A DNA stretch of 64,000 bases from the NCBI GenBank assembly GCA_028343615.1, contig JAOLZA010000005.1, positions 1-64,000 on the forward strand. Reading direction: 5' to 3'. The translations under genes and the position numbers were made by a program. The stretch is from Verrucomicrobiota bacterium. GTDB taxonomy: Bacteria; Verrucomicrobiota; Verrucomicrobiia; Limisphaerales; UBA1100. The notes beneath the pieces are model-generated. The model was given only the letters and a program-made list of their open reading frames with translations. It was not told where the DNA came from and ran no database searches. Positions 1-64,000 of the stretch are shown piece after piece. The stretch's first letter is position 1; each line of letters opens with the position of its first letter.

Positions 1-294
1 CCCAAGCTGAAAACGTGGAGTCACACCTCGCTGCTGCAGCCCACACGGGTGCAGGTGATGGTGAATCTCGCCGGGCGTGTGTTTAGCGTAGTGCGTTTGG
101 GCGGCTCGGGCCATGCACCGGCGGATGCAATGGCGCTGGCATTGGCGCGACGCGCGATTCAATTTACGAAAACCACCAACGCGCCCGCTGCACCGCTGGA
201 TGCTTCCCACTTCACTACGGGCGATTTAATTTTCCATTGGCATACGAATCCATTGACGGTCACCAATCTCGAGGAGAAATCGCGGCGCGAATGA
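1..294 (+). CDS. Hypothetical protein, 5'-truncated by window edge
   Basis: Open frame from base 1 (PKLKTWSHTSLLQPTRVQVMVNLAGRVF...) to the TGA at 292-294; overlaps the next start in ATGA style. Confidence 0.5.
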   Translation, partial: PKLKTWSHTSLLQPTRVQVMVNLAGRVFSVVRLGGSGHAPADAMALALARRAIQFTKTTNAPAAPLDASHFTTGDLIFHWHTNPLTVTNLEEKSRRE

Positions 295-515
295 GTGTAT
301 CCGATTCTATTTTTCTGTTCCTGTTGGTGTTGCTGGGCGGTTGGACGGCGGTTGCGTTTTATGCCCGCCAGCGGGGATTGGATTTCGAGCCCGACCCGAA
401 TCGGGACAATGTGTTCAGCTGCGAGGAATGCGAGTATGTTTACACCGATGACGATGACGTTGAACGCTCGCGGTGCCCGGAATGCGGCGTGATGAATCGG
501 CCGGTTCTGTTTTAA
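291..515 (+). CDS. Small membrane protein with C-terminal zinc-ribbon-like motif (CEEC...CPEC)
   Basis: [29 protein letters not shown]... one TM helix then CxxC-x16-CxxC; start at 291 overlaps the upstream stop. Confidence 0.6.
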
Positions 516-2080
516 TTCCCGGCCTTCACCTCAATCACGTCGTGTGGTTTGGATTCGTGCTGGCTCGCGGCGCTGATGCGGAGGTATCGGGCTTTGTCGT
601 GTAGCTCGGCGAGGTTGGACGCGCCGAGGTAGCCTAGACCGCTTTGGATTCCGCCGGTGAGTTGGGTAAGCACGGAATCGACTGAACCGGAAACTTCCTT
701 TAACGCTTCCACTCCTTCGGCTGCGATTTTGCGGGTGGCGTCCTTGGCGCTGTGGCCGTAGCGGGCGGCACTACCGGCTTTCATTGCGGCGAGGCTGCCC
801 ATGCCGCGATATTGTTTATAGCGTTTACCACTGATTTCCACGATGTCGCCGGGCGATTCCTGACAACCAGCGAGCAACCCGCCACAAATCACCGCGTTCG
901 AAAGCGTGAGTGCCTTTACAATGTCACCACTCTTGGTCACCCCACCATCGGCAATGATGGTGACGCCTTTGGCCGCCGCGCCCTTGGCCGCCACGTACAA
1001 CGCCGTAAGTTGCGGGATGCCCACGCCGGCGACAATGCGCGTGGTGCAAATGGATCCGGGCCCTTGGCCGACTTTGATCGAATTGGCACCGCATTCGGCG
1101 AGGTACTCCACGCCCGCCGCGCTGGTGACATTGCCAGCGATTATGGGTAAAGCTGGGAAAGCATCGCGAATGAGTTTCACTGTATCACCCACGCCCTGTG
1201 TGTGGCCGTGCGCGGTGGATACGGCCACGGCGTCTACGCCGCGTTCGAGCAATGCGCCCACATGGCCGGTGATGCGATCGCGGGCCAGCTCGCCGGACTG
1301 CGTGCGCGTGGCGGAAACCGCCGCGCCGCAGAGCAGCCGGAATTCCCCATCTCGCGCGGGTTTGAATTGGGCGCTTTTTTCTAGGGCAATCCGTTCCACA
1401 TCGCTAAGGGTGAAAAGTCCCTTCAAGTGATCGGCGTCATCCACCACCAGTAATTTATTGATACCCGGATGGTCGGTAAAAAACTGGTCGGCCACGCGGA
1501 TGGGATCGGGCTCGAGTTCTTTTTCGGTGATGGCGTGGACGCTCGTGCGCGGAATGGCGGCATTGCCTACGCGGCGGTCGGCGTAGCGTGACTTCACCAC
1601 ACTGCCGGAAAGGAGGCCGGTGAGGGTGCCCGCCTCATCCACCACCGGAAACGTGCTGAATGTGTAGCGCTGTTCCTCGATCAGCTCGAGCACATCGCTC
1701 ACGGAAAGATCGGCCGTCACGGTAATCGGTTCCTGAATCAACCCGTGCACGTGATTCTTAACTCGGCTCACTTCCTTGAGCTGCTGTTTTTCGGTCATAT
1801 TATAATGTATGAGCCCCAGTCCACCCTTGAGCGCCATTGCGATGGCCATCGCATGTTCGGTGACGGTATCCATATCGGCGGAAATAATCGGTAAATGCAG
1901 CTCCAGATTTTCCGCCAACCGCGTGTCCAGTACCGTTTCGCGCGGGAGAATTTGTGAAAATTGCGTGGCCAACGTGACGTCGTCAAACGTAAGACCGGTG
2001 TTGGCGTGGCGTGGGAAGAAGGTGTCCGCGGTCAAATAAAACTGCGAATCTGTGTCGTCTGAATTGGTCTTGGCTGCCAT
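512..2080 (-). CDS. guaB: IMP dehydrogenase
   Basis: 522 aa; TFDDVTL, CBS domain region, [15 protein letters not shown] active-site loop. Confidence 0.95.
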
Positions 2081-2124
2081 AGGTCACCTTGCCTGAAGCA
2101 GGCGGCATGTGGCAAGCGGGAAAA

Positions 2125-2610
2125 TCAACCTTCCATAATGCGCCGGGCGATTTCGGTTGAGGATTTCCCGGGGAGGTGGCCGAGGACGGTGATGCGGCCA
2201 CCTTGGGCCTCGATGATGGCGCGCTCTTCGGCGGGGAGTTGATCCACGGTGTAATCGCCACCTTTGACGTAGATGTTGGGTTGGGCGATTTGCAGGAAAT
2301 TTGTGGCGCGTAGGTCGTCGAAGATGAAGACGGCGTTTACGGATTCTAGTGCGGCGAGCACGGCGGCGCGGTCGGCTTCGGTGTGGATGGGGCGATCGGG
2401 GCCTTTTAGTTCGGCGGTGGAGCGGTCGCTGTTGAGGCCCACGACGAGGGCGTCGGCTTTGTTTCGGGCAGCTTGGAGGTAGTTGACGTGACCGGCGTGC
2501 AAAATATCGAAGCAGCCGTTGGTGGCGGCGAGGGTGCGGCCTTCGGCGCGGAGTGCTTCGCGCCACGCGGGCAATGATTCGGCGTCCAGTATTTTTTCGC
2601 GAAAATCCAA
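2125..2610 (-). CDS. RfaE2-like heptose-1-phosphate adenylyltransferase (cytidylyltransferase family)
   Basis: LAATNGCFDILHAGHVNYLQAAR nucleotidyltransferase motif; stand-alone C-terminal HldE-type domain. Confidence 0.85.
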   Translation of the reverse strand: MDFREKILDAESLPAWREALRAEGRTLAATNGCFDILHAGHVNYLQAARNKADALVVGLNSDRSTAELKGPDRPIHTEADRAAVLAALESVNAVFIFDDLRATNFLQIAQPNIYVKGGDYTVDQLPAEERAIIEAQGGRITVLGHLPGKSSTEIARRIMEG

Positions 2611-2675
2611 GAGCCGAATCCTGCCGCAGGCGGCAAGGGCTTGTCAATCTGCGGAAGGGGGCGTAGATTTGGCCA

Positions 2676-3137
2676 GTGAACGCGGATGTTATTCTAGTAC
2701 AGATTCGTGGGATTCTTCCCGCTAATAGCGGTGCGGCGATTTTTTTGGGGAATGACGAGAAGGTTTTCATTATTCAGGTGGAAACTAATATGGCGGCGGT
2801 GATTGGCAATTTTTTGCGTGATACGCCGAAGGAACGGCCATTGACGCACGATTTGCTGAGCAATGTTTTTCAGGGGTTCGGCATTGCGGTGGAGCGGGTG
2901 GTGATTACGGAGCTGAAGCATTCAACGTATTTTGCGCGGGCGATCTTGAAGATGGAAAACGAGCTGGGCTCCAAGATTGTGGAGCTGGACGCGCGACCCA
3001 GCGATTGCCTCGCGATTGCGACGGCACAAAAAATTCCGGTTTATGTTTCGGCCAGTCTGTTTGAAGAGGTGGAGGATATGAGTGAATTCCTTGAGCAAAT
3101 CAACGAAGGTGCCAGCGAAGAATCAGAAGACGAATAA
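2676..3137 (+). CDS. Bifunctional nuclease family protein (DUF151)
   Basis: GAAIFLGNDEKVFIIQVE...LDARPSDCLAIATAQKIPVYVS typical of the DUF151 family. Confidence 0.85.
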   Translation: MNADVILVQIRGILPANSGAAIFLGNDEKVFIIQVETNMAAVIGNFLRDTPKERPLTHDLLSNVFQGFGIAVERVVITELKHSTYFARAILKMENELGSKIVELDARPSDCLAIATAQKIPVYVSASLFEEVEDMSEFLEQINEGASEESEDE

Positions 3138-4269
3138 GGCACCCTCGCTTCCGGAGGAGCCGTTAGTGTTGGTGCACGGCGATGATGATTTCGCGGTGAG
3201 CCAGCGCGCGCGGCAGATTTTCCAAGGCTGGTGCGAGGCGGTCGGCGGCGAGGATCATGAAACCGTCGAGGCCCACGCAGCCAATGGGGGCGAGGCCTCC
3301 AAAATTCTTGGGCGGCTGCGGATGGCTCTGGATACGCTCCCGTTTTTTGGCGGCGAAAAAGTGGTGTGGTTTAAGGACTGCAACTTTCTGGGCGACGATC
3401 GCACGTCCAAAACCAAAGACGTCACCAGCGGCATTGCCGATCTCACGGCGTGGTTGAAGGCATTCGATTGGCAAGGTGTGCGCCTCCTCATTAGCGCCGC
3501 CAAATGCGACAAGCGAAAGGTGTTCTACAAAGCTATCGCCAAGCAGGGGCACGATGAGGAATTTAAGGCGCTTTCCATCGACGACCGTGAGTGGCAGGCC
3601 AAGGCTGAGCAGCTCGTCACCGCCAAGCTTCGCAAGCTCGGTGTGAAGGCCGACTACGGCGCGGCCACGGAGTTGGTGCAAATGGTCGGCCCGCACACGC
3701 GTGTCTTGATGAGCGAATGCGAAAAAGTGGCGCTTTATGTAGGCGACCGCGCGGAGGTCACCCGCGACGACGTGCGCGCCATCGTCACTCCCGGCAAACA
3801 TGCGAAGGCTTTTGCTCTGGGCGACGCGTTGGGCGATCGTAACTTGCCGCGTTTGTTGCGGCGGTTGGATGAGGATTTGTGGGCGGCAAAAACCGATCGG
3901 AAAAAATCCACCATTGGACTGTGCTCCGGGCTCATTAGCAAAGTGCGTGCGCTGCTCTTCGCGCGCGAGTTGCTTGATGCGGATATGATTCGCCCCGCCA
4001 ATGCGTATCCGCAATTCAAGTCACAGCTAGATGCCTTGCCCGCTGGTGAGTTTCCCGATGACCGGCGCATCAGTCCGCTTGGGCTGCATCCATATGTATT
4101 ATTTAACGCTACGCGACAGGCGAACAATTACACTAGTGTCGAACTCGTACGCGCGCTCGATCTTTTAATGCAAGCCAACCTAAAACTCGTTTCCAGTTCG
4201 CTGGACGACTCATTTATTTTGCAATCCACCCTCACCCAAATCGCTGCGCGCCCAGCGGTTGCTGCCTGA
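3082..4269 (+). CDS. holA: DNA polymerase III subunit delta
   Basis: PLVLVHGDDDFAVSQRARQIF...SECEKVALYVGDRAEVTRDDVRAIV; true start may lie downstream of 3082. Confidence 0.75.
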   Translation: MNSLSKSTKVPAKNQKTNKAPSLPEEPLVLVHGDDDFAVSQRARQIFQGWCEAVGGEDHETVEAHAANGGEASKILGRLRMALDTLPFFGGEKVVWFKDCNFLGDDRTSKTKDVTSGIADLTAWLKAFDWQGVRLLISAAKCDKRKVFYKAIAKQGHDEEFKALSIDDREWQAKAEQLVTAKLRKLGVKADYGAATELVQMVGPHTRVLMSECEKVALYVGDRAEVTRDDVRAIVTPGKHAKAFALGDALGDRNLPRLLRRLDEDLWAAKTDRKKSTIGLCSGLISKVRALLFARELLDADMIRPANAYPQFKSQLDALPAGEFPDDRRISPLGLHPYVLFNATRQANNYTSVELVRALDLLMQANLKLVSSSLDDSFILQSTLTQIAARPAVAA

Positions 4270-4739
4270 TGAGCGCCCGCCTCCAAGTCGCCGTCACCGA
4301 AGGCATCGCCTGCATCAAAGTCAGTGGCCCTGCCAACTTCGCCGCGGGCGTGGATTTCAAAACCGTGGTCAATCAATCCTGTGAAAAAGGCGGCCGCGTG
4401 TTACTGCTCGACCTTACCGATTGCGTGAATATGGACAGCACCTTTCTCGGCATCCTGATGAGTATGACCAACCGGCTCGACCGCATCGAACTGCTCAACC
4501 CCAGCGATCGCATCATCGATCTTCTCGACAGCCTCGGCGTGATGGAACTCCTCACCGTTGGCACCGGTGAAAACCCATTTGACGCCAAGCTGCAGGAAGC
4601 CGAATCCACCAACGCCAACAAACGCGCCCTCACCGAAGCCAGCCTCGAGGCGCACAAGATGTTAATGGAAATCAATCCCGACAATGTGCCGAAGTTTAAG
4701 GAAGTGGCACAATTTTTGGAGGAAGACCTGAGTAAATAA
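4269..4739 (+). CDS. STAS-domain protein (anti-sigma factor antagonist-like)
   Basis: VLLLDLTDCVNMDSTFLGILMSMTNRL STAS motif; ATG overlaps the upstream stop. Confidence 0.75.
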   Translation: MSARLQVAVTEGIACIKVSGPANFAAGVDFKTVVNQSCEKGGRVLLLDLTDCVNMDSTFLGILMSMTNRLDRIELLNPSDRIIDLLDSLGVMELLTVGTGENPFDAKLQEAESTNANKRALTEASLEAHKMLMEINPDNVPKFKEVAQFLEEDLSK

Positions 4740-4805
4740 TCAATTTTCAATTATCAAGTGTCGAACAGTCGTGGTTTTGATGCTTGAAAATTGAAACTTT
4801 CCTCA

Positions 4806-6833
4806 ATGTCAGACCTCTCCGGCCTCAATCTTGAACAACGCAAAGCTGCCGCCACTCTTCGCGGGCCGGTCTTGATTTTGGCGGGAGCAGGTACGGGAAA
4901 GACGCGCACGCTGACTCATCGTGTGGCGCATATGGTGAGCGAAGGCATTTCGCCGGGGCGCATTTTGGCCGTGACGTTTACTAATAAAGCGGCGCGCGAG
5001 ATGCAGCAGAGGGTGACCAAGCAACTTAAGCGGTTGCCTAAGTCGCTCACGCGCGAGGATGGTAAATCGTTGAAGCCGACGATTTGCACATTTCATTCGT
5101 TGTGCGTGCGGATTTTGCGGCGGCATATTGAAAAGCTTGGGTATAAGCGGAACTTCGTGATTTACAGCGACAGCGAGCAGCTCGGCGTGGTGAAAAAAGT
5201 GCTGAGTGCCATCGCCGGCAAGGATGTGAAGGCCGACGCGCGTGAGTTGCAGGGGTTGCTGAGTCGACTGAAAAACGCGGGGCCGAATGGAAATGTGCCG
5301 GGTAATGAAGACAGTCTAGCGATGGCGGGGCATATTCGACGGCGTTACGATAGCGCCTTGCGGGCGGCGAATGCGGTTGATTTTGATGATTTGTTGGTGC
5401 TCACGCTGCGGGTTTTTAATGAATTCCCCGAGGCGTTGGAGGAATGCCGCGCGCGGTATCAGTACGTGATGGTGGATGAGTATCAAGATACCAACGCGGC
5501 GCAGTTTGAGCTGATGCATTTGCTGTCTGCTGAGCATCGCAATGTGTGTGTGGTGGGTGACGACGATCAAAGCATCTACGGCTGGCGCGGTGCGGAAATT
5601 TCGAACATCCTCGACATGGAAAAACATTTCCCCGAGGTGAAGATTATCAAGCTCGAACAGAATTATCGCTCCACGCGCGTGATTCTCGATGCGGCCAATG
5701 CGGTTATCAAAAACAATCCGCGCCGCCGGCCCAAGCAATTATGGAGCGCCAAGGGCGCGGGCGAGTTGCTGCGACTCGAATCCTTTGCCAACGAGGAAGA
5801 GGAAGCCCGCACAATTGTGGACGAGATTGAATTCAACCGGATGGCCAAGCGCATTCCGTGGAAGGATCACGCGATTTTGTTTCGCACCAACGTACAGGCG
5901 CGTCCGCTCGAAACTGCCCTGCGCAAAGCCGAGGTACGCTATCATTTGATCGGCGGCCAAAGCTTTTTTGACCGGCGCGAGATTCGGGATTTTCTCGCGT
6001 TTATGAAAACCTTCATCAACCCCAACGATGATGCCAGCCTGCTGCGCATCGCGAACATTCCCGCGCGCGGGCTCAGCGATGTGACGATGGAACGCCTGCT
6101 CGGCGCCAGCCAAGAGCGGGATTGTTCGGTTTGGAAAGCAATGAAAAACGATCTCGTCATTCACGAGTTCCAACCGCGCACCCGCAAGTCCATCGAGGCC
6201 TTTGTGGGATTGATCGAGGACTTCCGCGCGCCACTTGGTGAAACTAAGCTTTCGCTGGCGAGTTGGGCGGACAAATTTCTGGATGAAATCGATTACGTAG
6301 CCGAGCTGCGCAAGGGCGAAAAGGATCCGGAAAACGCCGAAAACCGAATGCGCAATTTGCGCGATTTAATTTCAACAATGGATGGCCGAGGTGAAGCTCT
6401 TTTACCCGCCACTCGCCTCGGAAAATTTCTTGACGACATCACGCTGGACGCCGATCGCGAGGCGGACAAAGAAGACGCCGGCGACGCCGTCACCCTCATC
6501 ACCACGCACAGTTGCAAAGGCTTGGAGTTTCCGCACGTGTTTCTTGTGGGTGTGGAGGAAGGGCTGCTGCCGCACTCTCGCTCCGCTGTGGAAGGCACGC
6601 TCGACGAAGAGCGCCGCCTTTTTTACGTCGCCATCACCCGCGCAATGAAAACGCTGACCATTTCCCATTGCCTCAACCGCAAAAAATACGGCCAGAATTT
6701 TCTCTGTCACCCGAGCAGTTTCCTAAAAGAACTTCCTGAAGAACTCTGCGAAGACCTTGATTCAAAAAAAGAACCTGTAACGGTCGAAGCCGGAAAGAAC
6801 TTGTTCGCAGCGATGCGGGAAGGACTGGGGTAA
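4806..6833 (+). CDS. uvrD: UvrD/PcrA/Rep family ATP-dependent DNA helicase
   Basis: ILAGAGTGKTRTLTHRV Walker A, VDEYQDTN, QNYRST, VTLITTHSCKGLEFPHVFL motifs; alternative TTG start at 4791. Confidence 0.9.
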   Translation: MSDLSGLNLEQRKAAATLRGPVLILAGAGTGKTRTLTHRVAHMVSEGISPGRILAVTFTNKAAREMQQRVTKQLKRLPKSLTREDGKSLKPTICTFHSLCVRILRRHIEKLGYKRNFVIYSDSEQLGVVKKVLSAIAGKDVKADARELQGLLSRLKNAGPNGNVPGNEDSLAMAGHIRRRYDSALRAANAVDFDDLLVLTLRVFNEFPEALEECRARYQYVMVDEYQDTNAAQFELMHLLSAEHRNVCVVGDDDQSIYGWRGAEISNILDMEKHFPEVKIIKLEQNYRSTRVILDAANAVIKNNPRRRPKQLWSAKGAGELLRLESFANEEEEARTIVDEIEFNRMAKRIPWKDHAILFRTNVQARPLETALRKAEVRYHLIGGQSFFDRREIRDFLAFMKTFINPNDDASLLRIANIPARGLSDVTMERLLGASQERDCSVWKAMKNDLVIHEFQPRTRKSIEAFVGLIEDFRAPLGETKLSLASWADKFLDEIDYVAELRKGEKDPENAENRMRNLRDLISTMDGRGEALLPATRLGKFLDDITLDADREADKEDAGDAVTLITTHSCKGLEFPHVFLVGVEEGLLPHSRSAVEGTLDEERRLFYVAITRAMKTLTISHCLNRKKYGQNFLCHPSSFLKELPEELCEDLDSKKEPVTVEAGKNLFAAMREGLG

Positions 6834-6841
6834 TTCCAGCC

Positions 6842-8062
6842 TTATTCGCTGATGTCGTAAACAAACATCGAATCCTGATCCCGCAGGTAAAGTTTTCCAT
6901 CGAGCACCACCGGATGCGCCCAGGCTTTGGCTCGGGTGCGTTCGGGTTGGTCGAAGCGGCTGACCTCCTCGTAAGCTTTAGGGCTGAGCTTCACAAGTGA
7001 CACCGGCCCACGTTCGGTACGGAGGATTATTTTGTTGTCGGCCACCACGATCGCGCCTTTGCCGGCGCTGCGTTCGTTCCACATCACCTTGCCATCGGCG
7101 AGTCGTAGGCAGGAGAGGGCGTTGCCGTTGGAGCCGTATACATAATCGTCCACCCGAATGACGCCGCCGTGATGGTTGGCCATGCCCACACTACCAACGT
7201 GTTTGTAAATTTCTTTCGTGCTAAACTTGCTGTCCTTATAATCCACCTTGAATCCGTTGCAGCCCACACCGTAGGCACTGGTGACGAAGAGATTGCCTTC
7301 ATGGAAAATGGGAGTGGAGACAACCGCTGTTTTGCCAGGCCGATCGGCGCGCCAGAGCAGCTTACCGTTGCTTGCGTCGATGCCCGCGACGCTCTTGCCA
7401 GTGAGCTGGAGGTATTGTTTGATGCTGCCAATCTCGCGAATGATGAGTGAGGAATAACCGGCGGAGTCCTGCCAGTCCTCGCAGCGCCAAGCGGTTTTTC
7501 CGGTTTTGGCGTTGAGGGCAATCACGGCACCGTTGCTGCCGCCAGGGGTGACGATCACGTTGCCGTCATCGACCAGCGGAGATTCGCTCCACCGCCAGCC
7601 GCTCATCATTTTGCCGCCAAAATCATTTTGCAAATTCGTGCGCCAGACTTCTTTGCCGGCGGTGGTGATACAAACGAGATCACTGTGTTGGCCGAGGCAA
7701 TAGACATGGCCACCGGCCACCGTGGGCGTAGAACGCGGGCCGGGATAACCGCGATGACCTTTGGGTTCACCCACGCGGGTTTTCCATTTTTGTTTACCTT
7801 TGAGATCCAGCGCGAAGAGGTAGCAGGCATCGCCCAAATCACCGAGCGTGTACAACGTACCGTCGGCGATGACCACGCTGGAAAATCCAACGCCCACACC
7901 GGTGGCTTTGTACAGCAACTTGGGGCCGCCCTCGGGCCATTGATTGGCGAGGCCTTTTTCGGGGTTCACCCCACTGCGGTCGGGTCCGCGCCATTGTGGC
8001 CAGTCAGAGGCAAAGGTGTTGAGCGCGAGGCTCAGGAGGATGAATGATGTGAGGGTTCGCAT
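6842..8062 (-). CDS. Secreted PQQ-like beta-propeller protein
   Basis: Signal peptide then DWPQWRGPDRSGVNPEKGL and repeated propeller blades. Confidence 0.85.
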   Translation of the reverse strand: MRTLTSFILLSLALNTFASDWPQWRGPDRSGVNPEKGLANQWPEGGPKLLYKATGVGVGFSSVVIADGTLYTLGDLGDACYLFALDLKGKQKWKTRVGEPKGHRGYPGPRSTPTVAGGHVYCLGQHSDLVCITTAGKEVWRTNLQNDFGGKMMSGWRWSESPLVDDGNVIVTPGGSNGAVIALNAKTGKTAWRCEDWQDSAGYSSLIIREIGSIKQYLQLTGKSVAGIDASNGKLLWRADRPGKTAVVSTPIFHEGNLFVTSAYGVGCNGFKVDYKDSKFSTKEIYKHVGSVGMANHHGGVIRVDDYVYGSNGNALSCLRLADGKVMWNERSAGKGAIVVADNKIILRTERGPVSLVKLSPKAYEEVSRFDQPERTRAKAWAHPVVLDGKLYLRDQDSMFVYDISE

Positions 8063-8083
8063 AAGTTTTTTTGGGTTGCTGAA

Positions 8084-9580
8084 TTATTTATCAAAACGCA
8101 CTTGTTTGACGGTGCCGCCGGCAAGGTTGAACCAAACGGTTCCGTATTTCTTGCCTTCGCGATCCGTGATGTTTAAGCCGGAATATGACCTCCACGTGCC
8201 TTGCGTTTTGGTCGGTTGACCAAACACAGTGGTGACCACCGCCTGTGTTTTGCCTTCATAAATAACATCAATGGATTTGGTGTCCACGCTGGCCGTCCAC
8301 GCGAGAGTTTTGCCTATAGGCCCGGTGGGTGTGACGGACGCACCACTATTGCCAGTGGCACTGATGTCGTGGCAGTAAATATGCTCTTGATCGCGGAGAT
8401 ATAGTTTGCCGTTGGCCACTACCGGATGAGTCCAGATTTTACCGCGGCTACTGCGGATGCGCGATTGTGGTGTGAGCCTGAAGCGTCCGTGCTCTTTCCA
8501 GCCATTAGGGTTGGCTGATGCCAGTGCCACGTCACCACGACTTTCGTCTACACAATACATCATGCCCTCGGCGATGGTAAGGCAGCCTTTGCCCAGCGCG
8601 CGTTTTTCGCCCCACACCTCGCGTCCGCTGGTGAAATCTTGGCACACCCAGCCGCCGCCATCGCTGTAGCCGTATAAATGTTTGCCCAGCAATATCACAC
8701 CGCCGTGATGGTTTTTCATAACCTTGTTCACCCAAACATCACTGGCCCGATTGTCCGCGCCCACGTTCACCAGTTTGCAGCCCACGCTGTAGCCGCTGGC
8801 GATATACACTTTGCCATCGCTGAAAATGGGCGTGGGGATCACCGCTACTTTGCCTGGCCACGCTGATTTCCACAGCACGTTACCGTTGCTCCCATCGAGG
8901 CCCACTAGATTTTTCTGGGTTAGCTGGACGTACTGGCGCCCGCCGTTGTGCGTCACCGGAACCACGGACGAGTATTCTGCGCCATCGGTGAATTGCCGGC
9001 TTTGCCAAACAATTTTTCCGGAAAGTTTATTGAACGCTACAACTGCGCCTTGCCTTCCACCCGGCGTGGCCAGCGCGAGGTTGCCGTCCACCGTAATGCT
9101 TTCAGTGTAGCCCCATTTGGGTACGCCGCCGCCTAGGCGCGTCATATTGGCTTGCCACTGGATTTTACCCGCGAGATCGGTGCACACCAAATCACCCTTG
9201 CCGCTCATTGCGTACACACGATTGCCATCTATCGTGGGAGTGCCGCGCGGGCCGCCTCCCCAGTTATTTTTTAATTCCTGCCCGAGGTTGGTGGCCCATT
9301 GCTCGCGGCCGGTATTGGCATCGAGGCAGATCAACTGCTCTGTGCCGCGCCGCGAGCTCATGGTGTAAAGTTTGCCTTTAACGATTGCGAAGCTTGAATA
9401 GCCGTTGCCCATTTGGCTGTTAATCCACAGGCGCTTGGGCCCGCCTTGCGGCCATTGTTTAAGTAGATCTTTCTCGGCACTTATGCCGGTGCGGTTGGGT
9501 CCGCGCCATTGCGGCCAATCGAGGGCGTGGGAGGATTGCCAACCAATGGCTAGCAAAAGGAAAGCGAGGGTCGTGCGCAT
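8084..9580 (-). CDS. Secreted PQQ-like beta-propeller protein with extra C-terminal module
   Basis: LDWPQWRGPNRTGISAEKDLLKQWPQGGPKRLW, tandem paralog of 6842-8062; about 65 extra C-terminal residues. Confidence 0.85.
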   Translation of the reverse strand: MRTTLAFLLLAIGWQSSHALDWPQWRGPNRTGISAEKDLLKQWPQGGPKRLWINSQMGNGYSSFAIVKGKLYTMSSRRGTEQLICLDANTGREQWATNLGQELKNNWGGGPRGTPTIDGNRVYAMSGKGDLVCTDLAGKIQWQANMTRLGGGVPKWGYTESITVDGNLALATPGGRQGAVVAFNKLSGKIVWQSRQFTDGAEYSSVVPVTHNGGRQYVQLTQKNLVGLDGSNGNVLWKSAWPGKVAVIPTPIFSDGKVYIASGYSVGCKLVNVGADNRASDVWVNKVMKNHHGGVILLGKHLYGYSDGGGWVCQDFTSGREVWGEKRALGKGCLTIAEGMMYCVDESRGDVALASANPNGWKEHGRFRLTPQSRIRSSRGKIWTHPVVANGKLYLRDQEHIYCHDISATGNSGASVTPTGPIGKTLAWTASVDTKSIDVIYEGKTQAVVTTVFGQPTKTQGTWRSYSGLNITDREGKKYGTVWFNLAGGTVKQVRFDK

Positions 9581-9646
9581 GGCTATTGGATACGGCGAAA
9601 GGGCAGTAGATTCAACTTATTTGATACAAGTTTCCTTTTCTGTGAA

Positions 9647-10303
9647 TCAATCGAGTTTTTTCAAATACACATTCCGGTACCACACGTTTTGCCCGTGATC
9701 CTGGAAACCGATATGGCCAGTGCGGGGGAGATCTTTGAGAGCAGTCTTGAATTTATTGCGGGAGCCGTCGGGGTTTTTGTTGCCGGTAGTCCAGTCATCG
9801 AGGTTAGCGTTGACAACTTGTTTGCCATTGATGCTCACAGTAATTTTGGGGCCTTTGCAGGTGACGATGAAGCGGTCCCATTGGCCGACCGGCTTGGCGG
9901 GATTGGCGCTGGGCGCGAGGGCATCGTAGAACGCGCCGTGATCATGCTTGCCGAGTTTTGTTTTGCCTGTGGTGTCCATCACTTGAATTTCAAACCCACC
10001 CTGCACCGCATTTTTAGGGTCCGTGCGGAAAAATATGCCGCTGTTGCACCGGCTCGACACCTTTACCTCCAAATCTAAAACAAAATTTCCGAAGCTCTTT
10101 TTCGTCCAAATGTAGCCACTGCCCGGTTTGCGTACGAGTACGCCATCCTCCACCGCCCATCCATTCTTCTTGGCCTGCCAACCATCTAGATTTTCACCAT
10201 TAAACAACGCTACAAACCCTTTAGGCGGCCCCGCCTGCAAAGTGGTGACAGTGGAAAATGCAAACAACGTGATGAGAAAAACAAAGGTGTGCTTCATGGG
10301 CAA
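9647..10303 (-). CDS. DUF1080 domain secreted protein (3-keto-disaccharide hydrolase-like)
   Basis: GFVALFNGENLDGWQAKKNGWAVEDGVLV...GFEIQVMDTTGK...TGHIGFQDHGQNVWYRNVYLKKL. Confidence 0.9.
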   Translation of the reverse strand: MPMKHTFVFLITLFAFSTVTTLQAGPPKGFVALFNGENLDGWQAKKNGWAVEDGVLVRKPGSGYIWTKKSFGNFVLDLEVKVSSRCNSGIFFRTDPKNAVQGGFEIQVMDTTGKTKLGKHDHGAFYDALAPSANPAKPVGQWDRFIVTCKGPKITVSINGKQVVNANLDDWTTGNKNPDGSRNKFKTALKDLPRTGHIGFQDHGQNVWYRNVYLKKLD

Positions 10304-10333
10304 AAGAGTACGCGCTGAGGCATGGGTGTAAAC

Positions 10334-10903
10334 TCAAAATCCCAACCGCATCGCACGGTCATTCAACTGTTCCTGCCATTTTTGGAGGTAGCTGTATTGG
10401 TGGAATAGGGGTTCGAGGGTTTCGGGTGTCCAGTTTTCGTTGAGGGACTGGAGTTGGGTGTCGAGGTGTTGGAGGGTTTGGGTGAGAGTTTGTTGGAGGG
10501 AGTTTACCTTTTCAAGCCAGTCGAGGGCTTCAGGATAGGTTTGGGCTTTGAGGATGGGGGAGGTTTCGGCTTCGCGTTGGACGAGGAAAGGGTCGATGTC
10601 GCGCAAGAGTTGGCCGACTTGCTGGAAGAGGTCGGCGGTGGCGGAGAGGATATCGTGGACTTCGTCGGGCTTGTGGCCGCGTACGAGGGTGAGGAGGTGC
10701 TGGAGGCGGCGCTTGGGGTCGCGCAGAATTTCGTGCGCGGAGTTTAGATCGGCGAAGCGGGTTTGGGCGGTTTCTTTTTCAGCGGGATCAGTGAATTTAT
10801 CGGGGTGCGTGGCGGCGGAGCGAGTGAGGAATTTTGTTTTTAGTGCCTCCACCTCCAGCCACGGTTGTCGCGGTTCATCGAGCAGCGCAAAGGCGTCAGT
10901 CAT
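10334..10903 (-). CDS. J-domain co-chaperone (HscB/DnaJ-like)
   Basis: MTDAFALLDEPRQPWLEVEALKTKFLTRSAATHPDKF; HPDKF motif. Internal ATG at 10903 preferred over the ORF-track start at 10984. Confidence 0.75.
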   Translation of the reverse strand: MTDAFALLDEPRQPWLEVEALKTKFLTRSAATHPDKFTDPAEKETAQTRFADLNSAHEILRDPKRRLQHLLTLVRGHKPDEVHDILSATADLFQQVGQLLRDIDPFLVQREAETSPILKAQTYPEALDWLEKVNSLQQTLTQTLQHLDTQLQSLNENWTPETLEPLFHQYSYLQKWQEQLNDRAMRLGF

Positions 10904-11003
10904 TTTTGTTTTCCCGTTGCCACAGCCAAACGCCAAAGCCAATGGCGCTGGCAATGACGCCAAGAGCGAGCACGCCGAGCGCAATGAGGATTGAAAAGCT
11001 CAT
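10896..11003 (-). CDS. Tiny single-pass membrane protein, 35 aa
   Basis: MSFSILIALGVLALGVIASAIGFGVWLWQRENKND; ATGA overlap with the iscA stop, and its end overlaps the J-domain gene start at 10903; absent from the ORF track. Confidence 0.55.
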   Translation of the reverse strand: MSFSILIALGVLALGVIASAIGFGVWLWQRENKND

Positions 11004-11389
11004 GCGCTGAAACTTTCGCCGCAGGAACAGGTAGTAGCGGCGTTGGGGTTGTTGACTTTGAAACCGGAATCTTCGAAGCCGGTTTTGTAGTCCAGCTCGC
11101 TGCCGGTGACGTAGAGAGCGCTTTTTGGGTCCACCACGACGCGGATGCCGCAGCTTTCGACGAGGATGTCGCGATGGGCGGGGGTGTCCTGCAAATCCAT
11201 TTTGTACTGCAAGCCGCTGCAGCCACCGCCGGTGACGGCCACGCGCAACACGCCCTCGGGTCGACCTTGACGTTGGAGTAATCCGGAGACTTTGGTTGCT
11301 GCAGCATCGGTAAGCTTCACAAGGCGTTCGTCGCCGGTGCGATAGGTTACTTCGGTTGAGATTTCAGTTTTGCGTTTGCCTGCGAGCAT
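11000..11389 (-). CDS. Iron-sulfur cluster assembly accessory protein (IscA/ErpA family)
   Basis: LRVAVTGGGCSGLQYKMDL...TTCSCGESFSA: the three conserved A-type carrier Cys. Confidence 0.92.
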   Translation of the reverse strand: MLAGKRKTEISTEVTYRTGDERLVKLTDAAATKVSGLLQRQGRPEGVLRVAVTGGGCSGLQYKMDLQDTPAHRDILVESCGIRVVVDPKSALYVTGSELDYKTGFEDSGFKVNNPNAATTCSCGESFSA

Positions 11390-11468
11390 GGTCAGGAACT
11401 ATATGACAAGGAGGCGCGCGAATAAAGCATTTCAAAAGGGCGTCTTTTTTGAGAGGCTATTTTCCAGC

Positions 11469-13580
11469 ATGAGGCGGCTGTTTACCATTTTATTGATGCT
11501 AAGCGCGGGCATTGTGTCGGCGCAGGATTTTGATTTTGGGGCCAAAACAAAGATTTCCCTGCTCGTAAACCCCGCTCTGGCCAAGTCGGGCAGCACCGTG
11601 GAGGTGGGGATACGGCTGGAAATGCCCGACGGTTGGCACACGTACTGGCGCAACGCTGGGGAAAACGGCACTCCTACTACTATAAAGTGGACACTGCCCG
11701 AAGGCATCACCGCCGGCGAAATTCAGTGGCCTGTGCCGGAGAAGGTGGAGTGGTTGGAAATGTTCACTTACGCCTACCACGGCGAAGTGCTATTGATCGT
11801 GCCTCTCACGCTTTCGGCGGATTTGCCCGTGGGCGAGCACACGCTGGCCGCCAAAGTCGATTGGCTTGAGTGCGAAGAAACTTGCATCCCCGGCGAAACG
11901 GGAGTGAGCGCGAAGCTGTTCGTCGGTGCGGAAACCAAGCCCGGCCCGCACGCGGAATTGTTCGCCAAATCCCGTGCCCAATGGCCTGCTGAAAATAAGA
12001 TTCCCAAACTCCGCGCCCAATGGGCTGACTCGCCCAATGCCGTTGGCGAGCGCACATTGGAACTTATCGTGCCGGTGGACAGCAAAGAAAACAACGTGCA
12101 TTTTCTGCCCTTTGGGACCACGGCCAAGAAATGGGAAATCGCCCACGCCACCACGCTCACAAAAGGCGAAAATGAATTCACCCTTTCGAAAATTATCACC
12201 AGCAAAGGCGGCAACTGGCCCACCGAAGTGCGCGGCGTGGTGCGTTTCGAAACAGAAGGCAAAGTAACCAGCTACGAAACGGCGTTTCAAATTGGGGCAA
12301 CGGAACCGGAAGGAAAATCGAGCGGTGGTGCTGAGGGCGATTCGCCCAAATCTATTGGGTACATTTTGAGCTTCGCTTTTTTGGGTGGGTTAATTCTTAA
12401 CATCATGCCGTGTGTGCTGCCGGTGATTTCGATGAAAATTCTGGGCTTCGTTCAGCAAAGCAATGAAGCCCCAGGGCGCTTGCGAAATCTTGGGATTACT
12501 TATGGGCTGGGCGTGTTTTTTTCGTTCATGGTGTTGGCGGGGATGATGATTGCTGCCAAGAAAGCAACGGGCATGGCATCGTGGGGAATGCAAATGCAGA
12601 GCCCCGTTTTTAATTTGGTTTTGATGGTCGTGGTCACGCTGGTGGCTTTGAATTTATTTGGCCTGTTCGAGGTTACGCTGGGCGGCGGCAGCGCGATGAC
12701 GAAGGCCAACGCGTTGGCCAGCCGAGAGGGGTATCTCGGCGCGTTCTTTAATGGCATCCTCGCCACAGCGTTGGCCACGCCCTGCACGGCACCGTTTTTG
12801 GCCGGCGGCATGGGCGCGGCGCTCACGCAATCCAATGGTGTGATCATTGCGGCCATGACCGCGGTGGCAGCGGGGTTGGCGTTCCCGTATGTGCTGCTCA
12901 GTTTCAAGCCCGGTTGGCTGAAGATACTTCCCAAGCCAGGAGATTGGATGGTGCAGTTCAAACAAATCATGGGCTTTCCGATGTTGGCGGCGGCGGTTTG
13001 GATTCTGTCTTTCACTGGCCCGATGTTTGGCAAGGGCGGTGTCATGTGGCTGGGTGTGTTGCTAGTGTTTGTGGGTTTGACGGCGTGGGTGTTTGGGGAA
13101 TTTATGCAACGCACAGTGGCAAAAAGTTCCAAGCCAATCATCGTGTGCGCGCTCATATTGATCAGCGGTTATAGTGTGGCTTTGGAATGGGGGCTGGACT
13201 GGCAACAGAGGTGGACTCAAGAGATGAAATGGGAGCGATGGAGCCCCGAAGCCGTCGCAAAAGCCCGTGCGGCAGGACATCCGGTGTTGGTGGATTTCAC
13301 CGCCGACTGGTGCCTGACTTGCAAATTCACCAAAGCGGCTGCGATTGACGTGGATTCTGTTATCAAAAAAATGGCCGATGTGGATGGGGTGGCATTCATT
13401 GCGGATTGGACCAACAAGGATCAAACGATCACGAAAGTTTTGCAAAAATACCAGCGTGCTGGCGTGCCGTTGGTGTTGGTTTATCCGTCGGAAGGGGAGG
13501 CTATTGTTTTGCCGCCGGTGATGAGTGGGCCCGAAAAGGTCTTGGAAGCATTGGGCAAAGCTGGTAAAGTTTCCCCCTGA
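11469..13580 (+). CDS. DsbD-like thiol:disulfide interchange protein
   Basis: Signal peptide, N-terminal DsbD-like domain, multi-TM region with NIMPCVLPVISMKILGF and ATPCTAPFL, C-terminal thioredoxin-like DFTADWCLTCK. Confidence 0.9.
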   Translation: MRRLFTILLMLSAGIVSAQDFDFGAKTKISLLVNPALAKSGSTVEVGIRLEMPDGWHTYWRNAGENGTPTTIKWTLPEGITAGEIQWPVPEKVEWLEMFTYAYHGEVLLIVPLTLSADLPVGEHTLAAKVDWLECEETCIPGETGVSAKLFVGAETKPGPHAELFAKSRAQWPAENKIPKLRAQWADSPNAVGERTLELIVPVDSKENNVHFLPFGTTAKKWEIAHATTLTKGENEFTLSKIITSKGGNWPTEVRGVVRFETEGKVTSYETAFQIGATEPEGKSSGGAEGDSPKSIGYILSFAFLGGLILNIMPCVLPVISMKILGFVQQSNEAPGRLRNLGITYGLGVFFSFMVLAGMMIAAKKATGMASWGMQMQSPVFNLVLMVVVTLVALNLFGLFEVTLGGGSAMTKANALASREGYLGAFFNGILATALATPCTAPFLAGGMGAALTQSNGVIIAAMTAVAAGLAFPYVLLSFKPGWLKILPKPGDWMVQFKQIMGFPMLAAAVWILSFTGPMFGKGGVMWLGVLLVFVGLTAWVFGEFMQRTVAKSSKPIIVCALILISGYSVALEWGLDWQQRWTQEMKWERWSPEAVAKARAAGHPVLVDFTADWCLTCKFTKAAAIDVDSVIKKMADVDGVAFIADWTNKDQTITKVLQKYQRAGVPLVLVYPSEGEAIVLPPVMSGPEKVLEALGKAGKVSP

Positions 13581-13611
13581 ATTCGTCAGGGAGGGCGAAC
13601 TTGTTTTACCA

Positions 13612-14712
13612 ATGAAAAATCTGAAACCCGTTTTCGCGGCGGTATTTTTGTGTGTTGCTGTGGGCTGCCAAACGATTGGGCCGCGTTCGTTGCGGTCGAC
13701 GCATCCACAATATAACCACGCCATCTCGCGCACCCTGGATGAGCAGTTTCTGCTGAACCTCGTGCGATTGAAGTATCGCGATAATCCTTTTTTTCTTGAG
13801 GTGAGCAGCGTGACCACGCAGCAATCGGTGGAAACCGAAATGAGCGCGAGCGTGAAATTTCTGCGGGGCGGTGACACGCTCACGCCGTCGGCGGGGATGA
13901 CTTACAAAGAAACTCCCACCATTTCTTATGCACCTTTGCGCGGTGACCAGTTTTTGAAACAAATTCTTTCGCCGGTGCCTTTGGAGGCGGTGCTGATTCT
14001 CACACAAAGCGGGTGGAGCGTGGAACGGGTAGTCAGTATTTGTGTGGAGCGTGTGAATAGCTTGGACAACGCGAGCAATGCCTCAGGCCCCACGCCGGCA
14101 CGCGCGCCGCGGTTTGAGAAATTTCAGGAAATGGTTGGCATTCTGCGCGAGTTGCAACTGGCGGATGCGCTGGAGCTGGGTGCAGCGCAGTGTTTGCCGG
14201 ATGCAAACGGAAAGACGCGACCGGGCCATGATTTGGTGCTGCGCGTGCGACCGGTGGCGACGCTGGCCCCGCGCATTGTGCGGCTCAAGGAATTGCTGGG
14301 CGTGCCGAACGCGGGGAATGAGATGCGGTTGGTGAATGATTTTTTGAATCGCCCGGAAAATGGATTGGCTGTGCGCACTCGTTCGATGATGGGAATTTTG
14401 TTTTATTTGTCGCACAACGCTGAAGTACCCGTAGCGCATCGCGAGGCAGAGCTAGTGACGCGCACGTTGGCAGCTGACAACACAGCGTTTGATTGGAATA
14501 AAGTGACGGGCGGACTCTTCCGTGTGAAATCAGCCGACACGCGCCCCGCCAACGCCTTCGTGAGCGTGGCCTATCGCGGTAAATGGTTTTACCTCGCGGA
14601 CAATGATTTGGAGAGCAAGAGCACGTTTATGTTGCTGACGCAGTTATTCAATTTACAGGCGGGGCAGATTAAGACCGTGGCACCGGCTTTAACAATTGGG
14701 GTTGGCGGTTGA
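13612..14712 (+). CDS. Hypothetical lipoprotein
   Basis: MKNLKPVFAAVFLCVAVGCQTIG lipobox; no recognised domain. Confidence 0.65.
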   Translation: MKNLKPVFAAVFLCVAVGCQTIGPRSLRSTHPQYNHAISRTLDEQFLLNLVRLKYRDNPFFLEVSSVTTQQSVETEMSASVKFLRGGDTLTPSAGMTYKETPTISYAPLRGDQFLKQILSPVPLEAVLILTQSGWSVERVVSICVERVNSLDNASNASGPTPARAPRFEKFQEMVGILRELQLADALELGAAQCLPDANGKTRPGHDLVLRVRPVATLAPRIVRLKELLGVPNAGNEMRLVNDFLNRPENGLAVRTRSMMGILFYLSHNAEVPVAHREAELVTRTLAADNTAFDWNKVTGGLFRVKSADTRPANAFVSVAYRGKWFYLADNDLESKSTFMLLTQLFNLQAGQIKTVAPALTIGVGG

Positions 14713-14740
14713 GTACTGAGGGGGTAAGGTGCCGATCTTT

Positions 14741-15247
14741 ATGAGCGACACTAGTACGAAACCATTGGTAGGAGTCATCATGGGCAGTCATTCAGACTGG
14801 GCCGTGATGGAGAATTGTGCGAAGCAACTCAAGGATCTTGGGGTACCTTTTGAGGCGAAGGTGATTTCGGCGCATCGCACGCCAGAGTTGTTGCACCGAT
14901 GGGTGAGCAGTTCGACGGAGAACGGAATGGAGGTTATCATAGCGGCTGCCGGTGGTGCAGCGCATTTGGCGGGGGTGACCGCGGCGATTACTTCGGTGCC
15001 GGTACTGGGGGTGCCTATGAAGGCTTGGAGTACGGAGGGGCTCGATTCATTACTTTCAATTGTGCAAATGCCCGGTGGGGTGCCAGTGGGTACTTTGGCG
15101 GTCGGTAAACCGGGTGCGAAAAACGCGGCATTACTGGCCACAGCCATCCTCGGAAACAAATATTCGGAGTACAAAAAGGCGTACGAAGATTTCCGCACGC
15201 AACAAACTGCCGATGGTGAGGCGAAGCAGGATTTGCCGGAAGTTTAA
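14741..15247 (+). CDS. purE: N5-carboxyaminoimidazole ribonucleotide mutase
   Basis: VGVIMGSHSDWAVM...VISAHRTPELL...AAAGGAAHLAGVTAA. Confidence 0.95.
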   Translation: MSDTSTKPLVGVIMGSHSDWAVMENCAKQLKDLGVPFEAKVISAHRTPELLHRWVSSSTENGMEVIIAAAGGAAHLAGVTAAITSVPVLGVPMKAWSTEGLDSLLSIVQMPGGVPVGTLAVGKPGAKNAALLATAILGNKYSEYKKAYEDFRTQQTADGEAKQDLPEV

Positions 15248-15366
15248 GTTCAGGGCGTTTTTTTCTGTCATATTGTTTTTTTGCTCGCCGCGCGCGAGTG
15301 GGGTGGGTAGATACGGGCCCAGTAACTTGTCACAAGTGCTGTTTCTTTTAATAATTAGATATTATA

Positions 15367-16314
15367 GTGAAAATCTTTTCCGGCAGATCCAATCGACCCC
15401 TCGCTAAGTCCATTGCGGAAAGCATCAATATGCCCCTTGGCAAGGCCCTTATCCGCGATTTCCCCAATGGTGAAACCTTTGTGAAGATTGATGAAAACGT
15501 GCGCGGTGAGGACACGTATGTGATCCAAAGCACTTGCCCACCGGCAAACCAAAATTTGATGGAGCTGTTTATTATGATTGATGCTCTCCGTCGCGCGAGT
15601 GCCAATCGGATTACCGCTGTGCTACCTTTTTATGGCTATGCGCGGCAGGATCGCAAAGACCAGCCGCGGGTGCCCATCAGTGCAAAGCTGGTGGCCAACT
15701 TATTGGTGGCTTCGGGGGTGAATCGCGTGCTCACTTGCGATTTACACGCTCAACAGATTCAGGGGTTTTTCGATATTCCGGTGGATCATTTGTATGCAGC
15801 GCCGGTGATTTTTGAATACCTTAAAACACTCGATTTGGGCGATGAACTGGCGGTGGTGAGCCCTGATGTGGGCGGCATCAAAATGGCGCATGCCTACTCG
15901 CAAATGCTGCACGCAAGCCTCGCGATCGTGGCCAAGCGGCGGGTTTCGGATACGGAAACTGAGACCGTTTCGGTCATCGGCAAGGTACGCGGGAAGACAG
16001 TATTATTAGTAGATGATCTCACGGAAACGGCGGGTACGTTGGTTTCCGCGGCGCGATTGCTGCGGCGGCGTGGGGCTAAAAAGATAATTGCGGCAGTTTC
16101 CCACTGTGTTTTGAATGATTTGGGCGCAAAAAGAATCCGAAAATCAAACATTGACGAACTTATCTCGACTGATACTGTTCCCCGCCCCGAAATCAAGGGC
16201 TTAAAGCTGACCACTTTGTCGGTGGCTGCACTGCTTGGAGAGGCGATTAAACGGATTCACACGAATTCATCGATCACATCGCTTTTTGAATTTGATGGAG
16301 TGAGGATAGGATAA
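15367..16314 (+). CDS. prs: Ribose-phosphate pyrophosphokinase
   Basis: MKIFSGRSNRPLAKSIAESI...GYARQDRKDQPR...LLVDDLTETAGTL; GTG start. Confidence 0.95.
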   Translation: MKIFSGRSNRPLAKSIAESINMPLGKALIRDFPNGETFVKIDENVRGEDTYVIQSTCPPANQNLMELFIMIDALRRASANRITAVLPFYGYARQDRKDQPRVPISAKLVANLLVASGVNRVLTCDLHAQQIQGFFDIPVDHLYAAPVIFEYLKTLDLGDELAVVSPDVGGIKMAHAYSQMLHASLAIVAKRRVSDTETETVSVIGKVRGKTVLLVDDLTETAGTLVSAARLLRRRGAKKIIAAVSHCVLNDLGAKRIRKSNIDELISTDTVPRPEIKGLKLTTLSVAALLGEAIKRIHTNSSITSLFEFDGVRIG

Positions 16315-16322
16315 ATAGGACG

Positions 16323-16988
16323 ATGAAAGCAATTGAACTAGCTGCCAACGCGCGCACCGCAAAAAAACGCAACCAAGTCAGAGCCCTCCGGCACACCGGC
16401 AGTATGCCCGCTGTAATATACGGGAGCGGCGAAGGTGCTGAGCAACTAGAATTGGACAAGAAAAGTTTCCAAAGGGTGATGGCCTCCACCTCCGCCACGG
16501 CGGTTTTGGTGAACCTCAACCTCGCCGGCAACAGCCGTTTGGCATTGATTCAGGAAGTGCAGCATCACCCGCTGAGCCGCCAACCGTTGCACGTGGATTT
16601 CCGCGAAGTACATAAGGATCAGCAAGTGCAGGTTACAGTGCCCGTGGTTGCGGTGGGCGAAGCGGTGGGAGTGAAAGTCGGCGGCGGTAACCTCGAACAC
16701 GTGATGCGTCAGGTTCACGTGATTGGCTCCCCGGCCGAGTTGCCGGAAATGATCGAGGTGGATATTAGCGAGCTGGCAATTGGCAGCACTCTGCACGTCA
16801 GCGACATTGTCAGGCCCGCAGGTGTTGAAATTTTGGATAATTCTAGTAATCCGGTCTTCTCTGTATCCCGTCCGCGTGTTGAGGTGGTGGAAACTCCTGC
16901 CGAAGGCGAAGAAGGCGAAGAAGGAGCCGAGGTCGAAGGTGCCGAAGGTGATGCTAAACCCGAGGAAGGCGGGGGCGACAAAAAGTAA
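16323..16988 (+). CDS. rplY: 50S ribosomal protein L25 (general stress protein Ctc type)
   Basis: VRALRHTGSMPAVIYGSGE...HPLSRQPLHVDFREV; acidic Glu/Gly tail. Confidence 0.92.
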   Translation: MKAIELAANARTAKKRNQVRALRHTGSMPAVIYGSGEGAEQLELDKKSFQRVMASTSATAVLVNLNLAGNSRLALIQEVQHHPLSRQPLHVDFREVHKDQQVQVTVPVVAVGEAVGVKVGGGNLEHVMRQVHVIGSPAELPEMIEVDISELAIGSTLHVSDIVRPAGVEILDNSSNPVFSVSRPRVEVVETPAEGEEGEEGAEVEGAEGDAKPEEGGGDKK

Positions 16989-17009
16989 CCCGCCGCGAGC
17001 GGTGCGCCT

Positions 17010-17654
17010 ATGGAGGCTGCACATCTCATCGTGGGGCTTGGCAATCCGGGCGCGAATTACGAACGCACGCGCCACAACGCTGGGTTCCAAGCGGTGGAAC
17101 ATTTAGCCGCAAAATGGGGTGCCAAATGGGTCGACGAAAAGAAGAAGTTTTCCGCGCGGCTTGCCCGGACGGAAGTATCTGGGCACACAGTGCTGCTTTG
17201 CGAGCCGCTGACGTTTATGAATCTCAGCGGCGAAGCGGTGAGCTCGATTTGCGATTTTTATAAAATCGACGAAGCCATCCGCGTGCTGGCGATTGTGGAT
17301 GATGCAAATATTGATTTTGGCGAAATCCGGCTCCGAAAAGGCGGTAGCGCCGGAGGTCATAACGGACTGCGGTCGATTGAGCAGCACTTGGCTACGCCGG
17401 AGTATCCGCGCCTGCGCATTGGAGTGGGTCGACCGAATGATAACCGTCAGGAATTGGCCGCCCACGTGTTGGGCAAGTTTGACGAAAACGAAGAGGCAGC
17501 ACTGAAATTGGTGCTGGAAAAATTGGCAGCGCAGGTGAACAGTTGGCTAAGCCACGGTCCGGAACGGGCGATGAATGAATTTAACGGGAAGGTTTTTCCT
17601 CCCGATACAGACGAACCAGTCAATATAGAAGAGAAAGAAGAAACAGAAACGTGA
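17010..17654 (+). CDS. pth: Peptidyl-tRNA hydrolase
   Basis: LIVGLGNPGANYERTRHNAGFQAVEHLA...AGGHNGLRSIEQHL. Confidence 0.95.
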   Translation: MEAAHLIVGLGNPGANYERTRHNAGFQAVEHLAAKWGAKWVDEKKKFSARLARTEVSGHTVLLCEPLTFMNLSGEAVSSICDFYKIDEAIRVLAIVDDANIDFGEIRLRKGGSAGGHNGLRSIEQHLATPEYPRLRIGVGRPNDNRQELAAHVLGKFDENEEAALKLVLEKLAAQVNSWLSHGPERAMNEFNGKVFPPDTDEPVNIEEKEETET

Positions 17655-17965
17655 AGCGCTACGACGGATTATTCATCATCGACACTACCGGCCAGTCCGA
17701 TAGTGTGGACGAGCACATCACCAAACTCACCGGTCTCATCAGCGAAGCCGGCGGGAAGGTGACCAACGAACAAAAAATTGGCCGCCGCGGCTTTGTTCGC
17801 ATTGCCAACAAACGTCATAAAGGCGGCTTCTACGTGAACCTCCAGTTCGAATTGGATGGCGGCGCACTCGAAGGACTGCGCAAGGAACTGGGCAAACGCC
17901 CGGAATTTTTTCGCGCCCAAATCACTCACTCCACTGGCACTCCACTCGAGCTGGCTGCCAGTTAA
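17651..17965 (+). CDS. rpsF: 30S ribosomal protein S6
   Basis: MKRYDGLFIIDTTGQ...KIGRRGFVRIANKRHKGGFYVNLQFE. Confidence 0.9.
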   Translation: MKRYDGLFIIDTTGQSDSVDEHITKLTGLISEAGGKVTNEQKIGRRGFVRIANKRHKGGFYVNLQFELDGGALEGLRKELGKRPEFFRAQITHSTGTPLELAAS

Positions 17966-17988
17966 CCCAACTCCGAACTCCACCCGCT

Positions 17989-18441
17989 ATGCCGAATTAC
18001 AACAAGGTCATCCTTATGGGCAACCTCACTCGCGATCCCGAGGTGAAATATACTTCCGGCGGCACCGCTATCGCTAAGATCGGTATGGCCATCAACCGCA
18101 CGTGGACAAATAAAGAAGGCCAGAAGCAGGAGGAAACTACATTCGTCGATGTGGATGCTTTTGGCCGACAAGCGGAAGTCATTGGGCAGTATTTAAAAAA
18201 AGGCCGACCCGTGATGGTCGAAGGCCGCTTGAAGCTCGATCAGTGGGATGACAAGCAAACTGGACAAAAACGCAGCAAGCTCGGTGTGACGCTGGAAGGA
18301 TTTCAATTTCTTGATTCTGGTGGTGCAGCCGGCGGCGGCGATGGTGGTAACTATCAAGCCCAAGGCAACGCACCGGCGGCTTCCGGTAATTCCAGTGCCC
18401 CTGCGGCGAGTCTTCCAGAAGATGACGACGTGCCATTTTAA
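17989..18441 (+). CDS. ssb: Single-stranded DNA-binding protein
   Basis: MPNYNKVILMGNLTRDPEVKYTSGGTAIAKIGMAINR...EDDDVPF C-terminal tip. Confidence 0.95.
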   Translation: MPNYNKVILMGNLTRDPEVKYTSGGTAIAKIGMAINRTWTNKEGQKQEETTFVDVDAFGRQAEVIGQYLKKGRPVMVEGRLKLDQWDDKQTGQKRSKLGVTLEGFQFLDSGGAAGGGDGGNYQAQGNAPAASGNSSAPAASLPEDDDVPF

Positions 18442-18454
18442 TTTTTAATCCATT

Positions 18455-19000
18455 ATGCTTATATCCAAAAAAGAAACCGAAGTCATCCTCACCGAAAACA
18501 TGAGGGACCTCCGTGCCGCTGAAGGCGATACCGTGAAGGTGAAGCCCGGCTTCGCGCGCAATTTCCTTTTTCCTCAAGGCAAAGCCATCCCCGCTTCCGC
18601 GGGCAATCAGCGATACATCGAATCGTTGCAATCCCGCCGTGCAGAGCGTGAGGCTAGCGAGCGACAGCACATGGAGGAACTCCGCGATAGTCTCAAGAGT
18701 CTACGCTTACACATTAAGGTGAAGACCGGCGAAGCCGGAAAAATGTTCGGTTCTGTCACGGCTGGCACCATTTGTGATGAATTGCACAACCAATTTGACC
18801 TCGATCTGGATCGCAAAAAAGTGGCACTCCTCAAACCCCTGCGCGAGCTAGGTGAGTTTGACGTGAAGCTCAAGCTGCACACCGATTTGGAAGGCGAACT
18901 GAAGGTCTTTGTGGAAAGCGAGAACCCGCTGCCCACTCCGCAATCCGTGGCTGACGAGGAAGCCGCCAAAAAAGCTGCAGCGGAAAAAGCCACCGAATAA
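18455..19000 (+). CDS. rplI: 50S ribosomal protein L9
   Basis: GDTVKVKPGFARNFLFPQGKAIPAS L9 N-domain signature. Confidence 0.95.
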   Translation: MLISKKETEVILTENMRDLRAAEGDTVKVKPGFARNFLFPQGKAIPASAGNQRYIESLQSRRAEREASERQHMEELRDSLKSLRLHIKVKTGEAGKMFGSVTAGTICDELHNQFDLDLDRKKVALLKPLRELGEFDVKLKLHTDLEGELKVFVESENPLPTPQSVADEEAAKKAAAEKATE

Positions 19001-19016
19001 CAGGATATTTTCCAAT

Positions 19017-19050
19017 GGCCGTCCCGTATCAAAGCGGGGCGGCCTTTTTT
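19017..19050 (+). terminator. Rho-independent terminator after rplI
   Basis: GGCCGTCCCG-TATCAAAG-CGGGGCGGCC followed by TTTTTT. Confidence 0.8.
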
Positions 19051-19129
19051 ATACCCCGCCCGCTGTGAACAAGCGGGGGTGCAAAGCTAGCAACTTCGCG
19101 TTGCCATCGAGGCGCACCTTCGTGTTTTC

Positions 19130-20671
19130 TTGCGGCGCATGATTGACACACCTGAGGTGCCCATTCCGGAACGGCAGATGGAGGATTTGGTGAACGCGCC
19201 GCGCCGCGCGCCCAGTTCCCATGAGCCCGCCACCGCGCCCGCGGGCCGAACGCCGCCGCACTCTATCGAGGCGGAGCAGGGGATTCTCGGTTGCCTGATG
19301 CTCGATGCCGCATCCGGATTGGATTTTTGCCTCGAACGCATTCGCGAGCCCCGCCAGCTCAGCGATGCCCCTTCCGATAAAGATCAGCGCGGCAAACGCC
19401 GTCCGTCGGGTGACACGTTTTTTTATGAACTGAAACATCAACTGCTCTTCGAGGCGATGATCGATATCGTGGGTGCGGGGCAAGCGGTGGACATCATCAC
19501 TGTGAAGCAATTCCTCGCCGATCGCAAACAGCTCGAGTCCGTGGGCGGCGTGGCTTATCTAAACACATTGATGGATAGTGTGCCTTCGGCGGCTAACCTC
19601 GAATACTATTTCAACATTGTTTGGGACAAATATTTGCTGCGCAAAACCGTACGCACCTGCACCGAGATTGTTACCCAAGCGTTTGAGCACGAGGGCGAGG
19701 TGAATCGCCTTCTCGACGAGGTGGAAACGCGCATCCACACCATCAACGATGAACGTGCGGGCGACATCAGCACAGATATGAAGAAACTCGTGCACGCTGC
19801 CATTGATCGCATTGAGGAATACCACAAACGCAAGGGTCAGATTTCGGGTGTTGCTAGCGGCTATCCGGTGCTCGACAAGATGACTGATGGAATGCACGCG
19901 GGTGAAATGATTGTCATTGCTGCGCGGCCCTCGATGGGCAAAACCAGTCTGGCGATGAACATTGTGGAAAACGTGACGCTGGGAGGCAATGTTCCCGTGG
20001 GCGTGTTTAGCTTGGAAATGACCGCAGAGGCACTGGTTACCCGTATGATTTTCTCCAATGCTCGTCTCAACTTCAGCAAACTCCGCGACGGAGTTATGGG
20101 CGACCACGACTTCCCGCGCATCAACGCCGCCGCCGGTAAGCTTCACAAGGCCCCCCTTTATATCGATGACACCCCCGGGCTCTCCATCCTGCAACTCCGA
20201 GCCAAGGCTCGCCGAATGCATACCCAGTATGGCATAAAACTCATTGTCATTGACTATCTCCAGCTGCTTCACTCTACTTCGCGGCGGGCGATGGACAATC
20301 GGCAGCAGGAGGTTTCAGAAATCTCCAGCGGTATCAAGGCCTTGGCTAAGGAATTGAAGGTGCCAGTGATTGTGCTTTGTCAGTTAAACCGCGAAATGGA
20401 GAGGGAGAAGAACCGCAAGCCACGCTTGTCGGATCTCCGCGAATCCGGCGCGATTGAGCAGGACGCCGACTTAGTGGGCCTGCTTTACAAAGTCGCGCAG
20501 GATGAGGATGTGGAAGGTACGGGCGAGAGCGAAGGATTGCCGGTCAACCTGTTGATTGCGAAGCAACGCAACGGCCCCACCGGCGACATTCCGCTCACTT
20601 TCCTCAAAGCCTACACGCGGTTTGAGCCTGCCGCCCGAATAAGCGATGAAGATGTGCCGCATGAAAACTAA
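19130..20671 (+). CDS. dnaB: Replicative DNA helicase DnaB
   Basis: PHSIEAEQGILGCLM...IAARPSMGKTSLAMNIVEN...LIVIDYLQLL...LSDLRESGAIEQDAD. Confidence 0.95.
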   Translation: MRRMIDTPEVPIPERQMEDLVNAPRRAPSSHEPATAPAGRTPPHSIEAEQGILGCLMLDAASGLDFCLERIREPRQLSDAPSDKDQRGKRRPSGDTFFYELKHQLLFEAMIDIVGAGQAVDIITVKQFLADRKQLESVGGVAYLNTLMDSVPSAANLEYYFNIVWDKYLLRKTVRTCTEIVTQAFEHEGEVNRLLDEVETRIHTINDERAGDISTDMKKLVHAAIDRIEEYHKRKGQISGVASGYPVLDKMTDGMHAGEMIVIAARPSMGKTSLAMNIVENVTLGGNVPVGVFSLEMTAEALVTRMIFSNARLNFSKLRDGVMGDHDFPRINAAAGKLHKAPLYIDDTPGLSILQLRAKARRMHTQYGIKLIVIDYLQLLHSTSRRAMDNRQQEVSEISSGIKALAKELKVPVIVLCQLNREMEREKNRKPRLSDLRESGAIEQDADLVGLLYKVAQDEDVEGTGESEGLPVNLLIAKQRNGPTGDIPLTFLKAYTRFEPAARISDEDVPHEN

Positions 20672-23370
20672 CATTTTGAAACTCCTCACACTGTTCCTGC
20701 TGCTGGTCGCGCCGGGAATGGCGAATGCCCAACCGGTTGCCGCTGCCCCCAAGGTGGGCGTAGTCAAAGTCACCCTTAAGAGCCTTGGCAGCGGCGAGCC
20801 GGATATCACCGAGGCTTACGTGCGCAATCATATCCGCATCCGCCCGGGTGATCAATTTCGTGCCGGCGTAACTAATCCTGATGTACATGCGCTGATGAGA
20901 ACCGGCCGGTTTTATGACGTGCGCGTGGAGGTGTCTGAGAAAGATGGGAAACTTACGTTGGAATTCATCACTGTGGTCTATCCCAAAGTAACCTCGGTGA
21001 ATTTGCTGTTGCGCAGGCCCGATGGCACCACACTCACCGCAGCGTCATTACAGATAAAAGAAAAAGATTTACTAAAAAAAATTACACTCCGCCGCGGCAT
21101 CCGCTACAGCGACTCCCAAAGGCAAGCTGATGCCGAAGCCTTGCGTGAACATTATGAGGATAAAGGCTATTACCCAGTCAGCGTAACCAGTGATGATGGT
21201 GGCAAGTTGACTGGGGAAGTCGAATACTTGATCACCGAAGGCGAGCAGTTTCAAATCGAAAACATGACCATCGAGGGTAATGACGGTTTTGATACCGATG
21301 ACTTGATGGACTTCGTGAAAGTTCGTGAAAGGCGGCGTTGGTATAATCCTGTCAGTTGGTTCATGAATGACGGGCGCATTCGACCGCTCGAATTGCAGGC
21401 GGACATTGAGCGTCTCGAAACCTTTTATCGCAATCGTGGCTATCTCGATGCCAAAGCGGAAGTAGTTCATACCGCCGATGCCGTACTGACCAGCGACGTG
21501 TATCAGCAACGCGTAAATACCCTCAACAAAGCGCGCGCGGATTTGGAAATATTGGAATCATCCTTGGCTGATGAAGAAGATAAAGGGGATGCCATCGATG
21601 AAGATCGTTTGGATTTGCTGGAAGACCAAGTGGATGATCAGGAAGATGTAGTGGAAGATGCGGAGGATAATCTGGAAGATTATCTCGATGACGCCTCGTA
21701 CGTGGATCTTACCTTCAAGATTACCGAGGGTCGCTTGTATCATGTGGGCACGGTGAATTTTGAGTACTACTGGCAAAATGCGCGCGATGGCGAAACCACG
21801 CGGCTTGATGCTGGGCCCGAAGGCAAGGTCAATCCAGATTTCAAGCCTGTGATCCCCAAGCTCACCCTCATGTCCCTCATCCGCATGCGCGAAGGTGAAA
21901 TTTACGCACCCGAACGACTGCTCCGCAGCGGCCCAGAATCTGATTTGCGTGCTATCCAAAATCATTACGGCCGCAAATCTCATATCAATGCCCGCGTGCT
22001 GAGGGTGGTTCGCAAACCGGTGACTGGTACTGACAAAATTAACCTCGTCTTCAAAATCTTCGAAGGTAATCCGTTCAACCTCGACTTGGTGCAAATTGAA
22101 GGCAACGAAAAAACCAAAGACTTTGTTATCCGCCGCGAGCTCGCCATTGCGTCCGGTGAACGGTTTGACATGGGTCGTGTGGAACGCAGCCGCAGTCGAA
22201 TCGAAGGTATGCGCATATTTGAAAGTGTACGCACCTTTGCGCGGCGTGGTCCCGATGCTCGTCAGGGTGCCAATCCAGGTGAAACCCTCACGGACGATCT
22301 CGTGGTGGCCGTGCGCGAAAAAAAACACGGGGAACTTTATGATCGGCGGCGGGTTCAGCACTGATTCCGGCGCGTTTGCTAATGTGGTAATGGGGCAGGA
22401 AAATTTTGACATCAAACGCTGGCGTCGCCCCCATTTACTGCAAGGCGCAGGTCAGAAAGTTCGCCTTAAGACCGTGGCCGGAGGCAAGTACAAAAATTAC
22501 CGACTGGACTTTGAGGAGCCGTGGCTGCTTGATCGGAAGCTGAAGCTGACCACCTCGCTTTACGCTGAGGAGATGTCCTATTACAGCACTAAGTTTGACG
22601 TGGATCAAACCGGATTTGACATCGGTCTGGAACGAACTCTTTTAGGTAACGATTTTTTGCGAGGAAAAATCTATTTCACGTTGGAAGAGGTTGGCCTCAC
22701 TGAAATGAAATCCAATGCCTCCACCGAGTTAAAGAACGAGGCTGGACACGACTTTGTAGGTCTGTTGGGCGGTCGCCTCGCCTATGACACTCGCGGTGGC
22801 GGCGATCTTCCTACGCACGGTCAGATTACTTCCTTCGACCTCCAGGTTGCACCCAGTGTGATTGGTAGCGACAAGCCGTTTTACGGGTACCACCTCAAGA
22901 GCACGTGGTATTTCAAGGGCTTACGCGAAGGGCACGTCCTTGAGTTACGTGGTCAAAACGCGGTGGTGGATAGCTTTGAAAGCTCGAAAAATGTTCCATA
23001 TTTATATCGCCATCATCTCGGTGGCTCACGCAATCTACGGGGCTTTGACTTTAACGAAGTGGGCCCACGTGGTGACCAAAATGACTATCTCCGTGGCCAA
23101 ACCATGGCCCACGCCTCACTCGAATACAGCGTGCCCACTCCGTGGGACATCCTTCGAGTTGCAACCTTTTACGATATCGGTTCGGTGAACAAAGGCGCTT
23201 ACGATTTTGACTTTGGCAATTACAACGATGACTGGGGTATTGGCCTCCGTTTACAAATTCCATTCCTCGGCCCGCTGCGTCTTGACTATGCGTTTCCGAT
23301 TTCCAGCGATGGCTACAACGACAGCGGCGGCAATATCAATGTGAATTTTGGCTACACAACCCGATTCTAA
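20664..23370 (+). CDS. bamA: BamA-type outer membrane assembly protein, interrupted by a +1 frame offset at an A8 tract (22318-22325)
   Basis: ORF 20646-22364 carries signal peptide and POTRA repeats; ORF 22096-23370 carries the beta-barrel ending NVNFGYTTRF. Reading frames join at VVAVREK-NTGNFMIGGGFSTDSG if one A is removed from GCGCGAAAAAAAACACGG. Confidence 0.85.
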
Positions 23371-23391
23371 CCTAATATAAAATTGAGCATT

Positions 23392-23979
23392 ATGAAAACC
23401 ATACTCACCACACTTTTTCTTTCTATTGCATGTCTATTGCCCTGTCGCGCTCCCGCTGCGGCAGAGCATAATCTGGCAATCGTCAACACGGAAATTGTCT
23501 TTAAAGGCTACTGGCGTACCGCAGTGGAGGATAAACGCTTAAAAAATGCCATGGAGGATATGCAAAAACGTGTGGCCATGGAGGATAAAAGCCAGACGGA
23601 TCGGTTGGCTGAATTGAAAAAAATGCAACAAATTTTGCAGAAGCCCAATCAGAATCAAGCAGCTTTGGCACGCCATCGGCAGGAGTTTGAAACCAAAAGA
23701 AGGGCATATGAGCAGAACGGAACGACCTTAAATAATTGGAAGGCTGCACAACAAAAAGATTTATCGGAAAAAAGTCGCAAGGCTATTGAAGGAATTAAGG
23801 ACGAGATTAAGGCGGTCATTTCAGCGCAAGCCAAGAAAAATGGCTATACTCTGGTGATCGAATCGAAGGCACTGTTGTATTCCTCCCCCGATTTGGATAT
23901 CACCACCCAAGTTTTGGCTCAGCTGAATATCAACGACCCTGATAAGGTTGCTCCCAAGAAGCCAACGCCAAAGAAATAG
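23392..23979 (+). CDS. OmpH/Skp family periplasmic chaperone
   Basis: Signal peptide, helical charged protein immediately downstream of bamA; NLAIVNTEIVFKGYWR...YTLVIESKALLYSSPDLDIT. Confidence 0.8.
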   Translation: MKTILTTLFLSIACLLPCRAPAAAEHNLAIVNTEIVFKGYWRTAVEDKRLKNAMEDMQKRVAMEDKSQTDRLAELKKMQQILQKPNQNQAALARHRQEFETKRRAYEQNGTTLNNWKAAQQKDLSEKSRKAIEGIKDEIKAVISAQAKKNGYTLVIESKALLYSSPDLDITTQVLAQLNINDPDKVAPKKPTPKK

Positions 23980-24020
23980 CTAGCGAGAGTTGTCAGTGCC
24001 TCTAAGGTAGTGGGCGATAA

Positions 24021-24866
24021 TTAGGGTAGCACTTCCACGGCGGCCACTTTGCCGTTATTCACAGTGAATCGCGCCGTGCGTTTGATTTGGCCTGTCTTGA
24101 TGTCGCGAATGGTCAGTCCCGAATACATCCACACGTTGCCTTGTCGTTGATTTGGATTACCAAAGGCTGTCGTTAGGATGGAGGATGGTCTGCCCTTATA
24201 ATATGACAATTCCTTCGTTGCATCTGTTCCGTTCACTTGCCATTGGAACTTTCGGCCAGCAGGCGTCTTGCCGGTTAGGGGCCGGCCAGTTAGATCAAAA
24301 GCGGCCATTCGCAGTACCTTGCCTGGGATTTTGGTTGATAACACCTTTACCTTGTTGGTCTTGCCATTGGGGTGAAAAGTAGTCCACGGGCCCACGCGGA
24401 AACCGTTGGTGTAGAAGGATTTGCTGCGTGCTGTGCCGTCGGCGTACCAAGTGTACGCCGTGCCGTTCTTTAGGCCTTGAATATAACTTACTCGGTACTT
24501 GGTCTGTTTGCCGCCCGGATACTTAATACGAAACGTTCCATGCCATAGGCCTTTTTGCATGGAGATGAGGGATTGCGTACCGTCCTTGTCGTTTTTAATC
24601 GCATTCCCAGTGAATTGTTTTTTGTCATGAAAATAAACCCTCACAATATTGGTGATGACAGCGGTCGCGTTAGTACGCCGGATATATTTCATCGTGCTAA
24701 TATCAACCGGAGCAACTGTATTGTTGGCTACTTGTGTAGTGTTAGTGGAGGCAGAACCTTGGTTTATCTTGGTGGTGCTGATATCCGAACCACTGCCATC
24801 TTCATTGTCGCCGCAACCAACCAGCAATAACGAGGATATGCAGAGTAAAAACCCAGAAATTTTCAT
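24021..24866 (-). CDS. Lipoprotein with MORN/YwqK-like repeats and a C-terminal module shared with the protein at 8084-9580
   Basis: MKISGFLLCISSLLLVGCGDNEDG lipobox; GLWHGTFRIKYPGGKQTKYRVSYIQGLKNGTAYTWYADGT... repeats. Confidence 0.65.
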   Translation of the reverse strand: MKISGFLLCISSLLLVGCGDNEDGSGSDISTTKINQGSASTNTTQVANNTVAPVDISTMKYIRRTNATAVITNIVRVYFHDKKQFTGNAIKNDKDGTQSLISMQKGLWHGTFRIKYPGGKQTKYRVSYIQGLKNGTAYTWYADGTARSKSFYTNGFRVGPWTTFHPNGKTNKVKVLSTKIPGKVLRMAAFDLTGRPLTGKTPAGRKFQWQVNGTDATKELSYYKGRPSSILTTAFGNPNQRQGNVWMYSGLTIRDIKTGQIKRTARFTVNNGKVAAVEVLP

Positions 24867-24927
24867 TGCTGCGAATCTACTCAAAACACCATTAAACTCA
24901 ACCATTTTCAGCCCTTTCTGGACGCGT

Positions 24928-26112
24928 TTATTCAGATTCACTTTGTCGTTTTTGCTGGGTATCCAGCAGCAATCTGTGGGTTTCGGTCAGAATTTCAGGA
25001 ATGCGATCGGCAAACGGGCTCTTTCGAAGGGCCTCGGTTAGTCCTGTTTTATCCGATTTCCCCATGTGTTCGCCGGGGAACCAGTGGTCGCCTTGGCCGA
25101 GTAGATTGTAACGCATTTTTCCCCAGTCCACCAAATCGAGGCCTTTGGCATAGGTCCACAGGCGTAGAATTTCCGTGAGGTTCAGCTCGCCGGGTACGTC
25201 CACGTAATGTGGCAATCCTTCGGCCCAACGGGCGCACCAGTCCGCACCGTGGACTTCAGCCAAGGCATCGCGCAGTCGTTTTTCGATGGGGGCGATGGTG
25301 GTCCCAATAGTGTCATAATATTCCAAAGCGTCGAGATGGCAATCGAAATCAGATGGCTCGGCCGCGCCGCAGCTGAGGGTGTGAACTTGCTGGCGGTTCA
25401 AACAATAGAGTTCATTGAACTGCATCGGATGAAGCGGCTCGCATAGCTCGGCGAGCTTTGGGGGTGGGGCGTAAAGCTTGCCGCCTTTGTCGTTGGGGCT
25501 GATGATGAAAACGCCCATATCTCGCGCGGCGGAGGCTTCGATGGCTGGCCAGTTGAGGTCGTTTACAAAATACCAGTGGAGATTGACGTAATCGAAGGCA
25601 TCACTCTCGATGGCTTTCAAAATTAAATCGGTGGTGGCGTGGGTGGAAAAGCCGACATGGCGTACGCGGCCCTCTTTTTGTAGCCAACGCGCAGCGGCGA
25701 TGCAGCCGGTGGGGCCGAGCGACCAATCGAGAATTTCCTGATTGTTGATGCCATGCAGCGAAAGCAAATCCACGTGATCGAGCTGGAGATAGTCCAATGA
25801 TTTTTGGAAAGTTTCGAGAAACTCGCGTGGATTGGCAAATGGGGCCACTTTGGTTTGCACGATGAGTTTTTTGCGCGGTAGTTTTTTGAGTGCTGGTCCG
25901 AGCTGCATTTCCGATGAGCCATACCCGCGTGCGGTTTCGATATGGTTGATACCCACTTCAACGGCACGATGAATGGTGGCTTCAAGATTCTTCTGGCCGT
26001 CGTTGGGCACCTCGCTCCACTCGATGTCGTTCCACTTGTGCTGATACCGCATTCCTCCACAGGAGAACACGGGCATCTCCAAATCTGTTTTTCCAAAGCG
26101 ACGGTATTTCAT
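24928..26112 (-). CDS. Aldo/keto reductase family protein
   Basis: MKYRRFGKTDLEMPVFSCGGMRYQ...GINHIETARGYGSSE...LDHVDLLSLHGIN. Confidence 0.88.
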   Translation of the reverse strand: MKYRRFGKTDLEMPVFSCGGMRYQHKWNDIEWSEVPNDGQKNLEATIHRAVEVGINHIETARGYGSSEMQLGPALKKLPRKKLIVQTKVAPFANPREFLETFQKSLDYLQLDHVDLLSLHGINNQEILDWSLGPTGCIAAARWLQKEGRVRHVGFSTHATTDLILKAIESDAFDYVNLHWYFVNDLNWPAIEASAARDMGVFIISPNDKGGKLYAPPPKLAELCEPLHPMQFNELYCLNRQQVHTLSCGAAEPSDFDCHLDALEYYDTIGTTIAPIEKRLRDALAEVHGADWCARWAEGLPHYVDVPGELNLTEILRLWTYAKGLDLVDWGKMRYNLLGQGDHWFPGEHMGKSDKTGLTEALRKSPFADRIPEILTETHRLLLDTQQKRQSESE

Positions 26113-26957
26113 TACTCCACAAATTCCAATTCCTGTCGGTGGTCAATCAGCTCCGCCTCGTGGGCTTGGCCGAGGAAGCGCGTGATGGTGTCGCGGCCTT
26201 TTTCGCCGTAGTCGAGGGTCCAGTGGTTTACGTACATCCCCACGAATTGATCGGCTAATTCCATCCCCATATCGCGCGCGTATTGTAGTGCATGCGCAAC
26301 GGCTTCGGCGCGATGGTCGAGGCTGTACTGGATGCTTGCGGTGAGTAGATCACTGATGACTTTGCGTTCGTCAGCGGGAATGCGTTTGTGGATCACGTTG
26401 CCGCCGAGAGGCAGTGGGAGACCGTTGTTTTCTTCGCCCCACCACACACCGAAATCCTGACAGCATACGAGCCCTTCGTTTTCGTATGTGAGCTGGCCTT
26501 CGTGAATTATGAGGCCAACGTCCGCCGTGCCGGCATTGACGGTTTGAAAAATTTCGTCGAAGGGCACGACGAGGTAATCAATCTCAGACTTCGATTTCTC
26601 CAGCCAAAGCTGCAACGCGAGGAAGGCGCTGGTCATCTCGCCCGGGATGGCGATTTTTTTGCCGGGAATGTCCGCACGCATGATTTTTTCCTTGGCCACC
26701 AACATTGGCCCGTAGCCATCGCCCATACTCGCGCCGCTGGGTAGCAGTGCGTAATCGGCACACACCGAGGGATATGCATGAATGCTGATGGCGGTGATAT
26801 CCAGCTCGCCGCGCGTGGCGCGTTCATTGAGTGTTTGGATGTCTTGTAAAATGTGCTCGAACGCGTAACCGCGAGTATCAATGAGCCCTTCCGCGAGGGC
26901 ATAAAACATAAAGGCATCGTCCGGATCGGGCGAATGGCCAAGCGTCAACTTCGTCAT
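26112..26957 (-). CDS. mqnD: 1,4-dihydroxy-6-naphthoate synthase, futalosine menaquinone pathway
   Basis: MTKLTLGHSPDPDDAFMFYALAEGLIDTRGYAFEHILQDIQTLNERA...GYGPMLVAKE; internal ATG at 26957 is the homologous start. Confidence 0.85.
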   Translation of the reverse strand: MTKLTLGHSPDPDDAFMFYALAEGLIDTRGYAFEHILQDIQTLNERATRGELDITAISIHAYPSVCADYALLPSGASMGDGYGPMLVAKEKIMRADIPGKKIAIPGEMTSAFLALQLWLEKSKSEIDYLVVPFDEIFQTVNAGTADVGLIIHEGQLTYENEGLVCCQDFGVWWGEENNGLPLPLGGNVIHKRIPADERKVISDLLTASIQYSLDHRAEAVAHALQYARDMGMELADQFVGMYVNHWTLDYGEKGRDTITRFLGQAHEAELIDHRQELEFVE

Positions 26958-27053
26958 CGCGGGGAGATTGGGCCAAGAGACGTGCTCTGTCGATGCGATT
27001 TGGCTGGCAATTCGGCACGGCTCTGGCAGTATTGTCCCCTGTAAAATCCGGCT

Positions 27054-28322
27054 ATGCGCGATTATTTCCTCAGGCGTTTCCTTTTGATTCCACCTACTTT
27101 GCTGGGGATTTCGTTTGTGGTGTTTTTGGTCACACGCGCGGCACCGGGCGGGCCAATTGAGCAGGCGATGATGCAGATGCAGCAAATGAGCGAGGAGGGA
27201 AATAGCGGCGGTCAGACGGGAACGGGTTTGCTGGATGAAGAGCAGCGGAAGGATTTAGAGCGCTATTACGGTTTGGATAAGCCGGTGGTGGAGTCATATT
27301 TCATTTGGTTGGGCTTGCGCTCGCGCGAGTTATCGCACAAGGAAGTTCAATTTGATGCTGGCGAAACCAAAGGAAGCGTGCGGGTGCGCTTGGTGGAAGG
27401 GGAGGCGAAAAAGAAGCGGATGCGGCTTGAGCGTGATGCGGCGGACAACGTGAAGTTTGTAAATGTGGGGGATTTTCCTGGCAACTGGACCTGGCGCAAA
27501 CTGGATACCAAACCCGATGACGAGGAAGGCTTGTTACGGGTTGAAGTGTTTCGCGAGGAATACTCGGGATTGGTGCAGGGCGACTTGGGGCGTTCCTTTC
27601 GCTACGGCAAGCCGGTAGGGCAGGTGATTTGGGAACGGCTACCGGTATCCACTTATTTTGGATTCATGACGATGTTCATCGTGTACGCAGTGTGTCTGCC
27701 GCTGGGTTTTTACAAGGCAATCAATCATAATAGTTGGTTTGATAACACTACCTCGGTGCTCATTTTCATGGGTTACGCAATCCCAGGCTATGTGCTGGGG
27801 TTCCTGCTAATTTTATTTTGCGCGGTGAACAATCAATGGTTTCCCACCACGGGCTTTACTAGCATCGGGTTTGATGAAATGTCCACGGGCGAAAAAGTAA
27901 AAGATGTGTTACATCACTCCGTGCTTCCGCTGTGCGCGTATCTTGTAGGCGGGTTTGCGTTTGTGACGATGCTGATGAAGAATCATTTGATGGATAATCT
28001 CTCCGCCGATTATATGCGCACTGCACTATCCAAGGGTGTGGCTTATCGCGACGCGGTGCGGCGGCATGCGCTACGCAATTCAATGATTCCGATAGCCACC
28101 AATCTCGGCCATCAAGTGATGTTGTTTGTCACAGGCTCATTTCTCATCGAAAAAATATTCGATATCAACGGTTTCGGGCTTCTGGGCTTCAACGCGATAA
28201 TTGACCGTGATTTTCCGGTGGTGATGGGCGTATTGATGCTCTCAGCATTCCTTATGTTGCTGGGCAATGTAATCTCGGATTTCCTAATGGCTATGGTCGA
28301 TCCACGCGTGCGTTTCAAATAA
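27054..28322 (+). CDS. ABC transporter permease (YejB/OppB type)
   Basis: MRDYFLRRFLLIPPTLLGISFVVFLVTRAAPGGPIEQ...GDLGRSFRYGKPV...RRHALRNSMIPI. Confidence 0.9.
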   Translation: MRDYFLRRFLLIPPTLLGISFVVFLVTRAAPGGPIEQAMMQMQQMSEEGNSGGQTGTGLLDEEQRKDLERYYGLDKPVVESYFIWLGLRSRELSHKEVQFDAGETKGSVRVRLVEGEAKKKRMRLERDAADNVKFVNVGDFPGNWTWRKLDTKPDDEEGLLRVEVFREEYSGLVQGDLGRSFRYGKPVGQVIWERLPVSTYFGFMTMFIVYAVCLPLGFYKAINHNSWFDNTTSVLIFMGYAIPGYVLGFLLILFCAVNNQWFPTTGFTSIGFDEMSTGEKVKDVLHHSVLPLCAYLVGGFAFVTMLMKNHLMDNLSADYMRTALSKGVAYRDAVRRHALRNSMIPIATNLGHQVMLFVTGSFLIEKIFDINGFGLLGFNAIIDRDFPVVMGVLMLSAFLMLLGNVISDFLMAMVDPRVRFK

Positions 28323-28324
28323 TC

Positions 28325-29452
28325 ATGCACTGGAAGCTCAATCCTATCACCGCCCGAAAGCTCAAGCGCTTCCGTTCCATCCGGCGTGGTTATTGGTCAT
28401 TCCTTTTGCTGGGCGGGGCTCTGTTGGTTTCTCTTTTTGGTGAATTACTGATGAACGATCAGGCGTTGGTTGTGCGGCATAATAACCAATGGTACTTCCC
28501 GGCTGTGGCTGATTCGTATCCAATCAAATGGATATACACGCCCAAGGAGCCGCGCACGGGGGAGTTTTTTGGCGAGGCCAAGGATGAGACCGGCCAGCCT
28601 TACTCTGGGCTGGTGAATTATCGGTTGCTAAAAAAAACGTGGGAAGCTGCCGAAACGGAAAGTTGGCTCATAATGCCCATCATCCCTCACGGGCCGGATG
28701 GTAATACGTTTAGCGAGGGAGTGGGAAAACTTTCGGCCCCAAGCCGTGAGCACAAGCATTATCTCGGTACCGATGGAGCTGGACGCGATATTGCTGCGCG
28801 TATGTTTTATGGCTTTCGCATCGTCATGCTGTTTGCATTGGGATTCACCTTGATGGTGTTTTTTATCGGCTCAACGGTCGGTTGCTTGATGGGCTACTTT
28901 GGCGGCAAGGTGGATTTGTTAGGCCTCCGTTTGGTGGAGGTTTGGGCTAATATTCCATTTCTGTATATGGTGATGATTATGGTAAGCGTTGTGCCCAGCA
29001 AAGTCGGCATGTCGACCCGGGTGTTGTTGTTGCTGTTCATTATGGTTGTTTTTAGTTGGACGAGTATGACTTATTATATGCGTGCCTCCACCTATAAGGA
29101 AAAGGCGCGTGACTACGTAGCGGCCGCGCAACTCCTGGGTGCGGGGCCATTGCGGATTGTATTCACGCATCTGCTTCCAAATACAGTGTCTACGCTGGTG
29201 ACCTTTCTACCTTTCACCGTGGCGGTAGCGATTTCATCGGTGACTGCGCTTGATTTCCTAAATTTCGGGTTACCCGAGGGTACGCCCAGTTGGGGACATC
29301 AATTGCGATTGGGTCAGGAATATATCCGCGAAAAACCGTGGATTATCGGTTCGGCATTGACGGCGATTTTTCTGGTGCTGACAATGGTCACGTTTATCGG
29401 CGAGGCAGTTCGCGAAGCATTTGACCCCAAGAAATTTTCAACTTACGAATAA
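28325..29452 (+). CDS. ABC transporter permease (YejE/OppC type)
   Basis: KRFRSIRRGYWSFLLLGGALLVSLFGELLMNDQALVVRHNNQWYFPAV...FIGEAVREAFDPKKF resembles YejE. Confidence 0.9.
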   Translation: MHWKLNPITARKLKRFRSIRRGYWSFLLLGGALLVSLFGELLMNDQALVVRHNNQWYFPAVADSYPIKWIYTPKEPRTGEFFGEAKDETGQPYSGLVNYRLLKKTWEAAETESWLIMPIIPHGPDGNTFSEGVGKLSAPSREHKHYLGTDGAGRDIAARMFYGFRIVMLFALGFTLMVFFIGSTVGCLMGYFGGKVDLLGLRLVEVWANIPFLYMVMIMVSVVPSKVGMSTRVLLLLFIMVVFSWTSMTYYMRASTYKEKARDYVAAAQLLGAGPLRIVFTHLLPNTVSTLVTFLPFTVAVAISSVTALDFLNFGLPEGTPSWGHQLRLGQEYIREKPWIIGSALTAIFLVLTMVTFIGEAVREAFDPKKFSTYE

Positions 29453-29459
29453 TAAAATT

Positions 29460-31472
29460 ATGAAAACACACATAAAACTATTCTCAACCGTGCTTGTGGC
29501 GATGGCCCTATTGGCTGGCTGCGGCAAGAAAAAGGCACCCGATGGCTCCAAGGCTGGCAGTTCCCTAGGCGGCACGCCGGCCAAGCTGACCAAGGTGGAG
29601 CTGGATTCAGTCGAAGAGGTGGAGGCTTTTTACGAGGCCGACCCAGAATTTTTCCGTATCAAAACCACCGCTGATATTCCAGTAGATTTGAAATGGGAAG
29701 ACGGGAGCAGCGAAAAAGTGTTTGCCTCGCCCAAAGCAAAGCGCGGCGGAACCTTAAATACGTCCACCGGAGACTGGCCGCGCACCTTGCGGTTTGTTGG
29801 GCCCGACGCGAGCGGTTCATTTCGGCAGTATATACTTGATTCCAATGCGTTGATTCTTGTGGAATCTCACCCGCAATCCGATGGCTATTATCCTTCCATT
29901 GCCAAGCGCTGGGCGGTGGGTTCAGATAAGAGAACGGTCTATTTTGAGTTGGATCCCGATGCGCGGTATTCAGATGGTAAGCCAATTCGGGTGACGGATT
30001 TTTTCTTTCACTTTTATTTCATGCGCAGCAAGCACATCAGGGCACCGTGGTACAATGATTATTACGACAACAAGAAGTTCAAGAATATCACGCTCTATGA
30101 TTCGCGCACATTGTCTATCACCTATTATAAGGCCAAGCCGGATGTGGTGGAGAAGGTGAGCATTCGCCCGGTTCCGGAGCACCATTATGAGGAAATTGAT
30201 GAAGATTTCCTGAAGGATTACCAATGGGAGTTTGAGCCCACCGCCGGACCCTACGAGGTGCTTCAGGAAAATGTAAACGATGGCGTGGCTATTACGCTTA
30301 CACGGGTGCCCAATTGGTGGGCAGATAAAAAGCGCTTTCACAAAAACCGGTATAATCCGGATAAAATTCGCGTCACCGTGGTGCGCGAACCGGCCAAGGT
30401 GTTTGAGCTGTTCCGCAAGGGTGAGCTGGATTGGCACGGGCTGAGCCTGCCGGAGTATTGGCACGAGAAGCTGCCCAATGATTCGCCTGAGGTGAAGAAG
30501 GGGTACATTCACAAAGTGAAATTTTTCAACGAAATCCCCGTGCCCACTTGGGGGATGCGCATCAATTGCTCGATGCCGCTTTTGGACAATCAGAACATTC
30601 GCCAGGGATTGCATCACGCGATGAATTGGGCATTGGTGAACAAGGAAATTTTCTACGGCGACTTTGATCGCCAGCAAACCATGGCGGATGGTTACGGGAA
30701 ACGTAGTCATCCTACTGTGAGAGTGCGGGAATTTTCTGTGGAAAAAGCGGAGGCCGCGTTCGCCAAAGGCGGTTTCACCCAGCGAGGTGCCGACGGGATT
30801 CTCCGCAACGCGGCTGGCAAGCGGTTGTCCTTCACGATTTCAACCGGCTACAAGCGCTTCACGGATGTGTTGACGGTGCTAAAACAACAAGCCGCTAAGG
30901 CTGGCCTAGAGCTGAACCTCGAGATTCTTGAGCTGACCGCCGGTTGGAAAAAAACAAACGAAAAGAAACATGAAATTTCATTTGGCGGCCTGAATAATTC
31001 CGTGGAATTATACCCGCGGTTTTTTGAGCCTTATCATTCCTACAATGCTTATGAAGAGGAAGGTGATAAGCTGTATAATGCCGATGGTTCGCTCCGGGCA
31101 GGCATCACTCCTAAGCCGGATACCAATAACGCCACCCTTACCGCCGATCGCGACTTGGACAAACTGATCAAGCAATACCGCGAGGCCGAAGATTTGGACG
31201 AAATCACACGCCTTGGGCACGAGCTCATCCAGCGCCTTCATGATCACGCCGGCTACCTTCCTGCGTGGTCCAAGCCATGGTATCGCGTCGGCTACTGGCG
31301 TTGGGTGAAATGGCCCGACGACTTCAACGTGAAACAAAGTCGCGATTGGGATGAGTATCATGTGCATTGGGTTGACACCGCCGCAAAAAAAGAAACACAA
31401 GCGGCCAAGAAGAGTGGCAAGAAGTTTCCGCCGGTCATCAAAACCTTCGACCAATATAAGTTGGAAAGATAA
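29460..31472 (+). CDS. Extracellular solute-binding lipoprotein (SBP family 5, YejA-like)
   Basis: [25 protein letters not shown] lipobox; SBP_bac_5-type core; in operon with ABC permeases. Confidence 0.88.
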
Positions 31473-31474
31473 TC

Positions 31475-32470
31475 GTGGGGGAGGTTGAGCCAGAAATATT
31501 GCTCGAGGTGCGTGACCTCGTCACGGCTTTTGACACCGATGCTGGTCAGCTCACCGCCGTGGATGGCGTGAGCTTTGCGGTTCGACGTGGGCGCACGCTC
31601 GGCATTGTAGGCGAAAGTGGCTGTGGGAAAAGTGTGACGGCGATGAGCATTATGCGACTGTTGCCGCAGCCAATGGGGAAAATTCTTGCGGGTGAGGTGC
31701 TTTTTGATGGCCGCAATCTTGCCACGGTTCCGGCGGAGGATATGCGTTCCATTCGTGGTAATCGCATTTCGATGATTTTTCAGGAACCGATGACGGCGCT
31801 TAATCCGGTGCATCGCATTGGTAAACAAATTTGCGAAGTGCTCACACAGCACAACGATTTGTCACCGGATGATGCGTGGCAACAGGCAGTGGAGATGCTC
31901 GACAAAGTGGGGATCCCTTCGCCGGAAATTCGCGCCACAGAATATCCGCATCAACTTTCGGGCGGGATGCGGCAACGGGTGGTGATCGCCATTGCGCTCG
32001 CGTGCGGGCCGGAATTGGTGATCGCCGATGAACCGACCACGGCACTGGATGTGACGATCCAAGCGCAGATTCTGCAGCTTATCAATAATCTCCAGCGCGA
32101 TCTCGGGATGTCGGTGATGCTCATCACGCACGACTTGGGCGTAATCGCCGAGACGTGCGATGAGGTGTGTGTGATGTACGCCGGCCGTGTGGTGGAGCGC
32201 GCGCAGGTGAAGGAGCTTTTCGCCAACCCCCGCCACGCGTACACGCAGGGCTTGCTCAGCTCGATTCCGCGCCTTAACGGCACGCCCAAGAGCGAGCTGC
32301 AAACTATCGACGGAATGGTGCCGGCGTTGAGCGAATTGAAACCCGGTTGTCGCTTCGCCCCCCGCAGCGGTCGTGAGCACGCGCCGGAGTTGCTGGTGGA
32401 ACGCCAGGCTTTGAGGCAAATTTCCACAGATCATTGGGTAGAGGCGTGTCCGGTTTGCGCACGAGGATGA
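31475..32470 (+). CDS. Oligopeptide ABC transporter ATP-binding protein (OppD type)
   Basis: [19 protein letters not shown] Walker [17 protein letters not shown] signature, C-terminal GCRFAPR. Confidence 0.92.
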
Positions 32471-33456
32471 ACAACGGTACGGCCATTTTATCGACGGATA
32501 ATTTGCGGATGCACTTTCCGGTGAAGGGTGGAGTGTTTCAACGTGCGGTGGCGGCGTGCAAGGCGGTGGATGGCGTGAGCCTTACGATTATGCCGGGCGA
32601 AACGCTGGGACTCGTGGGCGAAAGTGGTTGTGGGAAGAGTACGCTCGGCAAAACGATCTCTCGCTTGTACGAACCCACGAGTGGCGGCATTGCGTTTGAA
32701 GGGAATGAATTGGCGGATTTATCTCGCCGTGAACTGAAGCCCTTCCGGCGCGAGATTCAGATGATTTTTCAGGATCCATACGAGAGCCTCAACCCTCGGC
32801 ACACGGTGGGAACGATTATCGAGGAGCCGTTTGTGATCCACAAGATGGGCACGCGCGCGGAGCGGCGGCAATGGGTGGCGGATTTGTTGGCGAAGGTGGG
32901 GCTGCCGGAATCGGCGGCGGGGCGGTATCCTTTTGAATTTTCCGGTGGCCAGCGGCAGCGGATTGGCATCGCGCGCGCATTGGCACTGAAGCCGCGCCTG
33001 TTGATTTGCGACGAACCGGTGAGCGCGCTGGACGTGTCCATTCAAAGTCAGGTGCTCAATTTGCTGATGGATTTGCAGCGCGAAATGGGTTTGAGCTATT
33101 TGTTCATTTCGCATGACCTCGCAGTGGTGAAACACATCAGTGATCGCATCGCGGTGATGTATCTTGGCCGCATCGTGGAGCTGGCTCCGGCGGAGGAGAT
33201 TTACAATAACCCCGTCCACGCGTATACCAAGGCACTGATCTCGGCCATCCCGGTGCCGGATCCCACATATGTGCCGGATCGCGTTATTCTCGAGGGCGAT
33301 GTGCCTACGCCGATTGACCCGCCCGACGGCTGCCGCTTCGCTCCCCGCAGTGGGACCGGACACTCGCCGGAGATGCTTGAGACGTTGCCGCCGTTCAAGG
33401 AAATATCCTCTGGCCATTGGGTGGAAGCCTGCCCGGTATGTGCGCCTGCTCGGTAA
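32467..33456 (+). CDS. Oligopeptide ABC transporter ATP-binding protein (OppF type)
   Basis: [43 protein letters not shown] overlap with upstream gene. Confidence 0.92.
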
Positions 33457-33513
33457 CGTGTTGCTACAAATTGGCGTCTATGCTACACAACTTCCCAGAG
33501 GGGTTTTGAGAAT

Positions 33514-33882
33514 ATGAAGATAAGAAAAACAAAAACACGCGGTTTCACATTGGTGGAAATAATGATTGTGGTGGCGATCATCGGCCTCTTGGCTGCGGTG
33601 GCTATCCCAAATCTGTTGCAGGCGAAAAAAGAAAGTCAAATCACCGGTTGCAGGCAAAACTTGGGGACCATTAAGGCTGCCATCATCCAGTATGGTTTTG
33701 ACAAAAGCGATGATCAAGAGGTGACGATGGACGATATTGTTAAGTTCATGAATCGCCCACCCAAATGTCCTTCGGGTGGCGAATATGAAGTGACCATAGT
33801 GGGCGAGGACCCAACTTGCACCATCGAAGGGCACACACTGCATAAGGAGGATATGGAAGAAGGGGAAGAGGAGAGGCGTTGA
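33514..33882 (+). CDS. Type II/IV pseudopilin (prepilin N-terminal methylation motif)
   Basis: RGFTLVEIMIVVAIIGLLAAVAIPNLLQAKK canonical class III signal. Confidence 0.9.
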   Translation: MKIRKTKTRGFTLVEIMIVVAIIGLLAAVAIPNLLQAKKESQITGCRQNLGTIKAAIIQYGFDKSDDQEVTMDDIVKFMNRPPKCPSGGEYEVTIVGEDPTCTIEGHTLHKEDMEEGEEERR

Positions 33883-33885
33883 TCC

Positions 33886-34239
33886 GTGGTTGGATCTGCT
33901 AATACGCGCGGGTTCGGAGCGGTGGATTGGCTATTAGGGCTGATAGTGTTGGGGTTGGCCTTCGCGGTTTTTATCCCGTACACGGTCGGTGATAAACAAG
34001 ATCGTAGTATTCTGATCTGCGTAAAAAATCTCCGCGAGCTCGATAAGGCCATGCGCTTGTGGCAGCTGGATAATCAAAAGGATACTTTGTCCGCCGTCAC
34101 ATTGGAGGAAATTATTCCTTACTTGAAAGACGGCGAAGTGCTCAAGTGCCCGTTAGCCGGTCAGTACATCGTCACCGGGCTTACCAATCCGCCCTCCTGC
34201 ACCATGCCCGGCCATGCGTTGCTCAACGAAGGGGAATGA
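33886..34239 (+). CDS. Pseudopilin-like protein with variant signal (GFGAVD)
   Basis: RGFGAVDWLLGLIVLGLAFAVFIPYTVGDKQD...LKCPLAGQYIVTGLTNPPSCTMPGHALL; C-terminus parallels the upstream pilin; GTG start. Confidence 0.65.
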   Translation: MVGSANTRGFGAVDWLLGLIVLGLAFAVFIPYTVGDKQDRSILICVKNLRELDKAMRLWQLDNQKDTLSAVTLEEIIPYLKDGEVLKCPLAGQYIVTGLTNPPSCTMPGHALLNEGE

Positions 34240-35049
34240 TTATCCCCACTGCGCCCGCAACATTTCGGGTGTATTCCCTCGCGCGCGCAACTCGCGCAAA
34301 CTAAGCGCATCGTGGCGTTTGGCGAGGCGTTCACCGTTTTCGTCATACATTAAATCGCAGTGATAAAACGCGGGGGGCGTGAGGTCGAGCGCACGGTAGA
34401 TCAAAATCTGCCGCGCGGTGGATACCAATAAATCGGCGCCTCGCACCACTTCGGTAATTTCCATCGCGGCGTCATCCACCATCACGGCGAGTTGATACGC
34501 GGGCAGACCGTTTTTTTGCCAAACGGGAAAGTCTCCGAAATCTTTTCCGGCAATGAATTTTTGCGGGCCGAAATGGGTGTCGGTGAATTCAATGGGCTCG
34601 TTTTCGGGAACGCGGAAGCGCCAGTTGAATTCGGTTGAGTGTTGAGTGTTGAGTATTGATGGATTCCCTCGGCAGGTGCCTGGGTAAATGGGTTCGCCGT
34701 CTTCACTATGAGGGGCGGTGGTGGCTTCTCGGATATCTTTGCGCGAGCAAGCGCAGGGGAATAGATGCCCGTCGGTACGGAGGGTTTCAAAGGCGGCGCG
34801 GTATTCGGGCATTCGCTCGGATTGATCCATGGGTTCACCTTCCCACTCGAGGCCGAGCCACCGGAGATCCTCCAGTGTGGTAGCGCGAAATTCCGGTTTG
34901 CAGCGGGCGGGATCTAGGTCTTCATTACGATAGAGCAGGGTGCCGTCGTGTTGGAGCGCGCGTTCTTGGGCGATCCAAAAAGTGCGCGCATGGCCGAGGT
35001 GTAAATAGCCGGTGGGTGTGGGGGCGATGCGACCGCGGTATTTCATCAA
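34240..35049 (-). CDS. gluQ: Glutamyl-Q tRNA(Asp) synthetase
   Basis: YRGRIAPTPTGYLHLGHARTFWIA...YRNEDLDPARCKPE...CACSRKDI...YPGTCRG; short GlnRS/GluRS-like catalytic core without anticodon domain. Confidence 0.9.
   Translation of the reverse strand: MMKYRGRIAPTPTGYLHLGHARTFWIAQERALQHDGTLLYRNEDLDPARCKPEFRATTLEDLRWLGLEWEGEPMDQSERMPEYRAAFETLRTDGHLFPCACSRKDIREATTAPHSEDGEPIYPGTCRGNPSILNTQHSTEFNWRFRVPENEPIEFTDTHFGPQKFIAGKDFGDFPVWQKNGLPAYQLAVMVDDAAMEITEVVRGADLLVSTARQILIYRALDLTPPAFYHCDLMYDENGERLAKRHDALSLRELRARGNTPEMLRAQWG
34634..34661. repeat. 7-bp tandem repeat (GTTGAGT x3 plus one degenerate unit) inside gluQ
   Basis: Sequence gttgagt-gttgagt-gttgagt-attgatg. Confidence 0.85.
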
Positions 35050-35954
35050 TCCAAAAAGCGCTTGGTGAGTCCTGCGTAGGCGTCGATGCGCCGGTCGCGC
35101 AGGAAGGGCCAGTGAGTGCGCGCTTCGTGTACTTGTGCAAGATTCGCCTGCACCAACAGGGTTTCGGGTTGGTCAGCGGCTGCTTCGGCAATCACTTCAC
35201 CATCGGGCGCGGTCACGAAACTTTGGCCCCAAAATTCGATACCTTCCCCGCCCGCGGGAGCTTCGTGCCCAATGCGGTTTACCGTCGCCACGAAACATCC
35301 ATTGGCGATCGCGTGGCTGCGCTGGATGGTTTGCCACGCATCGTGCTGAGTTTTGCCTTCAGAGGCCTTTTCGGATGGATGCCAGCCAATGGCGGTGGGG
35401 TAAAAAATGATCTCGGCGCCGGATAATGCAGTGAGGCGGACGGCTTCAGGATACCATTGATCCCAGCAAATCAGCACGCCGATTTTTCCATAAGCCGTTT
35501 CCCACGAGCGGAAGCCTGAATCACTGGTGTCGCCGGGCGTGAAGTAAAACTTCTCATAATATAGAGGATCATCGGGAATGTGCATTTTGCGGTATGTGCC
35601 TAGCAGTGTGCCATCGGCATCGATGATGGCGGCGGTATTGTGGAAAAGTCCAGGTGCGCGTTGTTCGAAAAGTGAGGCGATGATCACCACTTTTTCCTCG
35701 CGCGCGAGCGTTTGGAAGGCTTGCGTGGTGGAGCCGGGATTGGGGAAGATTGGCTCTGCAAGCTCGAAATTAGCGTAATTTTCGCTCTGGCAAAAGTACT
35801 GCGTGCCGAAGAGTTCCTGCGTGCAAATGATCTGCGCCCCATCGTGAGCTGCGGCGCGCGCGGCGCCCAGCGTGGCGGCCAAATTGACCTCCGGATCGGT
35901 TCCGCAAGCGTGCTGAAGCAGGCCGAGGGTGACTGTTTTTAAGGTGTTTTTCAC
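35046..35954 (-). CDS. aguB: Carbon-nitrogen hydrolase, N-carbamoylputrescine amidase-like
   Basis: IICTQELFGTQYFCQSEN, YRKMHIPDDPLYYEKFYFTPGD, GVLICWDQWYPEAVRLTAL nitrilase triad motifs. Confidence 0.88.
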   Translation of the reverse strand: MKNTLKTVTLGLLQHACGTDPEVNLAATLGAARAAAHDGAQIICTQELFGTQYFCQSENYANFELAEPIFPNPGSTTQAFQTLAREEKVVIIASLFEQRAPGLFHNTAAIIDADGTLLGTYRKMHIPDDPLYYEKFYFTPGDTSDSGFRSWETAYGKIGVLICWDQWYPEAVRLTALSGAEIIFYPTAIGWHPSEKASEGKTQHDAWQTIQRSHAIANGCFVATVNRIGHEAPAGGEGIEFWGQSFVTAPDGEVIAEAAADQPETLLVQANLAQVHEARTHWPFLRDRRIDAYAGLTKRFLD

Positions 35955-36149
35955 TGTTTACAGGTGGATACGATGGTGTTGATACAGGGTGTCAAGTCAA
36001 GCTTGTGCTGAAAAAATCGGGGCAATTGCGAATATCTTTTCGACCTGAACGCTGTTTTTCCCTTGCGAAATGGATGCGCGTGTCCTTTTACTGCCCCAGT
36101 TCGCAACGCGACACTTCGCGACGACCACTTAACCAAAGGAGAAATACAA

Positions 36150-36437
36150 ATGGCGAAAATGACAAAGACCGCAACTATTGCAGCCGTCGCAGAAGCGGCA
36201 GACATATCAAAGGCCCAAGCCAAAGCGGCGATGGATGAAATTGCTACCTTGGCTTATGCCAATGCTAAAGATGGCTTCGTTATCCCTGGGATTGGCAAAG
36301 TGGCTGTCCGGCAAACCAAAGCCCGCAAAATGATTATGCGCTTTGGTCCCAAGGAAGGCCAAGAAATTGATGTGCCAGCAAGAAAAAAGCTAAAGTTCAC
36401 CTTTCTCAAGGCGGCCAAAGACGAAATTCTCGGCTAA
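36150..36437 (+). CDS. HU-family DNA-binding protein
   Basis: MAKMTKTATIAAVAEAADISKAQAKAAMDEI...VIPGIGKVAVRQTKARKMI; SD-like AAAGGAG upstream. Confidence 0.85.
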   Translation: MAKMTKTATIAAVAEAADISKAQAKAAMDEIATLAYANAKDGFVIPGIGKVAVRQTKARKMIMRFGPKEGQEIDVPARKKLKFTFLKAAKDEILG

Positions 36438-36453
36438 CCAGCCCTTTCTCAAC

Positions 36454-36481
36454 AAGGCGCTCCAACGGGGGCGCCTTTTTT
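36454..36481 (+). terminator. Rho-independent terminator after the HU gene
   Basis: AAGGCGC-TCCAACGGGG-GCGCCTT followed by T-run. Confidence 0.75.
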
Positions 36482-36508
36482 GTTGGATTTTTGGTTAAAT
36501 CACGGGCG

Positions 36509-37477
36509 ATGAAAATCGGTGTCATCGGCGCGGGCGCGGTGGGTGGCTTTTATGGTGGCAAACTCTGTCGCACAGGAGAGGACGTGCACTTTTTGCTGCG
36601 CGGTGATTATGAGGCGGTAAACTCTCGCGGTCTCCGCATCGATAGTGCCGATGGCGATTTCACCGTGTATCCGAATGCGTACGATTCGCCCGAAACCATT
36701 GGCCCGTGCGATCTGGTTCTTGTAGCGATCAAGGCCACTGCCAATGAACATTATGCCAAACTTATCACGCCGCTCGTCGGAAAACATACCGCGATTCTCT
36801 GCCTGCAAAATGGCCTCGGCAATTACGAGCAACTTGCTGGGCTTTTTGGCGGGGAAAAAATCCTTGGCGGATTATGCTTCGTGTGCCTCAACCGGACGGC
36901 ACCCGGCGTCATTCAACACCTTGCCTTCGGTAAAATCATCATGGGCGAATACGCCCGCCCACCCCAAAAACGTACGCACGCTTTCGCCACGCTGTTTGAG
37001 GAAGTCGGTGTGCCCTGTGCCGTAGTCGATAATCTCGAACAAGGCCTCTGGGAGAAACTCGTTTGGAATATTCCCTTCAACGGGCTTGGCGTCGCCGCCG
37101 CCTTCGGTCTGACCGCGCTCAAAGGCGAACCTCTGTCCGGAACTCCCGGCCCTGCCTGGCCCACCGACCGACTTCTGGCACATCCCGAATGGGAAGTTTG
37201 GGTGCGCGCTTTAATGGATGAAATCATCACCATCGCCAATGCCAAATCTCTCGATCTCGATCCAGCACTGGTGACAACTATGATCGAACGGACCCGCGCA
37301 ATGGGCACTTATTGTGCTTCCACCCTCATTGATTTCGAAAATGGTCAACCACTGGAAATCGAATCCATGTTCCACGAACCCCTCCGCCAAGCCCAAGCCA
37401 TCGGCGTCCCTGTGCCACGATTGGAAGCTCTTTGTATTGTTTTGGCGAAGCTAGCTGGTTATCTTCCGCGCCCATGA
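36509..37477 (+). CDS. panE: 2-dehydropantoate 2-reductase
   Basis: MKIGVIGAGAVGGFYGGKLCRTGEDVHFLLRGDY...ILCLQNGLGN. Confidence 0.9.
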   Translation: MKIGVIGAGAVGGFYGGKLCRTGEDVHFLLRGDYEAVNSRGLRIDSADGDFTVYPNAYDSPETIGPCDLVLVAIKATANEHYAKLITPLVGKHTAILCLQNGLGNYEQLAGLFGGEKILGGLCFVCLNRTAPGVIQHLAFGKIIMGEYARPPQKRTHAFATLFEEVGVPCAVVDNLEQGLWEKLVWNIPFNGLGVAAAFGLTALKGEPLSGTPGPAWPTDRLLAHPEWEVWVRALMDEIITIANAKSLDLDPALVTTMIERTRAMGTYCASTLIDFENGQPLEIESMFHEPLRQAQAIGVPVPRLEALCIVLAKLAGYLPRP

Positions 37478-38808
37478 GTGTACGAGTCCGATTCGCGCCT
37501 AGCCCAACGGGCCACCTTCACATTGGCGGTGCCCGCACGGCGTTGTTCAACTGGCTTTACGCCCGGCACACCGGCGGGCAGTTTGTTTTGCGCATTGAAG
37601 ACACCGACGAGGAACGCAACACGCCCGAAGCCATCAGCGTCATCCTCGAAGGCCTGCGCTGGTTGGGATTGGATTGGGACGAAGGCCCCGCGGGTAATGA
37701 CCCCACCGGTGAAAGCAAAGGTGATCGAGGGCCGTATTTTCAATCGCAACGCGGCGAGATATATGCGCGTCACGTGGAGGCGCTTAAAGAAAAGGGTCTA
37801 GCGTACGAGCACGAGGGCGCGATTCGTTTTCGAATGCAGCGCGAGGCGATCACCATTCCTGATCTCGTTTGCGGCGAGGTATTACGTGATTTGACTGATC
37901 GCGAACAGGAACAGCCAGATTTCGTCATCGTGCGTTCGGACGGCAAGCCGGTGTTCCATTTGGTCAATGTCATCGACGATCTAGAGATGGGCATCACCCA
38001 CGTTATTCGCGGCGAGGATCATTTGTCCAACACCGCCAAGCACATCGCGCTCTTTCGCGCGTTGGATGCGGAGCCGCCAGCCTTCGCGCACATCCCGTTG
38101 ATCCTAAACAGTGACGGCAGTAAAATGAGCAAACGCGACGACGGGGCCTCGCTCGATGGCTGGCAGCAAACCCATTGTGTTCCCGAGGCGGTGGTTAATT
38201 ATCTCAGCCTCCTCGGCTGGTCGCCCAAGGATGATTCGCAGATGATGACTGTGGCCGAACTCATCGAGCGCTTTGATCTCCCGCAAATTAACCGCGCAAA
38301 TGCCCGCTTCGACGTGGAGAAAATGCAGTGGATGAATTACGAGCACATGCGTTATCTGCCGATGGATCGTTATCGACAACTAGCCGTCGAGACGGGTGTG
38401 GATTTTGGAAATGCCACGGACGATTACATCGAAGCCGCGCTGGCCACTTGTCAAAACAAAGTGAAACAAATCGGAGACTTGGCTGAGTATTGCGCATTTT
38501 ATTTCTGCGACGCTGTTGAGGTTGACGAAGCTATGGCCGCAAAGGCCTTTTCAGCTGAACACAAAGAGGGGTTCGTGAAATTGCGGGAGGTATTTGCCAA
38601 CCTCGAATCCTTCGAGCCCAAGCCGATGGAATCCGCTCTTAAGGCATTAGCTGAGGAATTGGGCGTGAAAATCCGTGCGCTAGTGATGCCCGCACGCTGT
38701 GCTTGCACCGGCGTGAAAATCGGACCGAGCCTTTATGACCTAATGGCGGTGCTCGGCCGTGACCGTGTACTGACACGGTTTGATGCGGCCCTCGCGCGGA
38801 TGGGTTGA
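37474..38808 (+). CDS. gltX: Glutamyl-tRNA synthetase
   Basis: VRVRFAPSPTGHLHIGGARTALFNWLYAR, DGSKMSKRDDGAS (KMSKR). Confidence 0.95.
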   Translation: MSVRVRFAPSPTGHLHIGGARTALFNWLYARHTGGQFVLRIEDTDEERNTPEAISVILEGLRWLGLDWDEGPAGNDPTGESKGDRGPYFQSQRGEIYARHVEALKEKGLAYEHEGAIRFRMQREAITIPDLVCGEVLRDLTDREQEQPDFVIVRSDGKPVFHLVNVIDDLEMGITHVIRGEDHLSNTAKHIALFRALDAEPPAFAHIPLILNSDGSKMSKRDDGASLDGWQQTHCVPEAVVNYLSLLGWSPKDDSQMMTVAELIERFDLPQINRANARFDVEKMQWMNYEHMRYLPMDRYRQLAVETGVDFGNATDDYIEAALATCQNKVKQIGDLAEYCAFYFCDAVEVDEAMAAKAFSAEHKEGFVKLREVFANLESFEPKPMESALKALAEELGVKIRALVMPARCACTGVKIGPSLYDLMAVLGRDRVLTRFDAALARMG

Positions 38809-38849
38809 TTTTTTTTACGTGTTGGTGTCCAATTGGATTCCGAAACTCC

Positions 38850-39464
38850 ATGACCACCGCCAACAAAGTCACCATTGGCCGCATCATTTTGGTGCCTTTT
38901 TTTGTGGTGCAAATGCTTTACTACTTTCGCACCGGCGATGAGTTTCACCGCTACCTTGCCATGGCGGCATTCCTGGTGGCCACTATCAGCGACGGAATTG
39001 ATGGCTATCTCGCCCGCCATCACGGCCAAGCCACGCAGCTCGGTTCCTATCTCGATCCGCTGGCAGACAAGTTGCTGATGTTCGCCGGTTTCATTTTGTT
39101 GACCTTTGATTTTGATGAAAATCGCTTTGACCAACGCATCCCTTTGTGGCTCACCGGCACGGTGATCGGGCGCGACCTCATCGTGGTCGCCGGCAGCGCG
39201 TTACTGTATGCGACCATCGGCAACGTGAAAGTGAACCCACTCTTCCTCAGTAAAGCGGCATCCGTTTTGCAAATGGTGACCATAGGCTGGGTGCTTTGCA
39301 AATTCTCGCCTCTCGGCACCTTCTGGCTGGCGGCGGCAGCTGTGATGTGCACGGCCATCACCGGATTACTTTATGTGCGCGATGGCATCAGGCAATTCAG
39401 CGAACATCCCGTGTCCCATCCGAATCAGGCGGAAAATAAAAAGGAACCGGACAGGGACGCTTGA
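38850..39464 (+). CDS. pgsA: CDP-diacylglycerol--glycerol-3-phosphate 3-phosphatidyltransferase
   Basis: SDGIDGYLARHHGQATQLGSYLDPLADKLLM CDP-alcohol phosphotransferase motif. Confidence 0.92.
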   Translation: MTTANKVTIGRIILVPFFVVQMLYYFRTGDEFHRYLAMAAFLVATISDGIDGYLARHHGQATQLGSYLDPLADKLLMFAGFILLTFDFDENRFDQRIPLWLTGTVIGRDLIVVAGSALLYATIGNVKVNPLFLSKAASVLQMVTIGWVLCKFSPLGTFWLAAAAVMCTAITGLLYVRDGIRQFSEHPVSHPNQAENKKEPDRDA

Positions 39465-39496
39465 CTCACCGCGCCTTTGCCCGTCATTCTCGCCGC

Positions 39497-39970
39497 ATGG
39501 AACTCGGCCCTAACCTCACGCTTAAGGAAGGCGACCTCGCGCCGGCTTTTACCGCAGTCACCAATGGCGGGGGCACGGTGGCGTTAAAAAATTTCAAGGG
39601 CAGCCACGTAGTGCTGTTCTTTTATCCCAAGGACGACACTCCTGGCTGAACGAAAGAAGCCTGCGCGTTCCGTGATGAACACGCCGCATTCGAAAAAGCC
39701 AACGCAGTGTTGCTTGGCGTGAGCTGTGATCCTGTTGCAAAACACGATAAGTTTGTGGCGAAATACGACCTCCCTTTCATGCTGCTTGCTGATGAAGACA
39801 AAACCATAGTGAACGCTTACGGCGTTTGGGGTCGCAAAAAATTTATGGGTCGCGAATACGACGGCATCTATCGTGTGACATTCCTCATCAATCCCAAAGG
39901 CAAGATCCAAAAAATTTGGCCCAAAGTGAAGCCGGAAGAGCACGCGGCGGAAGTGTTGGGTGAACTATGA
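39497..39970 (+). CDS. bcp: Bcp/PrxQ-type peroxiredoxin, probable selenoprotein with in-frame TGA (Sec51) at 39647-39649
   Basis: MELGPNLTLKEG...[42 protein letters not shown]...AYGVWGRKKFMGREYDGIYRVTFLINPKGKI; frame uninterrupted on both sides of a single TGA; ORF track reports it as 39461-39649 and 39707-39970. Confidence 0.85.
39662..39688 (+). promoter_or_regulatory. Candidate bacterial SECIS hairpin
   Basis: TGCG-C-GTTC-[CGTGAT]-GAAC-ACGC-CGCA; apical loop begins 21 nt after the TGA and contains GU. Confidence 0.6.
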
Positions 39971-39978
39971 CCACAAAA

Positions 39979-40000
39979 AACCCCGGCGCAAACCGGGGTT
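39979..40000. terminator. Bidirectional Rho-independent terminator between the peroxiredoxin and tRNA-fMet
   Basis: AACCCCGG-CGCAAA-CCGGGGTT flanked by AAAAAA and AAAA. Confidence 0.8.
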
Positions 40001-40005
40001 AAAAT

Positions 40006-40082
<77 letters not shown>

Positions 40083-40123
40083 GGGGGAACATAGCGGCCT
40101 ACATCCATCAGGCAAGTGTTTTT

Positions 40124-41887
40124 TTAACTTTCTTCCAGTTTGTCTGGACCTTCCAATTCTGGGTCGCCTTCAGCCATGGCGGGTTTACCGTTGGGGTAGA
40201 ATACTAACAATAGCACTAGGCAAACTACCGCGGCCCACATGGGATAGCTGAAGAGTTTGGGGTAGTTCATCACGCCATCCTCTAGAGCCAAGGTGCCGAT
40301 ACCGGTGGAAATCTTACTGCCGACAATAATACCCACACCGATGATCACCACGTTAAACAGGCTTTGGGCGCTGGCTCGGATATCGTCAGTGGTTTCCTCA
40401 TCTACCACCATGTATGCTACGAAGATGAAACAGCCGAAACAGAAACCGTGCATTGCCGAACCAATAATGATGATGGGCAGGTGGAGTCCCTCGGGGAATG
40501 AGTTTACATAGGCAAACAGGAACATGCGCAGGCCATAGGCCAAGATACCGGTGGCCAGAAGTGTTTTCCGTGAAAGCCGCTTGACAACGAAGGGCATGGC
40601 GGCGAGCACGGCGATCTCGCACATTTGACCAATGGTCATTAGGCCGCCGCCGCCCACGCCGAAGATACTATTGACCGTCTCTACGAAGCCCTTGGCACCA
40701 GCTTGAAACTGCGTCAGGAAATCGGAGGCGTATACGAAATAAAACTGGTGGATGCAGCTGATTGGCACGGACAGTAGGAACAATGCGAGCAGGGCGTTAC
40801 GCCGTACTTCGAGCTTGAACAGCTTAGGATCTTTACTTGTCTGCCGCATGAACACACTGATGAGTGGTGTGCGAGTGACTTCTTTCAGCGCCTTGGTAGC
40901 AGCGGCACCTTTTCCACTCTCGGCGGGCGGGGTTTTGGGGAGCGTGAAACAGAAGATACCCATAATGATGCCAAGTATAGCACTTAGGCGGAAGGCATCG
41001 GCGCGGCCCTTGTTTTGGGCGCCAGTCTGAATGTCCTTGGCTAAAGTTTTCATTTCAGCGTTGGCCAGTGCGGTTGCGTTGGAGTCTAGCTCAGTCAAGG
41101 CGGCAGATTTGGCCGCAGGATAATCAATGACTTTCTTTTCTTTACCCTCGTCGTCCATTAACGCAGCACCATTTTTATCGGTATCGGTTTTTTGCGGAAC
41201 ATCTTTTTTGGCGTCTTCCAAAATTCTGCTGACCGATTTTTCCTTGGCCTTTTGAACAAGATCCACAGTGAGCACATCTTTTAACTGCTTGGAGTTCTTG
41301 GCCACCGCAGCGGCTACTTGGTTGGTTCCAGTGTCATTGTAGATTTGCTCGAGGGTGATACCGGGGGCCGGTTGCTTTTCGTTTGGTGTCCAACTGGCTA
41401 GCAGCCAATGGCCCATGACGATGCCTGCAGCGATCCAGCCGACTGTGCCCCAGACCCGCACGCGGCCGAAGTCGCGGTCGCGATCAGGTATATGGTGAAA
41501 GGAGAGCGAATTGGTCAGGGAAATGGTCGGCGAGTAGATCACAGAGTAGGCAAAGGAAAACCAAAAGAATCCCCAAAATGTGCTGATGGAAGCCAGTTGC
41601 CAGATGAGGATGGCGCCGAGGATGTGGCTGATGCCAAGATATTTTTCTGTGTTTAAATAGCGGTCGGCAATTTGCCCTGCTAGAAATGGGGCTACGATCG
41701 CGCCTACAGCGCCGATGGCAAATATCCAGCCCACATCGCTCAGTGGCATTCCCCGGTAGCCCATTAGGAACGGGTATAGAATCGTCAGCCAAGCCCCCCA
41801 GATGGCGTACTGGAGGAACATCATGGTGGAGAGTTTGAAATTCAGGCCACTCGAGAGCGGTTCCGCAGAAGCAGGTTTAGAAGTCAT
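40124..41887 (-). CDS. MFS transporter, NupG-like nucleoside permease family, with large inserted loop
   Basis: LQYAIWGAWLTILYPFLMGYRGMPLSDVGWIFAIGAVGAIVAPFLAGQIADR...FGRVRVWGTVGWIAAG. Confidence 0.85.
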   Translation of the reverse strand: MTSKPASAEPLSSGLNFKLSTMMFLQYAIWGAWLTILYPFLMGYRGMPLSDVGWIFAIGAVGAIVAPFLAGQIADRYLNTEKYLGISHILGAILIWQLASISTFWGFFWFSFAYSVIYSPTISLTNSLSFHHIPDRDRDFGRVRVWGTVGWIAAGIVMGHWLLASWTPNEKQPAPGITLEQIYNDTGTNQVAAAVAKNSKQLKDVLTVDLVQKAKEKSVSRILEDAKKDVPQKTDTDKNGAALMDDEGKEKKVIDYPAAKSAALTELDSNATALANAEMKTLAKDIQTGAQNKGRADAFRLSAILGIIMGIFCFTLPKTPPAESGKGAAATKALKEVTRTPLISVFMRQTSKDPKLFKLEVRRNALLALFLLSVPISCIHQFYFVYASDFLTQFQAGAKGFVETVNSIFGVGGGGLMTIGQMCEIAVLAAMPFVVKRLSRKTLLATGILAYGLRMFLFAYVNSFPEGLHLPIIIIGSAMHGFCFGCFIFVAYMVVDEETTDDIRASAQSLFNVVIIGVGIIVGSKISTGIGTLALEDGVMNYPKLFSYPMWAAVVCLVLLLVFYPNGKPAMAEGDPELEGPDKLEES

Positions 41888-41988
41888 TGGATCAGACGCA
41901 TTGTCTAGGGGATTGTATAGTGGGAATTGGTGCCAAAAGCAAGCTTCCCTGACTCGACTTTTTTGCGCGGGTAAATAAACTGTTCCCT

Positions 41989-42540
41989 GTGCAAATTGCT
42001 TTTAAAGAATGGGCGGTGGTGGTTGAGGCGTTGGGTCGTGGGGGGCAGATTGTGATTCTGCGCAAAGGCGGAATTGCTGAAGGGCAGGGTGGGTTTCGGG
42101 TCGAGCAGGAACGGTTTTGGCTTTTCCCCACGCGGTTCCATCAACAGGCTGAAGGGGTGGTGAAGGAAGCGCGCGCGGGGTTTGAGGACTACGAGTGGCC
42201 GCCAAATGATTTGCTGCGGATTGAGTTTTGCGTGGAGGTTATTGAAGCGCGCCGTTTAGATTCGCTCGCGCAGGCGCAGAGGCTGGCGGGGCAACACATT
42301 TGGCGCGAGAGAATTATCGCGGAGCGTTTTGATTGGGGGCGTGATGTAGGCATTTACGCGATGGCGGTGCGGGCGCGGCGCTTGGCCGTGCCGGTGGAGA
42401 TTCCGATGTTGGAAAGCTACGCCGGTTGCAAATCATGGGTGGAGTTGGAGGCCGCTCTGGAGTTTGCGGGCACGGAGCCGGTTTTGCCAGCAGCGGATTT
42501 CGATTTGAAACTGAGGGAGTTTCGGGAGGCATTGGTGTGA
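41989..42540 (+). CDS. DUF1802 family protein
   Basis: AFKEWAVVVEALGRGGQIVILRKGGIAEGQGGFRVEQERFWLFPTRFHQQ. Confidence 0.8.
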   Translation: MQIAFKEWAVVVEALGRGGQIVILRKGGIAEGQGGFRVEQERFWLFPTRFHQQAEGVVKEARAGFEDYEWPPNDLLRIEFCVEVIEARRLDSLAQAQRLAGQHIWRERIIAERFDWGRDVGIYAMAVRARRLAVPVEIPMLESYAGCKSWVELEAALEFAGTEPVLPAADFDLKLREFREALV

Positions 42541-43121
42541 AAATTATTTTGGCTTCACAATCGCCGCGTCGGCAGGAGTTGCTGCGACAGATGGCCGTGC
42601 GTTTTCGAGTGGTAACACTGGAGGTGGAAGAAGTACACGGACGCGGGCGGGCGGCACGTGCTATTTGCAAACGCAACGCCTTTGCCAAGGCGGAGGCGGT
42701 GGCCCAACAGTTTCCAAAGCAAACAGTGCTTGGCGCGGATACCTTGGTGCATTTGGACGATGATTTGCTTGGCAAACCCCAGAGCCTCGCGGAGGCGAGG
42801 CGGATGCTTAGGCGGCTGAGCGGGTGGACGCATCAAGTGACCACCGCTTGCGCATTGGTGTGCGGCCGCCGAAAAAAAGTTTTTTCCGTCACCACGCGCG
42901 TGACGTTTCGCGAGTTGTCGCTCAAACAAATCAACGCTTATCTGCGTGTCGTGCCGGTGTTGGATAAGGCGGGTGCATATGCGGTGCAGGAAAAAGGTGA
43001 GTGGATTGTGGAGGCACTGCATGGTTCGTTCACCAACGTTGTGGGGCTGCCAGTGGAGCGGTTAGGGGCTGAATTAGCAAACTGGGCAGCGTGGTTTGAC
43101 ACTCCCGCGGGCCATCCGTAG
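42537..43121 (+). CDS. maf: Maf family nucleotide pyrophosphatase
   Basis: MKIILASQSPRRQELLRQM...TVLGADTLVHLDDDLLGKPQ...AYAVQEKGEWIVEALHGSFTNVVGLPVE; GTG start overlapping the upstream stop. Confidence 0.9.
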   Translation: MKIILASQSPRRQELLRQMAVRFRVVTLEVEEVHGRGRAARAICKRNAFAKAEAVAQQFPKQTVLGADTLVHLDDDLLGKPQSLAEARRMLRRLSGWTHQVTTACALVCGRRKKVFSVTTRVTFRELSLKQINAYLRVVPVLDKAGAYAVQEKGEWIVEALHGSFTNVVGLPVERLGAELANWAAWFDTPAGHP

Positions 43122-43133
43122 ACTTTGCAGCCC

Positions 43134-44705
43134 ATGCGAGTACTTGTTTGCGATAATGTTTCTCCGAAAGGCGTAGCCTGTCTTGAAGCCAAGCCGGAGT
43201 TGGATGTGGTGGTAGTGGACGGCGGGTTGACCGATGAATTGCTGGCCGAGGCCGAAGCGATCATTGTGCGATCGGCCACCAAGGTGACGCCCACGGTGAT
43301 GGATAGAGCACCCAAGCTTCGCGTGGTGGGTCGTGCTGGGGTGGGGGTGGACAACGTGGACGTGGATCACGCCACCAGTCAGGGCATCGTGGTGATGAAC
43401 ACCCCTAGCGGCAACACCATTTCGACTGCCGAGCTGACCTTCTCGATGATGATGGCGTTGGCGCGCAAAATCCCTCAAGCCCACATGTCCATGAAAGGCG
43501 GCGAATGGAATCGCAAAGCGTTCGCGGGCACAGAGCTTAGCGGTAAAGTGCTAGGCATTTGTGGGATGGGCCGCATTGGCGCGCAAGTGGCGCGGCGGGC
43601 GATTGCCTTTGGGATGCGCGTCTTGGCTTACGATCCATTTCTTTCGTTAAGCAAAGCACGCGAGTTGCAGGTGGAATTACTGGAGCAGGGAGAGCTTTTC
43701 GCGCGATCCGATTTTATCACCGTGCACATGCCGCTCACCGATCAAACGCGGGACATGATCAACACCGAATCCCTCGCGGGAATGAAAGATGGGGTGTACC
43801 TCATCAACTGTGCTCGCGGCGGCATCATTAACGAAACCGATCTCGTGACCGCAGTTGAAAGCGGCAAAGTGGCTGGAGCGGCGATGGATGTTTACGAAAC
43901 CGAACCGTGCCCTGAAGATTCTCCGCTGCGCAGTTTGCCGGAGATCGTAATGACCCCCCACCTTGGCGCGAGCACGAAGGAAGCGCAGGAAAGCGTGGGT
44001 ATCGAGGTGGCTGAAGCCGTCATCGATTATCTTGTCACCGGTACGATTCGCAATGCGGTGAACATGCCTAGCCTCGACGCCACAACCTACGAGGCCGTGA
44101 AGCCCTACATTTTGCTTGGCGAAAAACTTGGTCGCCTCGTGGCCCAACTCGCACCGCAACGCAATGACCATGTGAAAATCACTTACGGTGGCAAAGCAGC
44201 CGAAGTGCCGGCGGATCCCGTGACTCGTTGCGTGCTCAAGGGCTTTCTCGAGCAAGCCGGAGGTGCGGAGGTCAATCAAGTAAACGTTCGGGCACTGGCG
44301 AGTTCGTTGGGCATTCAAGTGGAGGAAGTGAAAGCGCACGAGGGCCCTGACTATGCCGAGTGGATGCATTTCGAGGTGCGCGCGGGTGACACAAAGGCTT
44401 CGGCGGCCGGCACATTTTTTGGCAGCCAACCCCGCATCGTGCGTCTTAATGGCCGTAATGTGGAGTGCGTGCCCGAGGGAGTTCTTTTCATAATGAATAA
44501 TAAAGACAAACCGGGTATGGTGGGGTATATTGGATCACTGTTGGCCGAGCATGAGGTGAACATCGCGAGCATGAGCCTTAACCGTGACGAGGAAGGCGGT
44601 GAAGCATTGACGCTATTGAACCTCGACCATGCGCCATCCGTGGCGTTGCTGGAACAAGTGGCGGCGGATCCGGACATTTCAAATGCAAAAGTGGTGATAC
44701 TCTAA
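43134..44705 (+). CDS. serA: D-3-phosphoglycerate dehydrogenase
   Basis: VVGRAGVGVDNVDVDHATSQGIVVMNTPSGNTISTAEL...LGICGMGRIG...C-terminal ACT domain GMVGYIGSLLAEHEVNIASM. Confidence 0.95.
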   Translation: MRVLVCDNVSPKGVACLEAKPELDVVVVDGGLTDELLAEAEAIIVRSATKVTPTVMDRAPKLRVVGRAGVGVDNVDVDHATSQGIVVMNTPSGNTISTAELTFSMMMALARKIPQAHMSMKGGEWNRKAFAGTELSGKVLGICGMGRIGAQVARRAIAFGMRVLAYDPFLSLSKARELQVELLEQGELFARSDFITVHMPLTDQTRDMINTESLAGMKDGVYLINCARGGIINETDLVTAVESGKVAGAAMDVYETEPCPEDSPLRSLPEIVMTPHLGASTKEAQESVGIEVAEAVIDYLVTGTIRNAVNMPSLDATTYEAVKPYILLGEKLGRLVAQLAPQRNDHVKITYGGKAAEVPADPVTRCVLKGFLEQAGGAEVNQVNVRALASSLGIQVEEVKAHEGPDYAEWMHFEVRAGDTKASAAGTFFGSQPRIVRLNGRNVECVPEGVLFIMNNKDKPGMVGYIGSLLAEHEVNIASMSLNRDEEGGEALTLLNLDHAPSVALLEQVAADPDISNAKVVIL

Positions 44706-44715
44706 AGAAGACACA

Positions 44716-45702
44716 ATGAAACATTGGCACAGGAAATTTTTAGCGGTCGGTATGTTGTCGGGACTGGTCTTATCGGCGGCAGTGCCTACCGGGCGCGTCG
44801 TGGCCACGGGCGTGGGTTTGGCAGTTTATGAATCGGAGTTGGATGCAGCCTACCGACGCTATGTGATGGCACAGGCAACACTCGGCGTTAATGTTTCGCC
44901 CCTTGTGGAAAAGGCAATTCAAAAACAATTGCTCAATGATTTGATTATGCAACGATTACTGGACCGGCGTGCGCAAGCGGGAGATCGCACCAAATCTGAA
45001 TCGGATGCTGGGAAGCAATATAATGAGTTGAAAAGCACATTTCTTACAGACGATGCGTTTCGCCTTCACTTGGAATCCAAAGGCATGACCTTGGCGGTAT
45101 TTCGCAAGCAATTACGGATTGAATTGTTGGCTGACACCGTGGCGCGTCGCGAGCTGCAATCCAGAGTGCAGGCTAAGGAAAGTGATTTGCTCAAGTTCTT
45201 CAACGATCGTAATGCGAAGGGCCAATGGAATGTGCCTGAACAGGCGAAGGTGGCAGAGGTGTTTATTTCTCTGGTGGATCCCTCCACAAATCTCAGGCTA
45301 AACCCCGATGCCCGCGCAAGCAAACAGGCTCTTGCTGCCAAGGTGTTTGCGAAGGCGGCGGCAGGTATTGATTTCAAGCAGTTGGTTAAGGAGTTTTCAG
45401 AGAACCCTCTCACCAAGCAGGTGGACGGCGAGTTGGTCCTGGTGGCTGGGCAGGTGGAGGCGAAGGTTGAGAAATCGGTTCTAGCACTGAAGGTGAACCA
45501 AATTTGTGCGCCGGTGGAATCCGAGCAGGGTTTTCATATCGTGAAAATGCTCGAACATAAGCCGGCTCGAAAGAAGGCTTATGCCGAGGTGCGCAACGAC
45601 ATTCGCAAATATCTCCAGACCGAGTCTTATAGCAAGGCGTTGCCGGTTTATTTCAAGCAGTTGAAAAAGGAAAGCAGCGTGCGAGTTCTGTTGGCCGATT
45701 AG
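44716..45702 (+). CDS. SurA-like parvulin peptidyl-prolyl isomerase
   Basis: Signal peptide; SurA_N-like helical region; parvulin domain ...LKVNQICAPVESEQGFHIVKMLEHKPAR. Confidence 0.8.
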   Translation: MKHWHRKFLAVGMLSGLVLSAAVPTGRVVATGVGLAVYESELDAAYRRYVMAQATLGVNVSPLVEKAIQKQLLNDLIMQRLLDRRAQAGDRTKSESDAGKQYNELKSTFLTDDAFRLHLESKGMTLAVFRKQLRIELLADTVARRELQSRVQAKESDLLKFFNDRNAKGQWNVPEQAKVAEVFISLVDPSTNLRLNPDARASKQALAAKVFAKAAAGIDFKQLVKEFSENPLTKQVDGELVLVAGQVEAKVEKSVLALKVNQICAPVESEQGFHIVKMLEHKPARKKAYAEVRNDIRKYLQTESYSKALPVYFKQLKKESSVRVLLAD

Positions 45703-46190
45703 GAATACTTTTTCACAAATCGCTTACGGCTGCCTTCGTCCTCTTCTTCACCTTCAGTTTTCTCGGTTGATTCAGTGGTTGCTTCGGCTTCCTTGGTTGC
45801 TTCGGCTTCCTTGGTTGATTCAGTAGTTGGCGTTGATTCACTGTCGGCTTCCAGAGTGTTCTCGTCTTCGATGGGTTCCTCGGGCGTTTTGCCCGCAGCA
45901 GTCACATAAGCCATCCGCAAATCCTGCAGGCTACGTTTCACCAGTTGCTGTTCTTCGATGCTCAGTTTCTCAGCGTTTTCATTCAGCAACTCCAACTGTT
46001 GAATCACCAACTGCACGCGCGCCAAATCCACTACCGGCTCACCCGTAGCCGGAGCTTTCACCTTGCCCAGCAAATACGCAGCCGATTGTACCAGATTCAT
46101 CAGGCACTCCATGAAAATGGCGGCGGCAACTTCAGCGGGAGTTTCAGGTCCGCGTTGAGGGGGCATATCCACATTGTCCATGCGCGTCAT
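45699..46190 (-). CDS. DUF1844 family protein with acidic repetitive tail
   Basis: AAIFMECLMNLVQSAAYLLGKVKAPATGEPVVDLARVQLVIQQLELLNENAEKLSIEEQQLV. Confidence 0.8.
   Translation of the reverse strand: MTRMDNVDMPPQRGPETPAEVAAAIFMECLMNLVQSAAYLLGKVKAPATGEPVVDLARVQLVIQQLELLNENAEKLSIEEQQLVKRSLQDLRMAYVTAAGKTPEEPIEDENTLEADSESTPTTESTKEAEATKEAEATTESTEKTEGEEEDEGSRKRFVKKYS
45777..45812. repeat. 18-bp direct tandem repeat (2 perfect copies) in the DUF1844 gene
   Basis: GGTTGCTTCGGCTTCCTT x2, flanked by degenerate units. Confidence 0.8.
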
Positions 46191-46343
46191 CCTGCGCCCA
46201 ATCGACCACCACGGCCATCAAAAAATGCAATTTGATGGCCAAAGCGTGTGGCAACACTGTTCACAACTGGGGTAAATCCTGTTAACATTTTTTAATGACT
46301 CCCACTTGTCACGAGGCTAAACCTCTCGCAGAGTCCGTCCACC

Positions 46344-47390
46344 ATGAAGGACACAAAGACAATCGCCATCGTAGTGCTGGTGGCCATCACAACGGGCCTC
46401 GGCATTTTTTCCGCCGTCAACTACAACAACCTCGACGGCAAGCTCGGTGCTCGCGATAAGGAATTTCAGAAAGTGAAGGCCGAGCGCGACATTAAGATCG
46501 AAGAGCTCGAGCAGACGGCCGAGCAAGTGGTAAATCTCAAGGGTCAGCTTGACACGACTTCTCAAGAACTGACCACCGTGAGTCAGGTGAAGGATGAATT
46601 GGTAACCGCCCAGACCGACTTGATCACCGCCAAGACCACGTTGGAAACTGAGAACACAACTCTCAAGCAAGAACGCGACGGCTTGCAACTAAAGCATAGC
46701 ACTGAGATTGGTTTGGTTGAAGAAAAATTGCTGTCGACGCAAACCCAACTGGACGCCAAAACCGCCGAGCTGATCACCGCTTCTACGTCGTTGGTCGAAG
46801 CCAAGACTGCCGCCGAAACGGCCACCGAAAAAATCACGGAGTTGACTGCTAAGATGGATGATTTCAACGTGCAAAAAGGCGCGCTGCAAACACAGATCAC
46901 TGGCTTGAATAATAAGATTACCGAGACCACCACCAAACTGGAATCCGCCGAAGGCGACCGCGTGTTTCTATTACGCGAGCTAAATCGCTTGGAAGGTGAA
47001 AAAGCCAAGTTGGTGGAACGCATGAACAACGTCGATTTTTTGGCCGAGCAATTGAAGACCATAAAATCCCGCATCGCCGAAGCCCGCCGCCGCCGTTGGC
47101 GCGAGATGGGCGTGGGCCCAAACGGTGGCAAGCATGCCGCGCGCAGTACTTACAACCCCCGCAAAGCTGCCCAATTGGCTGCCAATAAAACGGAGCCTGC
47201 CGACACCAAAAAAGTCCACTACGAGCTGACCGACGGAGATCTCTACATTGATGGCAAACTCGTGAAACCTGAACCAGTGAAGCAACCCGAATCCACCACG
47301 GATCCCGAAGCTCCCGTATTCCCCGAAACACCGGTTGTGCCTGCCCCCGCCGCGCCCGAGGCGCCAGCACCGGGCAACGACAACAAGTGA
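46344..47390 (+). CDS. Membrane-anchored coiled-coil protein
   Basis: N-terminal TM (IAIVVLVAITTGLGIFSAV) then long heptad-like E/K/L/T region and Pro-rich tail. Confidence 0.6.
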   Translation: MKDTKTIAIVVLVAITTGLGIFSAVNYNNLDGKLGARDKEFQKVKAERDIKIEELEQTAEQVVNLKGQLDTTSQELTTVSQVKDELVTAQTDLITAKTTLETENTTLKQERDGLQLKHSTEIGLVEEKLLSTQTQLDAKTAELITASTSLVEAKTAAETATEKITELTAKMDDFNVQKGALQTQITGLNNKITETTTKLESAEGDRVFLLRELNRLEGEKAKLVERMNNVDFLAEQLKTIKSRIAEARRRRWREMGVGPNGGKHAARSTYNPRKAAQLAANKTEPADTKKVHYELTDGDLYIDGKLVKPEPVKQPESTTDPEAPVFPETPVVPAPAAPEAPAPGNDNK

Positions 47391-48457
47391 GCGAATCGAA
47401 AGAGTTGGTCGATGGCTTAGGCCGCCATATGCGTGACTTGCGCATTAGCATTACCGACCGTTGTAATTTCCGCTGTCTCTATTGTCTTCCTGAGACCGAA
47501 GAGGCAGCGAATTTTTATCGCCGAAAATCGACTGGCTCCACCGATGCACCGAAGCTCATTCAGCGCGGGTGGAAGCCACGCTCCCACTTTCTCACGTACG
47601 AAGAAATCACCCGCGTTGCCCGCATTGCCACCAACTTGGGTGTCACCAAGATTCGCCTAACCGGTGGTGAGCCCCTCCTGCGCCGCGCCGTGCCTAGGCT
47701 CGTCCACCAGCTCTCCGAATTGGAAGGCATAGATGACCTCGCCCTCACTACCAACGGGTTTCATTTTGATAAACATGCTGGAGATCTGCGCGTCGCTGGC
47801 TTGCGCCGAGTGACCTTCAGCCTTGATTCGCTCGACCGCGATAATTTCAAAAAACTCACCGGACGCGATGGTCTCGGCGAATTACTCGCCGCTATCACCC
47901 GCGCGCGGGAATTGGGATTCGCACCCATAAAAGTTAATGCCGTGATCATTCGCGACCTCAACGATCACGAACTCGAAGCACTAGCCCAATTCGCGCGTGA
48001 GGAGGCTATTACGATGCGCTTCATCGAATTTATGCCACTTGATTCTGGTCGCGCGTGGCAACGCGAACACGTTGTCACCGGCCGCGAAATCCGCGAGCGC
48101 CTCCTAGCCGCCTTCGATCTCGAACCCGCTGGGATGGAACACGCCGCCGCCACCGCCACCCGCTGGCGGTTCAAGAACGGTAAAGAAGGACAGGGCGAAA
48201 TCGGTCTCATTACCCCCGTCAGCGAACCTTTCTGCGGCCAATGCAACCGACTGCGTCTCACCGCCGACGGTAAAATCCGCACCTGCCTTTTCAGCCTCCA
48301 TGAGCATGACCTTAAACCTCTCCTCCGCGGCAACGCCACCGACACTGGCATCACTGATTGGCTCCAAGCCGTCGTCTTAAAAAAAGAACCCCACCACCAC
48401 ATCGGCGAAAACGATTTCGAACAACCCGAACGAACTATGAGCGCGATTGGCGGTTAA
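47387..48457 (+). CDS. moaA: GTP 3',8-cyclase (molybdenum cofactor biosynthesis)
   Basis: LRISITDRCNFRCLYCLPE radical-SAM motif, KIRLTGGEPLLR, CGQCNRLRLTADGKIRTCLFS second cluster; GTG start. Confidence 0.93.
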   Translation: MSESKELVDGLGRHMRDLRISITDRCNFRCLYCLPETEEAANFYRRKSTGSTDAPKLIQRGWKPRSHFLTYEEITRVARIATNLGVTKIRLTGGEPLLRRAVPRLVHQLSELEGIDDLALTTNGFHFDKHAGDLRVAGLRRVTFSLDSLDRDNFKKLTGRDGLGELLAAITRARELGFAPIKVNAVIIRDLNDHELEALAQFAREEAITMRFIEFMPLDSGRAWQREHVVTGREIRERLLAAFDLEPAGMEHAAATATRWRFKNGKEGQGEIGLITPVSEPFCGQCNRLRLTADGKIRTCLFSLHEHDLKPLLRGNATDTGITDWLQAVVLKKEPHHHIGENDFEQPERTMSAIGG

Positions 48458-48505
48458 ACAGTTGGCGGCTTGCCGTGAGGGCTCCTTTTCTTCATTATCC
48501 CGCTG

Positions 48506-49405
48506 ATGCGATATATTCGCGACATTCTTCGCGAGCATGCGGAGGCCAACCAACCTGTTATCTCATGTGAGTTTTTTCCCGCGAAAACTCCCGTGGGCGA
48601 ATCGACGTTGCTTGAAAAGATTGCGCCGCGGCTTAAGGCGATCAATCCCGCGTTTTTTTCCGTGACCTATGGCGCGGGCGGAAGCACGCGGGATAAGACG
48701 CTCGACATCGTGGAAACACTCCAGCGCGATCAAGGCATGCCCACGATGGCGCATCTTACATGTGTGGGGTCCACGCGCGAGGACATCGGCAGATTTCTTG
48801 ATGAGGCGCATCGGCGTGATATTCGTAACATCCTCGCGCTGCGTGGCGATCCGCCGCCGGGGCAGGAAAATTTTGTGAAACCAGAGGGCGGCTTTGAATT
48901 TTCGCGCGAACTCGTGAGCTACGTGCGTGACCACAACGACTTTACCATCGGTGTGGCCGGGTTTCCCGAGGGGCACATTGCGTGCACGGAAGGGCGCGAG
49001 GTGGATTGGCAAAGACTACAGGCGAAGGTGGATTGCGGTGCGGATTTTGTGATCACTCAACTTTTTTTTGATAACGCGGATTTTTATGCATTCCGCGATT
49101 ATCTACGCGCGCGTGGGGTAACGCAGCCGATTTTGGCGGGCATTATTCCCATTTTGAGCGGTGGTCAAATCCAGCGCTTTACCAAAATGTGCGGCTCCAA
49201 GCTTACGCCGGAGATCACGGAAACGCTTGCGAAGCTGGGCGATAATGACGCGGCGGTTGCGGGGTTTGGTGTTGATTATGCCACGCGGCAGTGCGCCGAT
49301 CTCATTGCCAATGGAGTAGAAGGATTGCATTTTTATACGCTCAACAAATCGCGCGCAACGGTTCAAATTGTACAGAACCTCAACCTTGCCTCACGCGTCT
49401 CATGA
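48506..49405 (+). CDS. metF: Methylenetetrahydrofolate reductase
   Basis: ISCEFFPAKTPVGE...FFSVTYGAGGSTRDKT...ALRGDPPPG...DFVITQLFFDN. Confidence 0.93.
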   Translation: MRYIRDILREHAEANQPVISCEFFPAKTPVGESTLLEKIAPRLKAINPAFFSVTYGAGGSTRDKTLDIVETLQRDQGMPTMAHLTCVGSTREDIGRFLDEAHRRDIRNILALRGDPPPGQENFVKPEGGFEFSRELVSYVRDHNDFTIGVAGFPEGHIACTEGREVDWQRLQAKVDCGADFVITQLFFDNADFYAFRDYLRARGVTQPILAGIIPILSGGQIQRFTKMCGSKLTPEITETLAKLGDNDAAVAGFGVDYATRQCADLIANGVEGLHFYTLNKSRATVQIVQNLNLASRVS

Positions 49406-49989
49406 ACACGCGCGTCATCGGTATTACCGGCGGGGTGGGGATGGGCAAATCCACCACCGCCAAGCTGCTTCGTGAGCAGGGTGTGCCGGTGGTGGATTCC
49501 GATGACCTAGCGCGTAGAGTGGTGGCGGCCGGTGAACCGGCACTGGCAGAGATTGCTGACACATTCGGCGCGGAATTTCTGAATGCCAAATGCCAACTCG
49601 ATCGCGAAAAAATGGCCGGGCATATTTTTGGCAATGATGCTGAACGCAAAAAGCTTGAGGCCATCATTCATCCCCGCGTTCGGGAGCGTTGGATGGTGCA
49701 AATGGAAACTTGGCGTGCGGATAATATACCGTTGGGCGTGGTGGTGATTCCATTGTTGTTTGAGGTGGGGGCGGAAGGGGAATTTGATTCAGTAATTTGC
49801 ATAGCATGCACAGCCAACACTCAACGTGAACGTCTCCACGCGCGGGAATGGGACGATGCCCAAATCGACGCGCGCATCGCGGCTCAGATGGAGGTGACTA
49901 AAAAAATCAAGCACGCCGATCAAGTGGTGTGGACTGAAGGGGACATAAGCCTCTTGCGCGAACAACTCCAACGCATTTTTGCGGGATGA
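49402..49989 (+). CDS. coaE: Dephospho-CoA kinase
   Basis: MNTRVIGITGGVGMGKSTTAKLLREQGVPVVDSDDLARRVV; ATGA overlap with metF. Confidence 0.92.
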   Translation: MNTRVIGITGGVGMGKSTTAKLLREQGVPVVDSDDLARRVVAAGEPALAEIADTFGAEFLNAKCQLDREKMAGHIFGNDAERKKLEAIIHPRVRERWMVQMETWRADNIPLGVVVIPLLFEVGAEGEFDSVICIACTANTQRERLHAREWDDAQIDARIAAQMEVTKKIKHADQVVWTEGDISLLREQLQRIFAG

Positions 49990-52178
49990 TTATTTCCGAA
50001 GCTGAGTTTGAAGCAATCACGCACGGGCGGCACGCCGCGCCGCACGAGTTACTGGGGATGCATCGGATTGAGGGCGGCGGTGTGGTAGTGCGCGCACTGT
50101 TGCCACTGGCGAAGGGAGTGGTGGCTGTGCCGGTGCACGAGCCGTCTAAGCCAGTCATTGCGCTGCGCCGCGTGGGCGAGTCGGATTTGTTCGAGGGTAT
50201 GCTGGAAGAAGAGAATGACATTTACGCATATGATCTTGCCATCACGTGGGGCAGTGGTGAGCAATGGCGCACGCGCGATGCGTTTTCGTTTTTGCCAACC
50301 ATCAGCGACAATGATTTGTATTTGTTCAACCTTGGCGATGAGCGACGCATTTACGAAAAGCTTGGCGCGCATCCGCGTTGTATTGACGGCGTGCACGGCA
50401 CGAGTTTTGCGGTTTGGGCACCCAACGCGCAGCGCATCAGCGTGGTGGGTGATTTCAACGGCTGGGATGGCCGTCATCATCCGATGCGAATGTTGGGACA
50501 ATCAGGCGTGTGGGAGCTCTTCGCGCCGGGTTGTGGGGTGGGCAGTCATTATAAATTCCAAATTTTAACGGCCGCCGGCGAGCTGCAGGAGAAGACCGAT
50601 CCTTTCGGCTTGTTCTTCGAAATCGCGCCCAAAACTGCTTCGATTGTGTGGGATAACAGCCGCTTTGCGTGGAACGACGCGGATTGGATTCGCCAACGCG
50701 AAGATGTCGAACCGCGTTCGCAGCCGATGAGTATTTATGAAGTGCACCTCGGTTCGTGGCGGAAAAAGGCGGCGGGCGAGTCGTACAACTACTGCGAGTT
50801 GGCGCCGCGCTTGGTGGATTATCTGTGTAAAATGGGATTCACGCACGTGGAATTTATGCCGGTGGCCGAGCACGCGTATTATCCTTCATGGGGATATCAA
50901 GTTACGGGATTTTACGCGCCGAGCAGTCGCTATGGTACGCCGGAGGATTTTCAGTTTCTCGTCAATGCCCTGCACGAGGCGGGCATTGGCGTGTTTATCG
51001 ATTGGGTGCCCGCGCATTTCCCTAAGGATGACTGGGCACTGATGCGTTTCGATGGTACGCCGCTTTTTGAGCATCCGGATCCTGAGCGCGGCGAGCATCC
51101 GGATTGGGGTACGGCGGTGTTTAATTACGGCCGACCCGAGGTTAAGAATTTCATCGCCGCAAACGCGCGTTTTTGGTGCGATGTGTTTCACGTGGACGGC
51201 TTGCGCGTAGACGCGGTGGCGTCGATGTTGTACCTCGATTATTCTCGCAAGGAAGGCGAGTGGACGCCGAATATCCACGGTGGCAATCAAAACCTCGAAG
51301 CGGTGGAGTTGCTGCGTCACACCAACCACTTGGTGCACAGCGAATTTCCCGGCGTGGTCACGATGGCCGAGGAATCGACTGCGTGGCCAGGGGTCACCCG
51401 CGATACGAGCGCCGGCGGCCTTGGCTTCACGTTCAAGTGGGATATGGGTTGGATGCACGATACGCTCAAGTTCTTCCAAAAAAAAACCACGCAACGCGTC
51501 GCGCAACAGGATAAGTTTACCTTCGCCTCGCTGTACCGCGGTCAGGAAAATTATTTACTCCCGCTCTCGCACGACGAAGTGGTCCACGAAAAGCGCTCGC
51601 TCATCGGCCGTATGCCCGGCGTGGGCGCGGAGCTTACTGCAAATATGCGGTTGCTCTTCGGCTATCAATGGCTGTTCCCCGGCAAACCACTTCTCTTTAT
51701 GGGAGGCGAAATCGGCCAGCACATGGAGTGGAGCGAAGACGCCGAAGTGGAGTGGGAGTTGTTGGAGGAAAACGAATTGCACGTCGGTTTGCAACAATGG
51801 GTGGTAGACCTCAATCATCTTTACCGAGACGAGCCCGCGCTATGGGCGGGCGATTATTTGGAAGATGGCTTCTACTGGATTGACAACGCAGACCACGCTG
51901 ACGGAGTGGCCAGTTTCGTCCGTCAAACTCCCGACTGCTCGCGCCAAGCGTTGGTACTGCTCAATCTCGGCAACGCCTCGCACGCGGGCTATCGCATCGG
52001 CCTCCCGCGTGCGGGTTGGTGGCGTGAGGTGCTCAATAGCGATTCTGAACATTATGGCGGTACGAACCTCGGTAATAACGGCGGCGTCGATTCACAGGAA
52101 ACTCCGTGGCACAGCCATCCGTGGTCCGCGGAATTCAATTTGCCGCCGTTGAGTTGTTTGGTGTTTTTGTGTGATTGA
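49986..52178 (+). CDS. glgB: 1,4-alpha-glucan branching enzyme
   Basis: FAVWAPNAQRISVVGDFNGWDGRHHPM, DGLRVDAVASMLYLDYSRKEGEW, HDEVVHEKRSLIGRMPG. Confidence 0.96.
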   Translation: MIISEAEFEAITHGRHAAPHELLGMHRIEGGGVVVRALLPLAKGVVAVPVHEPSKPVIALRRVGESDLFEGMLEEENDIYAYDLAITWGSGEQWRTRDAFSFLPTISDNDLYLFNLGDERRIYEKLGAHPRCIDGVHGTSFAVWAPNAQRISVVGDFNGWDGRHHPMRMLGQSGVWELFAPGCGVGSHYKFQILTAAGELQEKTDPFGLFFEIAPKTASIVWDNSRFAWNDADWIRQREDVEPRSQPMSIYEVHLGSWRKKAAGESYNYCELAPRLVDYLCKMGFTHVEFMPVAEHAYYPSWGYQVTGFYAPSSRYGTPEDFQFLVNALHEAGIGVFIDWVPAHFPKDDWALMRFDGTPLFEHPDPERGEHPDWGTAVFNYGRPEVKNFIAANARFWCDVFHVDGLRVDAVASMLYLDYSRKEGEWTPNIHGGNQNLEAVELLRHTNHLVHSEFPGVVTMAEESTAWPGVTRDTSAGGLGFTFKWDMGWMHDTLKFFQKKTTQRVAQQDKFTFASLYRGQENYLLPLSHDEVVHEKRSLIGRMPGVGAELTANMRLLFGYQWLFPGKPLLFMGGEIGQHMEWSEDAEVEWELLEENELHVGLQQWVVDLNHLYRDEPALWAGDYLEDGFYWIDNADHADGVASFVRQTPDCSRQALVLLNLGNASHAGYRIGLPRAGWWREVLNSDSEHYGGTNLGNNGGVDSQETPWHSHPWSAEFNLPPLSCLVFLCD

Positions 52179-52261
52179 TTCACACCCTGTTGATATCCTC
52201 TGTTTGACTCCCGGCGCGTATGGGCCATTTTGTTCGTGTTTGGAGGAATACCCCTAGAAAG

Positions 52262-52290
52262 TTGACAAAAACTCCGATTTTTGGTATAGG
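52262..52290 (+). promoter_or_regulatory. Sigma70-type promoter upstream of the Tol-Pal operon
   Basis: TTGACA - 17 nt - TATAGG, about 40 nt before the ATG at 52330, with AAGGAGG SD-like sequence. Confidence 0.65.
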
Positions 52291-52329
52291 ATCGGAACCA
52301 AGGAAGTTGCCTTTTCAAGGAGGTTGGGC

Positions 52330-53238
52330 ATGAACACATTACAATTGCTAGCTGCGGCCGGCTCGGCTCCGGTCGCGCCCAAGCCCACGTTCCAATATGT
52401 TTGGGAACAATTGGAAGGACCAGGATTGGCGATCATCGTCGTCCTTATCCTGTTCTCTACCTGTGCCTGGGCGGTGATGGCTACTAAGGCGTGGCAGCTT
52501 CGTCGCGCTCGTAAATATAACCGATATTTCGACAGTGAATTCCGCGGACAAAAACGAGTGCTGGCGATGTTCGAGCGCCGTATTTCAGCGGAGGGTTGTC
52601 CGCTTTTCAACGTCTATCAAGAGGGCTGTATGGCTCTGGAGGAAAGGTTGCGCGACAAGGAGGGTAAACGGCACCGTTATGTGTCGTTGAAATCAATGGA
52701 ACACATCAAGGGCTTAATCGAAAGCTCGGTGGCACGGGAATCCGTGGCGCTGGAGTCGGGCCTGATCCTGCTTGCCATCGCCGTGAGCGGCGCACCTTTT
52801 ATGGGATTGCTCGGCACGGTGTGGGGTGTGATGGAAGTGTTCAGCCGTGCCGCGCAAGTGGGCAACGCCTCACTCACCACCGTGGCCCCCGGCGTGGCGG
52901 CTGCGTTGGCCACCACGGTGGCGGGGCTGCTCGTGGCTATCCCGTCAATGTTTGGCTATAATTGGTTGGTGCATAATTTGCGCGTGACCACGGTGGAGAT
53001 GGATAATTTTGCGCAGGAATTATCCGCTAAAATCGAGGCTGAATATTTGCAGGACGTACCCGTGAGTGAGCGCGAGCCTCTCAAAACGATGGCCGCCGAA
53101 CCGGAAATCCGAATGGAACCAAAACCGAAGCCGGAGTCTAATCCGATGGTGCCGGCGGATGAAACCAAAGTGGAATTTGATGATGCTGATGATGTGCAGC
53201 CCGATCGGCTGCCGCCGGAAACGGAGGGCCCATCATGA
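52330..53238 (+). CDS. tolQ: TolQ/ExbB/MotA-type proton channel
   Basis: SGLILLAIAVSGAPFMGLLGTVWGVMEVFSRAAQVGNASLTTVAPGVAAALATTVAGLLVAIP. Confidence 0.88.
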   Translation: MNTLQLLAAAGSAPVAPKPTFQYVWEQLEGPGLAIIVVLILFSTCAWAVMATKAWQLRRARKYNRYFDSEFRGQKRVLAMFERRISAEGCPLFNVYQEGCMALEERLRDKEGKRHRYVSLKSMEHIKGLIESSVARESVALESGLILLAIAVSGAPFMGLLGTVWGVMEVFSRAAQVGNASLTTVAPGVAAALATTVAGLLVAIPSMFGYNWLVHNLRVTTVEMDNFAQELSAKIEAEYLQDVPVSEREPLKTMAAEPEIRMEPKPKPESNPMVPADETKVEFDDADDVQPDRLPPETEGPS

Positions 53239-53651
53239 GGCGTTTTTCCAAACGCAATCCGCTGGTGACCCTCGCCGACTTGAACGTGACGCCGATGTTG
53301 GATCTCGCGTTTGTGTTGCTAATTATTTTTGTCATCGCCACTCCGTTGCTCGAACAGGGGATGAAGCTGGAATTGCCAGAAGGCGGCTCTACTGATGTGG
53401 CCATCGATCGGAGCGACGTGCGAACCGTGGAAATCAGCCGCGACGGCCAATATCTGTTTGATCGCAAGCCGATGAATCTAGCCCAAATCGAGGCCGCCTT
53501 GATTCAGGCACACACGGAGAACCCGAAAACTATCGTGTACATTCGCGCTGATCAGCAGGGCGTGAATAAAGACACTTATGCGGTGATTGATGCCTGTGTG
53601 AAAAACGGGCTCACCCAATTCTCGCTGCGAACCAAGGAGAGCAACCGATGA
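53235..53651 (+). CDS. tolR: ExbD/TolR biopolymer transport protein
   Basis: LADLNVTPMLDLAFVLLIIFVIATPLL; IRADQQGVNKDTYAVIDACVKNG. Confidence 0.9.
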   Translation: MRRFSKRNPLVTLADLNVTPMLDLAFVLLIIFVIATPLLEQGMKLELPEGGSTDVAIDRSDVRTVEISRDGQYLFDRKPMNLAQIEAALIQAHTENPKTIVYIRADQQGVNKDTYAVIDACVKNGLTQFSLRTKESNR

Positions 53652-54478
53652 CCCGATTACTTAAAAAATGTTTTTTCCTGTCTGTGGGGCTGCACGTGCT
53701 GTTGGTGGCCGTGCTGATTTTGGGAGCGGCATTTCTCGTGACCCAACCGGAAAAGGTGCCGGCCGTACTAAGTATGATTGCCCCCAGTGAACTGGAAAAT
53801 CTACTCAATCCGCCCGTGCCGGCTCAAACTAAGCCGAACATCAATCAGCCTAGTGCCGTACGGCACACCCAAGTGACTCCGCCACGGCCGCCGGTGAAGC
53901 CAATCGTGCAACCGCCAAGAGTCACGCCGCCTAAACCGAAGCCAACACCGCGCCCTAAAAATCCAACTCCAAAAAAACCTAAACCCAAAACCAAATCCAC
54001 AGCCAAGACGCCAAGCCAAATTCGCGTAAACATTGGCAACCCAAAGAACCATACGGATAAAACACGCCCCACACCCTCTCGACCGGTGAACCCGGCGGTG
54101 AGTTCTAAGGAGGTTAGTAACGCGCTCAAGGGCCTCAACAATCTTTCCGCCAAAATTAATGTGCAAGTGAGTGGCAGTAATCGCGCCGCGTTCGCGACTT
54201 ATGCACAACACGTCGTCGCGGTTTATCGCCGTGCGTGGCAACCATTGATTCCAAAAAACCTAGCGCGTACACGTATTGCTGAGGTTTCTGTGACAATCGA
54301 CCGCACCGGCCGCGTGATTCGTGCCAGCATCACACGTCGTACCGGCGATGCTGCTCTGGATAAGTCAGTACAACGCGCGCTGGACAAAGTGAGATCTGTT
54401 GGTAAGTCTTTCCCATCGGGTTCACGTGATGCCCAAAGGACATTTATACTGGATTTCACTCCGATTGTTGGAGGTTGA
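53648..54478 (+). CDS. tolA: TolA/TonB-like energy transducer
   Basis: N-terminal TM, Pro/Lys-rich linker (PPKPKPTPRPKNPTPKKPKPK), C-terminal TonB-like domain. Confidence 0.78.
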   Translation: MTRLLKKCFFLSVGLHVLLVAVLILGAAFLVTQPEKVPAVLSMIAPSELENLLNPPVPAQTKPNINQPSAVRHTQVTPPRPPVKPIVQPPRVTPPKPKPTPRPKNPTPKKPKPKTKSTAKTPSQIRVNIGNPKNHTDKTRPTPSRPVNPAVSSKEVSNALKGLNNLSAKINVQVSGSNRAAFATYAQHVVAVYRRAWQPLIPKNLARTRIAEVSVTIDRTGRVIRASITRRTGDAALDKSVQRALDKVRSVGKSFPSGSRDAQRTFILDFTPIVGG

Positions 54479-54493
54479 AAAGGAATTTAAATA

Positions 54494-55693
54494 ATGAATC
54501 ATATCAAGCGGGTTTCCATTCTGTTTTCATTTTTCACACTAATTGCATTCACGTGGGCTGCCGGTTTGCAGGTGCAGGGTAACGTAGGCAAATTAATCCC
54601 CGTTGCGATTAAAGGCTATCAAGGGGAAGTGGCTAAGGTGCTGACATTTGACCTCGAGGTGATGGGCTGCAAAATGGTGCCCGAAGGTGATGCAAGTTAT
54701 GTGCTCGATGGCAAAAACGGCCCGGCGAATCTCACCGGGATTCTGCGAGATAACGCCGGTAACTTTGGGTTTAATCTCAAAATCAACGGTGCCGCGCCGC
54801 GCGTACTTGCCCATGCACTGAGCAACGCCACCATAAAAGCCATCACCGGTCAGGATGGAATCGCGCACACACGCATTTTGTTTACGATGAAAACCGGCAA
54901 GAGTGAGTGGGAAGTTTTTCAATCTGATTATGACGGTCACAATCCAGTTGCGTTAACCCACGATAAATCCATTGTGGAAAATCCATTGTGGATGCCTGAT
55001 CACAGTGGACTTTTTTATACTTCGTGGATGACTATTGGTGGTTTGCAAAACACCACCGTGGTGAAGCACGATCTGAAGACTGGGAAGCGTAAAGTGTTTT
55101 CACGGTTCAAGGGATTGAATACCGGCGGTGCGATGGCATCGCATGGGTCGGTGGCGTTGATTCTCAGTAAAGGTGGGGCGACCGATTTGTACTTGGCTCC
55201 GAAAAACTGGGAGTTTTTAAAAGACATCCCCGGCAAGAATCTTTTCCGTGGCACTCGCACCCGCGAGGAAGTATCCAGCCCCTCATGGTCGCCGGACGGT
55301 CGTTGGGTTACATTTGCCACCATCATTAAGGGCCGGTACATACTGGTCAAAGTGGCAGTGGGTGGAGGGCCCATGATTGAGATTCCAACCAAAGGCGCGT
55401 TCCGGCCCACGCAGCCCTGTTGGTCTCCCGACGGAAAATGGATTACCTTTACTCAGCAACGCGGCAAAAATTTTAACATCGGAGTGGTGGAAGCTGCTGG
55501 TGGCACCGCTGTGATATTCAGTGACTTTGAGGGCGAAGACCCCGCGTGGGCCGCCAACAGTCGGAATATTATATTCACAAGGCGCGCCGGTGGCGTGAAT
55601 AAGAAACGAATGGCGATACTTGACGTACCGACTAAACAGGTGAAGATGCTCCCAGCCTTTGCTAGCGGCGTGGGTCAACCCGCGTGGCAGTAA
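54494..55693 (+). CDS. tolB: TolB-like PD40 beta-propeller protein
   Basis: Operon position; SPSWSPDGRWVTFAT, QPCWSPDGKWITFTQQRG PD40 repeats. Confidence 0.85.
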   Translation: MNHIKRVSILFSFFTLIAFTWAAGLQVQGNVGKLIPVAIKGYQGEVAKVLTFDLEVMGCKMVPEGDASYVLDGKNGPANLTGILRDNAGNFGFNLKINGAAPRVLAHALSNATIKAITGQDGIAHTRILFTMKTGKSEWEVFQSDYDGHNPVALTHDKSIVENPLWMPDHSGLFYTSWMTIGGLQNTTVVKHDLKTGKRKVFSRFKGLNTGGAMASHGSVALILSKGGATDLYLAPKNWEFLKDIPGKNLFRGTRTREEVSSPSWSPDGRWVTFATIIKGRYILVKVAVGGGPMIEIPTKGAFRPTQPCWSPDGKWITFTQQRGKNFNIGVVEAAGGTAVIFSDFEGEDPAWAANSRNIIFTRRAGGVNKKRMAILDVPTKQVKMLPAFASGVGQPAWQ

Positions 55694-55757
55694 AGTTTTA
55701 ACAAAGAGGAGCTTAACCAATGCGTTCAATGAACGCGTGCGAGAAAAGGAGATTATT

Positions 55758-56435
55758 ATGCAAGGAGCAACCTATCTAAAAACATTGGCCCTCGTGGCTG
55801 CATTGGCCGTGATTGGCTGTAAATCCGCCACCACGGATGTCACCAATATACCAGGCCACAAATTGGCTGATAATGTAGGTAACGGGAATACCGGTGGCGG
55901 TAACGGAAACACAGGCTTGGGCCCGGGCGGTACTGGTGGTGAGACCGGTGGACCTGGGATAACACCCAATCCCAATCCTGGATTCACTCCTTTGGGTCTA
56001 CCCGGTGAACACGAGATTGTGCGGGATGCGTTTAATAAAATTCATTTTACCTATGATAGCGCGGAGTTGCGTCCGGAAGATTTACCGCACATCACCAAGG
56101 TGGCTGAGTACTTGGTTCAAAACCCACAACATTTACTGGAAGTGGAAGGCCACTGCGACGAGCGCGGTACGGAGGATTACAACCTATCACTAGGTGAACG
56201 CCGGGCACAGGCTATCGCGCAGGCACTGTTGGAATTGGGCGTGACAACCAACCGCCTCGCTACCAAGAGCATGGGCGAAAAAATGCCAATGGTGCAGGGC
56301 AGTGATAAAGAATCTTTCGCGGCCAATCGCCGAGGAGAATTTGTGTTGTACGTGCCGATGACGGCACAGCCGTCACCCGCGGGGAGCGTTGGCCCTCAGC
56401 GGATTAATTTGATTCCCGGCACCGCCACGCCATAG
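55758..56435 (+). CDS. pal: OmpA-domain peptidoglycan-associated lipoprotein, copy 1
   Basis: LALVAALAVIGCKS lipobox; VEGHCDERGTEDYNLSLGERRAQAIAQALLELGV. Confidence 0.9.
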   Translation: MQGATYLKTLALVAALAVIGCKSATTDVTNIPGHKLADNVGNGNTGGGNGNTGLGPGGTGGETGGPGITPNPNPGFTPLGLPGEHEIVRDAFNKIHFTYDSAELRPEDLPHITKVAEYLVQNPQHLLEVEGHCDERGTEDYNLSLGERRAQAIAQALLELGVTTNRLATKSMGEKMPMVQGSDKESFAANRRGEFVLYVPMTAQPSPAGSVGPQRINLIPGTATP

Positions 56436-56467
56436 CACGGCGGTAGCCAGTGTATTTATTAGCGCGT

Positions 56468-56491
56468 CGCTTCCCCGGGGTTGGGGAAGCG
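56468..56491 (+). other. Strong intergenic hairpin without T-tract between the two Pal genes
   Basis: CGCTTCCCC-GGGGTT-GGGGAAGCG, perfect 9-bp stem. Confidence 0.65.
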
Positions 56492-56575
56492 GTTGCGATT
56501 TGCTAGGAAATTTTTGCTAACTGCAAGGGAGGCGAAAACACCAACCCCAAGGAGGAAACACTAAAGGAGTATACT

Positions 56576-57238
56576 ATGAAAAAAAGCGCATTAATTAATG
56601 CAACAGGCCTAGGCGTGGCGGCAATGCTGTTGGTTGTGGGTTGCAAAACACAGAAGCCGGTGGGATTGACAACCATCCCCGGGCAGAGAACTATCGTGGC
56701 TAGTAACCCCAACCCGCTTCCGGTGCCTTCGCCCCCAGGCGGTGGCGGAATTCCAGGCGGCGAAACAATTCCAGGCGGAGGTCAGCCATTTGTGAACCCC
56801 AACCCAATCATTCAGCCCCTCAACCCCAACAATGGCGCGTTGCTCAATGAGCAGGGCAACGGTTTTACAGGGCAGGAAATGGAAGACCGCGAGGCGTTTG
56901 CGGCGTTGACCGTGCATTTCGAGTACGATAGTGCAGCGGTCCATCCCGATGACTTCGAGAAAATCAAACTCGTGGCACTGCATCTCATCCAAAACCCCAC
57001 GCACAAGCTGATGGTGGAAGGTCATTGCGATGAGCGTGGCACGGAGGATTACAACCTCTCATTGGGCGAACGCCGTGCGCTTGCAGTGGTGGATGAACTG
57101 TCGCGGATGAACGTGGAGGTCGGTCGTCTGCGAACTCTCAGCCAAGGTGAAAAAGTGCCAATGTTGCTCGGATTGGACGAACAATCCTTCGCGGAAAACC
57201 GTCGGGGCGAATTCGTTCTCCTAATGCCAGCCCAGTAA
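56576..57238 (+). CDS. pal: OmpA-domain peptidoglycan-associated lipoprotein, copy 2
   Basis: GVAAMLLVVGCKTQ lipobox; VEGHCDERGTEDYNLSLGERRALAVVDELSRMNV. Confidence 0.9.
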   Translation: MKKSALINATGLGVAAMLLVVGCKTQKPVGLTTIPGQRTIVASNPNPLPVPSPPGGGGIPGGETIPGGGQPFVNPNPIIQPLNPNNGALLNEQGNGFTGQEMEDREAFAALTVHFEYDSAAVHPDDFEKIKLVALHLIQNPTHKLMVEGHCDERGTEDYNLSLGERRALAVVDELSRMNVEVGRLRTLSQGEKVPMLLGLDEQSFAENRRGEFVLLMPAQ

Positions 57239-57259
57239 TACAGGGCTAAACACTCTCAT

Positions 57260-57283
57260 CCCCCGCGAAATCGGGGGTTTTTT
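57260..57283 (+). terminator. Rho-independent terminator after second Pal gene
   Basis: CCCCCG-CGAAAT-CGGGGG followed by TTTTTT. Confidence 0.8.
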
Positions 57284-57334
57284 CTTGTGTGAATAGAAAT
57301 TTGCGGTAGTTTGTCCAAACACTACTTGCAAATT

Positions 57335-57634
57335 ATGACCGAAACTATGTTGGCATTTATTCAGGGCTCGGAATGGCTGATCATCGGCCTTGCCGTGTTG
57401 TTATTGTTTGGGGCGAAAAAGCTCCCGGAACTTGCGCGCGGCCTTGGCAAAGGCATCCGCGAATTCAAGAAGGCCTCTAGTGATATTGGCGGCGAACTGA
57501 ACCGTGTTGATGAAGATGACTACGATCGGCCGCGCCGTCGGGAACGCCCCATTGAGGATCGGCAGGAAAAAGCCGCTCACGCCGAAGTTGAGGATGACAA
57601 GCCCGCGAAGGCTGAATCCGATTCGAAGGCTTAG
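57335..57634 (+). CDS. tatA: Sec-independent translocase TatA/TatE
   Basis: [35 protein letters not shown]. Confidence 0.92.
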
Positions 57635-57649
57635 TTTCCCACTTCCATT

Positions 57650-59140
57650 ATGGCTAAGGAGCCCGAGGATAAGCATGGGGCTTCTGATTCCGGAGGCGAT
57701 AAAACGCCCGCTGAAAGCAATCCCCCTCAAGACGATTCATCTGCCACGTCGCCTGAACAAGGCACGGAGCAGAGCGAATTGCCTTTGGGCGATGAACCCA
57801 AGGAGGCTGGCTCCAAGGCCGAATTTCCTAAATCAGAATTCCCGAAAGCCGATTTTACTGAAACTGAGGCAGTGCCGGATGATGCTGAAGCTGCCCGCGA
57901 CGATCAAGCGCAAGATCAAACGCATCACGAAGATCCCCATCATGCCGGTGAGATGGGTTCTGGCCACGATGATCCCTATCACGATGAGTATTCACACGAT
58001 TACGAAGATGAATATCACCAGGAACATCACGATGACTTTCACGAACACGACCACGGCGAATACGCACACGACCACGGCGAATACGAATACGCCGATGGTG
58101 ATAATTATGGCGGCGATGATGGCGACGAAGGCTTTGGCGGTCCCATAAAACCGTTCCTCGATCATCTCGAAGATTTTCGTTTTATGGTGATGAAATGCGT
58201 GGTCGCCGTGGTGGCCGGCATGATGATCGCTCTCATCGGCTCACCGTACATTGTGAAATTTCTTACGTGGCCTCTTGAGCGCGCGCAGCTCATTGAGCAG
58301 GTGAATACCAACCCTGACAAACGTGCCGTGCCCGTGAAATTTGGCAGTGGCGTGGTGTCTCACATTCGTGAGTCTGATTTAAAAAATATGGCTGAGGCCG
58401 GTAATCTTGCAGGCTCATTTACTAACACTGCCGAGATTAGTGCTCTCCGGCTGGTACCCTCCGATCAGCTGGGTACCAATGGCACCCGCTACAACCTCCA
58501 ACTTGAGGTGGATAACAATAGCTCCAATTCGGAGCCGTGGCACGTGCAGCTGAAAGCATTTGGCCCGCTCAAATCATTTTTCATAGCTCTCAAGATTGGT
58601 CTCTATGGCGGCATCACGATTGCCATTCCCTTCATTTTAATTTTTGTTGCACAATTTGTTTTGCCTGCCCTTCATGTTAAGGAAAAGAAATGGGTCTTTC
58701 GCTTGGCTGGAATGGGCTCGGTGCTGTTTATGCTGGGCGGAGCTTTCTGCTATTTAGTGATTATGCAGGTAGCCCTGTGGGCATCGGTGGGCTTCGCCGG
58801 TATGCTCGGCTTTGGTGCGGACGAATGGATGGCCGAGGAATACATCGGCTTCGTGTGCAAATTTATGGTGGGGATGGGGCTCGCTTTTGAAATGCCGATG
58901 ATCCTGCTCTTCCTTGTGAAAATTGGGGTTCTGAATTACGAAAAACTTTCGAGTCTCCGGATGTACGCCGTGGTGGCCAATATCATCCTTGCCGCTGTCA
59001 TCACCCCTACAGGTGATCCTGTGACGCTTGCGCTCGTGGCTGTTCCGATGCAGTTGCTCTATGAAATGAGCACCATCATCGCTTGGTTTATGGGGCGAAA
59101 ACAGGCCCGTGAAGAAGCCGCTTTTGACGACGAAGAATAG
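57650..59140 (+). CDS. tatC: TatC translocase subunit with 162-aa His/Asp/Glu-rich N-terminal extension
   Basis: PFLDHLEDFRFMVMKCVVAVVAG...GLYGGITIAIPFILIFVAQFVLPAL...ITPTGDPVTLALVAVPMQLLYEMS; extension DPYHDEYSHDYEDEYHQEHHDDFHEHDHGEYAHDHGEYEY. Confidence 0.9.
   Translation: MAKEPEDKHGASDSGGDKTPAESNPPQDDSSATSPEQGTEQSELPLGDEPKEAGSKAEFPKSEFPKADFTETEAVPDDAEAARDDQAQDQTHHEDPHHAGEMGSGHDDPYHDEYSHDYEDEYHQEHHDDFHEHDHGEYAHDHGEYEYADGDNYGGDDGDEGFGGPIKPFLDHLEDFRFMVMKCVVAVVAGMMIALIGSPYIVKFLTWPLERAQLIEQVNTNPDKRAVPVKFGSGVVSHIRESDLKNMAEAGNLAGSFTNTAEISALRLVPSDQLGTNGTRYNLQLEVDNNSSNSEPWHVQLKAFGPLKSFFIALKIGLYGGITIAIPFILIFVAQFVLPALHVKEKKWVFRLAGMGSVLFMLGGAFCYLVIMQVALWASVGFAGMLGFGADEWMAEEYIGFVCKFMVGMGLAFEMPMILLFLVKIGVLNYEKLSSLRMYAVVANIILAAVITPTGDPVTLALVAVPMQLLYEMSTIIAWFMGRKQAREEAAFDDEE
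58045..58086 (+). repeat. 21-bp tandem duplication (HDHGEYA) in the tatC extension
   Basis: ACACGACCACGGCGAATACG(C/A) repeated twice head to tail. Confidence 0.85.
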
Positions 59141-59149
59141 GCCACGCCG

Positions 59150-60004
59150 ATGAGCCTCGTTATCCAATCGCACTGCAAGGTCAATCTGTTGCTCAATATT
59201 ATGGGCAAACGTGAGGATGGCTTTCACGAGTTGGAGACTATCATTCAGCCCATTCGGCTCTTCGATGAACTCCGCATCGAACTTGTAGACGATGGCATCG
59301 GGCTAACTTGCAGTGACCCACGCTTGTCCGTGGGCGAAGACAATCTTGTCCATCGTGCTGCATCCTTGTTCCTAAAAAAAATCGAAACCGCCGGCGTTCG
59401 CATTCATCTACAAAAAAACCTTCCGCTCGCCGCCGGTATCGGCGCGGGCAGCAGCAATGCTGCTTTTACATTGCGCGGATTAAATGAACTTTTTGACACC
59501 CCATTAAATGCTGATGAAATGCACAGGATGGCCGCGTGCCTTGGCTCTGACGTTCCGTTTTTTCTACAAGATAACCCCGCGCTCGCCACCGGTCGCGGTG
59601 AAATTGTGAAGCCGCTCGAGCCCATTGCCGTATTGCACGGTACGGGATTACTGCTTATCCATCTCGGCTTCGGCGTGAGTACACCGTGGGCGTATCAGTC
59701 ACTTGCGGAAATGCCCAAAGCTTACGGCCACGAAGGCCAAGGCGCCAAGATGCTGCAATCGTTAGAAGCGGGTGAGTTGAATGGATTTTATAATTCCCTC
59801 GAAACGCCTGTGTTTCAAAAATACACCGTGCTGCCAGTTCTGAAAAATTTTCTTATGGAAAATGGTGCGCACGTCGCCCTTATGTCCGGCAGCGGCTCCA
59901 CCATGTTTGCAATCACCGAGAATCGTCCCGAGGCTGAGACATTACGGGTAAAATTTCACGAACACTTCGGCCAAGCCGGTTGGTCGGCCACAGTGGCGCT
60001 TTGA
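59150..60004 (+). CDS. ispE: 4-diphosphocytidyl-2-C-methyl-D-erythritol kinase
   Basis: CKVNLLLNIMGKREDGFHELETIIQPI...LPLAAGIGAGSSNAAFTLRGLN...LMSGSGSTMFAI GHMP kinase motifs. Confidence 0.93.
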   Translation: MSLVIQSHCKVNLLLNIMGKREDGFHELETIIQPIRLFDELRIELVDDGIGLTCSDPRLSVGEDNLVHRAASLFLKKIETAGVRIHLQKNLPLAAGIGAGSSNAAFTLRGLNELFDTPLNADEMHRMAACLGSDVPFFLQDNPALATGRGEIVKPLEPIAVLHGTGLLLIHLGFGVSTPWAYQSLAEMPKAYGHEGQGAKMLQSLEAGELNGFYNSLETPVFQKYTVLPVLKNFLMENGAHVALMSGSGSTMFAITENRPEAETLRVKFHEHFGQAGWSATVAL

Positions 60005-60131
60005 TTGTATTAGGGCCGGTGGGCCGGACTACATGGGCGAAGTTTCAGTTTATTTTTTTCGGATTCTTTGAGGTTTGGCCCCTGAATAAAAAATCATAGC
60101 CGTCCCCGCTTTGTGCCGTTAGTCTTTGGTC

Positions 60132-60611
60132 ATGGATGAGTTGCTGAAACTGTTGCGCGATGATGCTTCACTGACGGCTGCGCAGATTGCCAGTCGCCTG
60201 AACCTTGTAGAAGCAGAGGTGGAAACCCAAATCAAGAATTTAGAATCCAACGGTGTGATTCTCGGCTATCGCACAGTTATCAATGAAGAAAAACTAGAGG
60301 TCGATATTGTGCGTGCGGTGATTGAAGTCAAAATAACCCCCGAACGCGAAGGCGGCTTTGATCGGCTGGCAACCCGCATTGCCCGTTTCGATGAAGTACG
60401 CAGTTGCTATCTTATGAGCGGCGGTTACGACTTAATGGTGGTCGTCGAAGGCACCGACCTCAAAGCTGTCTCCGCATTCGTCTCCGAAAAGCTCGCCACA
60501 ATCCAGGGTGTGATTTCGACCGTCACCCATTTTATGCTCAAACCGTACAAGGAACAGGGCGTGCTGATGGGAGGGGAGTTTAGTGATGAGAAAATGGTGG
60601 TAAGTCCATAG
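60132..60611 (+). CDS. Lrp/AsnC family transcriptional regulator
   Basis: LLKLLRDDASLTAAQIASRLNLVEAEVETQIKNLESNGVILGYRTVIN; C-terminal RAM domain. Confidence 0.88.
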   Translation: MDELLKLLRDDASLTAAQIASRLNLVEAEVETQIKNLESNGVILGYRTVINEEKLEVDIVRAVIEVKITPEREGGFDRLATRIARFDEVRSCYLMSGGYDLMVVVEGTDLKAVSAFVSEKLATIQGVISTVTHFMLKPYKEQGVLMGGEFSDEKMVVSP

Positions 60612-60623
60612 AGGAAGTGCTCT

Positions 60624-61715
60624 TTACCCAATCTCATCCATCGCCTCATCCAACTTCAGAAACAAGCTTCCCATCGATTCTTCCGTCTCATCACCCATGT
60701 TGGACAGTCGAAACGCTTTGCCTTTGAGCTTACCGTAGCCGACATCGATAAGAACCTCTTTTTCTTTCATCGCGCTTTGTAACTTGGGCACGTCCACGGC
60801 TGTACCGCCTTTGCGCGCGCCGTTGTTCAGGCACGTGAGCGAGATGGACTCGTAACCCGCTTCGGGGAAAAGTGTGAAGCCGCTTTTAGTTGCCCAGTCG
60901 CGGGTCATTTGATTGGTGGTCCGATGGCGCGCGTAGCGGGCTTCTAAGCCTTCCTCAAAAAACTCATCTAGCTTGTGTGACAGGCCGTTGATGTGTGGGA
61001 TGCTCGGCGTGCTGGGCGTCATATTTTTCTCTGCATTCTTTTGGAACTCAACAAAATCAAAATAATAACCACGTGTCTCGACTTGGGCCGCGCGGTTTAG
61101 TGCAGCTTCGGAGCAGGTGAACACCGAAAGGCCTGGTGGCAGTGCCCACGCTTTTTGTGTGCCGGCGAGTAGGACGTCGATGTCGAGCGCGTCAAATTGG
61201 ATTGGAACTGCGGTCATCGAGCTGACGCTGTCGACGATGAACATTACGTCCGGATATTTTCGCTTCAGCTTTGCGATGGACTCCAGTGGGTTCATCACTC
61301 CGGTGGAGGTTTCGTTATGCACGAGCGTGAGCGCATCGAACTCGCCTTTAGCGAGTTTCGCGTCAATGGCTTCGGGGAGAATTGGCGAACCCCATTCAAC
61401 CTGCAAACCCTCGGCGGCGATACCGCAGCGCTCGGCCACGTTCAGCCATTTATCAGAAAACGCGCCGCACATACAGCAGAGCAGTTTGCGTTGCGCGAGA
61501 TTGCGGATGGCGCCCTCCATAATACCCCATGCGGAGGAAGTGCTGAGATAAACGAGTTGCTCGGTGCCGAGCAGTTGCTGCAATTGCGGCTGGATTTTGC
61601 CGTAGAGATTTTGGAAATCCTGACTGCGATGGCCAATCATCGGCGTCGCCATCGCGCGCCAAGTGGCCTCGCTGACTTCGACCGGTCCCGGGATGTGTAG
61701 TTTCAAGTGTGCCAT
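60624..61715 (-). CDS. Alanine-glyoxylate/serine-pyruvate-type class V aminotransferase
   Basis: HIPGPVEVSEATWRAMATPMIGHRSQDFQNLY...VDSVSSMTAVPIQFDALDIDVLLAGTQKAWALPPGL. Confidence 0.88.
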   Translation of the reverse strand: MAHLKLHIPGPVEVSEATWRAMATPMIGHRSQDFQNLYGKIQPQLQQLLGTEQLVYLSTSSAWGIMEGAIRNLAQRKLLCCMCGAFSDKWLNVAERCGIAAEGLQVEWGSPILPEAIDAKLAKGEFDALTLVHNETSTGVMNPLESIAKLKRKYPDVMFIVDSVSSMTAVPIQFDALDIDVLLAGTQKAWALPPGLSVFTCSEAALNRAAQVETRGYYFDFVEFQKNAEKNMTPSTPSIPHINGLSHKLDEFFEEGLEARYARHRTTNQMTRDWATKSGFTLFPEAGYESISLTCLNNGARKGGTAVDVPKLQSAMKEKEVLIDVGYGKLKGKAFRLSNMGDETEESMGSLFLKLDEAMDEIG

Positions 61716-61724
61716 TTATTTTGT

Positions 61725-62495
61725 TTAGCGAATGTTGAGCGTGCCGCCATCCACGGGATAAGGGCAGCCGGTGATAAAAGAAGCTTCGTCGCTGCAAAGG
61801 AAAACCGCCATTGACGCTACCTCTTCCGGTCGCCCCATACGGCCGATGGGTTGGGCTTCGGAAAGTTTTTTGAACATTTCGTCTGCGTTGTCCGGGTAAT
61901 TTTTTGCTATGAAGCCATTGACAAACGGCGTATGAATGCGAGCGGGGAGGATGGCGTTGCAACGGATTTTAGCTTTCAAAAAATCACGCGCCACCGCGTA
62001 TGTCATCGTGAGCACCGCGCCTTTACTGGCGGAGTAGGCGAAACGATCGTCAATGGCCATCACGCTCACGGTGGATGCAATATTCACAATCGCGCCGCCG
62101 GTGGATTGCATATGCCCCACACCGGCTTGGAGACAATTGTAAACGCCCTTCACATTCACGCTCAACACGCGGTCAAAATCCTCCTCGGTGGTGGTGAGCA
62201 CGTTGCCGACGTGCGCAATACCGGCGTTATTGATGAGGCAATCGATTTGGCCGCGACTCGCAGCGATGGCATCAAATGTGTTTTTGACTTCCGCCTGATT
62301 GGTGACATCGCACGAATGCACCGCCGCCGTGCCGCCCGCTTTGGTGATCGCCTCCACGGCTGCTTTGCCGGCTTCGGCGTTGATTTCCAGAATATCCACG
62401 CAGGCGCCCTGTTTGGCGAATGCCGTCGAAATGGCCAGACCAATACCGGATCCGCCGCCGGTAACAATTGCGTTTTTGCCTTCGAGTGAAAACAT
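61725..62495 (-). CDS. SDR family oxidoreductase
   Basis: KNAIVTGGGSGIGLAISTAFAKQGA, LINNAGIAHVG, YSASKGAVLTMT, C-terminal ITGCPYPVDGGTLNIR. Confidence 0.93.
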   Translation of the reverse strand: MFSLEGKNAIVTGGGSGIGLAISTAFAKQGACVDILEINAEAGKAAVEAITKAGGTAAVHSCDVTNQAEVKNTFDAIAASRGQIDCLINNAGIAHVGNVLTTTEEDFDRVLSVNVKGVYNCLQAGVGHMQSTGGAIVNIASTVSVMAIDDRFAYSASKGAVLTMTYAVARDFLKAKIRCNAILPARIHTPFVNGFIAKNYPDNADEMFKKLSEAQPIGRMGRPEEVASMAVFLCSDEASFITGCPYPVDGGTLNIR

Positions 62496-62601
62496 GGCCG
62501 GAACTTTGCAGAAGATGTTTGCGCGAAGCAAGTTTCTCTGTGGTTTAATACAGAGAGCTTAGACGGTTCACAGAGTCCTGCTGAGGTTAAGCAGATTGAG
62601 T

Positions 62602-64000
<1,399 letters not shown>

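Follow-up and report, generated by a model that had tools for sequence, protein, structure and literature searches.

What does a 162-residue extension do at the N-terminus of TatC, a protein whose known forms make do with far less? The gene that raises this question lies near the end of the 64,000-nucleotide stretch of DNA analysed here (the window), on a contig of a Verrucomicrobiota bacterium. It encodes 496 aa, and its open reading frame starts 15 bases downstream of tatA (Table 1). Residues 1-162 lie upstream of the conserved GGPIKPFLDHLEDFRF, the first codon of which is at 58136. A preliminary description had placed these 162 codons before the core and directly after tatA, and both its coordinates and the sequence it quoted proved correct.

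Table 1. Features of the tatAC locus, in positions of the window.
Feature	Position	Strand	Evidence or remark
tatA	57335..57634	+	99 aa; PF02416, E 2.5e-18
tatC with N-terminal arm	57650..59140	+	PF00902, E 2.2e-50, residues 171-466
N-terminal arm, residues 1-162	57650..58135	+	net charge -43; predicted disordered; genus dN/dS 0.23
MAKEPED start	57650..57670	+	common to short-tailed TatCs of other families
QSELPL motif (Q-x-[ED]-L-P-[LF])	57770..57787	+	conserved in families f1 and f8; QTELF in f50
EFPKSEFPKADF, repeated FP motif	57821..57856	+	conserved within the family's genera g1 and g5 (alignments)
His/Tyr/Asp module with DPYHDEY, residues 92-147	57923..58090	+	His, Tyr and Asp rank among the arm's best-kept positions
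Tandem duplication of 21 bp, with a gain of seven residues (AHDHGEY type)	58041..58091	+	TRF
TatC core	58136..59140	+	PF00902
Loop-1 periplasmic insert, about 80 aa, partly beta-strand	58313..58561 (approximate limits)	+	AlphaFold2 strands within residues 226-302

Start codon and core of TatC

The start assigned to the gene is sound, because the open frame (501 aa) has a stop only five codons 5' of the ATG and because the MAxEPE start is common to long and short relatives, those with a short N-terminus opening MAxEPE...EEEGGPVKxFLEH. A wrong start codon or a frame error is ruled out by these two observations together with the low dN/dS of the arm and its recurrence in several genomes that were assembled separately (those relatives with a named record are MAGs). 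The arm contains one internal ATG, Met102, which is Leu in congeners. Translation from an internal codon near 58136, the possibility on which the preliminary description would have fallen, is argued against by the close 5' stop, the unconserved Met102, and the shared MAxEPE. Judged by sequence, the long arms resemble insertions flanked on both sides by conserved ends.

The remainder of the protein is TatC. The score against PF00902 was 171.8 bits (cut-off 25.1). The NCBIfam equivalog TIGR00945 scored 129.7 bits, short of its cut-off of 132.7, with a match covering residues 298-471 only; this match leaves out the first helix as well as the loop insert, and Pfam and structure both assign the protein to TatC. 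AlphaFold2, supplied with 72 relatives, returned a confident TatC core, and Foldseek matched it to 4b4a as a TatC-like fold (E 1.2e-9; TM 0.88 by target length), the nearest solved structures being the TatC proteins of A. aeolicus, N. salsuginis, E. coli and M. xanthus. The partner gene adjoins: in a genome that is 59% complete, this tatA was the single TatA/B-family gene found and this tatC the single TatC copy. With the TatC cores of the four species named, the protein has in common the fold, the pairing with tatA and the conserved residues. The long disordered acidic N-terminal arm is absent from those known proteins; M. xanthus and N. salsuginis TatC have inserts in periplasmic loops instead (PMC13323110). 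An insert in periplasmic loop 1 was also present, judging by long match spans, in nearly all TatCs of the order, and was missing in L006 and L023.

Composition, distribution and history of the arm

No entry in Pfam, NCBIfam or the PDB matched the arm, which rules out a known domain within it. AlphaFold2 predicted no secondary structure for residues 1-160 (pLDDT about 45-57, with the same 72 relatives), and the predicted picture is of a disordered, acidic segment with hydrophobic motifs. The His-rich stretch of the preliminary description, which counted about 15 His, was located at residues 92-147; the whole arm has 16, many in HH or HxH and neighboured by Asp or Glu. In its densest part, 11 His fall within 40 residues among other potential metal ligands, as in tails of the HypB or SlyD type. 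The DPYHDEY pattern occurs once in the window genome, inside tatC. A general His-rich module reused by other proteins was rejected, since the DPYHxEY-type DNA pattern matched only tatC within the window's family; its one match elsewhere, in G030 of family f12, is away from tatC. The QxELP[LF] motif resembles a relaxed sliding-clamp motif.

Every member of the window's family with an available tatC start has an arm, its length ranging over 130-196 aa. In the order as a whole, 15 of the inspected families had arms of 126-210 aa, and the rest had N-termini of 13-40 aa. The His-rich tails that the preliminary description proposed to look for in other TatCs do exist, in nine families (f1, f2, f3, f8, f26, f30, f37, f48 and f50), and the first part of its alternative outcome, a tail absent from all relatives, is excluded by the recurrence of arms in the 15. 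Six families have a long arm without the His module: arms in f12, f13, part of f16 and f46 are acidic with 0-3 His, and those of f5 and one f7 genome have 7 scattered His. Every long arm whose start is secure is acidic, with or without His, at a net charge of -10 to -66 and mostly -20 or lower; the arm of L079 is at +4, but its N-terminus could not be aligned to those of neighbouring sequences and may reflect a frame error. Outside the order, such an arm was seen in none of the 18 TatC genes of the phylum that were read (long open frames from a draw of 145 genomes, in which the other TatCs were judged by frame length only). We found no published work on a His-rich N-terminal TatC extension in the open-access literature. 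The arm is an order-specific variant of TatC and not a new kind of system.

Other departures from the plain TatC form were noted in passing. In three members of family f2 (L067, L070 and L135), the part of the arm that precedes the His module has an insert of Lys/Ala-rich KKKAAKKK repeats. In family f32 (L012, L072, L073 and L074), the N-terminus is short and the C-terminus continues as a charged tail, very roughly 150-270 aa long, that ends in DRNPDIPL or similar. In L095 of family f52, the short N-terminus includes HYHSHSHSHSHP, where His may have been gained separately.

Estimates of dN/dS from four genera or families with several genomes were 0.17-0.25 for the arm and 0.06-0.11 for the core; the arm values are approximate, as alignment of low-complexity sequence is uncertain, and all are far below 1. 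At the invariant His columns, relatives often use different, synonymous codons. Conservation of Tyr and Asp is close to that of His, and all three exceed most other arm residues. An arm of 126-210 aa that recurs in 15 families with dN/dS well below 1 is beyond chance: as read from these sequences, it is kept by purifying selection and is not an accident. In a quick tree built from 91 cores, one clade (SH-aLRT 97) took in 46 rows, including most long arms; f3/f30 and f37, which have the same DPYHxxY-type module, fell outside it. The state of the arm requires 7-8 changes on this tree, which is compatible both with ancient presence followed by losses and with repeated gain or transfer.

Such turnover is among the arguments for a plainer account, in which the arm is a loosely constrained, low-complexity tail or spacer that arose by repeat slippage and mainly keeps the surroundings of the translocase open; its composition and length alone would matter, with no specific ligand. 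The 21-bp tandem duplication in the His module, present in the window organism only and missing in five congeners, shows that slippage adds arm length. Length and composition of the arm also differ widely between families, and f32 has its long charged tail at the C-terminus instead. A nearly neutral spacer fits less well with the low dN/dS, with short motifs conserved at fixed places, and with a DPYHxxY-type His module that recurs in families distant on the tree. We regard the spacer as possible, if somewhat unlikely; together with a metal-first reading, it is a serious rival to the capture arm proposed below.

Metal binding and other candidate functions

The preliminary description took the extension for a metal-binding appendage on the translocase. 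What stands of this is a real, conserved and translated extension in which His is well kept; what fell is His as a general property, since several families have the long arm nearly without it. In its stronger form, the proposal is that the arm chiefly binds Zn, Ni, Cu or Co, buffering or sensing the metal at the translocase and adjusting export. The number and spacing of the His, their acidic neighbours, and the synonymous codon changes at invariant His columns all argue in its favour, as does a precedent: HypB-type proteins are conserved proteins with a His-rich, low-complexity N-terminal tail that binds several metal ions, and 9 Ni are bound by the HypB of B. japonicum, which has 24 His (PMC7055735). 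HypB differs in being a GTPase of hydrogenase maturation, whereas the TatC arm sits on a translocase, is also rich in Tyr and Asp, and belongs to a family in which no hydrogenase was found (PF00374, [NiFe] hydrogenase, matched in 0 of 20 genomes). Nickel delivery to hydrogenase was rejected on that result. Against metal as the main function stand the long acidic arms of f12, f13, part of f16 and f46, almost devoid of His, the few His of f5 and the f7 genome, and the similar conservation of Tyr and Asp; nor did any obvious metal gene adjoin tatAC within the stretch read. Tat substrates fold and acquire their cofactors before reaching TatC, which also counts against a general metal function of the arm. 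On balance, we consider a chiefly metal-binding arm rather doubtful.

Tethering of a specific cytoplasmic partner through QxELPL or QTELF, for example the DNA sliding clamp with its Q-phi-x-[LM]-(x)-[FL] ligands, appears very improbable: the relaxed motif occurs in 19 of 46 long arms, in three families (0.54 expected from shuffles), and clamp-binding forms such as QLSLPL (Hda) and QTSMAF (Pol III epsilon) are known (PMC4703070, PMC11139829), but the canonical aliphatic position 2 is Ser, Thr, Gly, Glu or Pro in most arms, the motif is missing from most other families, and a membrane-held clamp has no biological rationale. The arm in the window, with QSELPL, was accordingly rejected as a ligand of the form Q-phi-x-[LM]-x-[FL]; elsewhere, L039 has a full fit (QLPLSF) and L082 a marginal one (QADLPL). 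The arm was also tried as a substitute for a missing TatB and rejected, as single-TatA genomes occur with and without it and the contrasts were not significant.

A proposed acidic arm for twin-arginine precursors

Predicted disorder and negative charge, rather than histidine, are what most long arms have in common. Twin-arginine signal peptides dock on the cytoplasmic face of TatC, and by the topology of known TatC the arm probably lies on that same side. The reading we tentatively prefer is that TatC uses this acidic arm to capture Tat precursors, with the His/Tyr module as a metal- or pH-responsive addition. As part of TatC itself, the arm would capture and retain precursors: its negative charge would draw in the basic region around the twin arginines, while weak contacts close to the docking site of the signal peptide may come from conserved short motifs of hydrophobic-acidic type (QxELPL, FPxxxFP). 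Most lineages have the His/Tyr module, a variable addition that could make the arm responsive to metal or pH.

We favour the capture arm on these grounds: the arm is under purifying selection, predicted disorder and acidity are general to long arms, separate proteins provide analogues, and the presence of the arm shows a suggestive association with the number of Tat signals. Among the analogues, E. coli SlyD is an acidic protein whose C-terminal domain binds nickel, and it binds the signal peptides of Tat substrates via their positive charge, with Arg preferred; unlike the arm, it is a soluble prolyl isomerase and its peptide binding sits in a folded domain (PMC11198818). In chloroplasts, acidic and hydrophobic motifs in disordered regions of STT1 and STT2 bind the twin-arginine peptide and deliver it to the translocase (PMC8740050). 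The likeness is one of working only: these are separate ankyrin proteins outside TatC and not homologous to it, with precursor binding established for them and only inferred for the arm.

TAT_signal matches stood at 5.9 per Mb in long-arm families and 2.8 in the others (35 family-level groups, p 0.0005). A larger count, in which up to 29 scored candidates per genome were compared by family medians, gave at least 22 per genome with long arms and at least 14 without (p 0.01). Only 4-6 independent contrasts were available, none significant, and the association is therefore not phylogenetically independent and suggestive only. Several short-arm families (f9, f35, f36 and f52) are also rich in Tat signals, which counts against the capture arm, as do related families that manage with a 15-residue N-terminus and the Lys-rich insert of f2, which reduces the negative charge of the arm to a net of about -10 in the two genomes measured.

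To our knowledge, the route by which folded precursors reach the bacterial Tat translocase is poorly understood. The full proposal, in which a Tat translocase has its own disordered targeting factor, an acidic arm responsive to metal or pH on which twin-arginine precursors collect at TatC, is unlikely as a whole. If true, this translocase would do internally what separate targeting factors do in chloroplasts, and if the His/Tyr module binds metal, export would be directly coupled to metal status. The presence and absence of the arm between related families of this order is a natural experiment on precursor capture.
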